Positions 1 through 64,000 of a stretch of 64,000 nt of DNA are shown one piece after another. The DNA comes from Cladochytrium replicatum (lineage: Eukaryota > Chytridiomycota > Chytridiomycetes > Cladochytriales > Cladochytriaceae). The position numbers were made by a program, and so were the translations under genes. The notes under the pieces were generated by a model that did not search any database, was not told where the DNA came from, and saw only the letters and a program-made list of their open reading frames with translations. The stretch is taken from the NCBI GenBank assembly GCA_025526935.1, contig JAHLKD010000001.1:372001-436000 (forward strand), read 5' to 3'. How positions within the stretch are numbered: position 1 is the stretch's first letter; every line of letters starts with the position of its first letter.

Positions 1-1120
1 CGTGAGAATTGGGCAGCATGAATAAATATTAAAGGAGTATTAAAACTTTGAACAAGGGAAGAGTGATAGTAGAGTGTGCTAACATTCACACATAAGTTTA
101 TTTCGAACTTTCTGGCGGAGCGTTCTTTGGAAAAGGATTGATTGGTCATGTTTGAGGGAAACTTAGTGAGAATTTGCAGCCTTGTGATTGTTTGGATCTT
201 CGGGGCCAATACGTGAGAATCGCCGATGCCTTTGAAGCCTGCATTTACTGTTTACAGATTCAAGAAAGGATGTTCTCAGGAAAAGGATTCTTGAAGAAGA
301 AGAATCGGAAAAGGCGAATCCTTGGGGAAATTATTCAAAAACTGTTGGCGACTAAGTTCCCCAGCAAAACGTTCAGGAGAGGATTTTCGCACATTTGAGC
401 AACGAAGATGCAGCTACTGGCGAAGACGGGTTGGCATGATAATTGCAGGATCGCGTTTAGGAAATTCGAAGGCGTGGTGCTGCTCGACGTGCCGCACATG
501 GCACAAGCACAATAAGAAGACGTGATTGAAAAGGACGTTGGTCTAATTTGTCAGTAGTAACAAAGGGGCACTGGATACATAGTAAAATCGGGGCCAAACA
601 CTAAATAAACGCACGTGATCGATAAGTTGCACCAATGGAAGCACAGGCAACCCACGAGCCAATCGATCGCTGCGAACAACGAGATTTGAATGCAAATGGA
701 ACCGGAACATCCAGAGCATTCCGGAGAGGAAAGCAGAATCACAACACAAACACAGACCACTCCCGCTCTGTACAAAGCATCAGTCGCTGATCCAATTGGT
801 AGGTGCAAGTTTGCGACCGATTGCCCACGCCGCCATGCTGCCACGTGGGATTGGACCACCAAAATATCCAAATATCCTGCTGTTCCGAGCGGAGGCTCCA
901 CAACAAGCAGTGCCAAGTGCCGTGGATCGCTGTGTCCGTCTTGTTAAGATTGCCCAATTTGCAAAACGCAAACCCAAATCGATGCACCCTGACTGTTGCA
1001 AATTCTCCATTTGAGTCTTTCGATTTATTTTAACCCTCCTCTATTCAACTCGGCTAAATAGCAGCAGCCCCTGTGCTTGCAATAGCTCCACAATCTCTCC
1101 GTCGACTCTCCCGGAAAATA
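1..1120. other. 5' flank, no gene recognised
   Basis: No reading frame here resembles a known family, and the short frames on both strands overlap each other without splice-linked continuity. The right part presumably holds the promoter and leader of the ABCA gene that starts at 1121. Confidence 0.5.
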
Positions 1121-4100
1121 ATGCCGGTTGCTGACCCGACTGACGTAGGCCAAAAGCCGGACGAGCAGCCCTTGAACAATAATGGGTTCGTACCCTTTGC
1201 CACTACCGCCGTTGAAACCAGCGGACTTGCCACTTCTTCAGAAGATGAATACTCTGGCGTGGAAGTTGTTTCGAATGTGGTCGAAAAGCCCTTCTTTGCA
1301 AGATTTGTTGACCAGCTGTTCGTGATGTTGAGCAGAAACACCACGTTGCAGGTGCGAAACGTTGTCATGGTTTGTTAATAATACAATTAACAGGTTGCTT
1401 TCAGATCCGGTATTATAGGTCCACTATTTTGCAAGCAGTCTTGGCTCCTTTGTTCTTTATGCTCCTTCTCTATGTGCTACAGCTTGGCGGATATTCAAAC
1501 CAACGCAGGAGCAATCCCTACCCTCCCACCGGCGACCTTGGGTTTCTTCAAAATTGTCAGGTGTGATAACAATGGCAGCGGTCTTATCACCTCTTTCTTA
1601 CGTCTGGGGTTGGAAGGGCCGAAGTCCTGGTGACCCATGCATTAATCTCATGTTCACTCCCAACGTTGAGCCGTACACGACTTTCGTTAAATCCATGATC
1701 GAGCTTAACAAGGAACGCTCTAAAAACACTAACAGCACTAATTGGTTGATCGAAGATCCTCTATCCGATACCAATTTCTTGCCGTCTAGGGCGCTCGGTG
1801 CTGTTCCTGTTCCTTCTGCTGACTTCATATACGATTATACACTAAAACACCGCAATGTGACGAAGTGGGGTATCGTGTTCAACAAAACTGAGACTCCTGC
1901 CTCAGCTCCCGGTGGTGCCAGTACCAATTTCCAATACCAAGTTTGGTTCAACGGAAGTCAGAGCGGCAATGGAACGGATTACTTCGGTCGTCAGGCCCTT
2001 ACACTCGTTACGCTCTTGGACTCTGCAATCAGTACGAATATATTTCTTATTCGGTTTATTTTTTGACTTTTTTCTCCAAGTTTCGTACACAAATGATCCT
2101 TCGGGGACAAAGTACGTGCGCGTGAACCCGAGGATGCAGGATTGGCCGCGCCTTCCGCCTGACCAGATTGCTGACACCGTTGTCCAAAACCTTGGGACTG
2201 TTTTCTTCTTCTGCGCAACCATGGTCATTTTCATCAACGTCGTCAACCAGATCGTCAATGAGAAGGAGCTGAAATTGCGAGCGGGGATGGAAATGATGGG
2301 TCTGATTGTGAGCACTTCTGCTGCAAAGTAATGTTCTGCCTTTGAGCTAAATTTTGATTTCAGCCCTCCGCCTACTGGATCTCCCACTTTTTGAGCAACA
2401 GCGTGATCATTTTCGTCTCGTCACTTATCAGCTGCCTCCTTGGTCTTGCCTTCCAGTTCAGCGTGTTCAAGCAGAGCAGCTTCGCAGTTCCCTTCATTAC
2501 ATTCTTCCTTTTCGGTGAAGCAATGGTCATGTTTGCGTTCTTCATCACGACCCTGGTTCGCTCTGCTCGTGTTGGTGTGCTGATCAGTATCTTCCTGTTC
2601 ATTATCGGGCTCGTTTTTGAGGGCTTTGTTTTCTCAAACACACAATTTGCGTACATCTGGTGGGATTCCGGGACTGACCGCGCCGGATGGCTTTGTAAGT
2701 GCATTCGTCTGCGTTGCCATCCATTGGGTTTCTTAGAGCTTTCGGTCTGACAGGTTTCATGTTCTTCCCACCATTCAACTTCGGCAAAATGTTCACGGAT
2801 CTAAATGTTCTGGTATGGTTGTTAAGCGGCACAGTACCCGCAAATCTCACATTCATCGTGCCAGACAACGGGAAAACTCGACCAGTTGACTTCCACTTAC
2901 ATCGCTGGAGCAGGATTTCCATGGTCCGCCCTGTACGACCCAGTCCCCGACTCCCAGCTCCCCGTGTACGGTTCCGGCAACCCTCCGGATGTACCCCCGC
3001 CCATTCAATCGTGGTACTTTTTGATCATGAACTGCGCGTTCTTTGGAATCCTAACCTGGTACTTGGACGCTGTCGTCCCAACCGAGTACGGGTCAGTCTA
3101 CCCACCCTGGTTCTTCCTAACTCCCAATTACTGGGGCCTTTCGCGTCGCCGTACAGGCGCCAAGGATGGAGAGGCAGAGTGGCTCGAGGAGATCCTTGCC
3201 GAGAAGGTTAAGTCTTTCACTGGAGATGATGAGGAGGAAGAGGATGATGTGGCTCATGAACGCAAGCGCGCTCTCGATCCAAACTACGTTCCAGCAGTGA
3301 AGATTGTGAACTTGCGTAAAGCTTATGGTAGTGGGAATAAGAGCAAGATTGCTCTAAGGAGCTTGGCGCTGACTTTCCACGAAGGCAAATGGTGAGAACC
3401 GACTATTGTGCTTACATGAAAAATTCTGATCACGTTACAGTCTCGCTGTTGTGGGACAGAACGGTGCTGGTAAAACCAGCGCAATCAACATCCTTTGCGG
3501 TCTTACCCCTGCGACTGGAGGCGATGCGCTAATGTACGGCCTCAGTGTCAAACACGACATGTCTCGCATCCGCAAGTTGATGGGTGTTTGCCCGCAGCAC
3601 GATATTCTCTTTGACGATCTTACCGCTCGTGAACATATTACCCTCTATGCCCGATTGAAGGGCGTCCCCATCGAGCAGCTCCCTGCTCTGATCGAAGCGC
3701 GTCTCAAAGCAGTCCGACTCTGGAAAGTCGCCGACCAGCGCGCTGGTGCCTTCTCAGGCGGGATGAAGCGCCGACTCAGCATGGTTATCTCCACTATCGG
3801 TGACCCAAAAGTGATCTTCATGGACGAGCCTACGACAGGCATGGACCCCGTCAACCGTCGCAAAGTCTGGCAGTTCATCGAAAAGTTCAAAGCCAACCGT
3901 GTAATTGTGCTCACGACCCACGCGATGGAGGAAGCCGAGGTGCTCGGTGACCAGATTGCGATCATGGCCGCCGGTCGTATGCGCGCAATCGGAAACCCCA
4001 TTGCTCTGAAGAGCAAGTACGGGGCTGGGTACCGTATGTCGTTGCTGACGGATCCGGCGAGGTTGGAGGAGGCGAAAACTGCAGTGGCGACCGTCGCACC

Positions 4101-7100
4101 AGAAGCGGAGCTGGAAGACGATGCTGCAGGCGCCTTGATCTATAGGCTTCCTCCGGACGCTGCGGAGACCGGTGTGGTGCCGAGGTTTATCAAATGGTTG
4201 GACAGCACGGAGGGCAGCTCGGTGATCAAGAGCTGGGGTATTAGTCAGACGAGCCTCGAAGAGGTGTTCTTGAGGTTGCTGAGAGACGGTGGGTTGGACG
4301 TTTTCAAAAAGGTGCGTGAGCAACAGCTGAAGAATGCGAATGCGGATGCCGCATCTACGCAAGTTTCCGTCCCCATCCCGCCTGAAGGTGTGTTAGCGCA
4401 GTTTCGCGCGTTATGTTATTCTCATCATTCGTCGTAGCGTCTATTCCTGCTCAAAGGAAGAGTTACCAGCTACGCGCTCTTGCTCGAAAGACTTTGGCAT
4501 ACCAATCTCGACAGTGGTTCACGAACATCTGCTGCATTACGTAGGTTGAACTGTCACTTTCTGATTAATTACTCACAGCTTGAATGTTAGTTTGTGTCCG
4601 CTTGTTATGGTGGTTATCGCTTCACTGCTGGGTATCGTTGTTCGTCAACTCATTGCAAACCAGCTGACTATTGAAGGTAATCTTCTACTTGGAACATTCA
4701 TTTTTTTACGACATCTTCTGAACTATCTATGACCATAGAGTACTTATACTGCTCTAGTTTGGATGCAATGGATCCCGCCACTAACTGGCCTTACACCAAC
4801 ATTTTAAACACAACTGTGAAGGGCTTGCTCCCAGTCACAGACCGCAGCAGCATCCCTGATGCCCAGACCGACACCGTCCGCCACCTCAACGTCGGCCCAC
4901 CGCCGTCTGCGGGAACATTTTCGACCGCCAATTACCCTTGTGTCCGTTGGTTCGGAACTAACCAGTACCCATACTCAAGCCTGTACGAACGCGACCCTGG
5001 TCGTTTCCAAGGAGGATATGAGAATCTTGACAGTACGTACACGGCACAACCAAAAGGTGGCTGGCTCGGTGTGCTCGCGCTCGCCCGACTTCAGACTGTT
5101 CTTAACCAGCTCCAAACTCGCCCGAACTTTATCTACACTTACAACACAACCAATGGGGTCGGCCCAGAGATGCTTGGTGTGCGAGAACGGACGGACCCAA
5201 TTGACTTGCTCTCGAACCCACGAGCGCTCTTAACAGCTGTCAGGGGTACCCCTGCCCATCCCACCTACAAGAGCGTAAACGGGAGCACTTCGGTGTTTGA
5301 TACAATTGAGGGACGATTGTATGTTGGATTCGAGAAGAACTCTAGTGTACCGGGCGGGTACTCAGTTGGTCTACAACCTGTGCCGTGGTTCACAAAGATA
5401 GGGGACGATAATGCCGCGATTGCTGCCCTTGGTGAGTTCCAAGATTTATCAGGTATTTTGATCTTAACCACCTTCTAATTTAGATGACAATATTGGATCG
5501 ACGATCAAAGCTACAATTGCAAAGTTGTCGACCCTGAACAAAACCGTCCTCACCGCCCCTTCTGACCAAGTCACTACTGAGGACTTCGTGCAGTTCTACG
5601 CTGATGTGGGGAAAGTGGTCAACGATGTTCCATACGGTGGTGTGCACTTTGATGTGCTCGATTTCGTGAACGGCGTATTCAACTACACTATGGTGATTGG
5701 ATCAGACGGCCGACTAGAACGAGCTGCCACATTTGCACCTGCAGGTCTTCGCCAGGTTATTCTTCAGAGCCAGCTTTCAAACGCAATCTGTTAGGGTTCC
5801 AGAAAACCGTTCTCTTATTCCGCTTGCTTATTCGTTCAATTTTTAGTACGGAAGATGAACTCCACCTTCTATGGTAGCTCCTCTATCACTCAAGGATTCC
5901 GCTCCATGCCCGAATTCCGCTCAACAGCGATCAGCCTTCCTATTGGATCCTTGGTTGGTCGCTTCCTCTTCCCCTTCGGTGTCTCGTTCTTGCTACCCAT
6001 TTTCGTCATCACCCTGGTGAAGGAGAAGGAAGATCGAATCCTCGTCATGATGCAGATGAACGGATTGAAGTCCATCACGTACTACCTCACCCACTACGCG
6101 CACTTCTACACCCTCCACGTGCTCTCATCGATCGTGTTTTTGCTCACCGGTCTCGCAATGCAGATGGAGATGTTCACCCGCACGGACTGGCTTGTGTTCT
6201 TGGTCATCTTCTTCTTGTGGGGACACGCACAGATCGCGATTGCGTTCTTCTTCAGCGCGCTGTTTTCGCGTTCTAGGGTTGCTTTGGTGACGACTTTCTT
6301 GATTGTGCTGTGCTCTGTCGTGGTTTATCTGGCCAGTGACTTCTTGTTCACTGACCGAGCGAACCCCGCGTTCTTCATCTGGCCACCATTCGCATTCTAC
6401 CGTAGGGTTTGTTCTCAGATTCGTTAGACAATCAAGCTAACTCTTCGCTCTTTTTTCAGGTATCCTCGGTGTGATCAATACTGCATCATACACCTCCAAC
6501 TCGCTCGCCTTTAACATCCGCACTATGTGGAACCCCTTCACCTCCGAGATCCCCTCCGCTATCATTGTCATGTTCATCATGACCATCGTCCTCCTCCTTC
6601 TTGCGGGCTACCTCGAGTCCGTCCTGCCCTCAGAGTACGGTGTGCCGAAGCCCTGGCACTGGCCCGTGTCTTATCCGTTCCTGGCGTTGACTGGCAAGGG
6701 CCGCGACGGGACGCCGAAGAAAAAGAAGGGAGCCGAGGTATCGAACATGTCTGGATTGATTTTGCCGCCGAACCCTGAGGAACTTGAGCTCGAAGACGAA
6801 GATGTGAAGCTAGAGCGTGCACGCGTCCTTGCGGATGAGTATGACAAAGCGTCGCCTGTTGTGATGAAGGGGATGAGGAAGGAGTATTCTGGAAAGGGAA
6901 CGAAGAAGTTGGCTGTGAAGGATGTGACGTTTGCGGTTGAGGATGGAATCGTGTTCGGTCTGCTTGGGGTGAGTTATACTGGGGTAGTTTGGTATTGACT
7001 GTCGCTAAATGTCCTTTTTCTCTTCTACGATTGTCCTCTATTCGCTTCAATAAGCCGGTACGTATCTAGATGTAATTCGGGGTACTGCTCTGTATGCTCA

Positions 7101-8082
7101 CAATTTTTTGTCTATTCCCAGAACGGAGCGGGTAAAACCACCCTTATATCGATTCTCACTGGTCTATACAACGCTACAGCTGGTCAAGCCCGCCTTGCAA
7201 GCTACGACATTGTGACAGAGCGCGCGCAAGTGTGGAACAGTATTGGTGTCTGCCCTCAGCACGACATTCTGTGGGACGATCTCACCGTCGAGGAGCACCT
7301 TCTCTTCTATGCCCGCCTTAAGGGTATCCCGAAGGACCAGGAGCGTGAGGCGGTGCAACACTCCATGGAGACTGTGTCTTTGGAAACCTTTGCACGCCGT
7401 CTTAGCCGGGGCTTGTCCGGAGGTGAGAAGCGACGTTTGTCTATTGCCATTGGTCTTGTTGGCAGCCCGAAAGTCGTCTTCCTTGATGGTATGGTGATAA
7501 ACAAATGATTTCAATATGTGGTGCTAATTCACGTCGTTTGCTACAGAGCCGACTACAGGTTTGGACCCTGAGGTTCGCCGACTTATATGGAACATTATAA
7601 ACGATGCAAAGAAGGGTAAGACTGTCATTTTGACGACTCACAGCATGGAGGAAGCAGAAGGTGAGCTTAATGCATCATTACTGTCCATGTTTATTCTCAC
7701 AAACAATTATTCAGTTTGCTGCCAGCGTATTGGTATCATGGCTAAGGGTATCCTGCGTTGCCACGGTCCCCAACTCCGCCTCAAGCAAGTGTACGGTTCC
7801 GGATTCAAGCTCTTCTTCTCGGCCAAACCATCTGACCTTCGACGCGCTGCGGCGTTTGTCGAGTCTGCGCTTCCTCAGGGATGGAAGAAGGTGGATTCCT
7901 TTGCAACGCTCGCTTCGTACGAGTTTGTTCCTGATCCACCAGGGATCATTGCGTCGCTGTTTGAGACAATTGAGGCTGGAAAGCGGGAACATGGTGTAGA
8001 GGACTGGGGCTTGTCACAGACTTCATTGGAGGATGTTTTCTTGAAGATTTGTGGAGAGGCGGAGATTGAGGCATCTTTGTGA
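1121..8082 (+). CDS. ABCA-type full-length ABC transporter
   Basis: Predicted 2001-residue ABC transporter of the A subfamily, expected to move lipids across a membrane. Exons: 1121-1369, 1405-1560, 1617-2031, 2081-2307, 2364-2694, 2754-2812, 2865-3391, 3441-4389, 4461-4540, 4579-4676, 4739-5431, 5484-5789, 5847-6401, 6460-6968, 7055-7057, 7122-7488, 7547-7660, 7715-8082. The order is membrane domain, ATPase, membrane domain, ATPase. The first ATPase has Walker A GQNGAGKT (660-667), signature FSGGMKRR and Walker B FMDEPTTGMDP. The second has GPNGAGKT (1718-1725), signature LSGGEKRR and Walker B FLDEPTTGLDP. Large loops follow the first membrane helix of each half, as in ABCA proteins. The family motif NEKELKLRAGMEMMGL is present. 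The proline of the second Walker A needs a 3-base exon at 7055-7057. The start at 1121 is chosen by context (AAAATAATG); an in-frame earlier start is possible. Confidence 0.9.
7055..7057 (+). other. Predicted 3-base microexon (one proline codon)
   Basis: CCG lies between an acceptor (CAATAAG) and a strong donor (GTACGTAT). Splicing it in gives GLLG-P-NGAGKT, the canonical second Walker A of the ABCA protein. Skipping it gives GLLG-NGAGKT, which breaks the GxxGxGKT spacing. The flanking introns become 86 and 64 bases, like others in the gene, instead of one of 153. Confidence 0.65.
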
Positions 8083-8556
8083 GGTGGGTAATTATTGGCG
8101 ATTTCATATGACATCACACAAGTTAGATTTTGTCTCATTGAGCGGAAATTGCTTTGTCTCGACAAGTAGTTGGAAATCGTAATAAGATATTGTTTTGGAG
8201 CAGTACAAAGAGGAAGTCTAGCCAGTAATCATTCAGATTGCAATGCGCTCTGGCTTGCAATGATTTTGAATTTTCATCCTCGGATGCAAACCAAAATTTC
8301 ATCGTTTCGATTTATGATTCACGGTGAGGCACATCCGGAACGCTGGCAGCCAATGGGGAGTCTCTGGGGGCAGTCACGTGACCAACCAAACCGCGTCCGG
8401 GTTTCGCAGCGTGTAGCGTAAATCGCGCACCTGTCTGTGCACAGCCATTAGTTCTTTTTGGCGTGTCAAGTTCGGCCTGTTCTGCTTCTATTTGAACAAC
8501 TCGCTCCCTCAACTGATTGAACTTCATTCAAATTTGGCTTCCGTAGTTGTGCCCCG
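8083..8556. other. Intergenic spacer
   Basis: No gene is seen. It must carry the 3' end of the ABCA gene and the promoter of the iron-uptake gene. A CACGTG hexamer occurs at about 8375. Confidence 0.5.
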
Positions 8557-11264
8557 ATGCCAAACTTGTTCAACGTTGGCGCGCTCTTCGTGCTGCTCAG
8601 AGAATTCCTCGAGGCGTCCATCGTCATCGGCGTGCTATTCAACTTCCTCAACAAAACAATCAAAAATGACCCAATCGCTCTGAAACGTGCGAAACGATGG
8701 GTCTGGTACGGCGCGATTCTTGGGCTCGTCATATCTCTGATCATCGGAGTCATTTTCACTGTCGTGTACTACGTCCTCAGACAGAATGTTTTCGAGTCGG
8801 TTGAGCCGCTGTGGGAAGGTTGCTTCCAGCTTATTGCCGCGTTCTTGCTCACATGTAAGTCTCAGTGTGCGGTATGAAGACGAGATCAGCTTTTGGTTGT
8901 CTGGTTTCACATTCGTGGGAAAATCCTGTTCATCCCGCTTCCTTTCAGGGATGGCATTTGCCATGCTAAACGCGGACAGCATGTACGACAAATGGGAACG
9001 CAAACTCCAGACCATGCAAACTGTTAACGGGGAAGCACCTAAAGCCGCAAGTCCGATGTCGCTCTTGATTCTTTCCTTCACCGTGATCGTTCGGGAAGGA
9101 GTCGAGTCCATCATTTTCTTGACTGGTGTTGGACAAGGAGAACCTGAGAGCCTCATTATCCCTGGCGCTATTGGTGCAGTCATTGGTATTGCCATTGGAT
9201 ACGCCATCACTTCCCGAATCGGCCGTTTCAAGATGCACAAGTTCTTCGTCATCTCCTCGATTATCCTGTTTGTCATCGCCGCGGGACTCGCATCCAACAC
9301 CGCTCACGAGTTCGAGGAGTATGGCTACCTTCGTGCGGCAGAATGGCGTGCTAACTATTTGAATGAGACCTTGCCCAAAATCATTACACCACCAGACTTC
9401 GTTAACTACGTTCCCACGACCAAGTCGATCAAGTTCACGGCTGGCCTGGCGTCAAAGAAGACTGGGCCATTCTCAATCCATGCTCGCTCTTTCGACGACT
9501 CTGCGCTCCATAAACCTATTCGCCGTTCAGATAGTGGCCTCGCTCGTCGTCAGTCTGGCACCGCTGCGAACGTGACGTACCCCACATTCACGAACTCACC
9601 TCCGTTGCGTCAAACGATCGCCGAATCAGCTTGCCCATCGATCAACGGGACGAGACGCGCTTCTTGCACTGTTCGAACCTACTTTGTTGCTGCTGAGGAG
9701 GAAGCGTGGGATTATGCCCCATCCGGATACAACCACTTCAACGGCGTTCCATTTGTGCGTGACCCCGAGGGTGCTGGTGTTTTCACTCTGCACGCCGAGA
9801 ACCGAATCGGATCGGTTTACTACAAGACTATGTTCTATGAGTATGAAGATGCCACTTTCACAAACCGTAAGGCCAAACCTTCCTGGTTAGGCGGTATTGG
9901 GCCGATCTTGAGGGCTGAAGTCGGTGATGTTATCAAGGTTTGTTTCATTAGTTTCCAATTCTTGGATGCTAGATTGCTAACTCATTTGTTAATCTTCAGA
10001 TCGTTTTCAAGAACAACGGAACTCTTCCCTACTCCATGCATCCTCACGGCGTTTTCTACAATGTCAGCTCCGAAGGTGCAACCACCCAATGGAACCAGGA
10101 AGGAACGGTGGTCGCTCCCGGCACTACCTACAACTACACATGGTCCATCCCCGAGCGTGCCGGTCCCGGCCCTGCAGACTCATCATCCATCCTCTGGGCG
10201 TACCACTCGCACAACATGGAGGTTCAGGATGTGTACTCTGGTCTCGTTGGGCCTCTCCTGGTGTACAAGACCGGCACTCTCAACCCGACCACCGACCTCC
10301 CCAACGACGTCGACAAAGAATACGTCCTGATGTTCACCGTTATGGACGAGAACACCTCGCACTTTATCGGCACCAACATTGGGCTGCAGATGCCAAGGTA
10401 CTTCAACCGCGACACGCAGCTTCCGCTCGAAACAGCGTTCAACGACGAGTTCAAAGAGTCAAACTTGATGCACTCTGTCAACTTCCGCATGTATAATAAC
10501 TTGGACGGATTGTTTGTGAGCGTCGGTGACAAGGTCCGATGGCATGTGTTCGCGATGGGAACTGAGGTTGATTTGCACACCGTACACTGGCACGGCAACA
10601 CGCTGCTTCACCAAGGATCGAGGGTAGATGCCATTGAGCTGCTTCCAGCTTCGTTCAAGACCCTGGACATGACCGTCGACGACGCCGGAACGTGGCTGAT
10701 CCGTAAGTCACTGATATTTACCACTCAGAAATGTCAACTTACTAAACTATTTTTGTACATTCAGACTGCCATGTTGCGGACCACATCACCGCCGGTATGG
10801 TCACTTCCTTCGAAGCATTCCCTCGCACCTCCAACTCCCCCATTGTCGTCAACAACTTCACAACCTTCCTCGCAGACCGCGAGAAAGTCACTGAGTCCCC
10901 CGAATCCACACCAATTCTCTGGAACACTGAGGACTGCTGTTCCGAAGAGTCCAACGCCTTCTTCAGCATCCTCAACTCGCTCATCGGTTACCGCGCCAAA
11001 GCCACCGTTGCAACCGTCGTAACCTACATCCTTTACTGGATTATCATCATCTGCGTGTGGTGGCTCTTCGTAAGGAAGCAGAGGGTGGGCAGAGGCAATG
11101 AGAAGAAAACCAGCGAGGAGGGTGATGAGAACTCTGGACGGGAGGATGGTGCGCTCTTGGTGGACGAGGAGAAGGCAGAGACTGAGGGGGATGAGGTGAA
11201 GGTTGTCATTGAGGCCCAGAAGGAGGAGTCGAAGTCAACGTTGCTGGGGAGCGAGGATAAGTAG
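8557..11264 (+). CDS. FTR1 iron permease with inserted multicopper ferroxidase
   Basis: Predicted 829 residues; exons 8557-8854, 8949-9937, 10000-10702 and 10765-11264. Residues 1-225 are an FTR1-type permease with six helices and the two iron motifs REFLE (15-19, a variant of REGLE) and REGVE (148-152). After a linker, residues of about 310-680 form a two-cupredoxin multicopper oxidase of ceruloplasmin/hephaestin type. All four copper-ligand motifs are present: HPHG (443-446), HSH (498-500), HTVHWH (622-627) and HCHVADHITAGM (664-675). Residues 715-766 then return to FTR1: a CC-containing segment, the FNALFGW-like piece FSILNSLIG and a last helix with YILYW. The oxidase therefore sits inside the permease between helices 6 and 7, a loop known to face outside in yeast Ftr1. 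The acidic C-terminal tail is probably cytosolic. In yeast the two activities are separate proteins (Fet3 and Ftr1). Confidence 0.88.
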
Positions 11265-11763
11265 AGGCTGGATTCAATGTACGAAAGCAGATGGGGCCGG
11301 GATATCGGCTTATCTCTTTCGGATGCGCCAACTTTCCGGTGCATGTTTCAGTGTTCATAGTGTAGAGCCAATTCCTTTTTAGTTCGTTCTTTACTTGCGT
11401 CGGTTCACAAAAACACAAATCTAAAAAATGACAGTTCTTGGGGGGAGGTTTTCGTTCTAAGCTTATTTGCAAAGCAGTGCTTTGGGTAGATTAGCACCAT
11501 TTTTGTTAGTCCTTTTGTGTTGTTGTCATTCATTCATGGAAAGCCCAGAGCCAGAGTGTGCGTCCTCATTAGTTTAGAATTAGTTCCGAAGTCCTCATTT
11601 CGTTTGTTTTGCAGTGCAAATTGATAATACAACAGTCAGTGCGCTACTACCATACTCATCATGCGTGCTTCTAAGTTTCTTGTCTCCCACCACCAACGAT
11701 TTGCCCATCGCTCCATCAAAGCAACTATCTGACGTCTTTGTTAAGCTTGATCATTAACCGTCT
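11265..11763. other. Intergenic spacer
   Basis: No coding potential or repeat was recognised. It contains the 3' end of the iron-uptake gene. Confidence 0.4.
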
Positions 11764-13798
11764 TTGTCGTGTTTTGGTGCAACCAGGAGGCCACCAATCG
11801 ATCAATGCCCTCCGACCTCTATGGGTCAAGATCTATCGACAACCATTTTGCCCTCTCAAATCGTAGTTCCTGTCATTCCCGGAAAAACTTTTACTTCCTT
11901 TCCACAGTCCGTCTGGCCTACAGGGTGCATGTTAACGACATCCATGATGATCAAACCTCATCGGTTACGTTGACGCCTATGCTCCTCTCGATCTGGCTGA
12001 CATTCTCGTGATCGGATAGGGTTCGGAGTGGTACTACAAAGCGGGGCAGTCGGGGACACCAGAGGCCATGACAAACATTGCAATCATGTGCTTTACGAAG
12101 CTCCATCATCTGATGGGAGACCTGAGAGTTCCTGTTACGGTAACCCTCCTATTGACGCAGGAACGTTGAGGACTGCGGAGCAGAAAGACGTTTGGGACCA
12201 AGCCTGGTTGTATCTGGAACAAGCGGCGGAGAGGGACTGGATGTCACCGTTTCTTTTAAACAATATTCAGCTCTTGAAGTCTCAGGGCATCAAAGTTGCT
12301 CCGATCTTCCTGGACATGTGGAAGTACAGAATGGTGGAAGTGGAGGCAAGTCATCGAATCGAAATGCAGAGCTGAAGTTGAAGCTGCCCGACCGGATCCG
12401 ACTAGGGAACGCATTCAAAGTCATTTGCAGTAACTTTTCGAAGATACTGCAAAGTCAAATTGATGACTGGAAAGACGGTCACAAGGAAAAGTGTCAGCCT
12501 GCCAACACTGCCAACAAGAAGAAGTTCAATTCAATCCAACCCAGCAATGACAATGACATTGGAACTCTTAGTATAATGATTGGCGATATACAAGTGGCAA
12601 CAAACACCTTATGTTAGGGGTTAACATGAGTGCTTGGATCAAGATCTCTCGCGAGCGTCCGTCAAACTTCCTCAACTTCGCTCAACAAGGACGAATTGTT
12701 GAACGAAGCCGTGAGATTAATTACCAAAGGTCGATTCAAAAAAGCCGCAAACTGCGCTAACAAAGCTCTGGACATAATTGAGCTGGAGGTTTCGATCGCC
12801 AAAATGAAGCGTCAACACAGATGAAAGTATCAGGGCATGTTTCTCCGCCGCGTGACGTGCTACTTAGGCGAATGTTGAAAGGGATCGTCGAATGTCAAGG
12901 AAAAAGAAATTTGTCAATCTTTGCATGATTATGATTTCGCTCTCAAGGCCGGAGTTTCGAAAAAGAAGTGCTGGTACAATTTGAAGATGATTTCAGCGAA
13001 TTGGAAACAAAGTGCCGCGTCTTGCTGAAGAAGGAAATCAAAGAGGACAAGAAGAAACCGGAAATCGCTGACTTGAGGCTGATACAGTGCAACTCAGTGG
13101 CATGGGATGGAATGGAAGAAGATGACACCTGCCCTATTTGTCAGGTTGCATGGGTGAACTTTCAGACTCTTCGATCGCCGTTAGCCCATCATGTTCCCGT
13201 GGTGTCTGCGCGCCGTGTATCTCTCGTTACGGCGCTGAGCGCCAAAAGGAATTCGAAACGGACGTCCTACAGGGGTTCACAAACCCGTCTTCTGTTGTGT
13301 CGTTTGCAAAGATCGATTATCACAACAATCCGTTCCCAAACTCGACGAGCTCGTCATTCGGAACAATATGTTCTCTCGTGACTTGATATCAACTCTTCAC
13401 TTGAGCAACAAAACGAGACCGAAATTCTCAAACGATTTTGCTGTTGGAACACCACTTTGATTTTTTCAAAAAGTATAAGACGTATTATCCAACCTCGGAA
13501 TGGATCCAGTCGACCATAGAGTCCTCGACGACCATTCGGAAAAACAATCGACTACGTAAGAGCCAGATCTCCCGTTGTCGCACTAATCACCGAGATCAAA
13601 GAACTTGAGAACAAAGCCAGTCGATTGATTGACCCGGATGCCGAAGAGCTCTCAAAAACGAAGAACTGCGACTTGGATGGGATAGAAACGCCACTCGCGA
13701 TGTTTACGAGCGAACGAACACATCCTTCGAGAGCGATGATTTTCGACTTGTACGGTGGATCTTCACGGTATGCTATTTGGAGGACCAAAGGGCAGTGA
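11764..13798 (+). pseudogene. Decayed MYND/RING-finger-like gene
   Basis: Coding-like stretches in all three plus frames, separated by stops and shifts. About 12420-12520 encodes a MYND-finger tail (DDWKDGHKEKC) whose YC half lies in another frame. 12968-13140 runs as a charged helix up to CPIC. The RING-like continuation GVCAPC is one frame away, and CVVCKDRL and the tail to about 13450 are in a third. In the C-x-H part of the RING the histidine is replaced by arginine (CSRGVC). 13538-13798 is one more open stretch ending in TGA. The shifts are not flanked by convincing splice sites. A heavily spliced but live gene is less likely, given the loss of zinc ligands. Confidence 0.45.
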
Positions 13799-14420
13799 AA
13801 TGTGTACCCACATTAAAAAAGACATTTATCGCTCGTAAGTCGTACTGATGTTATTTGCAATGTGCTTGATCGATCTTGTCAGTGTAACCATTCAATGAGC
13901 ATTATAGTAATCTGTCATTGAATGTGAACACACGCAGAAACCAAAGGGCACACGATGTAATCCAGTGACCCAGTCAGTGAGTTGAACCACTTGAAGTACT
14001 GTGACCAACGAGTTTCCCAGCGTCGATCCAAATTGCAATGTAGGCCAATTTACGAGTTCTGTCGCTCTTTGCTGGTGACAAGCAGCACCAAAAGTGATAT
14101 TCTTGGCTGATTGTGTGCAGTCACATGCAATCAAAATTGTGTCGTTCCTCAAAATTTGGGTTTTTATCCATCCCTGATTTGTAGGGTCATCCTAGCTGCA
14201 CGTCCGGCTTTTGCCATTGATGCCGGTAGTTTCTGATGCAAAGGCAGGAACGAAGAGTTGGGAGGCAAATTACGGCCTACCTCCATGAATCGATTGTGAT
14301 TCAAAACTTACAATGTGCCCATCGCCCGTAGTGTTGTTGTGGTTGTGCAAATAAATTTGCGGTTGCCCGGGGTAAAATAAAAAGGAGAAGTCTAAACTCT
14401 TTCCATCATCACAATCCAAC
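13799..14420. other. Intergenic spacer, LCB2 promoter side
   Basis: No gene is seen. The last 100 bases before the LCB2 start should contain its promoter and leader. Confidence 0.4.
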
Positions 14421-16253
14421 ATGGGAGGTGGAAAGCGCTCTTCAATACTGAACCGACCGTCAGCGAAGGGCAAAGATAAACTGGATGGGGCCAACCAGAT
14501 TATCAACCTTTCAGGTGACGATCTTTATCCAGCTGCACTTCGCCAGGGCACGGCTGTCAAACCTGGGAAGAGCGCAGAGCCATTCAAGCACAAAAAGCCG
14601 CACGTTGAAGAGCAGCCGTCCTTTTACATCCTCATAACGACAGTCCTCGCATATCAAATTATTTTCCTGTTCGGCCGAATCCGTGACTTCATTGCCGTTT
14701 GGTTCAAGAAGAACAAGTACATGAGATACCAGAATGTGAGTTGCAGGGGAATAAGACCGCATCGAGCTGAGCTGTGCGCGAAGTTTTACGAGGGCTATCG
14801 ATAACATGCTCTCCCATTTCGCAGGGTTATGCACCTCTTCTGAACTCTGGGTTTGATGCCTTTTACAAACGTCACATTTACAATAAAATCCGAGACTCCT
14901 TCAATCGCCCGACTACAGCTGCTCCCGGTCGCTTCGTCAAGGTTTATCAACGCGAGTCGTACGACGGATTCGATTCGTTTATCAAGACGGGCGAGATAAA
15001 GGAGTGTTTGAACCTTTCATCTTACAACTATTTGGGCTTTGTTCAGTCGGAGGGACCTTGCGCAGACGCAGTCGCGGTCGCCATCAACGAGTTTGGTGTT
15101 GGCGTCGGCTCGTCCCGAATGGATGCCGGAACTACGAATCAGTTGCTCGAAACAGAAGCCCTCGTCGCAAGATTTTTGGGACAAGAAAGCGCAATTTTGG
15201 TGTCGATGGGATTTGCAATGAACGCGACCTCCATCCCTGCACTTGTAGGAAAGGTACAGAGTCACATTTATCTATCGCCATAGCGATTCGGTCCTTAATT
15301 CTTGTGCTTCTTACTTCCAGGGGTGCTTGATTGTTAGTGATGAGCTGAACCATTCTTCAATCGTGCTCGGTTCTCGAATGTCGGGAGCCACCATCAAGGT
15401 CTTCAAGCACAACGATACGGCGGATCTAGAACGCGTTTTGCGTAAACAAATTGCTTACGGTCAACCTAGAAGCGGTCGCGCATGGAAGAAGGTTCTCGTC
15501 GTCTGTGAAGGTTTGTATTCTATGGAAGGAACCTACTGTCCCCTCCCCGGTATCCTCGAGCTGAAGAAGAAGTACAAGGTGCACGACTTTCTCTTTTCTG
15601 TAGTGCATATATTGACGAATGCTTTGCAGTTCTACTTATACATCGATGAGGCTCACTCCATGATGGCAATTGGCCCGAACGCAAAAGGTGTGTGCGATTA
15701 CTACGGAGTCGCCCATTCCAATGTCGACGTCCTCATGGGAACGTTTACGAAGTCGTTTGGCTCGGCGGGTGGATACATCGCGGGTCGCAAGGCAATTATC
15801 GATCATCTCCGAGTCACCAACCACTCAGCCATCTACGCAGAATCCCTCACCCCGGTTGGCTTGGGCCAGATCCAGGCATGTCTAAAGATTCTCATGGGCG
15901 AAGACGGAACGGACGAGGGAAGACGGCGTATCACTTCTCTCCGGCAAAACTCGCTGTACTTCTCCCGTGCACTCCGCAAGCTCGGATTCATTGTGTACGG
16001 AATGGAGGACAGCCCGGTCGTTCCCCTCATGTTGTACCATCCCACCAAGATGCCTGCGTTCTCGAGAGAAATGCTGGCGAGGAACATCGCCGTCGTGGTG
16101 GTTGGCGCACCTGCAACCCCAATCCTGAAATGCAGGGTGCGGTTTTGTATCAGCGCATCTCACACGCTGGAGGATCTGGAGAAGGCAGTGGAGGCGATCA
16201 ACGAGGTCGGGGATCGTTTGAACTTGAAGCACTCGCGAAAGATTCGGGATTAG
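14421..16253 (+). CDS. LCB2: Serine palmitoyltransferase subunit 2
   Basis: Predicted 541 residues; exons 14421-14735, 14825-15253, 15321-15578 and 15630-16253, all phase 0. The enzyme joins serine and palmitoyl-CoA, the first step of sphingolipid synthesis, at the ER membrane with an LCB1 partner (not in this window). Features: one N-terminal membrane helix (residues about 70-95), the SSYNYLGF motif, YIDEAHS (338-344) and the PLP-lysine motif GTFTKSFGSAGG with Lys375. The third intron (51 bases) is free of stops, so the frame also reads through it. Removing it restores the family spacing KYK-FYLYIDEAHS. A broken copy lies at 52383-54004 on the opposite strand. Confidence 0.93.
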
Positions 16254-16913
16254 AACGGTATTGAGACCACAGATGAATACAAAGGCTTCTGGCGGCTATG
16301 CAGAATTGGGATTGTTATTTGCTATTTGACGTATTTTTTGATATCTTGTTTGTCTTCCTCTATGGCGCGCTCAGTCTCTATGGTCATTCGTCACGAATGT
16401 TTGGGCGGTGTTGAATCTGTTGCTTACCGTTGGGTTGGCTTGATGAACATAAATGGCTCCGACGGTCTGCTATGTAGAATTAGGATTATGCCACTTTTCC
16501 TAATTGATATATGTGGGGTTATTTCTTGACCCTCCTTGATTTGGTTGCTCCATTGACAGCTCTATCTCTATGGTTAACTCGCATGGCTTTCTTTCTTTTT
16601 TGTTTTATTACTCTCCTTTTTGCGGTTATGGTTTATTTCAAATACATTTTCACCACTATCCTGTGACTAAGTAAAAGTATCTTTCATTGGCTGATAGCAA
16701 GCAATCTCATAGAAAGCAAAATATGAGTCGTAGAAAAGGCTGGCGGTTCGCTTTTTCACCTTACGAAGCCAAACAGATCCGATATTATTAGAGCCTAAGT
16801 ACGGGCAACCAACGATGACAAACATCCTTGGTCGTTTGCATCGGCGCATCATGCCCCCGAAGATACTTTCTGAGATCATCTGACTCCAATCCCTGTGTTT
16901 CTTTTCTCTGCAG
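16254..16913. other. Spacer between LCB2 and the CYRI fragment
   Basis: No recognisable coding sequence. I looked for an N-terminal CYRI exon ending just before 16914 and found none. Confidence 0.4.
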
Positions 16914-17339
16914 GCAATATCCAGTCCGAGCAGGGAATCGGAGGAGGCCGCGTGGAACGCGCTCTACCCCGCTGTTCTCAAACTTAGGGACTACTACGAG
17001 TTTGCTGTTCGTCTCGAGCAAGAAGCCTTCCCTCGCGTTCTGCACTTCCTGTGCGTCGGCGACGTTGCAAAGAACTTGGAATCGTTCCAGGCGACTGCAA
17101 CGCAACTCGGTGATCTGCTCCATTTCGTCTCGCTTTTCGATGAGTTGAAGGTGGGTGATCTGAATAAAGAAATGGAGAGGATTTGGGTTGTGATCTGGCG
17201 ATCTCTGGCGATCTCTTTTCATGTGCCAACTGTCTCCTGGCTCCGTTAAACGTTACTTTTCCAGATGGTCAACCCAAACATTCAGAATGACTTTTCGTAT
17301 TACCGCCGCTCCCTTTCCCGGATGAAGATGGCGTCTCCA
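16914..17339 (+). pseudogene. CYRI/FAM49 gene fragment
   Basis: Two exon-like pieces (16914-17150 and 17265-17339, phase 0, joined by a 114-base intron) encode about 104 residues matching the central CYRI (FAM49, DUF1394) domain. Landmarks are EEAAWNALYPAVLKLRDYYE, LHFVSLFDELK and NPNIQNDFSYYRRSLSRMK. CYRI proteins bind Rac1 and restrain SCAR/WAVE-driven actin assembly in animals and amoebae. The N-terminal part and the long C-terminal half of the family are missing. After 17340 possible small exons end within about 150 bases without family similarity. It is therefore called a relic. It could be a live gene only if distant or divergent exons were missed. Confidence 0.6.
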
Positions 17340-18068
17340 GTAAGTTGAATATACTCAATGGATATGATCGCACACCCACTTCAACGGATTTTCAATAGCA
17401 AATGGCGAATGTGCCGAGAGTTGGAATCTGTATGTCCACAAACTAAACCTCTACCACCTGCGAGCTAACCAGTTTCGAGCTATCAATTAGGCTCAGGACC
17501 GACCTTTTCCATCATTTCACTTGAGTTTAAAGAGCTTACAAATGCACCAGTGTTGCTCCGGTGACGTGGGGTTTGGATTTGTAGAGCAAGTCCGACGTAA
17601 ATGGGGTGTTTGCTGAAGGGGGGCAGAATTGTGAACACTTGGAGTGCTTCCTCCGCCTTACGTTTCGAACATCATTACTTGGTTCATGTTGAATCTACGC
17701 CGAAAAAATATGATAGGCTGTTTCTGTTGCTCCTGAATATTCTTCAATGTAGATATTCCTTTTATGACTTCAAAAAAGTTGACTCCTCACCGAAAAATTA
17801 GGTCTGCTCTTCCGAAACACAAAGCTTTACATATTGAAGAGAAAAGGAGCGTGGAACACAACGCATTTGCTTGCCCTCATCAAAAAACAAGAATTTACAA
17901 TGAGGGTCACAGGAGAAAATTCCTTTCTGTAGACTCCCGAAGAAACAAACAGAAACGGAGGGTGCCTTGTTGAATTCTCATCGATCAATCTATCGAACGT
18001 ACAGTGTGCCAATCATACGAACGTGGGGATGTGGATAAGTCCCTGCTCAGCCTGAAAACTACGTCTCA
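17340..18068. other. Spacer
   Basis: No gene was recognised. It separates the CYRI fragment from the 3' end of the bZIP gene. Confidence 0.4.
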
Positions 18069-19702
18069 TCATCTGACGTCCTCCTGCCGCCCGGATTCTC
18101 TTTGATTGGTATTGCGAGATTGCTTCCGCAACATATTTCCTCGATCATCGCATTCACACAAACTACCGTTCCCACGGTTCAAGCACTCCTCTGTTGGATT
18201 GTTGGCTGTCGTCGGAGACGGACTCGGTCTCAAACCTGCGGCTACAACCAGCAGTCCCCGATGTCCACGCTCGATCTCACTTTCAAGCTCCGCTATTCGA
18301 CGACGGAGTTTCGGGTGTCGTTCTTCTTCCCAACGAGCCTTTTCCGCTTCCAAGAGCGAAATTTTGAATGCCAGATCGGAATTTTGGGTTTCGAGGGTTG
18401 ATACCATTGTCTCAAGGTGGAGAAGTCGCTGAGCTTTGCGGAACCGGGAGCGTCGTGCGGCCTCTGGAAAAATACAAGTCAAACCGCAATTGAATTTAGG
18501 CTTGCGTGGGAATTGAGCAAATTCTTACCAGTATTTTTCTGTCGACGGACGGCGGAATCTGCTGTCCGACCGGAGCTAGTGGGCGGATTCTCAAGCTCAT
18601 CTTCCGGCGATGTATCAAGCGCTTCGCTTCCAGTTCGTTTGACGCCCATCGAATCGCTCGAAGAGGTGGTGATTGGTGGTTCTTCGGGAATAGATTTTTT
18701 CGCAGACGAAGTTCTGCGTCTCGATGAGGTCGAGCGAGGTGGAGGTGGCGAGATCAGCGCTGAACGGTTCGGCTCCGAAGACGAAGAACGAGCCTGGTTG
18801 ATAACGGGAGGATGAGCGAGTGAGTTTATGGAAGTTGCCTCCAAAGCCGAAGAGAAAAGGGTAATATTAGAGGAACTCGATATATTTAGTGGTGAACGGC
18901 TATCGGGTTGTAGTGTAGGAGATGGTGAGCGTGAAGTCTGGACTGCTGCTCCTGAATAATGCACGCGTGCCCGCTTCGTTGAATTGAATAAGCGGGCTGG
19001 AGGAAGCACATTGGGTCCCTCAGTTGGATTTGTATATTCGTCGGGGCGATAAGTAGCGGCGGCAGCGGCGAGGACAGAAAGTCCATCTTGATCGATCCGA
19101 TTGCTTTGATGAATATGATGTTTCGTTCGTTGTGGGAAAGAGTGTTCGTACACCGAACCTGGAGGTAGATCTCTCGACTCTTGGTACGGAGGGACTGTGC
19201 GGTAAGCAAAAGGGTTCCAATTCGGGTGCTGCTCCGTGAATGAGGGGGGAGGTGGTGGACGATTGTGTGGTTCATAGAACGGATGGAGTTCGGCTGGTGG
19301 ATCACGAAGAAGCGCGGCTGGTGGGTGAAACTGTTGGAGTTGTGCGTTAAGTGCAAACGTGCGCGGCACAAATGACGTTTGCGGTGGGTATGATAGAGGT
19401 GGAAGCTCAGAGGATGCTGTTTGTTGCAGTTGTGGTAGCCTTGGAAGGGATTGCGATGGGTAAGCTGGGTAAGAGTGAACGAGAGGAGGCCGTTGTGGAG
19501 AATAATCAATCCCAGAATTACGATATGCCTGAATCGCAAATAAATCTGGAGGGTGATAGTGGTTGCGCATGGGGCCAGCGGCCGACGATGACGAGATGGA
19601 GCGCGCAGTGTGGATGCGGACTTGGGGTTTCTCCAGCATTGTTGATGCGGGCGTGTCAACTTCTTGGTCTGGAGCAGCCGACGCAGCGGGAGTCGGTAGC
19701 AT
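18069..19702 (-). CDS. GCN4-like bZIP transcription factor
   Basis: Predicted 522 residues; exons 19702-18529 and 18463-18069 with a 65-base intron. Residues 1-385 are disordered and rich in Pro, Ser, Gln and Tyr. The basic region NTEAARRSR (390-398) is created exactly at the splice junction and is identical to the core of yeast Gcn4. It is followed by a leucine-zipper helix to about residue 435 and a C-terminal tail. Gcn4/CPC1 factors activate amino-acid biosynthesis genes. A pair of Gcn4/AP-1 sites and short upstream frames lie just 5' of the start, so autoregulation or uORF control is plausible. The N-terminal half has no recognisable domain. Confidence 0.8.
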
Positions 19703-19762
19703 TGTAAGCGCAACGAGTCACGACGCATTGTCGAGTGATTCAGAACTGTGGGATTCAGTGAT

Positions 19763-19786
19763 TTCAGGGTGATGAAACCTGACTCA
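19763..19786 (-). promoter_or_regulatory. Possible 7-codon uORF of the bZIP gene
   Basis: Reading on the minus strand, ATG at 19786 opens a 7-codon frame (MSQVSSP) ending in TGA. A second ATG at about 19728 opens a long out-of-frame reading that overlaps the bZIP start. This layout resembles uORF-controlled GCN4/ATF4 leaders. It is functional only if transcription starts upstream of 19786, which the sequence does not show. The uORF also overlaps the palindromic site, so both may not be used in the same way. Confidence 0.35.
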
Positions 19787-19795
19787 TTTGAGTCA
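19780..19795. promoter_or_regulatory. Inverted pair of Gcn4/AP-1 sites
   Basis: TGACTCATTTGAGTCA is a perfect 16-base palindrome made of two 7-base Gcn4/AP-1 elements separated by TT. It lies 78 bases upstream of the predicted start of the GCN4-like gene, the factor class that binds this site. Confidence 0.6.
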
Positions 19796-20063
19796 CAGTG
19801 TCTTTTCACGTGGAAAGATACCCTGCAGATCGAAGTGGGCAAACCGAGGATTTGGGTTTTGTCCGACCCCAAACACAAATTTACTTATTTCAACACACCA
19901 AAACAAATATATAAAAATCGGAGGACGGTGTAAAGAACTTTCTCAAGCCAAAAATATCATGTCGACACTCAATTTAACTCCCTCTAGTGCAAAGTGCTAA
20001 GAAATGAAACAAATCGATCTGACACTTTGGTCCTCTCACCAGCTCTAAGCCACACATCCAACC

Positions 20064-20644
20064 ATGCCCCAACCACCACCCTTCGTGCTGTTGGTGCTCT
20101 TCAAATACATCGAGCCTGGTATGAAACCGATTCGAGTGTATCACACTTAGTGTGAAAGAGAAAGAAACATATTTCTCCACTTCTCTTTTGCTAAAATTCG
20201 GGACTGGAACTAAAGTCTCTCCATTTAGCCATGAACTTGATCGCCGGAATTTTTGGCCTCATCTTGCCTCACAAGCTCTTCACGAACGTCTACCCTATCT
20301 ACACTTCTCTTCCCCAACCGTCGCCGCACTTAGACATGGCTGGTCGAATGTTCGCAGTTGCCTATGTGGTGTTCGCACTCTCGATCTACTTCCTCATGTC
20401 GCAACCGCCATCCACGACCATCCCTCTCATCGCTGCGCTTTTGGTCGGAGACGTGCTGCATTGCGCAGTGTTTGCGTGGGAGATTGTCAAAGTGGCTCGT
20501 GATGGTGCGAGTGATTGGCCAAAGTACTTATTCGGCTTGGGTTTCTCCGCAAATGTGTATGTGAGCTTGGTGTTGCTGGCGGGGCGGATTTGGTGGCTGA
20601 TTGCGGTGTCGGGGGATGATGGAAACGCAAAGAAGTTGGACTAA
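20064..20644 (+). CDS. Small four-helix membrane protein, function unknown
   Basis: Predicted 156 residues; exons 20064-20118 and 20229-20644, joined in phase by a 110-base intron. The first exon (MPQPPPFVLLVLFKYIEP) supplies the start; a shorter product could begin at 20231. About four hydrophobic helices are visible (around residues 19-35, 55-75, 82-100 and 115-140), with a short charged C-terminus. No family is recognised. Confidence 0.6.
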
Positions 20645-20949
20645 GACTTCGAACTCCAGAGCGATAATTACTCCACTCCAGTTTGAGTTAGAAGGTTCAT
20701 TCAATGGGATGTTTCTATGATCTGTATCTCGCACAACGCAGCAATTCTTTTCAGCCTGCACCTTTTAACTTCGCTCAAAAGATAGACGACATGAAATCAA
20801 ATGCGAAGAATTTGTTTTCACAATTGCAACATGGTTGAAACATCAAGAAACCTGCTACTTTGCGCACGCATGCCCAAATGCACGGGCATAGGAATGGTTG
20901 CTTCCCCAATGCAAATTAACCCAACTAGCCACCACCCGTCGGTCTTCGC
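20645..20949. other. Spacer between convergent genes
   Basis: Nothing recognised. It lies between the small membrane protein gene and the 3' end of the CobB-like pseudogene. Confidence 0.4.
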
Positions 20950-22270
20950 TTACATCCCCCTTCGTCTCTTCCGCATCTTGCCGCCCACCGCCAATAACCT
21001 TCGAACCATAAACGCAAGCGTCCACGTCTTTTCCTTCTCAACGTCCTCTTCCTTCATCACCACCTGTGAGAAATGGTACACATGTCCACGCGCGGGTGCA
21101 GTGGCTGCCGCAAACATGCTGCTAGGGTGCGTGGCCGAATCAGCTGTCTCGATGTACGACAGTCGCATGGTATTGGTGAGGCGCGTGGAGAAAGGGAGCA
21201 CGCCGACGGTTTCATAGCGATGGTCGGACGTCGGCGGGTGTCACTTTTGGTGGAGCTGGGAGATCTTCAGGTTTGAGCTAGCGGGAGGGTGCATCCCAGA
21301 TGTTTTGGGAGAGGTACATCATCCCACCACATTCGGCGAAGATGGCACCACCTGATTTTGCAAATTCGCGGATGGAGTTGAGCATCGACTTGTTCACCTC
21401 GAGAACTGGACGGCGTTAACATCAAGAAACATTGAGCGAGTTCGGGATATCCGCCACCAACGTACAATCCCTGAACGTTCTCAGGAAGCTTTTGGCCCCG
21501 CATAGGAGAAAAGTAAACGACCTCTGCACCTTCTGTACTGAGAAGGTGCATGTTGTCCTGGTAGTAAAAGCAGAAGGCTTCGTCTTTGGCGACTGCGATT
21601 CGAACCTTTTTTTGCTTCGCGACTGCAGGAGCCGCTGCTTCGGCATCAGGAAACGAAGTTTCAAATCACATTCATCGAAACCAAAATTCAGCGCGATTCG
21701 GACCCTGAATCGCATCACTCAACCAATCCGCATGGACTTACCCACCCGTCTTGTTGCAAATAACTCCAGCGATCTTCAATGCGGGATCAAAGTCACGGAA
21801 TCGGCGAGCCACAGCGCCGACCGAGCGGCATATCGACCAGCAATCAACAACCAACAATACCGGTGAATCGAGGAACTTCGCCACTTCGACGGTGTAAGCG
21901 ACGTCAGGGAGTCCATCGTGACCGTCAAAGAGCCCCATCACGCCCTCGATGATGCAGACGTCATCGCCTTTGACGTGTGCACGGAATCTGGCAAGAGTGG
22001 TTTCTTGTCCAAACATAAATCCGTCGACTCCCCAGACAGTGATGCATTGCTTAATAATTATAAGAACAAATGAGATGTTGTGTGATTTGGTAGGGATCAC
22101 GGAAGGAGGTAGGTCACAACTCGTACGATCAATGAAGTCCGGACCGACCTTGAATGGCTAAGCAACGAGACCTTTTTCTTGTAAATGCTCGCATCAATCC
22201 CAGCGATACCCTGGTCTTCCCCTGCGACGATGATGGAGCAGACACGATGAACGTCTTCAATTTCCGTAAA
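20950..22270 (-). pseudogene. Cobyrinate a,c-diamide synthase (CobB/CbiA) relic
   Basis: Family landmarks occur in the right order on the minus strand but in different frames. About 22240-22180 gives FIVSAPSSSQGKTRVSLGLM (degraded P-loop), then a shift and an in-frame TAG before PFKVGPDFID. 22050-21740 gives IEGVMGLFDGHDG and LLVVDCWS up to GVICNKTGG. About 21620-21440 gives [14 protein letters not shown] and [12 protein letters not shown]. About 21400-21300 gives [17 protein letters not shown]. After a stop and a shift, 21210-20950 gives VGVLPFSTRLTNTM and GHVYHFSQ (GHEFHYS in intact enzymes). The enzyme amidates the corrin ring in B12 synthesis. One frame change can be explained by a 29-base intron, but the stops and altered P-loop cannot. 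Confidence 0.75.
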
Positions 22271-22315
22271 GTTGGGTGTGGCTTTCTTCGGATAATTTCC
22301 AGCTTCCATCCAAAA

Positions 22316-23239
22316 ATGTTCACGGGAATCGTTGAGACGATGGGTACGGTAGCGGTCGTGGAGCGCATGGACACTACAGCATCGGGTGGAGGCGGCTTCG
22401 CTGTTACCATTGAAGAGGCTGGACCGGTATTGGTTGACGTCGCCCTCGGCGATAGCATAGCATGCGACGGTATAGTATTTCAAATCGCCGGGTTGGCCTA
22501 ACCTGATTCTTGCCGTCGAAAATGCAGGCGTCTGCTTGACGGTGACCGAGTTTAACGAGAGTCGAACATCGTTCAAGGTCGGTATCTCTCCTGAAACGCT
22601 CAGAAAGACAAACATCGGTACAACTACGAGCTTCCCACGGCACAATTCTTCTTTCCTAATGTATCATCATCCCACAGGCGAATGGAAGGCTGGACACAAA
22701 GTAAACTTGGAGAGGGCAATGTCAGCAGAAACCCGATTTGGAGGTCATTTTGTTCAGGTATAATCCTGTTCATTCCTCTTCTTGGTCAACGTTTACTAAT
22801 CCACTATAATTAGGGGCATGTTGATACGATTGTTACCCTTGCGAAGAAGCAGCCTGATCCTCCAAACTCACTGCTTTTGACTCTGCGCGTCCCACGTCCT
22901 CACGCCGACACCGACAACACTGATTTCCTCAACTACATTGTCGCCAAGGGTTACGTTTGTCTCAACGGAACGTCTTTGACTGTTGTTTCTGTTGACACTA
23001 CCGCGCGTACTTTCAACGTCATGTTGATCGCTTACACACAGTCGATGGTGAACATTCCGTTAGTTGAGGAGGGACAGACGATCAACCTTGAGGTGGATCA
23101 GATTGGAAAGTATGTTGAGAATGTGGCGAGGTCGATGTTGGTGTCGAGTGCTTCCGGAGCGGCGAGTTCTGGCTTTGGGCAGGCTTTGGAGGGGTTGGTT
23201 GAGAAGGTGGTCAGGAAAGTTCTTGCAGAGAAGCAATGA
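22316..23239 (+). CDS. Riboflavin synthase
   Basis: Predicted 249 residues; exons 22316-22469, 22528-22617, 22678-22757 and 22814-23239. The enzyme dismutates two molecules of 6,7-dimethyl-8-ribityllumazine to riboflavin, the last step of vitamin B2 synthesis (fungal RIB5/RibE). It starts with the invariant MFTGIVE. The two lumazine-binding barrels follow, with CLTVTEF and GGHFVQGHVD in the first and LNGTSLTVVSVD in the second. The C-terminal helix promotes trimers. The start is fixed by the N-terminal motif. It is divergent from the dead CobB-like gene, whose 5' end lies within about 70 bases. Confidence 0.93.
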
Positions 23240-23572
23240 ACATAATAACAAGAAAAAAAGATTCCAGCTACAATCAGATCATGATCTGCAATTTTTCCAC
23301 ATTCTGCGAATTGCTAATACAACTAAGCCTCGACCCATCAGTTCGCGGTGTTCAAAATGCTCCGTGAAAAGCAGCGAGCTGGCCCTCTTGAGGTTGCGTG
23401 GTGGGACATCAGCAAAACAGCTGAAATGTTACAAAAGAACACTATCCATGCAAGCAACCACGTTGCCTTTTGCACGGCTCCCTACGTGTACCTCCCTGGT
23501 GAACGGAGCAAAGTGTCAACGTCAGCTGTTCTGTTCGATCGTATCCGCTTTCCCATTGTTGCTCCATGCGTG
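23240..23572. other. Spacer or 5' extension of the HMT1-like gene
   Basis: The frame of the downstream ABC transporter stays open from about 23348, with an in-frame ATG at about 23357. This stretch may therefore be leader or an N-terminal extension. No family similarity decides it. Confidence 0.4.
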
Positions 23573-26500
23573 ATGGACACGTCCATAAATGCAGTGCTCT
23601 TCTTCATTGCGCTTCTCGGTGCCGGGGCGTGGTACCAGAGGTGGTTGCGTTTGGAACGGACAATAGCCACAGCTGCAGTAGTTGAGTCGAACGGCGGGTC
23701 GCACGAAGATCCCGCTGATGAATCAAATGGAGAACATGAACCGCTTTTGAACGTACGTGATAATTGCTTCCCCACTCTCCCATTTCAATCTGATCCCTAT
23801 CATGCCTCAGGGCTCGGAAGCATTCTCCCCGGACTCCCTTGCAACCCGATCCCAAAACAGTCCTTACATCCTCTCTCTTAAGTTGCTTGTGTCGGTTGGA
23901 TTCATCACCACCATCGTGGATGTGCTTCTGGACGGGTACCAAGTGACGCACCCCTCACTCCCGCCGTCCGTGATCTTTTCCGAGCCCGCACGCGCGGTCG
24001 CTGATCTATTGGCTTCGTTCACATGGCTGACGTACGGAACCGTCCTTTTCTTTGCAGTCTCGCTGTACCGGAGCGGGTCCGACGCTGGTGCGCGGTGGGC
24101 TTACTTGGAGAGGGAGCGAAGATGGCGTCAACGCGAAACAGAGGGGTCGGGATCAAGAGCATCTGGACCGTCACCGCCTTCGAGGACACTGATGGAGGCT
24201 CTCAAGGAGCTTTCTCTCGACCTCCCGCTTCCTCGTGTACTTCCGTGGGTTTGGTTCATATCGTGGGTTCTAGGAGCTTTGGATCTGTACCAGTGGGCTG
24301 CAATCATTTACCATACTCGTGCAGGAGGTTCGTTCATACAATTTCTTGAGGCCTGATTTAACATCTGAATTCCTTCGCAGATTTGCCGGCCTTCACTTTC
24401 TTCGACGTGGTACATATCGCATTATTAAGTTGCTTGGTGGTTAAGTTAATTATTCCTTGCTATTAAAAAGTGTTATGCTGGTACTTGGACTGCACGTTAT
24501 GTCAGCCTCCTCTTGTTGTCGATTTCTTGTTTGGTGAACGGAGGATATAAGTTGCTGCGACGGGGAACCTCGCGCGATGTGGAAGCGTCTGGCCAAACGA
24601 CAACGGCTTCAAATCAACCACAGCAAGGTGCATGGGGAGACACAATGCGGCGATCAAAGCAACTCTTCCCCTACGTGTGGCCGAATACTTTCTACCTCCG
24701 ATTGTGCGTATTCGGATGCTTCATATGTCTTGGACTTGGCCGATACATCAACTGGCTGAAGCCAATGCAGTACAAGGTCGTCATCGACGCTTTGACCCCT
24801 TCTGCAGGCGACTTCACACCATCGGCTTATCTCGAATGGATCCAGCGCGCTCCCGTTTTTGCGTGGAAAGCCATCTTGCTGTTCGTGTTCCTCGGAGTTC
24901 TTCAGGGTAGCGGCGGGCTGCTGTCTGCTACAACCAACATGCTCTGGCTCCCTGTCCAATTGAATTCCACGAAGCGGATAGCAGTGCAGATGCTGTCCCA
25001 TTTGCTTGACTTGTCTCTCCAGTGGCATCTGAACAGAAAAACTGGAGAGGTTCTTCGAGTCATGGATCGAGGGACTGCTAGTATCACGCAGTTGATGACG
25101 TACATACTTTTCAGCGTAAGGTGATCATGGTTAAACGAAGCAAAATTCTGACGAAATTTTGTATAGATCGGGCCTGTTATCGCCGATATCGTGATCGCCG
25201 TGGTGTTCTTTGCGGTCAAATTCGACTGGTCGTTCATGTTGACAGTACTGCTTACAATGATTGCATACATTACCGCGACCGTTTCGATCACTGAATGTAA
25301 GTGTGCGGACAGCCACTGGTTCTACATCTGATCGAACATTTGTTTCAGGGAGGACGAAATTCCGAAGGGAAATGATCGAGCTGGACAACAAAAGTCGTGC
25401 TCGATCAACTGATTCCTTACTAAACTTTGAGACTGTCAAGTACTATGGCGCGGAGAACTGGGAGGTTGATAAGTTTGAAGAGGCTTTGGAAAAGTACAAC
25501 ACGGCAGAAATGCGCTCGACAACGTCCCTAAACGTCCTGAATACGGCACAGAACATTACGATCAGCTTGGGGCTGTTGATTGGAACGCTTCTCTGTGCAC
25601 GTAAAGTGGTGGACGGAGAGCTTACCCTCGGAGACTTTGTGTTGTTCTACACTTACGTCAATCAGCTCTACGGCCCTCTCAATTGGTAATTTTTGTAGCA
25701 TGATATTAAGAAGTTTGGCCCATTAACGAACGTTTTGCAGGCTGGGAACGTACTACCGAGCAATAAACCAGTCCTTCATCGACCTGGAGAAGATGCTGGA
25801 CCTTCTTCAGGAACATAAGGGAGTTGAGGATGAGCCTAATGCGCCGGATCTGGTTATTCGTGAAGGAGCAAAGATTGAGTTTGGTAAGAGTTTGATGGTC
25901 CAAGTGTCGCGTATTCCTCTAACGCTGCGCAGATAACGTCTCATTTGCTTATGACAAGCGAGTTACTGCTCTAAAGAACATTTCGTTCACTGTTCCAGCG
26001 GGGAAAACTGTCGGTTAGTCCCTTTGCAAAGATCAATCCGTGGGCTCAATATTGTGTTTTAGCCTTGGTTGGAGACTCTGGCGGCGGGTTAGTGGACACA
26101 GTGGCGATTTAGTAGTTGCTCTAACCACGTCTATGCGAACAGAAAGTCCACAATTTTCCGGCTCCTTTTCAGATTCTATAATGTGACATCTGGTCACATT
26201 CTGGTGGACGGTCAAGATATTAGGAAAGTGACACAGTCATCCCTAAGGAAACACATTGGTGTAGTTCCACAGGTGAGCTGCTTTTCAACTGTACATGAGT
26301 ACGCCGGCTTACTGATTCTCCTGACAGGACACGGTACTGTTTAATGACACCATCGGATACAACATCAACTACGGAGATTTGAACGCTTCGTTGGCTCGAG
26401 TTGAAGAGGCTGCTCGAGCTGCTCAGATTCACGAGCGAATCTTGACTTTCCCGGACCAGTACGAGACCAAAGTCGGAGAGCGTGGGTTGAGGCTTTCGGG

Positions 26501-27172
26501 TTTGTTGATAACGTTGTCGAAGGCTCTTTGGTTAAGGAGTGTCTTTCTTGCAGGTGGAGAGAAGCAGCGTGTTGCGATTGCACGCACATTGCTCAAGAAC
26601 CCAGACATTATACTACTTGGTGTGTTCCGTCAAGGAATATTCGAGTTTCACTGAAACAGACTGCCCTTTCAGACGAAGCGACATCAGCTCTCGATACGAC
26701 TACCGAGAGGCAAGTCCAATCATCTCTTGCAACCTTATGCGCAAACCGCACCTCTCTCGGTATAGATTATAGTTGGAGAACTATATTGATTGTAACATCT
26801 GATGATTTCCTTCTTGTAACAGTGATTGCGCACCGACTGAGTACGATCGTGCACGCTGACAACATCTTGGTTGTCAAGAACGGGCGGATTGTGGAGCAGG
26901 GAACGCACGAGGAGTTGATCCGGAGTGGGGAGGAGCCGCATCGGTTGCGTATGGCGAGAAAAGCCGCTGCCGAGGAAGTTGCAAAAGGAGTTGATAAAGG
27001 CAAAGGGGAGGAAGGGAAGGCAAATGGCGATGCAAAGAGTACGAGCTCGAACGGAACGGTGACGGAGGACGAGGAGGATTGGAGGGGTACGTACTATGAG
27101 ATGTGGATCAAGCAGCTAGAAAAAGAAGGTGATGGGAAAGTGAGTGGAGAGGTGAGTGGGGCGGAAAAGTGA
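23573..27172 (+). CDS. HMT1/ABCB6-like half ABC transporter
   Basis: Predicted 973 residues from ATG 23573. Exons: 23573-23752, 23811-24327, 24381-24439, 24471-25115, 25167-25296, 25349-25685, 25741-25883, 25933-26013, 26063-26087, 26143-26272, 26328-26499, 26554-26619, 26673-26759, 26823-27172. An N-terminal multi-helix domain (TMD0) precedes a six-helix exporter core, as in fission yeast HMT1 and ABCB6, which act on vacuolar or organellar membranes (glutathione/phytochelatin-metal conjugates or porphyrins). ATPase motifs: Walker A GDSGGGKST (701-709), LSGGEKQR (805-812), Walker B with [10 protein letters not shown] and H-loop His861. A 25-base exon carries most of Walker A, and one intron is only 31 bases. 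The C-terminal tail is charged. The substrate is not deducible. Confidence 0.88.
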
Positions 27173-27335
27173 GACGGAATCAAAAGTTTTGATGTAACTA
27201 TTAATTGCGTGGGAAAATGTGGGTGGGGAAACCGTCCCATCCGCAGGTGGTACAGATGTTGGAGTTGGTGGAAAATTTTGTTGAGAACTCGTAAGCACTG
27301 CACATTCTTCGATCAGAAGATATCTCCGTGTTCCA

Positions 27336-27969
27336 ATGTCACGAACCTTCGTCTTACTTGTAGTTTGCTGCGCTGTGCTCGTGATCGCCAATCCCGTTCC
27401 AAACGAAGCCTTTACCAAAGAGATCACAGCCATACCTTCGAATTCTCGGCCAATTACTCTGCTCGATTCTGCTAAGGAACCTCCTGCAGGTAAACAGCCG
27501 TAGCTATAACGAATCGCATGAGACAAGCTACATCCATGGGTGCTTTTCGTTATACGCCCACATAGGCGCAGAGCTCTGCACCGTAGACTATGAATGCGGC
27601 AAGGGATCATGCGTCAAATTCGGCAATTACACCAGTTACTGTATTTGTCAAAAGAATTGGAAGGACGACGGGCGAAGTGCGTGCAGCTATGAACAGACAT
27701 CCAAGTTGACAGCTTTCTTGGTGTCACTTTTCGTTGGGCCGCTAGGTGAATGCGCGATAGCACAAATAACGACAATCTAAAATTTGCTTACGCTGTTCAT
27801 AGGTGTTGATTGGTTCCTTCTTTCAAAGGGAAAAGCGAGCTACATTGTTGCTGGCGTGTTTAAACTGCTCACTGGCGGAGGATTTGGCACCTGGTGGCTA
27901 GTTGATTGGATCCGAATCCTCTTGGATTCGTTTCCAGATGGAAACGGTGTCCCCGTTGGAGAGTGGTGA
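27336..27969 (+). CDS. EGF-like plus TM2-domain protein, copy A
   Basis: Predicted 166 residues; exons 27336-27489, 27566-27745 and 27803-27969. Residues 1-19 are a signal peptide. Exon 2 encodes a six-cysteine EGF-like module (ending with the C-x-C pair in YCICQ). Exon 3 encodes a TM2-type domain: GVDWFLL, a glycine-rich turn (LLTGGGFGTWW), a second helix and the VDWIRIL motif, then FPDGNGVP. TM2 domains are two-helix hairpins found in animals, amoebae and bacteria, with roles near membrane proteases or receptors in animals. One domain per exon matches the two paralogues downstream. Confidence 0.75.
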
Positions 27970-28275
27970 TCCATTTCCTTTCTGGAGCAGAATCTGAGGA
28001 TGGGATGTGCAGAGTTCATTCTGTTCATTCTGATCCATCCTGCGGTGGCCATGAGGCCATTTGCGAAGTCTATGGCTATGATCTTATGAAACTTTATCGT
28101 TTGGTTCCACACCGGATGTGATCTGTATGTTTTCCAAGCGAAGTAGTCCAAAGGAGTACGGTGTGCATCTAAAAAGATTAGCCCAGGAAAATTTGCTGTG
28201 GTAGCTTTGAATTTGCTTCATGTGTCTTCAATTTTTGTAGAATCAGTTTTTGCTGCGCCTCTCTGCATTCTTGCA

Positions 28276-28743
28276 ATGGCCGGTATTCGTATACTCGAAG
28301 GCAACCCCGAGAATCTGAGGGAGCTCTTCCAGTTCTCTTCACGCTCTTTCGCGGCACATTTGAACATCCCCTCAACAGACGGCGTCCCCTCAACAGACGA
28401 GGCACCATTCTCCTTCGATGCCTGGGAAGCACGATATTCTCAAGCCGGTCTCATCGTTTACGCAAACGGAGATTCCATCGCTGGGTTCGCATTCGCGCAT
28501 GCAAAGAGTGTGGATCATCTGCACATTTGGCTTGCCCTAACAAACCCGTCGTTCCAGCGACAGGGAATTATGCGGCGGATTTTCACGGAGATCATTGAGA
28601 CGGCGAAGGCGAGAGGTTACAAAAAGGTTACTGTGAATACAGTCCCGGACAAATTTCCAAATATGCCAAAGTTTTTGAATTCGATGGGGTTTTCCGTTTA
28701 TGAAGAGAACGAATCGAAGTTGTGTTATGAACTGGTGCTTTAA
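28276..28743 (+). CDS. GNAT-family N-acetyltransferase
   Basis: 155-residue single-exon gene. The acetyl-CoA loop motif RQGIMRRIF follows a beta strand (HIWLALTNP), and the last strands carry FLNSMGFSVYEEN, the usual GNAT ending. Substrate unknown. The frame is open upstream of the chosen ATG, so the start is uncertain by up to 26 codons. It lies between two EGF/TM2 paralogues on the same strand. Confidence 0.75.
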   Translation: MAGIRILEGNPENLRELFQFSSRSFAAHLNIPSTDGVPSTDEAPFSFDAWEARYSQAGLIVYANGDSIAGFAFAHAKSVDHLHIWLALTNPSFQRQGIMRRIFTEIIETAKARGYKKVTVNTVPDKFPNMPKFLNSMGFSVYEENESKLCYELVL

Positions 28744-28863
28744 AAAAAGAAATAGGAACCGTGACTTTACCGAACGGTCCTATCAAAAGGCACTATGAAT
28801 ATTTAGTTGTCGTGTTTTCCACAACTTCCATCCCGCTCGAAACTGAACCTTACCTCCTTCGGT

Positions 28864-29497
28864 ATGACACGAACGTTGCTCCTGCTTGTTGTCTGGTGCG
28901 CTGCAGTCGCGTTCGCCAATCCCCTTCCGCAAGACACCGTTACCAAAGAACTCATTACCTTTTCCTCTCGTCCAATCAACACTCTGTTGCAGTTTGCTAC
29001 AGCTCCTCCAGCTGGTAACTGACGAAGCGAAGAGTCACATACATATCCTGCGACGGAGCAGATCGGTTGATTTGTTGATTGGTTTCCACATAATGCAGAT
29101 GGTGTGACATGCACCGTTGATTTCGATTGCAACCACGGACAATGTGCCTCGTTCTACCAGACCACCAGCTTCTGCGTGTGCGACAAGAACTGGAAGACAA
29201 ACAACGGAAGTCCCTGCAGCTATGAGCAGATCTCCAACTTGGTGGCGTTCTTGGTGTCACTCTTTGTTGGAGAACTAGGTGAGTATTGATTGGACTGGAC
29301 ACTGATTGGCTCTTTTCAGTATAATCGGAGGTGTCGATTGGTTCGTCGTTGCAAAGGGAAACGCGGGCTACATCGTCGCTGGCGTGTTCAAACTGCTCAC
29401 GGGCGGTGGATGTGGTATTTGGTGGCTGGTAGACCGGATCCGAATCCTTACGGGATCTTTTCCGGATGGAAACGGCGTCCCTATTGGAGATTGGTGA
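28864..29497 (+). CDS. EGF-like plus TM2-domain protein, copy B
   Basis: Predicted 165 residues; exons 28864-29014, 29099-29278 and 29331-29497, with the same exon lengths and phases as copy A apart from one codon in exon 1. Signal peptide, six-cysteine EGF-like module (C-x5-C-x4-C-x9-C-x-C-x11-C), then a TM2 hairpin with GVDWFVV, LLTGGGCGIWW and VDRIRIL. It is a tandem duplicate of copy A. The acceptor of exon 3 is shifted by 12 bases relative to the nearest CAG. Confidence 0.75.
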
Positions 29498-29776
29498 TAT
29501 CAACAGCCGTGCTTCACCCTCGCAGATCAATATTTTATTTTGGTCCATTGCTGGAAGTCTTTTCGTATTGCCGCATTGTGATCTCCATGTTCAGTCAGTC
29601 CCTCGCAAAGCTATTCCATCGCCAAAGTTATTATTCCATCGCTGCAATAGTTCGAAATGTTGTGCTTGGTAATATTTTATTGTTCGTACAACGTTCTGTG
29701 CATAATGTATTCTCTAATAAATTTGATCTGGTCCCCGTTTGGTGCATCACGCAACAAACTTTGTCTCGCTTCACTC

Positions 29777-30253
29777 ATGGCACGAACGTTGCTTCCGCTG
29801 GTCGTTTGGTGCGCTGTACTCCCGGTCGCTAATCCCATCCCGCCCCCACAAGACCCCTTCACCAGAGAACTCGTGGACCTTGCCTCCCACCAAGTCGACA
29901 ATTTCCTCCAGTTTGCCACCGGTTTGCCACAACCCCTCCCGTTGGTAAGTGGTCCGATCTAAGAGTGCAAACTATTTTTATGAAATTAACTGTTTGATCT
30001 GTTGATTATTTGCTCCCACTCAGACGGTGTACCATGTGCAGTTGATTTCGACTGCAACCACGGGCATTGTGCCTCGTACAACCAGACCACGAGATACTGC
30101 GTGTGCGACAGGAACTGGAAGACCTACGACGGAAATGCGTGCAGCTATGAACAGACCAATAAGTTGATCTCCTTGAATTTTGATGTTTTCTGTCCCACTG
30201 CAACAGCGTTCTCCTTCCAGGGATCCTCCTCAGCTCAGCATCGAAGAGTTTGA
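29777..30253 (+). pseudogene. EGF-like/TM2 paralogue C, TM2 lost
   Basis: Exon 1 (29777 to about 29944) encodes a signal peptide like the other copies, and about 30025-30253 encodes the six-cysteine EGF-like module. The frame then runs into unrelated sequence ending at 30253, so the TM2 exon is absent. The strong donor GTAAGT at 29945 is out of phase with exon 2. Only a weak downstream GT (after about 29951) keeps the frame. This is either a decaying copy or a gene now encoding a secreted EGF-like protein. Confidence 0.55.
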
Positions 30254-30439
30254 TGTATGCTAGCCACCGACTGATGAATGGATCAACAATCAAAACCTTT
30301 TCAAGATTCCCGCCAGTGCAGTTGGGTCCACGCGCAAAATGAGTGGATGTTTGGCCGAAAATACTTCAAGTCCTCCGCCAACGCTTTCACCTCGCCTTTG
30401 AGCTGACTGAAACCTCGAAGTCGATGTATTTTACTGAAA

Positions 30440-31480
30440 AAGCATATTGGTTGCTCCTCACTGTCCTTGTCATTCTGAGTACAATTTGAACGGCCGGGTC
30501 TTGAAATCCAAAAATTCAGCCGACGTCAGCACTATTCTCCGGTCGCGGAACTCCTCCTTTATCCTAGGCACTGCAGCTCGCTTTTTATCCCCCAATACCA
30601 CTCCACCCCTTTTCTCTGCAACTTCCGCAACGGCTCGGCCTTCTCGCTCAAGTTTCGTATGAACTTTTGAAATCTTGCCACGAACTCTATAAATTCCATG
30701 ATCTCCTTTGCTCCAGTAAACTCTCCTCACTCCAATCCATAATTGCCTTTGCATTGAAAGGGTCTGGCTTCATCCCCTCCCACGAGCACAAATATCCCAC
30801 CACCATCACCTCCGGTACCGCAAACTGTGACTTTACATCCGTTGCTGTCAGATTCACCTCATCCAGCCTCGTCAAAACCTTCACTACCTCCATAATATGC
30901 TCATAATAATACGAGTCTCCTTACACGTCCCACCTCTGAGTCCGATTCATCCTTCTCCTGGCCCCTCGATCTGCACATCATCCAATTAAATCTCGATTTC
31001 CCCACTCGTTCCCTCCATCGACGCTGCCATTGCCCGCTGGTACGCCGCAAAAGCGTTCGACCACCATGAGGAACCACAGACATGTGTAACAGTCCCAATG
31101 GAGTGTGCATTGTAATCATATGCCGATTGTTTGGATGAACTGTATACTCATCGTAACCGCTGTAAAGATCTAGTAAAGTGTAAATCGAGCAACCTGCACA
31201 CTTCTCAGCCAAATGCTCCGGGCTTGGTGGAGCACCTGCATATCGAATCGTCACCACATTCAACTTCTGAAGATCCTGTATCCACCTCAAACGCCCGGGC
31301 TTACCGTTCTTCACCTTGATGCATACGGCAAATTGCTACTCTCACACCCACGTTTTCAATTTTTCCTTCAAGTACTCACACACTTCCTCCTATTCCTTCC
31401 CCACGTAGTGCGGCCAATGATCAAAAATTCCACGCTTTATGATGTAGTATTATACTTTCTTCCCACACTGCCACTTCGAT
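30440..31480 (-). mobile_element. Degraded Ty3/gypsy reverse transcriptase relic
   Basis: About 31314-31060 encodes LRWIQDLQKLNVVTIR, LLDLYSGYDEYTVHP and TMHTPLGLLHMSVVPHG, which are reverse transcriptase motifs. 30893-30690 gives pieces of the RT connection (PDPFNAKAIMDW) and 30560-30470 an RNase H start-like stretch (LTSAEFLDFKTRPF). Frames are broken, the catalytic YxDD box was not found and no LTRs were seen. It is not a copy of the chromodomain element family at 42-64 kb as far as can be judged. Confidence 0.65.
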
Positions 31481-32670
31481 GATATCTACAGTTGCTACCT
31501 CAACCACAAGAGTTTTGAGTGCTTTGATTCCTTTGACCATTTGAATTTGTTGAATGATTAATTATTATTTGTTTTGAGTATTCAAGTTTGAGTTTCCCAG
31601 TTGTAGAACTGGACTTTTACATCTGCAGTTTAGCTGCAGAAGTGGTTGTTGATGCTTGTAAAAGAGTTCTGCGAGATTCTATTTAACACAGGTGAGAAAT
31701 TATACCTGAATAAGATTTGAATCCTTTGTACCAGAGTTGAAGAGCTGTTTCAGCATATTCTGGTTTAAAGGTGGATAGAGTTGTAACTTGTAAGCTTGCC
31801 TCAGTTACTTAACCACTTTCTCAGCTAGATTTTATCTGCAACAATTTCGGTGTGACAACAGTCATGTTGTGAAACACTCGGACAATTCCTGTGATGTAAA
31901 TTGTTCCAACGATCTACAGCAGTAGGTGGAATGATTAATGGAAAGTTGATAAATGAGTCCAAATTCCAGAGGTGTTGTAGCAGATTCAAATTTGGGTTGA
32001 TGTTTCTCGCTAAGATGTTTGTGAGGAGCAACTTAAGCACGAATTCCTTTGGCACGATCTACTTTCTCATTTGCAGTCATGGCATTTACACGGTCCTTCA
32101 TAATGAATCCATCATCAAAGGCTTCAACATATCTATTTTTTTCAATATTCCAAAATAGAGGTCTTCCAAGTTTGATAGTTAGATCCACTGTCATTCGGAG
32201 CGATAGTCTCCAATTTGCCTTCATTTTTGTTTCGTAGCAGAGTTGTTTGGGTAGCCATGCCTGATATAGATCAGTTGGTTTGTTTGAGAGCACTGTTGGC
32301 ACTGATATCGTTCAGCTTGGGTTCCCATTAATATCCAGACCTTAATTATATTATGGATGGACCTTCACCATCATAAATATGATACAGAGATGTCTATGCC
32401 TATATTTTGCATCCATACTTCATATAATTTAAACCCCATATTTTTGCACCACTTAATATTAAACTATAATGGCCACAATTGAACCCCAATGGATGTATTC
32501 CATTCTATCGCTATCATGGAGATTTAGGTGAGAGAACAAAGTGCTATCTATGCGCATACCGTACACTAACATCACAGTGATGTACTGCAATCACCTGAGG
32601 TTATTGAGTCTTTCCTGGAGCTTTTTTGAAAATCATTTAATAAACTGACATTTTGAAGAGTTTGAGCTTA
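31481..32670. other. AT-rich stretch with unassigned coding remnants
   Basis: Minus-strand open stretches at 32302-32033 and 32055-31825 overlap and read like one shifted protein, but match no family I recognise. They may be remnants of a mobile element that truncated the neighbouring receptor gene. No repeats with clear ends were found. Confidence 0.3.
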
Positions 32671-34788
32671 CTATTTTTTGCTTGCCTTGATAGCGGCAGC
32701 GCTGGGTGTAACAATGTGTCAATACAAGGTATTGCCTAGCATTGTTAACATTACAATGCTTTGATCATCGTGTTGAAAGTTTTTTGCAAGTTTCTGATCT
32801 CGATAAACATGTTAGACTCATCAAATCGTCCTTCTTCCAGTATGCTGAAATCCAGCATGGTAGCCTTTTGGATAAGCAACCTCAATGGCCCAATAAACAA
32901 ACTAATTGAGCAAATGTGTACCTTAGCCATGTCTCTTGCCATCTTCTTCAATGGCCATGCTGCCAAGAGCGTCAAAACAACGCCAAGAACGGAACCCAAA
33001 CATGCAAACACAACGGCAATGATAGTTCCTCGATTCTTGGACTGATCAATTTGTTGGGTAAATTGACTTCTCGGCATAGCAACCACAAGGGCAATGTCAT
33101 CTCTCAGACCTGACCGAAGCCGAACAGCTGTAGTTGCCCAGGTCCTGCCATTATCTGATCCAATGCTGTAGTCACGAATCAAACTGTCTGCTGTTTCAAT
33201 AAAACTGGTGGGATCGAAGTAGGGCAGCTTGCTAATCCCTCCACCGTTGTGGTCCATCAAGGCTTTCCCCAGATCTGCGATTATGGTATCTTCCGCGTTT
33301 CGGACATCAACAAAGTCCGTATTATCGCTGTTGGCGACGCTTACGTTCACGTTGGCGAGAGCCAGCCTATTTTCACGTACGAGAAGAAAAACTCTGTTGA
33401 TCCCGCCTGGGGATGTGTTTCTGAGAATCTGCCGCAGCCTGTCACCTTCTGTCTCACTAAACAAGTTCTGTGTACCTCTGGGTCTTGACGAAATGCGGTA
33501 AAGCACACAAAGGTTTGGTTCCTACCTGTGTACTCTGCTGGGCAGCGTCCATAATTCATGAACAGCTGTCCAGCGATAACAAAGACATCCCATTCTCCGG
33601 TGGCAGGGCAGCCAATTGAAGGAAGTTCGAGCACAGGCAGAGTGGTAGGAAACTGAGAAGTCATACTTTACAAAGTTCAAAATGGGACTTTCTGAATGAA
33701 CATACATAAACTACGTCCGCGGGTATAGTAGGATTTCGGAAAGCTGTTCCGTACCTTCTTCCCGTGGCTGCCATTGCGGATCAGTATCTTCAGCCCTAAA
33801 CCTCGCTTCGTCAGCCTACTTGTGTTAAAATTGCTGCACCATGATGCTGTTGAGTTAAAATCAACCCAACAAACTCTAAACTTCCGTTTCAAATGCTAGG
33901 ATTGAGCTGCCGGATTGAAAACATACATGCCACTGGACAGTTGTGAATAGTGAGTTGCATTCCAGAATCCATCCGGCGGTGAACTCTCCACCTGGAAGCA
34001 GTTTAATAGTTATTGCATTGAAAAGTATCACGATCACACATTCCCAAGCAAGTCTTGGCGTTGTGTGCAGCCTACAGAGGAAAGAAAGTTGAAGGTGGCG
34101 GCATATTCTTCTTATCCAACCATACCAATTGGTCCTAGTGACTGTGAGCGAATCCTATCGATTTGAAGGTTGAGTTCGGCATTATCGCCGTAGTTATACA
34201 ATCGTGTCGATAAGAAACGATCGACCATAGGTGTATCAGCTAAGATTGTAGTCAACTGGGTGACCTTCAGCACAGTGTTTTCATAAGAGCACGAACAGGC
34301 TCATTTGAGTATTGCACTGACTTGATTTAATTGTTGAACTAGCGCTGTGGCCGCTGACAAAGTGGATGTCTGATCACCCAGTAGTGTCAGCGGATATTTG
34401 CGACTGAGAACCTTAACAACCTACCATCACAATTTGAGATGTCATGTCGTCAATCGAGCTCTGCGCTGTATTGAGGACCGTCACAAGGCTCTGTGATGCA
34501 TACAAATCAAGCTACACATTAAGCAACAGCTGAAACATAGCTCTTTACAGGGACAACTCCAGCAGTCATTGCACACAAAAATACTACAGACATGGATACT
34601 ATAAAAGGAATGCCTGATTGAAAATAATTGCTTAATCTCAGTGTAAAGGTCCTCGTGTTCTTACCTGGAATCTTGGACGTCTTCGTTTCCCGATCTGGAG
34701 CATTGGTTGCCAGTTCACGGATCGGTTGCTCTTCTGGCTTTTGAGACACTCTGGCAAGCACTGCAGAGTCGTACATGGAGATGCTCAA
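32671..34788 (-). pseudogene. 5' part of a Cache-type transmembrane receptor gene
   Basis: Minus-strand exons give a cytosolic start (MSISMYDSAVLARVS, from 34788), a membrane helix (IPFIVSMSVVFLCAMTAG) and a helical stretch at about 34495-34435 (LVTVLNTAQSSIDDMTSQIV). An extracellular sensor follows (33664 to about 33050, with GEWDVFVIAGQ and a Cache-like fold pattern), then a second helix (IIAVVFACLGSVLGVVLTLL). After it come TMLDFSILEEGRFDES and NLQKTFNTMIKAF-AAAIKAS, the signal-relay segment that precedes the output domain in related receptors. The last exon ends at 32671 in a TAG that overlaps a GTAAGC donor. No kinase or cyclase domain follows. Called truncated; the middle exons are only partly resolved. 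Confidence 0.5.
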
Positions 34789-35021
34789 TAAAACGTGTTC
34801 ACGTTGTCAAGGCAATATAGCTTGATCATTCGCGATTGGGCCAGTTTCCCAATCATTCGGATAATCTATTACTCGTCATCGTGAACTTCCGAAGTGATTA
34901 TCCGGCCGTGCACATATTTACAAACTTGCTAGCTTATGCTTCAAATCGGGTCGGATCCTTGCATTAATCCCTTGGGTGCAGATGTTTACGAAAACCTCCA
35001 TTGTCAACCGAGCATCGTTAC

Positions 35022-36980
35022 CTAAAGCATTGTCAGAATGATAAACTGAAGAAGGCACGCAAGGTTACCAGCATTGTGTAGCCAGGAAACGTCGAATTGG
35101 ATCCCAAAAACATCACACAAACTGCTCAACTTTGCCTGCGAATGGCTCGTCCGCTCAATCCCGTCCTTTTCGAACTGCAATCCATCGTAGAGAACATTTG
35201 TATCTAACACGCTCCCAATCCTTTCTTCGACGTTGTCCACCAAATTGAACCGTTCAAGCGCTTTTAGATCCCCGTGAGCCTCATGGAAAACCCAAACGCA
35301 GTCGAATTCTTCAGAGTCTTCTTCATCATCGTCGCTCCAGCTACCGTCAAGGATAGTTCCCCTTCGCCGAGACGGAGATGCTTGTCGTGCTTTAGCTCGG
35401 CAGTTGCTGTCCGACTGCAGTTCCCGACGGACGGCATCGATCCCCACCACCTGTGTATTCCCAAAAGCGAAGTTGTGTCGCTGATCAGGGACATACTTTC
35501 GATTTGCGAACGCCAGGTTTTCAGATAGCACAAAGTGCTTCGACACAATCTGCGACGATGACACATGAGGTGGCAGCGGGCGGTCGGTTCGTGCCGGAAC
35601 TGGTTTCCCAGCTGGTGCCACAATGTTCAGGTTGCTAGTGAGGTCGATTGGAATCCCTGTGTTGATAGAGCGGAAGCGCTGTGCATCCGAGTTTGGACAG
35701 AATATCGTCCAGCCTACTTCGAGCAAGATGCTGTGATTGAACTCAAACTCTTCAACGTCCAATGCTAGAAAGACTTTCGGAAGGCCTCGGACGGTGATGG
35801 GTGTTGGCTGGATGGCGGAGTGCACCAGCCCACGAGCTCGAACAAGCTCTGCAGTCGTGTCTTGCATTCTAGACATTCATGTAAGAGGTGGTTTGAAGTG
35901 GCGGTTTGATCAATGGACTCACCTTCTTTTGAGCTTTCCAACAGTGCGGGTTCTTTGTTGTAACTTCTTCAGCAACACGTTCACCGTTGCGCTCGAAGAA
36001 AATTGCGGCAGGGCAAACACCTTCTCATACCCTGAGGAGTCTAGAGGGCATTTCTTGATCCCATCCAAATCCCGCTCATCTAACTTGGGACCTAGTAATG
36101 TGCGGCAGTACATAGTGAACTGATCTGTTAACGTATCGTGTTCACTCGCAAGGACGAGGACGTAATAGAGATGGTCTTCCTTCGAATGGCCTGTTTGAAC
36201 ACCAAAGTTTACATTGTGTTTCGTGTGGATCGAAATGGACAAACCCATGTAATATTCTTGCGATGATCGATCAATGAGCATCCAGAAACGATCAAGGAAG
36301 CAAGTGCAAGCTCGATGAAGGGTTGTCGGTATCTCGGACATCCAGAAGTCATAAATGAACTGAACAGAAACAAACTCGCCAGGACTGAACGTGACTTCAG
36401 GCAATGTGAACTCTGCTACCTTGCCTCCATAGGGGTTGGCAACGGCTTCATCGATATCAGCCTTCTGATCTGATCCGCTCGTTTTCCTTGAGGGCAAGGG
36501 GATTTTTTCATAGTCGGAATCCTCCGAATCAGAGTACAATCGCGGAGGTGGCGGAAAAGCTTCTTCAGTTTGGGATTTCCCATCCGCCGAACGGCCCTTC
36601 GAAGGTGTTGGAGTCTTCTCTTTGGCATACCTGAGTTGTGCTCTGGGAGGACGTGAAGGAGCGGGAGTGTTGGACTGTAGGTTACGCGCTTTCTTTGGAG
36701 TTCTCTCCTTCGACAACGGTGGCAATTCAGTTCTTTGTATGGTGGGATTGTCAGGGATACGGGATCGAGGCGGCGAGTCCCGAGTTCCTTGACTCTCAAA
36801 TTGTGTATCATCTGCAAAGCGTGCGGGAGAATCCCACGTACCCTCACTCTGAAATGCCTCCTCCGTCGTTATCCTCCCTGTCCCACGCCTTCGACTCCCC
36901 CCACCTCTCAGATTCCGGGGTGTTTTGTGGTGGTTCATCGCACGTGGCGTTAGTTGGATATGGGATGGGGGCACACTCAC
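35022..36980 (-). CDS. Gfd2/YDR514C-like DEDDh exonuclease-fold protein
   Basis: Predicted 634 residues; exons 36980-35923 and 35868-35022 with a 54-base intron. Residues 1-180 are disordered and basic. 180-345 is an unassigned folded region. 353-634 resembles the Gfd2/YDR514C RNase H-like domain: FLALDVEEFEFNHSILLEVG (first D-x-E, 390-392), NRKYVPDQRHNFAFG, HGDLKALERFNL, VLDTNVLYDG and LHNAGNLACLLQF. In the last motif the usual aspartate of HNAGNDA is leucine (622), so nuclease activity is doubtful. The protein may bind RNA or act as a scaffold. Confidence 0.6.
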
Positions 36981-37105
36981 ACTGCAGCCAGAATACCTTG
37001 GTATTTTGGCTCAGTGGTGGTTAGTGTAAACAGCATTGATAACTTGGTTTAGTTTTTAACTCTTCGTTTTTTAAATTTTGAAAACTGAAAACTTTCAAAG
37101 TGAAA

Positions 37106-38528
37106 CTATTCGTCATCCTCCTCTTCGTCACTCTCCTCCTCCTCCGCTTCTTCCAGCCACTTCAAGAAAGGAGCTGCACGCTCAATGATCTTGGTGCTGA
37201 CCTTGCGGTCGACATACTTCTTGCTCGCCTTCTGCCCCCACGCAATCAAGACTTCCTCCTCAACAAGGTCAGCGTCATACAATTCCTTCAAGATGATCGG
37301 GGCCTTGTCAAGAAGTTCCTTTGGGAACGAGAGTCCAACAAGTCTCTCGAATCCACCCAACAAAGACTTCTGATCCTTCTCCGTCTTGATGAATTGCTTC
37401 AACAGCTTCGCGCGCTTAGGAATCTGCTTTTCAGCAAGAATCTGCTCGGTGAAGAGAACTTGCACGAGGACCACAACAGCCTTGTAGTCGCGGATGCCCA
37501 AAGAGGTCGCTTCTTGAACAACTTCGGCATCGGTAGCTTTCGGGTTGTTATCAAGAAAAGTGCCAAATGCCTCAATGGGATCTTAAAAGATAAATTTAAT
37601 CTGGTCAGGCTGAAAGAAAACAAAAAGCCTGTGTTCAAACCTTCAGCGTCCTCATCGTCCTCATCTGCAATCAGGCTGGTGGGAACTGCTAGCTGAGCCA
37701 TACGAGCACGCACCGCTTCGGCACTCAAATCTGCAGCCCACTCTTCGTCGTCCTCGTCGTTAGCAAGGCGGAGGTTTGCGGCCTCGGAAGCAATCTGGCT
37801 AAGCTCGTCATTTTCTTCCCCGTTCTCTGCATCTGGAGGAGGTGTGGGAGGCTTCACACTGTCGCTTGATCCATTCTTTTTGGATTTCTTGTCCTTTCTG
37901 AATGGTTCAGAAACTTTCAGTACAATAATATGTGAGGATGCAAGTTTGGGCTTACTTGTCCTTGGAAGATTTGGCGGTAGCAGGTGGGTTCTTAACAATG
38001 TAAGTGGTAAGCCTGTGCGTCATATCCACGGTGTTGCGTTTTCCGCAAGCCTTGCAAACACGGTAAACGGTTTCATCCTTCGAGATCACCTGTAGAAATG
38101 GTCAACAGCTTGATACAATCAAAAACAGTAGGGAGACTCACCAAGTCGGTCTCCGGGTTCTTGCAGTGTGGGCAGAGCACAAACTTCTTGATAAATCCGT
38201 CCAAAAGGGTCTGCAACTTTTCCGCATTGTGAGCTCCGTTGACCTGGTACCGGTCCGCCGCATCATCGCACTGAACAAGAGCACCCAACTCGCACCCAAA
38301 GTACTTGGTGGGGTACGCAGGGGGGCGGGACAAAGAACGAGCGATGTCGCTCATGTTCGGAATAATGGTCTTAATACCGTTGCCGCGGCCCTCGACTTTG
38401 GAGATGAGCTGGAAAATTTGCATTGATGAGCCAGAAATGTCATCAAAGAAATCCGTCCAGCGTACCCTAGGCATCTTGTACCGATAAAAAGGATCCTTCT
38501 CATCACGACGAATGTTGATGGCAGCCAT
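37106..38528 (-). CDS. Translation initiation factor eIF5
   Basis: Predicted 398 residues; exons 38528-38466, 38408-38142, 38089-37956, 37897-37641 and 37581-37106. eIF5 is the GTPase-activating protein of eIF2 and acts in start-codon selection. It starts [21 protein letters not shown], and the catalytic arginine of the N-terminal GAP tail is in this segment. [22 protein letters not shown] and the zinc ribbon CPHC...CKAC follow, then a Lys/Asp-rich linker and a C-terminal W2 HEAT domain ending in an acidic tail ([17 protein letters not shown]). The first intron (57 bases) is stop-free. Removing it restores the family junction MPR-LISKVEG. Confidence 0.93.
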
Positions 38529-39150
38529 GATTGAAACTGTCTTCCAAAAAGAAATTCGAAACGTTGAACTGGTTAGAGAATTGAACTGAACGAATTGCTG
38601 GAAACTTCAGAGAATCCACAGATTCAAAATAGATTGGAAAAAGTCCTATGACCACGATGTCCGACGCAGGGGACTGTTGGCGGAAGCGGAGACACACACG
38701 AAAGTGACGGTAGGATACAAGCAGACATAAAACGACTAGACTTTTTTGTCGAGTCTATGGAGGCTGAATAAGACGTTTCCCGGAGGCTAAGCTTGAGACG
38801 TCAGAAATATAGGCGTTTTCTTTCTGGATGTGGGGAGGGCAGGCGGATGTACTCTCGACAGGCTCGGCTTCGAATCAGCAAACAGCATGAAAGCCAACAG
38901 GTAACAGACCGAAGGCGATTTTTTTCAAAAGACGGCAGGCAAGGCAAAATTCTGCGCTGACATACGAAGCATGAGGAAGTGGGAGAGAACTACTGGAGCA
39001 TCATCCTTACATGTGAGGAGCGATTCGCAGCAACCACGATGTCAGTGCAGTTCGTCGGTGAAAGGGTGAAGAAATACGCAGATGAAAGTCGCGCTGAGAT
39101 GAAAACGACAAGAAATAAAGTAGAAAAAATGAAAAATTTATGTTGATGAA
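38529..39150. other. Spacer upstream of eIF5
   Basis: No gene recognised. It carries the eIF5 promoter on its left side and the 3' flank of the gene ending at 39151. Confidence 0.4.
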
Positions 39151-39770
39151 TCATGGCAGAAAGAAATAATCGGTAGCTGGCGCTGAACCAGCTTCAGTAT
39201 TACATAGATCAAATTCAAGTGGGTGGTCACTACTGTGGTGGAGAGCGAGCACAACCCTTGAACAATTCTCACGTTTGTCGGCCTTCTTCTGATTCACCCA
39301 ACCCATGCTGCCTGCAAACCCAAGTCCCACACCAAGACCGCTTCCAACGAGGATTCGTGTAACAATTCCAACTCGTCGCGTAGAAATCCCCGCAAATTCC
39401 ATCGTCCACGGCGCTCTGAAATATCAAATCATTATCGAGATCAGCTTATATCAAACGTCAAAGATACCTGTTTTAGCGCTGTTGAGCAAGCGCCAAGAGC
39501 GATCCTGCCACTCGATCGCCTCCTTCCCTTCCATCCGACCTTCAGTCATCACCACCCCAGCGACCAATCCAACCGCAAGCGCTGCTTCGTTGTTGGGTAA
39601 ATAGAGCGATGCGGAACTTGCGCACTGTTTTCGCCAAGATTGTTCCAGTTGTGGTGAGCACTGAATGCCCCAACGGAGTGTGATGCGACGTCGGCGCGGA
39701 GGACCTGTTTTGCTTTGGTTTCGACGAGGTGTTCTGGGAATGGCGGGCACTGATACACTGCTTCGAGCAT
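39151..39770 (-). CDS. Unknown small protein with glycine-rich membrane segment
   Basis: Three exon-like pieces, 39770-39705, 39660-39468 and 39413-39151, join in phase to 173 residues. The middle contains a short hydrophobic stretch (EAALAVGLVAGVVM) and EWQDRSWRLLNSAKT. The last exon has a glycine-rich helix (ILVGSGLGVGLGFAGSMG) followed by a polar tail. A mitochondrial inner-membrane protein is conceivable, but this is a guess. The frame is open upstream of the chosen ATG, so the start is uncertain. Confidence 0.4.
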
Positions 39771-39955
39771 ATTGATGTGTTTCTGAGCGGTAGCAGCCTT
39801 TCCTAAACTGGAGCAAATCGAATAACACGTGTCTAAATGATTCAATAGGTGACAACAATAGCATATTGAAAAAGGGATTAGCACTACAGGTAGTACGTAG
39901 TAGATCGTAATCAAGCCAAAAGGCTGCATCAAGCCAACTAAAGTCTGTGCACAGA

Positions 39956-41421
39956 TCACGATTTTCTCAACGGATCCAAGTCATTCAAAATATCTAACAC
40001 TGGAATTGACTGCTTCCTCTGGGGTTGAAGAACTGGCGGCGCACTAAACGTAGCAAACTGATGCCCGCCATTCCTATTTGGAACCTTTGGTGTCCCAGGG
40101 TTGCTCGCAGGTGGGGTGAGATCACTCAACTTAATTGGCTGCACTACTGCAAACCCTCCTGTATCTGAAGCAAGATCACATTTAAATATTTTGCTCAAAC
40201 TTCCAACGCTTACTCTTTGGAGGTTGATATGATCCCAAATCGAACAAGCTGCTATGTTTCGCAACGCTGGAATCGAATCCGCGCAAGGCTGCATAAGGGT
40301 CATCTGCAGCTGGTGTAATCGATGTCGCACCGAGCGGATTTGGGGTTTGAGTGCCAAAAGAGGGCAAACCATCCACACTACTTGCATTCAGTGGTTTGAA
40401 TCCACCTAGTTGCGACGGCACAATAGGGTTCATACTGACACAGGGCAATATCGTTTTCTCAGTTGGGTTGGCGGGAAATGTTCCAGCATTCATGACTGGC
40501 ATTGAGCTTCGGGTTGTTGTCATCGAATTGATCATGGTGGGAACAGTGGCGGGTTGAACTGGTGGGGCACTGACGAACCCGGAAAAATAAGCAAACTCGT
40601 CCGGCTTTGTGGGAAGGGGTTTGTTGTCCAGCAAAGATGGGGCAAAATGGCGCAGATCCAAAGGAGGCTGCACGGCGGCAGCCTTTGAAGGTGATGAAAC
40701 AAAGCCGCCAAACACAATCTCCGATGCGCTTGATGATGGCTTCATTGGCTCAGAATCAAGTGTGAGAAGATCTTTCTGAGACTATACGTAACGAACAGAT
40801 GAGCACCAGAAATAGGACATTTACGATGAGCTATACGCACTGTCGACATGCTGAATAAATCACGTTTGGGTGGCGGCGAAACCTGGATTGGGCTTCCTGG
40901 CATTTGGGGAGGTGATCCACTCGTGAATGATTCCATGATCTCAAAGACACAAATAATGCGTCAGACCAACGGGGTAGCTTCAAGAATATCGAGGGAATAC
41001 CTCCTTGTAAAATCGCTTCTGGACGTACTTCACCCTCATAAACTCTCGTATCCCAAACGTATCGTTCGCATCCGGCTGGGGATACGTCTCCGGATTCCAA
41101 GTGGCCAGCCACGTCCGTCTTGCATACGAGTTCCCGCCTTTCTGCAGCGACTGAATCTCCGCCGGGGTGAATATCGATGCAGACACACTCTTCACTCTGT
41201 GGCTGAACTCTCGCACAATTCCGGAGCAGCTCGTGCAGATGAAAGTCGTTGCGGTGATGTTGACGAATACTGGAGTACGCTTTGCGCAATCAAAGCAGAC
41301 CTACGGGTCCCTGATAAGGTCGAATCTGAAGCAGTTGAAACTAACGCACCTTGTTCTCTTCTTTCTGCATCAGTTCCTTCAGTATTTTGAGGTGTCGCTC
41401 CTCCTGCTTCTTTGTCGACAT
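39956..41421 (-). CDS. ArfGAP with AGFG/SMAP-like architecture
   Basis: Predicted 413 residues; exons 41421-41350, 41300-41001, 40939-40841, 40775-40214 and 40164-39956. Residues about 10-125 are an ArfGAP domain: zinc finger C-x2-C-x16-C-x2-C beginning VCFDC, the GIV-REFSHRVKS arginine-finger region, and WNPETYPQPD. The rest is disordered and rich in Pro, Ser, Gly-Phe and Pro-Phe pairs, ending in LDILNDLDPLRKS. The usual GIHR of the arginine finger reads GIVR here. Such proteins stimulate GTP hydrolysis by Arf in vesicle traffic. Confidence 0.85.
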
Positions 41422-42050
41422 GCTCAGACTTGTGCTGACTGACCCGTTCATAATGAATGTTGCCCTGCTTGAGGCTTAGAGTTGTCTTTGGGATATTTAC
41501 CGTGAAGGTGCACCTAAATCGGGAGTAAAGTTGCTCCACACAATGTACCCGGGAATTGAACCCCCAGACTCAAAGAAAATTACCAACGGCAGCGAAAGTG
41601 TCTTCCACGCCTATTTCTCCACCAACGTCGACTCCTTCCGCTACGGCCGACCTTCTCTTTGGTGACGCGCCAGCTTCAAGCCGGAAGTTGCAAATGGCGC
41701 ATCTGACGACTTGTTTGCAGCGTTCCACACTACCCCTGCAGCAGCACTAGCGCAAACCGCCACACCAACTGCAGGATCCTCTTTCTTGCGCTATACTCTG
41801 CTGACACATTGAAGATGTCGATCCTGATCTGATATCCAGGTTTTCAGGAAAATTTTCGGGTATCGGGTCCAACCCTTATCAGGTCAAGATTCAGACCCGA
41901 GTAAAACCCAATGTGATAAGAAAGCTAAAACGAAGCTATTGTTTGACACCTTCCAAGAAGACACAATATAAGTTTTGTATCAAACAATTTGTATCATAAC
42001 AGACATCGAGGCATGTATTTTCTGCCAACAGACATTGAATTTTGGCTTGC
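41422..42050. other. Spacer with coding-like remnants
   Basis: 41500-41815 contains plus-strand pieces in different frames (for example PTSTPSATADLLFGDAP and SDDLFAAFHTTPAAALAQ) that look like a disordered ArfGAP-type or adaptor tail, but with stops. No complete gene. 41820-42050 shows nothing recognisable. Confidence 0.35.
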
Positions 42051-42339
42051 TGGAGACTTTGTGTTCAATCCAGGCGTAGCGTGGTGGTCAATTTTGGGCT
42101 GGATTGATGGAGACAATCAGGCTTTTACTGATCAATAACAGCTGACTGTTTGACATCGAAGAACCAGATTTCTTTTCTTGATAATTACTGCCCACTTCAT
42201 CATGAAAGAATGGGAGCTGCAGGACTTGCTGCTGCAGATGATTCCGATGGTTGGAAAGCATGAATGCGTCGACCAGCCATCAAAGAAGGTTTATGACATT
42301 AAAGCCCGCAGTTATCGACATGTGCGACTGTGTCCTCTG
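42051..42339 (+). mobile_element. hAT transposase copy 1, left part
   Basis: 42140-42265 encodes ITAHFIMKEWELQDLLLQMI and PMVGKHE in the plus direction with a stop. From about 42267 the sequence switches to the antisense of a downstream part of the same transposase (compare 61262-61380). The copy is then interrupted at 42340 by an LTR element and resumes at 46465. Confidence 0.7.
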
Positions 42340-42808
42340 TGTTAAAAACCAAGGGCTTCTCCTGGCAGCGGTAGGGCGTGTTTAGCTGTACTTTAGCTAG
42401 CACAACAGCTCCAGGTTCCGTCTCTTGGCCCAGTTGAATATGGGGTGATGATAAAGCAAATTCCCTTGTTGCACACAAGCACTCTGTGGCTAATACAAAT
42501 CAAGGCTGGGATTGCTAACCAGGAAGACTGTGGTGTGTGAGTGTTTGGTTTGTTCCACTGTCTCCTTTATTTATACCTGTGGTGTGTGAGTGTTTGGTTT
42601 GTTCCACTGTCTCAAGGAACCAGCCACCCTCACACCGCAATAAATATTCCCACACAGAAGAATATTCAACAATTACAATAAAGAAAATAAACAGCATGAC
42701 TGCCCAAAGCATAAATCGAGCAATAGCATAAAACCTTCTCAAGCCCAAGAGAAAAGCCTATTGCACAAAACAATGGGTAAGCCCTCCAAGGGTACACAGA
42801 ATTTAACA
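42340..42808 (-). repeat. LTR, 3' copy of element 1
   Basis: 469 bases, TGTTAAA...TTTAACA termini. It contains two direct copies of a 35-base stretch beginning GTGGTGTGTGAGTG (about 42531 and 42577) and, on the element's sense strand, a TATAAATA box. Confidence 0.9.
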
Positions 42809-42864
42809 GGTGCCCCCTCGAAGATGAGCTTTTGGGTCACCAAAGCTCATGTCATCAGATAAAC

Positions 42865-45846
42865 TCAAAAAAGAATGAAAACACCTGCACGCTCCTTGTA
42901 CTCTGCAACAGTGTCAGCTGAATGTTCTTCCAGTTCGTCAGCAGGTTCCCAGGAGTCATCAGAGGGCGGATAGCCTAACCAACGCACACGAAACTGGAGT
43001 TTCCCGCGATGTTTCCGGTGAGCCACTATTCGTTCGACTTCATACCATTCACCATCTTCTTCGAGCTCCGGTTCTGGCCTATCTCGACCTTGCTGCCGGG
43101 GAGCAGGAGGTTCATGCTTCTTCAACATTGAAACATGAAACCAAGGATTGACACGAGAAAACTTTTTGGGAAGTGCAAGACGGTAGGTGTCATACTTGCC
43201 CACTTCCTCAACGACAAATGGACCAACCCAAGATTCCGATAGTTTCCGTTGATAGAACTTCATATGCTTGGTGGTGAGCATAACATCGTCTCCAACTTTG
43301 AATATTGGAATTGGCCTCTTAGTGTCCTGAGCTCTTTTATAATACTCCTGATATTCTGAATAAAGTGTAGTGCACTGGATTTGCAATTCCCTCAATCGAT
43401 CGACTAGTCTTTCTGCATCAGCTGACCGTAGGGCACGATGTTCTGACGAATCGATAAGGGCTCCTGGACCAGTGGGATTATATCCCAAATCCTGTTCAAA
43501 TCTGGTAACTCCCAAAGGTTCATTACTGGCTCGAACTTGTGAATTGATTGCGAACTCAACCATCGGAAGGTAACGCTCCCATGCTAACCCACAGTCATCC
43601 CCATCGTACACTGCATCAGCTAATTTGGATAGAACTGCAACTGCCAATTTCACTGTGCTCTCTGCATATGGATTAGCCTGTGGATGATGAGCTGTACTAG
43701 AATGCTGCTCAATTCCCAATCGCTTCAGGACTGTCTGCGTCATCCCACTAACAAAGGCAGATCCTCTATCTGATGTGAATCTCTCTGGTAAACCATGGAG
43801 TGGATAATATCTCTCGTATATCAAATTGCCAACTTCTTCGGATGTTGGGTTGATGTTACACTTGTAGAGATGACATCGTGAAGAGAAGCAGCAGACTACA
43901 ACAAGAATGCCAATCAATGGATGACAACCACAGAATGGACCTGCATTGTCTAAAGATGAATGAGCCCAACGACCAGTTATGGCTGCAATATTCCGGAGGA
44001 AAGTTGAATGAGGGGGTGCTCGGGCATGATCTTGACACACCTGGCAACCTTTGACCCATCTCCTGATCTTATGCAGCATCTTTGGAAACCAGAAGACTGT
44101 AGCTAATGCAGCAAACATTTTTTCAGCAGAAAAATGACCACCTCTTTCATGTCTATCCTGGAGGATAGTTGCTTCGGCAACCTCAGTTGGTACAAATACC
44201 TTCCAACCTCCAGCATTATGATACAGAATATTATCTATAAATTCCCAAGAGGTGGCAAAGACTCGCTCTTGCTCACTGCACTGCTTCAAATCTCCATTAT
44301 TTTTTTCTATAATTGCTAGATAACGCTGTGCTGGCTTTTCCAAATCCTGAACACGCTCACGCCTCCACTGTTCATCACGATCGTCCCACCAGCGTGACAC
44401 TGCAGAATTATCTTTGAACCGTAGCACCATAGCTTGAGCTTGCATTGGTTCTGTCCAAGCTTGACTAATTGCAACTTTTGTCACTGCTTTGAAAAACTTC
44501 CCTAACTCATTTGAGCTGGCATCATCAGCCTGGCCTGAAGAAGAAGTCCCAGCAAAAAGAGGTATGCTGTTTAGAGCATTCTGGTCTAACTTCTCTGATC
44601 GTTTGGTGAGAAGCCCAGTTTGTTGGAGTGCTGAAACAATTTCCAGTCCAATGTTTCCCTGTGGAGGGGAAGATTGGCCAACTGGAAAGCTCTGGAAAAC
44701 ATCCGCTGTAGGTCCATGATAATCACTAGTTCCAAGTGTTTTCACTGTTGGTACAGCTGCATCTTTCAAAACAAATTGGGCAGATGGTAAAACTGGGGAA
44801 GCTTGTTGTGATGCCGAGTCCTTTGGTCCAAGCTCTTGCATATCGGAGTGCTGATCGTCAGATGATGATGACACTGCAAGTAATGCTCGAATCTGATCAC
44901 GATCCCTCTTCAATCTGTCACATTCAGCAATTGATAAATCCAAAGCTTCACGCAATTTGTGGTTGGCCCTGCATTCTGCTCGCCACAGACCACAAAATCG
45001 ATCTGCCAACGTTGGAGGTCCATTTTCGTTTTGTGAAGAGACCTCGCTCCCACGCCCGCTCTGCTGCGCCATTTCGCCGTCGGGTATGTTGGCGCGATCC
45101 AAACGAGTGCGAAGACTGGCTCCGGCAGCCTTCACTGAGGCCAATTCCGCCTCTACCAGTTCGGCCTCGATGCGGAGTTGGCTGGCAAGCTCTTGGGACA
45201 CCTTCAACTGCTTCTCCAAGTCATCCAGAGCTGAAACTCGCTTTGCCTCCACCGATCGAGCCGTCTCTAGCTCCGCTGCAGCACTGGCTGCCTTGCGCCG
45301 TGCTTCCGCTGCATTCTCCTGTGCAACGCGAAGCTCTCGACAAGCACTAGCCAGTTCCTGCTGCAGGTCTGCCAAGTTTTGGCCAATTCCATCATGGTTC
45401 GATAAATCGGCATCCCAAAAATCGGTCTGGGTCTGGGAATCAGTCCAACGCTTCTCTCCATCGTCCTCGACATCAGGAACATCAATGGGATCAAGCTGAT
45501 CCGTCGCCAGAACCAAGTTATCCGCAAGCGCCGAGCACTGCATCACAAGTGCATCGTTCTCGATTTCAAGCTGCTCGAGCGATACGGCCGATTCAGCGCG
45601 TCCCTCTTCACGCGCACGGTTTAGCAATTCCACAAGTGCATTCGGGACAGCGATCTGGCCAGATCCAATACTGGCCAAAAATCCAGCAACGTCCTCCAAT
45701 GAATACATCAACAAAAACGCATTCCTCCACGCATTGCGAGGTTCCCCCAAGCGCTCCGCAAGATGCCGCAATCGTTCCCGAGGTTCCAAAGGCTGTCCAA
45801 CATGAGCCCTCGCCAAGCGATCCTGAACCCTCGAAGTTGTCGACAT
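42865..45846 (-). CDS. Gag-integrase-chromodomain fusion ORF, element 1
   Basis: 993 residues from the ATG at 45846 (MSTTSRVQDRLARAHVG). Residues 1-504 are gag-like, with a long coiled coil (about 155-270). At 44334/44335 the frame passes directly into the region before integrase (PAQRYLAII). Integrase has the zinc-binding H-x-H-like and CQVC part (GGHFSAEK...GCQVCQDH) and the D, D, E triad (SLDNAGPF, FTSDRGSAF, NPYAESTVKL). A C-terminal chromodomain follows (YEVERIVAHR, FRVRWLGYPPSDDSWEP). Protease, RT and RNase H are absent, so the element cannot copy itself alone. The frame is intact. An apparent 49-codon upstream extension lies in the leader. Confidence 0.85.
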   Translation of the reverse strand: MSTTSRVQDRLARAHVGQPLEPRERLRHLAERLGEPRNAWRNAFLLMYSLEDVAGFLASIGSGQIAVPNALVELLNRAREEGRAESAVSLEQLEIENDALVMQCSALADNLVLATDQLDPIDVPDVEDDGEKRWTDSQTQTDFWDADLSNHDGIGQNLADLQQELASACRELRVAQENAAEARRKAASAAAELETARSVEAKRVSALDDLEKQLKVSQELASQLRIEAELVEAELASVKAAGASLRTRLDRANIPDGEMAQQSGRGSEVSSQNENGPPTLADRFCGLWRAECRANHKLREALDLSIAECDRLKRDRDQIRALLAVSSSSDDQHSDMQELGPKDSASQQASPVLPSAQFVLKDAAVPTVKTLGTSDYHGPTADVFQSFPVGQSSPPQGNIGLEIVSALQQTGLLTKRSEKLDQNALNSIPLFAGTSSSGQADDASSNELGKFFKAVTKVAISQAWTEPMQAQAMVLRFKDNSAVSRWWDDRDEQWRRERVQDLEKPAQRYLAIIEKNNGDLKQCSEQERVFATSWEFIDNILYHNAGGWKVFVPTEVAEATILQDRHERGGHFSAEKMFAALATVFWFPKMLHKIRRWVKGCQVCQDHARAPPHSTFLRNIAAITGRWAHSSLDNAGPFCGCHPLIGILVVVCCFSSRCHLYKCNINPTSEEVGNLIYERYYPLHGLPERFTSDRGSAFVSGMTQTVLKRLGIEQHSSTAHHPQANPYAESTVKLAVAVLSKLADAVYDGDDCGLAWERYLPMVEFAINSQVRASNEPLGVTRFEQDLGYNPTGPGALIDSSEHRALRSADAERLVDRLRELQIQCTTLYSEYQEYYKRAQDTKRPIPIFKVGDDVMLTTKHMKFYQRKLSESWVGPFVVEEVGKYDTYRLALPKKFSRVNPWFHVSMLKKHEPPAPRQQGRDRPEPELEEDGEWYEVERIVAHRKHRGKLQFRVRWLGYPPSDDSWEPADELEEHSADTVAEYKERAGVFILF

Positions 45847-45994
45847 ATTGTGCTCAGAAAAATGCGTAAAATAATCGAAACTGATCGCCCGTAATTCTGA
45901 GTAATCAGGGAAGTGTTTGTGTAGCCGGTAATACGTTCCTGAGTGAACGCACAAAAAGGTCCAAAAATGGTGGGTCCCGGATGAAACCACCACC

Positions 45995-46464
45995 TGTTAA
46001 AAACCAAGGGCTTCTCCTGGCAGCGGTAGGGCGTGTTTAGCTGTACTTTAGCTAGCACAACAGCTCCAGGTTCCGTCTCTTGGCCCAGTTGAATATGGGG
46101 TAAATGATAAAGCAAATTCCCTTGTTGCACACAAGCACTCTGTGGCTAATACAAATCAAGGCTGGGATTGCTAACCAGGAAGACTGTGGTGTGTGAGTGT
46201 TTGGTTTGTTCCACTGTCTCCTTTATTTATACCTGTGGTGTGTGAGTGTTTGGTTTGTTCCACTGTCTCAAGGAACCAGCCACCCTCACACCGCAATAAA
46301 TATTCCCACACAGAAGAATATTCAACAATTACAATAAAGAAAATAAACAGCATGACTGCCCAAAACATAAATCGAGCAATAGCATAAAACCTTCTCAAGC
46401 CCAAGAGAAAAGCCTATTGCACAAAACAATGGGTAAGCCCTCCAAGGGTACACAGAATTTAACA
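45995..46464 (-). repeat. LTR, 5' copy of element 1
   Basis: 470 bases. It differs from the left LTR at two noticed sites: GGGGTAAATG instead of GGGGTGATG, and CAAAACAT instead of CAAAGCAT. The sequence on its inner side (minus strand GGTGGTGGTTTCATCC) is where a primer-binding site is expected. Confidence 0.9.
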
Positions 46465-47450
46465 CTCTGCAGGCCTGAATGTGTCGATAAATTCCTTTGC
46501 TGCAAGATTGATCATGTCAGAGGAATCCGGTCTTCCCAAACAACGAAGCACATTTATTGATTTGTGCCAATTTGTGAAACTGGTTCCTCTATTACTAATT
46601 ATCGATCTGACAACTTGCCGGAAAAGCACACTCTATATGGTCAAACGAGCCTCACAGCTACGAGAGGCAATGAACAGAATATGCTGGATTGAAGATTCTT
46701 TTTGAAAGATTGGTCAATAAATCCAAAGCAATGGGAGGTCCTACAGAAGATCCGGATGGTTTGAGTGTTTTCGAGGTTATATCAAAGGCAATCAAGGGGT
46801 CTAGATATCCAACACTTCGGCTTGTTATTCTATTTTACAACGATTATCGATCAACTGGAGGACCTAGAGGAGGCAGAATTGGATGAAACTTTCACCAAAT
46901 CATTTTGAGACGCACTAAACAAGCTGAGAATATATTACTCAATCGCTAAGAGCCCGTGTTTAGCAGTTGCTACAGTACTGGATCCTCGTTTTAAGGATCA
47001 ATATTATCGATTTTCAAAGGCTTGGGAGAAAGATGTAGGAAGGGATCAGGTCACCATAGTGCGGAAAGTCTGGCACGAATCGTATAAGTCACAGGAAATC
47101 AAGAACAGTGGTGCTGATGTTTTTGGAAACACACCAGAACGTCGACACAATTCCAGCGGACCTTCCAGTGATAAACAGAAAAAAACAGACGCTGAACGCT
47201 TGAGAGCCATTAGATCCATTTTCATCTGGCAAGAAGAGATTCCTGAGGAAAAACCTGATCTGGATCGCTATCTTGGCAATCAGGTACTCCACGGTATTGA
47301 TTCTGATTGGAAGCCAATCAATATTATGGACTAGTAGAAGACCGTTGGATGTGTGAACTTTCCAGCCCTAAGCCAGATGGCAATGGACTATTTAGGAATA
47401 CCAGCAAAAGTCGTTTGTCTGAAGCAAGGCAGAGTCCGTCGATGAGTAAA
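46465..47450 (+). mobile_element. hAT transposase copy 1, right part
   Basis: 46465 to about 46515 is still antisense (inverted segment). Then plus-strand coding resumes: SEESGLPKQRSTFIDLCQF, KLVPLLLIID and LREAMNRICWIEDSF. From 46960 come VATVLDPRFKDQYYRFS, KPDLDRYLG and, at about 47360, the hAT dimerisation motif FPALSQMAMDYLGIPAK. Several shifts and stops show it is dead. Confidence 0.75.
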
Positions 47451-49300
47451 TAGTCAGCATCCCCTTTAGTACCACGCCGCGCCTGTGTTTTTGAACAAGC
47501 AGTTGATATGACATCTGTTGATTTGACATCAAGGCCTGCTTCTGCTTCCTCCACTTCAGAAGCCGATCCCAGAGTTGTTTCAGATGCAGTCACCGGTTCT
47601 GCACTTGATTCTCTTTCAGATGATGGTTTGTATTGTTTCAAAGCTCGCTTTTTTGTAGTTTGAGGCATGGTGTTGGTAACGTATGTCCTGGGAAGATACA
47701 GGCAAGTGGACAAACGGAGTTCATAACAGCAGCAAACGCCTATCATATGGAGTGCTTGAAAATTTCTTCTTTTCAGAAGGAAACAACATTCCTGGACTTT
47801 TACAGGTGGCAGGGACACAAGTACGACATCTACAGCGGAATGCCTGTCACTGCAAAGGTTGACGAGTTCCAAGCGACCATCACACTAGCAGATGAGGATG
47901 TGAAAGGACAAAACAGGTCCTCAAACAGTCAGAACAACTGTTGAACATGACAAAAGATCTTGAAGAGTCGGCAAAGAACGAGAAAAGGACCTGAATCACA
48001 GCAGAAGTGCGAGAGAAGGCCCACATTGATTAATTGGGCAGGGCCGGTGCATTGATTCAGCACGGGGAGCATAAAGAGCTGGCAAATATTAAGGGAGATC
48101 ACCTCTGCAATGGAAAGGGAGAAGCAGGCAGCGTCCCAGGAGACTTCACAAAGGAAATCAGTAACTGCCCTGGAGGGAGAGCTTGCTGCTCTGAAACAAC
48201 AGGCTGGTCATTCAGAAGTGGCTACAGCTGGGGCGCCAACATCAACGGGCGGCCCAGAAGCATCTCATCAGCTATCAAGGCGATTGGTAGAATTCCCAAG
48301 GTCCAACGAACCAGTTCTCCAACCAGGTCCCTCGCGTTGGTTAGCCTGCAGCAGCACTGTTGTATGGCTATCCTTTTGGTGAAAGAGGTCATCCAGGGCA
48401 TCTGCTTCCAGATGCATAAGATCAATGAAGTTATTAATGACCTTAAATTGCTGTCTCTACCACCATCAACTGACCAAATCTCATTACAGTATTGTTGGCC
48501 TGGAGTGGAACTCATTGCTGCTGATTCAGATGTGCTGGACAATTCTTGGAGAATAAAATTGAAATTGAGCCACTCGATGCAATCCCAGGAATGCTGAACC
48601 TTGCTGTGGCCGTCTGTATAGCTAAATTGGTTGAGATGCTCTTTAATAAGCAACTTGCGATTTTGAGAGGCCCGAGGCAGCAGTCTTACAGACTGCAATA
48701 CCATCAGTGTCTCAATGGCGCCTTATGGGAGGATATCCAAAGGTTGCTGGAAGGTGCTGGGGTTTTGTAGTTTGACATTGAAGCCCGCAGAGTTGATTGA
48801 GGCTGTGCAACTATCGTGCAAATGACGCGTAATATAAGTAATATTACTATACTTGGTAACATCATAGAAGACAGGTAAGTAAGCATTCTCACCATCATAA
48901 ACACATATTACTCCTTCTGAGTAAATGATTGTTACCAGCTTAACGATTATAATCAACAGGTCACTCCGCATCCTACATTGAAAACTCCTGGACGTCTCCA
49001 GCCTATCTGTTATGTCGTAGTGTGTTTTGTGTATAGTTGTTAAAGTCACAAAAATAGAGTCCAGTAACTTGTATAATCCAACAGCAAAAGGGAGTAGGAG
49101 AATGAGACAAAAGAAGAGGTTCAACTGCTTCTTTCAAAAACGTTATGCCGAGACGTACGACATCAGAATCTGTGCGTTTTGGGTTCTGAGAATGCACATC
49201 GATGTCACTGAGCCGCTTGTTCGATATCAACGTGCTGGACGATTGGCCACGTCTGAGACGCATTTACTACAGGCTCACAATCAAAACGCCGTCACCTTTG
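47451..49300. other. Unassigned repeat-like region
   Basis: A minus-strand frame starting at about 47668 (MPQTTKKRALKQYKPSSE, Ser/Glu-rich, to about 47430) could be a hAT N-terminal piece in inverse orientation. Plus-strand open stretches at 47730-47944 and 48546-48770 look coding-like (HKYDIYSGMPVTAKVDEF; EPLDAIPGMLNLAVAVC) but match nothing I know. No LTR or terminal repeats found. Confidence 0.3.
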
Positions 49301-50865
49301 CTTGAACCATGGTTTGTCCCAGCCAATCTAGGAGTTCGAAAATTTTTCGGTGCTTGAAGTCATGATATCATCTGGAGTTGACTTCTCAGCATATCGTCAA
49401 TAACCGGGGTTGTTAAAGCTGGGAACGAGGATTAACCGGATGTGCACAGTTTGATATTCAGTGGTGTATTATGCATGAAAGATGTACTGTTAAACTTCTT
49501 TATCGAGGATCCCGGGTTGTTCGTAACGATCTAATTGCTCTCGCAGTAACTGTAGTACTTCGGTCAAATGTGCTTTCGAAAGCGCGTCACTGTCGCGAAT
49601 GTTTAATGCTGGGTACGTCCCGACTGGTCATGACTTTTTTGAGTTGTTTAGCAAATGCGATGCTCCAAAGCTGGAAGCGTTGATGGAGTTTCCTCGCTTT
49701 TATGCCTTCGTTGATGATTCTGCGTTCTTGAACCTGGCCGCCCAAGCAAATGGTCCGATGGGACCATTCACCGTATCAGCGGTTGCAGATTGCCAAACTG
49801 TTTCTTGCGAGTTGGGAAGGATCGGTTGACGTTATCTGATTGGTTTACTTGCCGCATCTGATAAACCACTGGCTTACTTGCTGCCGAGAAATCTGGGATG
49901 GTATTATTTTTGGTGGATCGCCACGTTTATTAGGACTTCGTGGAGAAGGTCGAAATATGGGTATTGAGTGAACGTCGGACATAGTCGCAAGTGAAGAGCG
50001 TTGCTGCTGTTGCCATTTTCAACTCTGTAATTGCAATTATTGAGGTGATTTAGAACCTTTAATGGACTTCAGGTTCATCGTTGCCGCTCGGAATGGCAGC
50101 TGATCTGTCTACCCATCTGTCAAAAGCTCGACCCACAACGAAGGTGAACGGAGATTGAAACAGAGACAAATGTTTTACGAAGGGGCACGAGAAGTTCCAA
50201 TGTTCCGGCGATCATTCAATGTAACGTCTAAATATGTGACGGTCAGAAGTGTGAGTGCAGAAGTCAAGATGTGTAATCCGAATCTGATTCGTGTGCAATG
50301 TCAGCGAAATCGCTAGTCACGGTTTGGTTTACTTTGGATCACCACCCCAGTCCCAGAGCTCCAGTGCGGTAAAACATTTGGGATCACACACATGACGTTT
50401 CCCCGACAGCCGATTTCCCGGTGCCGAGTGGTCTCGTGAAATTTGTGGTCAGTGCAAGAGTCACCGCGTGGATCTGATTTCAATTAGTTTATTGTGCACA
50501 AACTTTTCATAACATCAAAAAACATCAATCGATCGTGTGTCAAAGAGGTCGGAGAAGGAGCATGTGCGTCTTAAATATACAAACGCTCCCCCATCATTTA
50601 TATTCTTTGAGGTGCAAGGAAAAGAAGAATCGGGTTGTGTGTTTTTTATAGTGCCGGAAATTTGAATGTCTGGAAAAGCTTGCACCGCACCGGAAAAAGA
50701 AATTCATTTAACCTCCCGCAAGCAAATATAAAAGCCAAATAGTGGAACCAGGAATGGAAGAAATGGTTGATCCCAGAAAAGTAGAATCGTCCCGTTGAGA
50801 CTGGCGCATGCGCAAGGAAAATAAATGCGCGAGTCTGCTTTGGTGAAGGTGTGATTCGGAGTCGT
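49301..50865. other. Spacer 3' of the PP1 gene
   Basis: No gene recognised. A short plus-strand frame at 49599-49829 reads like protein but has no family match or neighbouring exons. Confidence 0.35.
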
Positions 50866-52211
50866 TCAAGCGCCTTGTCGGGGTGGTGTTTGCGGCTTAC
50901 GCTTGAAGGCTTTTTGCTTCTTCTCGGCCGGCTTAATGATCTAAATGAAGTGATTAGAACTCTTACCTCACTGTAGGGGATTGAAAGGGACGAACCTGGA
51001 ACGAACACATCAAGGACTCGTCAACGCTCATCACGCCGCCAGCATTATCGAACTCCCCAACGTAATTCGGTGCTGAGAACAAGGTCACGAGCTGTCGCTG
51101 TGCAAAGAACTCGTAGCCGTCCTCAACGACTTGATGAGCTCTGCAGATCAGGTCGAGATCGTGTTTCTGCAGGAACCGTGTGACCACATCGCGACCAAAC
51201 GTGTATGAAATACCGCGGTCGTTTTCACTCCAGCCGGTGATGTCAACGTCAGGATCGGCCCACAAAAGATCGCAAAGAAGACCTGAAAAATTGCCAATTA
51301 GTGGCTCGTAATTTATGTATGATTTTTGGATGCACACCTGTATCTGGGATGTCTGTGGGTCTAACAACACGTCGAATCTGTTCAAAGCTCACGAGCTCAG
51401 GAGACAGTCCACCGTGCATGCAGAAAATCTTTTCATCTACGATAGCAGCAATTGGGAGACAGTTGAAGCAGTCGGTAAAGGTTTTCCACAGTTTGATGTT
51501 ATATCTGCGTTTGCCTATTGAGTGGAGCGTTTAGTTCACGATAAGCTTAATCCCAATAATACGTACACTCGTCGTAAAACCCATAGATTCTGTTAATGCT
51601 AGCGGCCTCGTGGTTCCCTCGGAGAATGAAAAAGTTTTCCGGGTACTTAATTTTGAAGGCCAGCATAAGGGAGATGACCTCAAGCGAATGCTTTCCACGG
51701 TCCACGTAGTCGCCCAGGAAAAGATAATTCGCTTCAGGAGGCATTCCACCGTATTCGAAGAGCCGGAGAAGGTCGCTGAACTGACCGTGAATATCACCTG
51801 CAAACACGAAAGGTATCAACAAAAGCTCATTCGAGCGTCTGCGACGAGGTTCAGCGACGAAGATACTCTAGAAGTTGTCCCCATAGTCATTTTTCACCAT
51901 CACCACCGCCTCAGACACAACAAGTGTTATTGTTTTTGGAGCCTCACCACATATTTTAAGGGGAGCTTCAACTTCAAGCAGGACGGGTTGGTTAAGGAAA
52001 ATTTCACGAGCAGTGCGGCATAAGTAGACAATCTCGCGCTCTTCTAGTTGGACCTGGTGGTTTTGCTGTGACTTTTTACGTCCAGCTAGGAGGGCGGCAC
52101 GGGTGTGAGAGTGAGGATTGAAGCAGCCAGTTTATGGCATTAAAAGAGAATATTACCAGCCAGCAGTCTTGCGATGATGGAGTCGAGGTCGACGGGCGGT
52201 TCAGCAGCCAT
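50866..52211 (-). CDS. Protein phosphatase PP1 catalytic subunit
   Basis: Predicted 320 residues; exons 52211-52157, 52085-51948, 51797-51567, 51514-51338, 51282-50996 and 50940-50866. A Ser/Thr phosphatase of the GLC7 type. Metal and phosphate ligands are intact: GDIHGQ (65-70), GDYVDRG (93-99), RGNHE (124-128) and [16 protein letters not shown], plus the [14 protein letters not shown] loop and the C-terminal [11 protein letters not shown] typical of PP1. The short basic C-terminus is less conserved. His101 replaces the usual Gln after GDYVDRGK. The 5' end lies about 170 bases from the LCB2 pseudogene. Confidence 0.92.
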
Positions 52212-52382
52212 TGCGAATTCAGGGACGGGAGGAACACCGAGGGACGGGAGGCGATGATGCGGGTTGGGGTGATTAGACACGTGGGATGAAGCTATGTTGC
52301 CTTTTATAGCAGACACGTGGTGTTGGAATTTTCAAGATCTGCGAGGGTGTGAGATGCTTATGCCAAATCTCGCTCTGCACTT

Positions 52383-54004
52383 TAACATACCAACCACCAC
52401 GACTGCGATGTTCCTTGCAAGCATTTCTCTCGAGAAAGCTGCCACTTTGCTAGGATAATACAGCATGAGCGGTACGACTGGGCTATCCTCTTTCCCGTAT
52501 ACAATAGATCTGCGATCTCGGATGGCGCGAGAAAAGTATTGTGAATTCTGCCAGAGAGAATCAATTTACCGCCCCTTGTCTGTTCCTGTTCCGTCTTCAC
52601 CCATGAGAATTTTCAAACACGCTTGGTGAGTGGTTGGTGACCCTGAGGTGATCGATAATGGCCTTGCGACCAGCAATATATCCACCAGCCGAATCAAAGG
52701 ACTTTGTAAATGTTCCCATTAGAACGTCGACATTGCTGTGGGCGACTCCATAGTAATCGCACACCCCCTTTGCATTCAGTCCGATAGACATCATCGAATG
52801 AGCCTCATCAATGTACATGTAGAACTAACCTGCAGCAATAAGCGAAAGGTTCAAAGAAAAGGGAAAGCCCATACCTTGTACTTCTTAAGCTCCAGGATCC
52901 CAGGAAGTGGGCAGTAGGTTCCCTCCATAGAATACAATCCTTCACAGATAACAAAAAATTCTTGGTTGACCTGAGCGATCTGCCTTCGCGAAACATGTTC
53001 TAGATAGGCCGTATCGTTGTGCTTGAAAGACTGGATGGTTGCTCCAGACATTCGCGAACCCAGAACAATTTGAAGTGTGATTCAGCTCATCACTGACAAT
53101 CAAACAGCCCCAGAGGATCAAGTTGAAGACTGGACCATCTGGAGATCGCAAGAACGACCCACCTTTCCTGCGAGTGCAGGGATGAAAGTCACGTTCCTCG
53201 CAAACCCCATCGACACCAAGATTGCGCTTTCCTGTCCCAGAAATCTCGCAACAAGCGCTTTGGTCTCAAGTAATTGATTCTTAGTTCCCGAATCCATCCT
53301 GGAGGAGCCAACCGCCACACCAAACTCGTTGATGGCGACCTCCCCAGCGTCAGCACCAGGTCCCTCTGACTGCACAAACCCCAGATAGTTGTATGATGAA
53401 AAGTTGAAGCACTCCTTGATCTCCCCTGTTTTGACAAAAGAGTTACATCTGTTGTATGATTTGCGCTGGATGACCTTGACGAAACGGCCTGGAGCGCCGC
53501 ACGAATGCTCTATCGTCAGCCATTCGTTACCTGTGTCTCTTTTCATAGGGTTGGTTATGCACCACTTCTTAACTCTGGATTCAAAAGTTTTTTACATACG
53601 TCAAGTCTACAACAGATTCGGGATGTCTTCAACAGTCCAACCACCGGCGTGATCACGATGTCTCCAACTCACATTCTGGAATCCCATGTACTTGTTCCGC
53701 TTGAACCACAACGCAACAAAGTCATGGATTTGTCCAAAGAAGAAAAGGACTTGATATGTGATGATTGTTGTGATCAGGATGTAGAGCGGAGGCGGATGTA
53801 GAGCAGAGGCTGCTCCTCGACATGGGGCTTTATGTGTCTGAATGGTTCGGAGCACTTTCCAGTCTTGATCGGCACACCTTTCCAAAATGAAGTCGCAGAC
53901 AATCCCTCCACCGAAGAAGTTGCAGTCTGGACAAAGGCAGCTTGTTTGGTTTTGCCTCTCCCGGAAACCCTGTGAAGCACTGACAAACGCTTTCCTCCTC
54001 CCAT
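52383..54004 (-). pseudogene. LCB2 pseudogene with internal micro-inversion
   Basis: A second copy of the serine palmitoyltransferase gene of 14421-16253. Exon 1 starts at 54004 (MGGGKRLSVLHR), shifts frame after KPHVEEQP and ends near 53672. 53546-53118 matches exon 2 (GRFVKVIQRKSYNRC to IPALAGK), followed by a retained intron. 53100-52870 matches exon 3 and 52818-52620 exon 4 (YIDEAHSMMSIG, TFTKSFDSAGG). About 17 codons (AIYAES...) are then deleted and the rest, to about 52385, is out of frame. The first part of exon 2 with the end of its intron (about 53505-53655) is inverted and reads on the plus strand (GYAPLLNSGFKSF). Retained introns indicate DNA-level duplication rather than retrocopying. 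Confidence 0.88.
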
Positions 54005-55401
54005 TGTTTATGAAGGTGTGATGATTGATGGGAGAGACCTCCAGCAAGATCAATACGCATCAAACCAGATCACGATGCCGTGGGCTGGTATCATTGTGTG
54101 GGACTTCAGCACACAACTCTGCTCTCTGTGTGTTGAAAGAAATGTTATAAAAATTGATTGTGGTAAATAAATTATCAATATTCATGCATCAGAAGGACAC
54201 GAAGGTTTGTGGTTGGTGTTAGAAAAGAATTGCATAACCAGATATCAAAAGATTTTTTGCCTGCTGGCTGTCAGGTGGGAAGGAATTGTGCTCGCAGAGC
54301 AGATGGTGGCTTCAAAAGCTGTTCAAGAAGGAGATTTTCATTTACTCACCATTTCCGCCACAGGAAAATTTCCAAGATATGTGTAGTATCATCGGAGACT
54401 CCGGGGACATTGTGAGTTTCACCAAAGACAAGGTTATCCTCACTCATAGTGATACGGATGAACACGTTATTATTGGGTCTACAATCAGGGTTTGTTTTAC
54501 GTTACTGTGGAGCCACTTATCCATCAGGTCAGCGTCACGACATAAAAGAGATAGCAAAGATGAACAGAGTTTGATCCTTGATGCTTACAATTATGATATG
54601 ACTGAGGCAAATTCTCATGAAATTGAGATTGAATTGATATATTTGAAAGAAAGAAATTGAAAATGATGATTCACGGTGTGTGAGCGTCCCTGTCAGGCAA
54701 CCTATCACAAAGTTTCCTTTTGGTGTTGTGAATCACTAGAAACCTCTTGGGGATAGGCCTTGGACCTCGAAACAATATCCTTCATGTTGTGGAGCGACTT
54801 ATCCATCAGGTCAGCGTGTAGATCTGGCAATTTGGTCGAACTTCTTGGCAAAACTCCGGACTTGAGCTCCCTCCTCAAGGATCTTGAAATTTAAGAACTG
54901 CGGTTGTTTCTTCAGTTAAGGGACTTAATAATTGGAGCTGACCATGTGATTCTGGCTTTTCTCTGTGATCTGCTTCTGCATCTAGTCTTTGTCAAGGAAA
55001 CTAACAGTTGCAGCCCCTTCCAGGATTAACCGCTCTCTCAAATTTGAATTCTTACTTCTTATAGACTTATACAGTATTGAGGTATGTAATGACAGAAACT
55101 TTCAAACGTAGGGGATGGCAAAATGTTCTCACCCCTAGAAAGTCCTCCTTCTCCTTACTGCTAGGCAAAAGGTGGGCTCGTCTCCTTGGCCCGAGCACCC
55201 ATAACCTGATATAAGACAAGAAAATTAAGTATACAAATAAAAAAGAAATGCAAAAAAAACAAAGAACTAAAGAGAAGAAGAAATAAAAGGAGAAAAAGAG
55301 AGGACAGCAACAAGCTTTAAGAGTCGAATTGTCCCTTAGGGCATCTGCAAGTTTAAAGTTTTGGTTGTTGGTCAGGAATTGGTGGGAGCCAAAAAAGTGC
55401 A
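54005..55401. other. Unassigned sequence left of element 2
   Basis: A plus-strand open stretch at 54340-54660 (SIIGDSGDIVSFTKDKVIL; HSDTDEHVIIGS) resembles no family I recognise. A 30-base direct repeat, one mismatch, occurs at 54506-54535 and 54788-54817. Confidence 0.35.
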
Positions 55402-55871
55402 TGTTAAAAACCAAGGGCTTCTCCTGGCAGCGGTAGGGCGTGTTTAGCTGTACTTTAGCTAGCACAACAGCTCCAGGTTCCGTCTCTTGGCCCAGTTGAA
55501 TATGGGGTAAATGATAAAGCAAATTCCCTTGTTGCACACAAGCACTCTGTGGCTAATACAAATCAAGGCTGGGATTGCTAACCAGGAAGACTGTGGTGTG
55601 TGAGTGTTTGGTTTGTTCCACTGTCTCCTTTATTTATACCTGTGGTGTGTGAGTGTTTGGTTTGTTCCACTGTCTCAAGGAACCAGCCACCCTCACACCG
55701 CAATAAATATTCCCACACAGAAGAATATTCAACAATTACAATAAAGAAAATAAACAGCATGACTGCCCAAAGCATAAATCGAGCAATAGCATAAAACCTT
55801 CTCAAGCCCAAGAGAAAAGCCTATTGCACAAAACAATGGGTAAGCCCTCCAAGGGTACACAGAATTTAACA
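55402..55871 (-). repeat. LTR, 3' copy of element 2
   Basis: 470 bases with TGTTAAA...TTTAACA ends. It is the same as the right LTR at the sites that vary between element 1's LTRs. Confidence 0.9.
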
Positions 55872-55927
55872 GGTGCCCCCTCGAAGATGAGCTTTTGGGT
55901 CACCAAAGCTCATGTCATCAGATAAAC

Positions 55928-58909
55928 TCAAAAAAGAATGAAAACACCTGCACGCTCCTTGTACTCTGCAACAGTGTCAGCTGAATGTTCTTCCAGTTCG
56001 TCAGCAGGTTCCCAGGAGTCATCAGAGGGCGGATAGCCTAACCAACGCACACGAAACTGGAGTTTCCCGCGATGTTTCCGGTGAGCCACTATTCGTTCGA
56101 CTTCATACCATTCACCATCTTCTTCGAGCTCCGGTTCTGGCCTATCTCGACCTTGCTGCCGGGGAGCAGGAGGTTCATGCTTCTTCAACATTGAAACATG
56201 AAACCAAGGATTGACACGAGAAAACTTTTTGGGAAGTGCAAGACGGTAGGTGTCATACTTGCCCACTTCCTCAACGACAAATGGACCAACCCAAGATTCC
56301 GATAGTTTCCGTTGATAGAACTTCATATGCTTGGTGGTGAGCATAACATCGTCTCCAACTTTGAATATTGGAATTGGCCTCTTAGTGTCCTGAGCTCTTT
56401 TATAATACTCCTGATATTCTGAATAAAGTGTAGTGCACTGGATTTGCAATTCCCTCAATCGATCGACTAGTCTTTCTGCATCAGCTGACCGTAGGGCACG
56501 ATGTTCTGACGAATCGATAAGGGCTCCTGGACCAGTGGGATTATATCCCAAATCCTGTTCAAATCTGGTAACTCCCAAAGGTTCATTACTGGCTCGAACT
56601 TGTGAATTGATTGCGAACTCAACCATCGGAAGGTAACGCTCCCATGCTAACCCACAGTCATCCCCATCGTACACTGCATCAGCTAATTTGGATAGAACTG
56701 CAACTGCCAATTTCACTGTGCTCTCTGCATATGGATTAGCCTGTGGATGATGAGCTGTACTAGAATGCTGCTCAATTCCCAATCGCTTCAGGACTGTCTG
56801 CGTCATCCCACTAACAAAGGCAGATCCTCTATCTGATGTGAATCTCTCTGGTAAACCATGGAGTGGATAATATCTCTCGTATATCAAATTGCCAACTTCT
56901 TCGGATGTTGGGTTGATGTTACACTTGTAGAGATGACATCGTGAAGAGAAGCAGCAGACTACAACAAGAATGCCAATCAATGGATGACAACCACAGAATG
57001 GACCTGCATTGTCTAAAGATGAATGAGCCCAACGACCAGTTATGGCTGCAATATTCCGGAGGAAAGTTGAATGAGGGGGTGCTCGGGCATGATCTTGACA
57101 CACCTGGCAACCTTTGACCCATCTCCTGATCTTATGCAGCATCTTTGGAAACCAGAAGACTGTAGCTAATGCAGCAAACATTTTTTCAGCAGAAAAATGA
57201 CCACCTCTTTCATGTCTATCCTGGAGGATAGTTGCTTCGGCAACCTCAGTTGGTACAAATACCTTCCAACCTCCAGCATTATGATACAGAATATTATCTA
57301 TAAATTCCCAAGAGGTGGCAAAGACTCGCTCTTGCTCACTGCACTGCTTCAAATCTCCATTATTTTTTTCTATAATTGCTAGATAACGCTGTGCTGGCTT
57401 TTCCAAATCCTGAACACGCTCACGCCTCCACTGTTCATCACGATCGTCCCACCAGCGTGACACTGCAGAATTATCTTTGAACCGTAGCACCATAGCTTGA
57501 GCTTGCATTGGTTCTGTCCAAGCTTGACTAATTGCAACTTTTGTCACTGCTTTGAAAAACTTCCCTAACTCATTTGAGCTGGCATCATCAGCCTGGCCTG
57601 AAGAAGAAGTCCCAGCAAAAAGAGGTATGCTGTTTAGAGCATTCTGGTCTAACTTCTCTGATCGTTTGGTGAGAAGCCCAGTTTGTTGGAGTGCTGAAAC
57701 AATTTCCAGTCCAATGTTTCCCTGTGGAGGGGAAGATTGGCCAACTGGAAAGCTCTGGAAAACATCCGCTGTAGGTCCATGATAATCACTAGTTCCAAGT
57801 GTTTTCACTGTTGGTACAGCTGCATCTTTCAAAACAAATTGGGCAGATGGTAAAACTGGGGAAGCTTGTTGTGATGCCGAGTCCTTTGGTCCAAGCTCTT
57901 GCATATCGGAGTGCTGATCGTCAGATGATGATGACACTGCAAGTAATGCTCGAATCTGATCACGATCCCTCTTCAATCTGTCACATTCAGCAATTGATAA
58001 ATCCAAAGCTTCACGCAATTTGTGGTTGGCCCTGCATTCTGCTCGCCACAGACCACAAAATCGATCTGCCAACGTTGGAGGTCCATTTTCGTTTTGTGAA
58101 GAGACCTCGCTCCCACGCCCGCTCTGCTGCGCCATTTCGCCGTCGGGTATGTTGGCGCGATCCAAACGAGTGCGAAGACTGGCTCCGGCAGCCTTCACTG
58201 AGGCCAATTCCGCCTCTACCAGTTCGGCCTCGATGCGGAGTTGGCTGGCAAGCTCTTGGGACACCTTCAACTGCTTCTCCAAGTCATCCAGAGCTGAAAC
58301 TCGCTTTGCCTCCACCGATCGAGCCGTCTCTAGCTCCGCTGCAGCACTGGCTGCCTTGCGCCGTGCTTCCGCTGCATTCTCCTGTGCAACGCGAAGCTCT
58401 CGACAAGCACTAGCCAGTTCCTGCTGCAGGTCTGCCAAGTTTTGGCCAATTCCATCATGGTTCGATAAATCGGCATCCCAAAAATCGGTCTGGGTCTGGG
58501 AATCAGTCCAACGCTTCTCTCCATCGTCCTCGACATCAGGAACATCAATGGGATCAAGCTGATCCGTCGCCAGAACCAAGTTATCCGCAAGCGCCGAGCA
58601 CTGCATCACAAGTGCATCGTTCTCGATTTCAAGCTGCTCGAGCGATACGGCCGATTCAGCGCGTCCCTCTTCACGCGCACGGTTTAGCAATTCCACAAGT
58701 GCATTCGGGACAGCGATCTGGCCAGATCCAATACTGGCCAAAAATCCAGCAACGTCCTCCAATGAATACATCAACAAAAACGCATTCCTCCACGCATTGC
58801 GAGGTTCCCCCAAGCGCTCCGCAAGATGCCGCAATCGTTCCCGAGGTTCCAAAGGCTGTCCAACATGAGCCCTCGCCAAGCGATCCTGAACCCTCGAAGT
58901 TGTCGACAT
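55928..58909 (-). CDS. Gag-integrase-chromodomain fusion ORF, element 2
   Basis: 993 residues, same as the element 1 protein from the MSTTSRV start onward as far as I can see. Gag part to residue 504, then integrase with intact HH-CC finger and D-D-E triad, and the C-terminal chromodomain. An uninterrupted frame in two separate insertions suggests recent mobility of this deleted form with enzymes supplied by a complete relative. Confidence 0.85.
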   Translation of the reverse strand: MSTTSRVQDRLARAHVGQPLEPRERLRHLAERLGEPRNAWRNAFLLMYSLEDVAGFLASIGSGQIAVPNALVELLNRAREEGRAESAVSLEQLEIENDALVMQCSALADNLVLATDQLDPIDVPDVEDDGEKRWTDSQTQTDFWDADLSNHDGIGQNLADLQQELASACRELRVAQENAAEARRKAASAAAELETARSVEAKRVSALDDLEKQLKVSQELASQLRIEAELVEAELASVKAAGASLRTRLDRANIPDGEMAQQSGRGSEVSSQNENGPPTLADRFCGLWRAECRANHKLREALDLSIAECDRLKRDRDQIRALLAVSSSSDDQHSDMQELGPKDSASQQASPVLPSAQFVLKDAAVPTVKTLGTSDYHGPTADVFQSFPVGQSSPPQGNIGLEIVSALQQTGLLTKRSEKLDQNALNSIPLFAGTSSSGQADDASSNELGKFFKAVTKVAISQAWTEPMQAQAMVLRFKDNSAVSRWWDDRDEQWRRERVQDLEKPAQRYLAIIEKNNGDLKQCSEQERVFATSWEFIDNILYHNAGGWKVFVPTEVAEATILQDRHERGGHFSAEKMFAALATVFWFPKMLHKIRRWVKGCQVCQDHARAPPHSTFLRNIAAITGRWAHSSLDNAGPFCGCHPLIGILVVVCCFSSRCHLYKCNINPTSEEVGNLIYERYYPLHGLPERFTSDRGSAFVSGMTQTVLKRLGIEQHSSTAHHPQANPYAESTVKLAVAVLSKLADAVYDGDDCGLAWERYLPMVEFAINSQVRASNEPLGVTRFEQDLGYNPTGPGALIDSSEHRALRSADAERLVDRLRELQIQCTTLYSEYQEYYKRAQDTKRPIPIFKVGDDVMLTTKHMKFYQRKLSESWVGPFVVEEVGKYDTYRLALPKKFSRVNPWFHVSMLKKHEPPAPRQQGRDRPEPELEEDGEWYEVERIVAHRKHRGKLQFRVRWLGYPPSDDSWEPADELEEHSADTVAEYKERAGVFILF

Positions 58910-59057
58910 ATTGTGCTCAGAAAAATGCGTAAAATAATCGAAACTGATCGCCCGTAATTCTGAGTAATCAGGGAAGTGTTTGTGTAGCCGGTAATACGTT
59001 CCTGAGTAAACGCACAAAAAGGTCCAAAAATGGTGGGTCCTGGATGAAACCACCACC

Positions 59058-59527
59058 TGTTAAAAACCAAGGGCTTCTCCTGGCAGCGGTAGGGCGTGTT
59101 TAGCTGTACTTTAGCTAGCACAACAGCTCCAGGTTCCGTCTCTTGGCCCAGTTGAATATGGGGTAAATGATAAAGCAAATTCCCTTGTTGCACACAAGCA
59201 CTCTGTGGCTAATACAAATCAAGGCTGGGATTGCTAACCAGGAAGACTGTGGTGTGTGAGTGTTTGGTTTGTTCCACTGTCTCCTTTATTTATACCTGTG
59301 GTGTGTGAGTGTTTGGTTTGTTCCACTGTCTCAAGGAACCAGCCACCCTCACACCGCAATAAATATTCCCACACAGAAGAATATTCAACAATTACAATAA
59401 AGAAAATAAACAGCATGACTGCCCAAAGCATAAATCGAGCAATAGCATAAAACCTTCTCAAGCCCAAGAGAAAAGCCTATTGCACAAAACAATGGGTAAG
59501 CCCTCCAAGGGTACACAGAATTTAACA
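59058..59527 (-). repeat. LTR, 5' copy of element 2
   Basis: 470 bases, followed on its right by the second copy of the target duplication GTGCA. Confidence 0.9.
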
Positions 59528-59977
59528 GTGCATACAAATGGACTTCGACAAAGAGAGTGTTGTCGCTGTTGAATAATGAAGAAAATAAAATTTTTCTTCT
59601 CCGTGTCATCCTGTAGATATGAAAGTTTGAGTTCTTAATGGAGAGAGGAAGAAAGAACACGGACATACCTGATGGGACTATAGTCGTAGGCTCCTCAACA
59701 GAAGATTTTTTTAGTTGGCCTCAGAGAGGCGTTCGTGTTCTACTGGTAAAGAAGGTACATATAGGAATAGCAAACTACCCGCAGCCCCACCCTATACGCC
59801 AACCTGGAATCACAAACTTCCACAGTACTAATGCAGCAAGAAAACCCAAAGGTTAAGCACCACACCTCCCAAGGTTGTCTGCCACCGTTACCCCACACAA
59901 ACAAGTACACCCAAAACAAACCAAACAACATGCTTACTGTTGACTGTAAAAGTTATTTGCTCTATTACTGCTGACAA
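59528..59977. other. Spacer between element 2 and tandem repeat
   Basis: No gene or further repeat recognised. Confidence 0.4.
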
Positions 59978-60500
59978 ACACTTTCTCAACTCATTGACGG
60001 TACTTCAGTAATCTCTATCCAATACAACTAACCTCTCTATCAATGTTACTAGCATTTTCTGTCCACCCAGACACTTTCTCAACTCATTGAACGTACTTCA
60101 GTAATCTCTATCAGGTACAGCTAACCTCTCTACAAATACTACTAGCAATAGGATTCTGTCCCACCCGGACACTTTCTCAACTCATTGACGGTACTTCAGT
60201 AATCTCTATCCAATACAACTAACCTCTCTATCAATGTTACTAGCATTTTCTGTCCACCCAGACACTTTCTCAACTCATTGAACGTACTTCAGTAATCTCT
60301 ATCAGGTACAGCTAACCTCTCTACAAATACTACTAGCGATAGGATTCTGTCCCACCCGGACACTTTCTCAACTCATTGACGGTACTTCAGTAATCTCTAT
60401 CCAATACAACTAACCTCTCTATCAATGTTACTAGCAATAGGATTCTCTCCACCAGGACACTTTCTCAACTCATTGACGGTACTTCAGTAATCTCTATCAA
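59978..60500. repeat. Alternating 93/98-base tandem repeat
   Basis: Units begin ACACTTTCTCAACTCATTGA at about 59978, 60071, 60169, 60262 and 60360, with a final partial unit at about 60457. Odd units (93 bases) carry GACGGTACTT and CCAATACAAC; even units (98 bases) carry AACGTACTTC, AGGTACAGC and AATAGGATTCTGTCCC. The higher-order period is therefore 191 bases. The fifth unit is a hybrid with the even-type end. The array abuts the truncated hAT copy 2 directly. Confidence 0.85.
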
Positions 60501-61686
60501 TGGAATAACAAGCGGAAGTGTTGGATATCTAGACCCCTCGATTGCCTTTGATATAACCTCGAAAACACTCAAACCATCCCAGATCTTCTGTAGGACCTCC
60601 CATTGCTTTGGATTTATTGACCAATCTTTCAAAGAATCTTCAATCCAGCATATTTTGTCCATTGCCTCTCGTAGCTGTAAGGCTCGTTTTGACCATATAG
60701 AACGTGCTATTCCAGCGAGTTGTCACATCGTGTTGAGTGTTGTTTTGTTCATAAAAGTTTTCCTTCATTGTTTTTACTTTCAAAAGAAAAAGTTCAGCTG
60801 AGGATAACAACAGCATTATTGTTGATCCTCTGAATTGAACTTGCGACATGATGTTGAATGGCTTGTGGTTTAACCCACGACACTAGCTTTGTTGGTATCC
60901 AAAATTTCATTCCTGTTTCTATCTCGGCTTCATGTTCTTCGACGAAAACTTCAAAAGCCAGCGTTCCAGAAAATTCCGGATCACCAGCAAACTTGAAGGG
61001 GACTTACCAAAGGAGGAAGGAGAGCGCCGCTGCTGACGTGGCAAGGACAAATTAAGGGAGGCTTTGTTGGGAATGGGAGAACCTATAAAAGGTGTGAGTC
61101 TTAAGCTTCCAATATATTGAACAAGTACCTCTTATCTGATCTTACCTGCCTACGACGAAATTCTACACATCGATAATTGGTAATAGAGGAACCAGTTTCA
61201 CAAATCGGCACGAATCAATAAATGAGCTTCGTCGTTTTGGGGAAGACCGGATTCCTCTGACTAGCCGTCGAAGAAGGTTTATGACATTAACAGTGGAGTT
61301 ATCGTCATTTGCGACTGTGTCCCCTGCGGGCGCGAATGTATCGATAAAATCCTTTGCTGCAAGATTGATAATGTGTGCCATACACCGCATGTGTTGAGTT
61401 TCTGCAGACCACTCAATATCCGTATCTTCCAAGAGCGTCTCCAGCTTAGCACGCATGGTAAAGTTGTTTGAACCGTTGTCGGTTGTAATGCACAATAGGC
61501 GTTCACCCGATAGCATGCCAAATTCATCCAGACACTTGACAAGCTGATTAGCCATGGCGACGCCTTCATGCTTTCCAACCATCGGAATCATCTGCAGCAG
61601 CAAGTCCTGCGGCTCCCATTCTTTCGTGATGAAGTGGGCAGTAATTCCAAGAAAAGAAATCTGGTTCTTTGATGTCCAACAGTCAG
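60501..61686 (-). mobile_element. hAT transposase copy 2, truncated and split
   Basis: Minus-strand transposase. 61686-61180 gives TDCWTSKNQISFLGITAHF, LLCITTDNGSNNFTMRAK (with a catalytic Asp), MRCMAHIINLAAKDFIDTF and VRGIRSSPKRRSSF. After a solo LTR insertion it continues with DVTTRWNSTFYMVKTS and ICWIEDSLKDWSINPKQW to the tandem repeat at about 60500, where the 3' half is lost. The 5' part is cut off by element 3 at 61687. No terminal inverted repeats are visible. Confidence 0.8.
60731..61167 (+). repeat. Solo LTR of a second family
   Basis: 437 bases with TGTTGAG...TTCTACA ends, flanked on both sides by CATCG (60726-60730 and 61168-61172), inside the hAT frame. hAT copy 1 is continuous at this point, which confirms an insertion. 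A TATAAAAGG box at about 61084 suggests plus orientation. Confidence 0.75.
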
Positions 61687-62155
61687 TGTTAAAAACCAAG
61701 GGCTTCTCCTGGCAGCGGTAGGGCGTGTTTAGCTGTACTTTAGCTAGCACAACAGCTCCAGGTTCCGTCTCTTGGCCCAGTTGAATATGGGGTGATGATA
61801 AAGCAAATTCCCTTGTTGCACACAAGCACTCTGTGGCTAATACAAATCAAGGCTGGGATTGCTAACCAGGAAGACTGTGGTGTGTGAGTGTTTGGTTTGT
61901 TCCACTGTCTCCTTTATTTATACCTGTGGTGTGTGAGTGTTTGGTTTGTTCCACTGTCTCAAGGAACCAGCCACCCTCACACCGCAATAAATATTCCCAC
62001 ACAGAAGAATATTCAACAATTACAATAAAGAAAATAAACAGCATGACTGCCCAAAACATAAATCGAGCAATAGCATAAAAACTTCTCAAGCCCAAGAGAA
62101 AAGCCTATTGCACAAAACAATGGGTAAGCCCTCCAAGGGTACACAGAATTTAACA
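61687..62155 (-). repeat. LTR, 3' copy of element 3
   Basis: 469 bases. It shares GGGGTGATG with the left LTR of element 1 and CAAAACAT with its right LTR. Confidence 0.9.
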
Positions 62156-62201
62156 GGTGCCCCCTCGAAGATGAGCTTTTGGGTCACCAAAGCTCATGTC
62201 A

Positions 62202-64000
62202 TCAGATAAACTCAAAAAGAATGAAAACACCTGCACGCTCCTTGTACTCTGCAACAGTGTCAGCTGAATGTTCTTCCAGTTCGTCAGCAGGTTCCCAGGA
62301 GTCATCAGAGGGCGGATAGCCTAACCAACGCACACGAAACTGGAGTTTCCCGCGATGTTTCCGGTGAGCCACTATTCGTTCGACTTCATACCATTCACCA
62401 TCTTCTTCGAGCTCCGGTTCTGGCCTATCTCGACCTTGCTGCCGGGGAGCAGGAGGTTCATGCTTCTTCAACATTGAAACATGAAACCAAGGATTGACAC
62501 GAGAAAACTTTTTGGGAAGTGCAAGATGGTAGGTGTCATACTTGCCCACTTCCTCAACGACAAATGGACCAACCCAAGATTCCGATAGTTTCCGTTGATA
62601 GAACTTCATATGCTTGGTGGTGAGCATAACATCGTCTCCAACTTTGAATATTGGAATTGGCCTCTTAGTGTCCTGAGCTCTTTTATAATACTCCTGATAT
62701 TCTGAATAAAGTGTAGTGCACTGGATTTGCAATTCCCTCAATCGATCGACTAGTCTTTCTGCATCAGCTGACCGTAGGGCACGATGTTCTGACGAATCGA
62801 TAAGGGCTCCTGGACCAGTGGGATTATATCCCAAATCCTGTTCAAATCTGGTAACTCCCAAAGGTTCATTACTGGCTCGAACTTGTGAATTGATTGCGAA
62901 CTCAACCATCGGAAGGTAACGCTCCCATGCTAACCCACAGTCATCCCCATCGTACACTGCATCAGCTAATTTGGATAGAACTGCAACTGCCAATTTCACT
63001 GTGCTCTCTGCATATGGATTAGCCTGTGGATGATGAGCTGTACTAGAATGCTGCTCGATTCCCAATCGCTTCAGGACTGTCTGCGTCATCCCACTAACAA
63101 AGGCAGATCCTCTATCTGATGTGAATCTCTCTGGTAAACCATGGAGTGGATAATATCTCTCGTATATCAAATTGCCAACTTCTTCGGATGTTGGGTTGAT
63201 GTTACACTTGTAGAGATGACATCGTGAAGAGAAGCAGCAGACTACAACAAGAATGCCAATCAATGGATGACAACCACAGAATGGACCTGCATTGTCTAAA
63301 GATGAATGAGCCCAACGACCAGTTATGGCTGCAATATTCCGGAGGAAAGTTGAATGAGGGGGTGCTCGGGCATGATCTTGACACACCTGGCAACCTTTGA
63401 CCCATCTCCTGATCTTATGCAGCATCTTTGGAAACCAGAAGACTGTAGCTAATGCAGCAAACATTTTTTCAGCAGAAAAATGACCACCTCTTTCATGTCT
63501 ATCCTGGAGGATAGTTGCTTCGGCAACCTCAGTTGGTACAAATACCTTCCAACCTCCAGCATTATGATACAGAATATTATCTATAAATTCCCAAGAAGTG
63601 GCAAAGACTCGCTCTTGCTCACTGCACTGCTTCAAATCTCCATTATTTTTTTCTATAATTGCTAGATAACGCTGTGCTGGTTCATATTGAGTTTTTTGCA
63701 GTTCATTCTGTAACAATTCTATCAGGGTATGGGGTCCTACAGTTCCCACACTCGTCTGATAAGTCTCCCGCTTGGAGTTTTGACTGCAATGCAGCATCCA
63801 ACTAGATACAGCAATGGAACCATCCATTGCATACAAAGCTGAACGTGTTACTGACCAAGAGTCCTCAGTACGAGGCAACCGTGACAAAGCATCTGGAACA
63901 ACATGCAGGTAGCCTGGCCTATGCACAATTACAGCGCGATCTGCGTATTCCATAAATTTCAAACACATTCGTGCATATTTTCTGTTGGAACCTTGGTAAT
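62202..64000 (-). CDS. Pol polyprotein of element 3, partial: RNase H to chromodomain
   Basis: Frame open at the window edge. It begins in the RNase H tail (YQGSNRKYARMCLKFMEYAD, then PGYLHVVPDALSRLP), passes a linker (LQNELQKTQYE) and joins PAQRYLAII at 63680, the point where gag is fused in elements 1 and 2. Integrase and chromodomain are near-identical to those copies. A one-base loss in an A run before the stop adds three residues at the C-terminus (EFI). Confidence 0.85.
   Translation of the reverse strand, partial: YQGSNRKYARMCLKFMEYADRAVIVHRPGYLHVVPDALSRLPRTEDSWSVTRSALYAMDGSIAVSSWMLHCSQNSKRETYQTSVGTVGPHTLIELLQNELQKTQYEPAQRYLAIIEKNNGDLKQCSEQERVFATSWEFIDNILYHNAGGWKVFVPTEVAEATILQDRHERGGHFSAEKMFAALATVFWFPKMLHKIRRWVKGCQVCQDHARAPPHSTFLRNIAAITGRWAHSSLDNAGPFCGCHPLIGILVVVCCFSSRCHLYKCNINPTSEEVGNLIYERYYPLHGLPERFTSDRGSAFVSGMTQTVLKRLGIEQHSSTAHHPQANPYAESTVKLAVAVLSKLADAVYDGDDCGLAWERYLPMVEFAINSQVRASNEPLGVTRFEQDLGYNPTGPGALIDSSEHRALRSADAERLVDRLRELQIQCTTLYSEYQEYYKRAQDTKRPIPIFKVGDDVMLTTKHMKFYQRKLSESWVGPFVVEEVGKYDTYHLALPKKFSRVNPWFHVSMLKKHEPPAPRQQGRDRPEPELEEDGEWYEVERIVAHRKHRGKLQFRVRWLGYPPSDDSWEPADELEEHSADTVAEYKERAGVFILFEFI

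Follow-up and report, generated by a model that had tools for sequence, protein, structure and literature searches.

In this study, we confirm from the DNA sequence that a predicted gene of the fungus Cladochytrium replicatum encodes an FTR1 iron permease with a multicopper oxidase nested in its outer loop 6. The gene lies in a 64,000-nucleotide stretch of contig JAHLKD010000001.1 (positions 372,001 to 436,000 of the forward strand), the whole of which is referred to here as the window. The inserted oxidase corresponds to a single un-triplicated ceruloplasmin unit, a point that goes beyond the initial annotation of this DNA. The product is probably a single-chain high-affinity iron importer in which a two-domain, ceruloplasmin-type ferroxidase occupies the place of outer loop 6, with active sites shared between the chains of a homotrimer. 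How Fe3+ passes from ferroxidase to permease without being released is a standing question for Fet3-Ftr1. With both partners fixed in one chain at the hand-off loop, the geometry of this step becomes testable on one purified molecule. In addition, a one-repeat ceruloplasmin relative that holds all ligands together in a flagellate fungus bears on the origins of the six-domain proteins, namely ceruloplasmin, hephaestin and clotting factors V and VIII.

Gene model and nesting of the oxidase in FTR1

The spliced open reading frame (8557-11264, plus strand) contains three introns and gives an uninterrupted product of 829 amino acids, with the stop at 11264 (Table 1). Splice sites are predicted, set by eye and by reading frame. 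Exon 2 spans FTR1, the linker and the beginning of cupredoxin 1, and exon 4 spans copper motif 4, the CC segment and helix 7; since both joints between FTR1 and oxidase lie within single exons, neither hinges on the choice of splice sites. Positions 8001-12000 contain no N, and third-position GC is 0.57-0.75 across the four parts. The motifs start at residues 15 (REFLE), 148 (REGVE), 443 (HPHG), 498 (HSH) and 622 (HTVHWHG), followed in the C-terminal half by 664 (HCHVADH), 721 (CC), 730 (FSILNSLIG) and 751 (YILYW). An FTR1 start, a full two-cupredoxin oxidase and an FTR1 C-terminal end had been read as one gene, and the open 829-residue frame, in which all motifs were located, bears this out.

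Table 1. Features of the permease-oxidase gene. Positions are nucleotides of the window; ligands are given as residues of the predicted protein.
Feature	Position or residues	Strand	Content or basis
Exon 1	8557..8854	+	Met, FTR1 helices 1-2, start of helix 3; REFLE 8599-8613
Exon 2	8949..9937	+	FTR1 from the remainder of helix 3 through helix 6, REGVE 9092-9106, linker, beginning of cupredoxin 1; joint 1
Exon 3	10000..10702	+	HPHG 10039-10050, HSH 10204-10212, iron-site E582-H587 10456-10473, E618 and HTVHWHG 10564-10596
Exon 4	10765..11264	+	Copper motif 4 HCHVADHITAGM (final exon 3 base included), CC 10935-10940, helix 7 11016-11072, cytoplasmic tail, stop; joint 2
Introns	8855-8948, 9938-9999, 10703-10764	+	94, 62 and 62 nt; each GT...AG, none a multiple of 3
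Linker, helix 6 to oxidase (aa 227-340)	9329..9670	+	114 aa
Two-cupredoxin oxidase, ceruloplasmin-type (aa 341-690)	9671..10844	+	Broken by introns 9938-9999 and 10703-10764
Trinuclear ligands, domain 1 in ceruloplasmin	H443, H445, H498, H500		Alignment
Trinuclear ligands, domain 6 in ceruloplasmin	H625, H627, H664, H666		Alignment
Type-1 copper ligands	H622, C665, H670, M675		Alignment
Iron-site residues	E582, H587, D669, E618		Counterparts of E935, H940, D1025 and E272/E971 of ceruloplasmin

Pfam FTR1 matched residues 7-225 with 142.6 bits (cut-off 25.3; E 2.1e-41), and elsewhere in the protein Cu-oxidase_3 (416-519) and Cu-oxidase_2 (593-680) were found. Hydropathy predicts seven helices (10-28, 52-70, 88-106, 138-156, 168-186, 198-216 and 748-766). 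Counts of Lys and Arg in the loops, read by the positive-inside rule, predict an outside N-terminus and, as in FTR1 permeases, an inside tail, and place the loop of 531 residues between helices 6 and 7 (217-747) outside; eight of the nine N-glycosylation sequons fall within this loop. The RExxE pair (helices 1 and 4) and the Glu of helix 3 (E87, yeast E89) are all present. No DxxE was found in outer loop 6 near helix 6 or 7, where the closest acidic sets are EFEE (residue 220) and ESPE (residue 707). A review calls the loop-6 DxxE residues conserved across the FTR1 family (PMC11817551). Since the FTR1 sequence signature is present despite the missing DxxE, the permease part is filed as a diverged FTR1.

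The nesting was examined against yeast Ftr1. Residues 1-226 align to yeast residues 1-239, with 86 identities in 223 aligned residues, and residues 720-772 align to yeast 267-319, with 15 identities in 53, so that residues 227-719, 493 amino acids including the oxidase, stand where yeast has only the 27 residues 240-266 with DASE. The yeast residues R16/E17/E20, E89 and R157/E158/E161 correspond in the alignment to R15/E16/E19, E87 and R148/E149/E152. The C-terminal alignment scored 92, which was reached by none of 2000 shuffles (best 56) that preserved the layout of loop, helix and tail. Thus, hydropathy and the yeast alignments together uphold the proposed insertion between helices 6 and 7 against an end-to-end fusion. 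The letters used for yeast Ftr1, which we take to be correct, match the published positions at E89, DASE 246-249, N254 and RRGH 317-320. These positions are printed in PMC11817551, where loop 6 with DASE is also reported to be required for Ftr1 to interact with Fet3, and where its DxxE motif is described as a possible binding site for Fe3+ along the pathway. The role in iron hand-off that had been ascribed to this outside loop is thus in line with the literature (PMC11817551), and the insert even replaces the yeast DASE 246-249 stretch.

An extension of the Pfam match was also tried as a test of the C-terminal permease part. With the insert removed, Pfam FTR1 gave 153 bits and reached near the model end (N-terminal part alone, 143.7). 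Among the tail controls, one of five shuffled tails was extended likewise and gave 151 bits, which was not the case for the remaining four shuffles (143.6-147 bits) or for three tails from an ABC transporter frame (136.3-142.3 bits). As one shuffle nearly equalled the real tail, this test was dropped and the comparison with yeast Ftr1 is relied on instead.

A single ceruloplasmin-type unit and its relatives

The oxidase part matched the whole ceruloplasmin chains of the PDB with E values of 2.9e-207 for rat and about 1e-202 for human, and residues 341-690 scored 217-252 bits against each single repeat of both proteins. The best 60 of 166 PDB matches were ceruloplasmin, coagulation factors V/VIII with a snake-venom relative, and then two-domain laccases and copper oxidases; bacterial two-domain laccases matched at 1e-14 to 4e-12. 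As ceruloplasmin heads these matches and Fet3 is absent among the best 60 of 166, the oxidase is indeed closer to ceruloplasmin than to Fet3, as had been suggested. When all were aligned jointly, the unit was 36.1, 39.8 and 43.1% identical to human repeats 1, 2 and 3, and the human repeats were 40.2-43.9% identical among themselves; local alignments gave 36.5, 41.7 and 46.2% for the unit.

All 16 copper and iron ligand positions of human ceruloplasmin are occupied in the single fungal unit; of these positions, human repeat 1 has lost six, repeat 2 eight and repeat 3 two. The copper ligand numbering of human ceruloplasmin is the one we take to be correct. The human ligand letters were checked at published numbers, with iron sites according to PMC11817551. 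Sequence relation and the full set of T1, T2 and T3 ligands place the unit with ceruloplasmin-type oxidases, as one repeat (residues 341-690) and not as the six-domain, three-repeat layout of ceruloplasmin and hephaestin. Its two domains are of ceruloplasmin type, in place of the three domains of Fet3-type oxidases, and a pair of cupredoxins of which the second carries the type-1 copper corresponds to the layout of type-B two-domain oxidases. The residues of the ceruloplasmin-type iron site (Table 1) mark it as a putative ferroxidase.

Relatives were sought in prokaryotes with one genome per species (84,980 species), using two short patterns together with an alignment of three rows, in which the fungal unit stood beside repeats 1 and 3 of human ceruloplasmin. 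The scan gave 54 loci, 51 of them full-length two-domain units; the partial loci L059, L061 and L062 were dropped before residue counts and trees. The full-length relatives (L009-L058 and L060) are 42.5-55.8% identical to the fungal unit (median 49.7) and come from Chloroflexota, Actinomycetota, Nitrosomonas and other Pseudomonadota, Myxococcota, Methylomirabilota, a cyanobacterium and others, and among archaea from Nitrososphaerota and Methanoperedens. The 16 ligand positions are conserved in all 51, apart from a single exception at the H980 position and a single one at the H1020 position, and conservation at E582 and E618 is partly selected rather than independent, as the scan patterns include both Glu residues. 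These stand-alone two-domain oxidases are the closest relatives found. They form a prokaryotic family of ceruloplasmin-like oxidases with a complete ferroxidase-type iron site, which the scan found often in Nitrosomonas, Arthrobacter and Cryobacterium. Counted from stop to stop, two of them (L029 and L035) have about 200 additional N-terminal residues that include several hydrophobic stretches, and these proteins may therefore be membrane-bound.

FTR1 was present in 13 of the 26 prokaryote genomes with a relative that were covered (26 of the 54 loci). None of 17 prokaryotic FTR1 loci (2.2-3.9 kb each) contained the oxidase, and none of the 863 open frames of at least 150 residues in the 54 oxidase loci was an FTR1. 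A scan of viral contigs gave 29 pattern stretches with no relative among them. On plasmids, the oxidase unit found 74 records, one with at least 80% coverage (Methylocystis heyeri, 43.7%), and the permease part found two weak records. No NCBIfam model scored above its cut-off for the fungal oxidase unit.

In a tree of 55 rows, the three human repeats cluster apart from the fungal unit (support 99/91), and in 34 of those rows the same split has a support of 92 (SH-aLRT alone). Long branches meet in the tree, and with 34 rows a branch of support 80 also sets the fungal unit together with all three repeats apart from the remaining rows. A tree constrained to group the unit with repeat 3 alone was not rejected (AU 0.52) and scored slightly better. 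Three origins of the unit are not told apart by the tree: a relic that predates the triplication, a gene transferred from prokaryotes, and a cut-down ceruloplasmin. A cut-down animal-type ceruloplasmin seems the less likely origin, because no single human repeat retains all ligands; however, repeat 3 lacks only two of them and its joint branch with the fungal unit is not rejected.

Proposed working and alternatives

In ceruloplasmin, the trinuclear site sits where domains 1 and 6, which belong to different repeats, come together (PMC3600357), and the iron sites each borrow one Glu, E272 or E971, from another repeat (PMC11817551). Type-B two-domain oxidases form homotrimers in which two protomers contribute residues to the trinuclear site between them and the type-1 sites are turned toward a central tunnel (PMC13151041). 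By homology, one chain with a single unit would not suffice for a trinuclear copper site of the usual geometry. Since a second chain would be required for the copper cluster as well as for the iron site, and since the trinuclear site lies between units in both ceruloplasmin and type-B oxidases, we infer that the functional unit is a homotrimer with three permeases under a single oxidase ring. In such a trimer, Fe2+ released by ferric reductases would bind E582, H587 and D669 together with E618 from the neighbouring chain. The electron would go to the type-1 copper (H622, C665, H670, M675) and then to the trinuclear cluster, to which one chain would contribute H625, H627, H664 and H666 and the next chain H443, H445, H498 and H500, and where O2 would be turned into water. 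Fe3+ would then directly enter the REFLE/REGVE helices of the attached permease, expressed in the same chain. If the trimer reading is true, a trimeric FTR1 is predicted.

The iron sites of ceruloplasmin lie on the side away from its base. In the fungal protein they perhaps face away from the membrane, which would weaken the case for a direct hand-off by the shortest path. It is tempting to speculate further that a membrane homotrimer has ferroxidase sites only between chains and passes iron to the permease beneath, and that its oxidase is a living form of the unit from before the triplication; taken as a whole, this is plausible and falls somewhat short of probable.

Several other readings have to be weighed. 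Three RR dipeptides (residues 291, 299 and 335) lie in the outside linker, and a precursor cut at one of them by a Kex2-like protease would give a six-helix permease and an oxidase anchored by helix 7, resembling Fet3, which is an oxidase with one C-terminal helix. However, the three dibasic sites do not exceed what chance would give in the linker (expectation 1.2, p about 0.10) and helix 7 would part from its permease, so that such processing seems unlikely. The nested protein could also be a monomer whose two cupredoxins form the trinuclear site internally in an altered arrangement, and the 114-residue linker that precedes the oxidase would not hold it tightly to the membrane part. Against this, the joint between the cupredoxins aligns without a large insert to the ceruloplasmin repeats, whose trinuclear site lies between repeats, and the published type-B two-domain oxidases are trimers (PMC13151041); we consider a monomer quite unlikely.

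Potentially, the oxidase acts in vivo on copper or another substrate while the permease works alone, like RiFTR1 of Rhizophagus irregularis, which functions in yeast without a ferroxidase (PMC11836134). This is very doubtful, as all four ceruloplasmin iron-site residues (E582, H587, E618, D669) are kept and the insert occupies the iron-acceptor loop. With a single assembly and a predicted splice model, separate permease and oxidase genes might have been read as one, but both joints fall in single exons of one open frame with no N and comparable third-position GC, and the last permease helix lies in frame downstream of the oxidase. Because a join error would have to land in frame twice, an artefact of assembly or gene model is highly improbable.

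The putative single-chain importer shares traits with several known systems. With yeast Fet3p-Ftr1p it shares an FTR1 with two RExxE motifs, seven helices and an inside C-terminus, and a ferroxidase coupled at outer loop 6. The yeast system consists of two genes and chains, and its oxidase, Fet3, is of the three-domain laccase type and has a helix of its own, whereas the Cladochytrium protein is one chain with a ceruloplasmin-type oxidase in the DASE position. Ceruloplasmin and hephaestin have the same copper motifs and iron-site residues, but their ligands are spread over three repeats of six domains in all and in vertebrates they are coupled to ferroportin, an efflux permease; in the fungal protein, a single repeat holds every ligand and is attached to an importer. 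The 51 prokaryotic oxidases have the same two-domain unit with C-terminal type-1 copper and the same ligands, but are stand-alone, with no FTR1 in the fetched stretches. In Lichtheimia corymbifera, three of four FTR1 genes adjoin an oxidase gene, a likewise genetic coupling of permease and oxidase, although as neighbouring genes for separate chains (PMC4133162). FOYG_17127 of Fusarium oxysporum is a secreted one-third ceruloplasmin, modelled as a trimer, and thus another fungal, single two-domain ceruloplasmin-like unit (PMC6994591). It differs in that it has no attached permease and that its listed trinuclear residues include D185 and Q352, which are His in the Cladochytrium protein (PMC6994591). 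Since FOYG_17127 is already published, the single unit is of a known kind, while its placement inside a permease was not found described: among the matches listed in open-access PubMed Central (titles, abstract starts and term counts), none reported a permease and oxidase in a single chain. A database entry with the order FTR1-oxidase-FTR1 may exist elsewhere.

Host genome and neighbouring features

In the 50.5-Mb assembly (198 contigs), the only FTR1 matches were two exons of the permease-oxidase gene. The initial annotation had proposed a check for the loss of separate FET3 and FTR1 genes, and no second FTR1 was detected. Another copper oxidase, on contig C95, is a three-domain protein with an N-terminal hydrophobic stretch and no helix past copper motif 4, whose best PDB matches are a laccase and then Fet3, and which could be a second ferroxidase; beyond it, further searches of the own genome found no more copper oxidases. 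Family searches were run exon by exon and those for copper oxidases failed to list the nested oxidase itself. As such searches can miss intron-split genes, the count of other copper oxidases is at least one.

Fungal chitin synthase gave 22 exon matches and the flagellar gene RIB43A one, which fits the earlier placement of the DNA in a flagellate fungus. The NAD-binding domain of ferric reductases and NADPH oxidases gave 15 exon matches, six of them strong, and Nramp matches were found at three places in the assembly. Genes of the ferric reductase type are clustered, with three strong matches on contig C116 and two on C19.

Other open frames of the window were characterised by reading their translations. 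Directly upstream of the permease-oxidase gene lie open frames of an ABCA-looking ABC transporter (3430-8082, plus strand), and downstream an open frame (15249-16253, plus strand) resembles a PLP-dependent serine palmitoyltransferase/oxoamine synthase subunit. On the minus strand, two open frames of 1043 codons (42865-45996 and 55928-59059) are 99.94% identical over 3132 nt. Judged by their translation, they resemble a retroelement of the Ty3/gypsy type that carries an integrase and a chromodomain, and the pair, about 13 kb apart, appears to represent a very recent copy.
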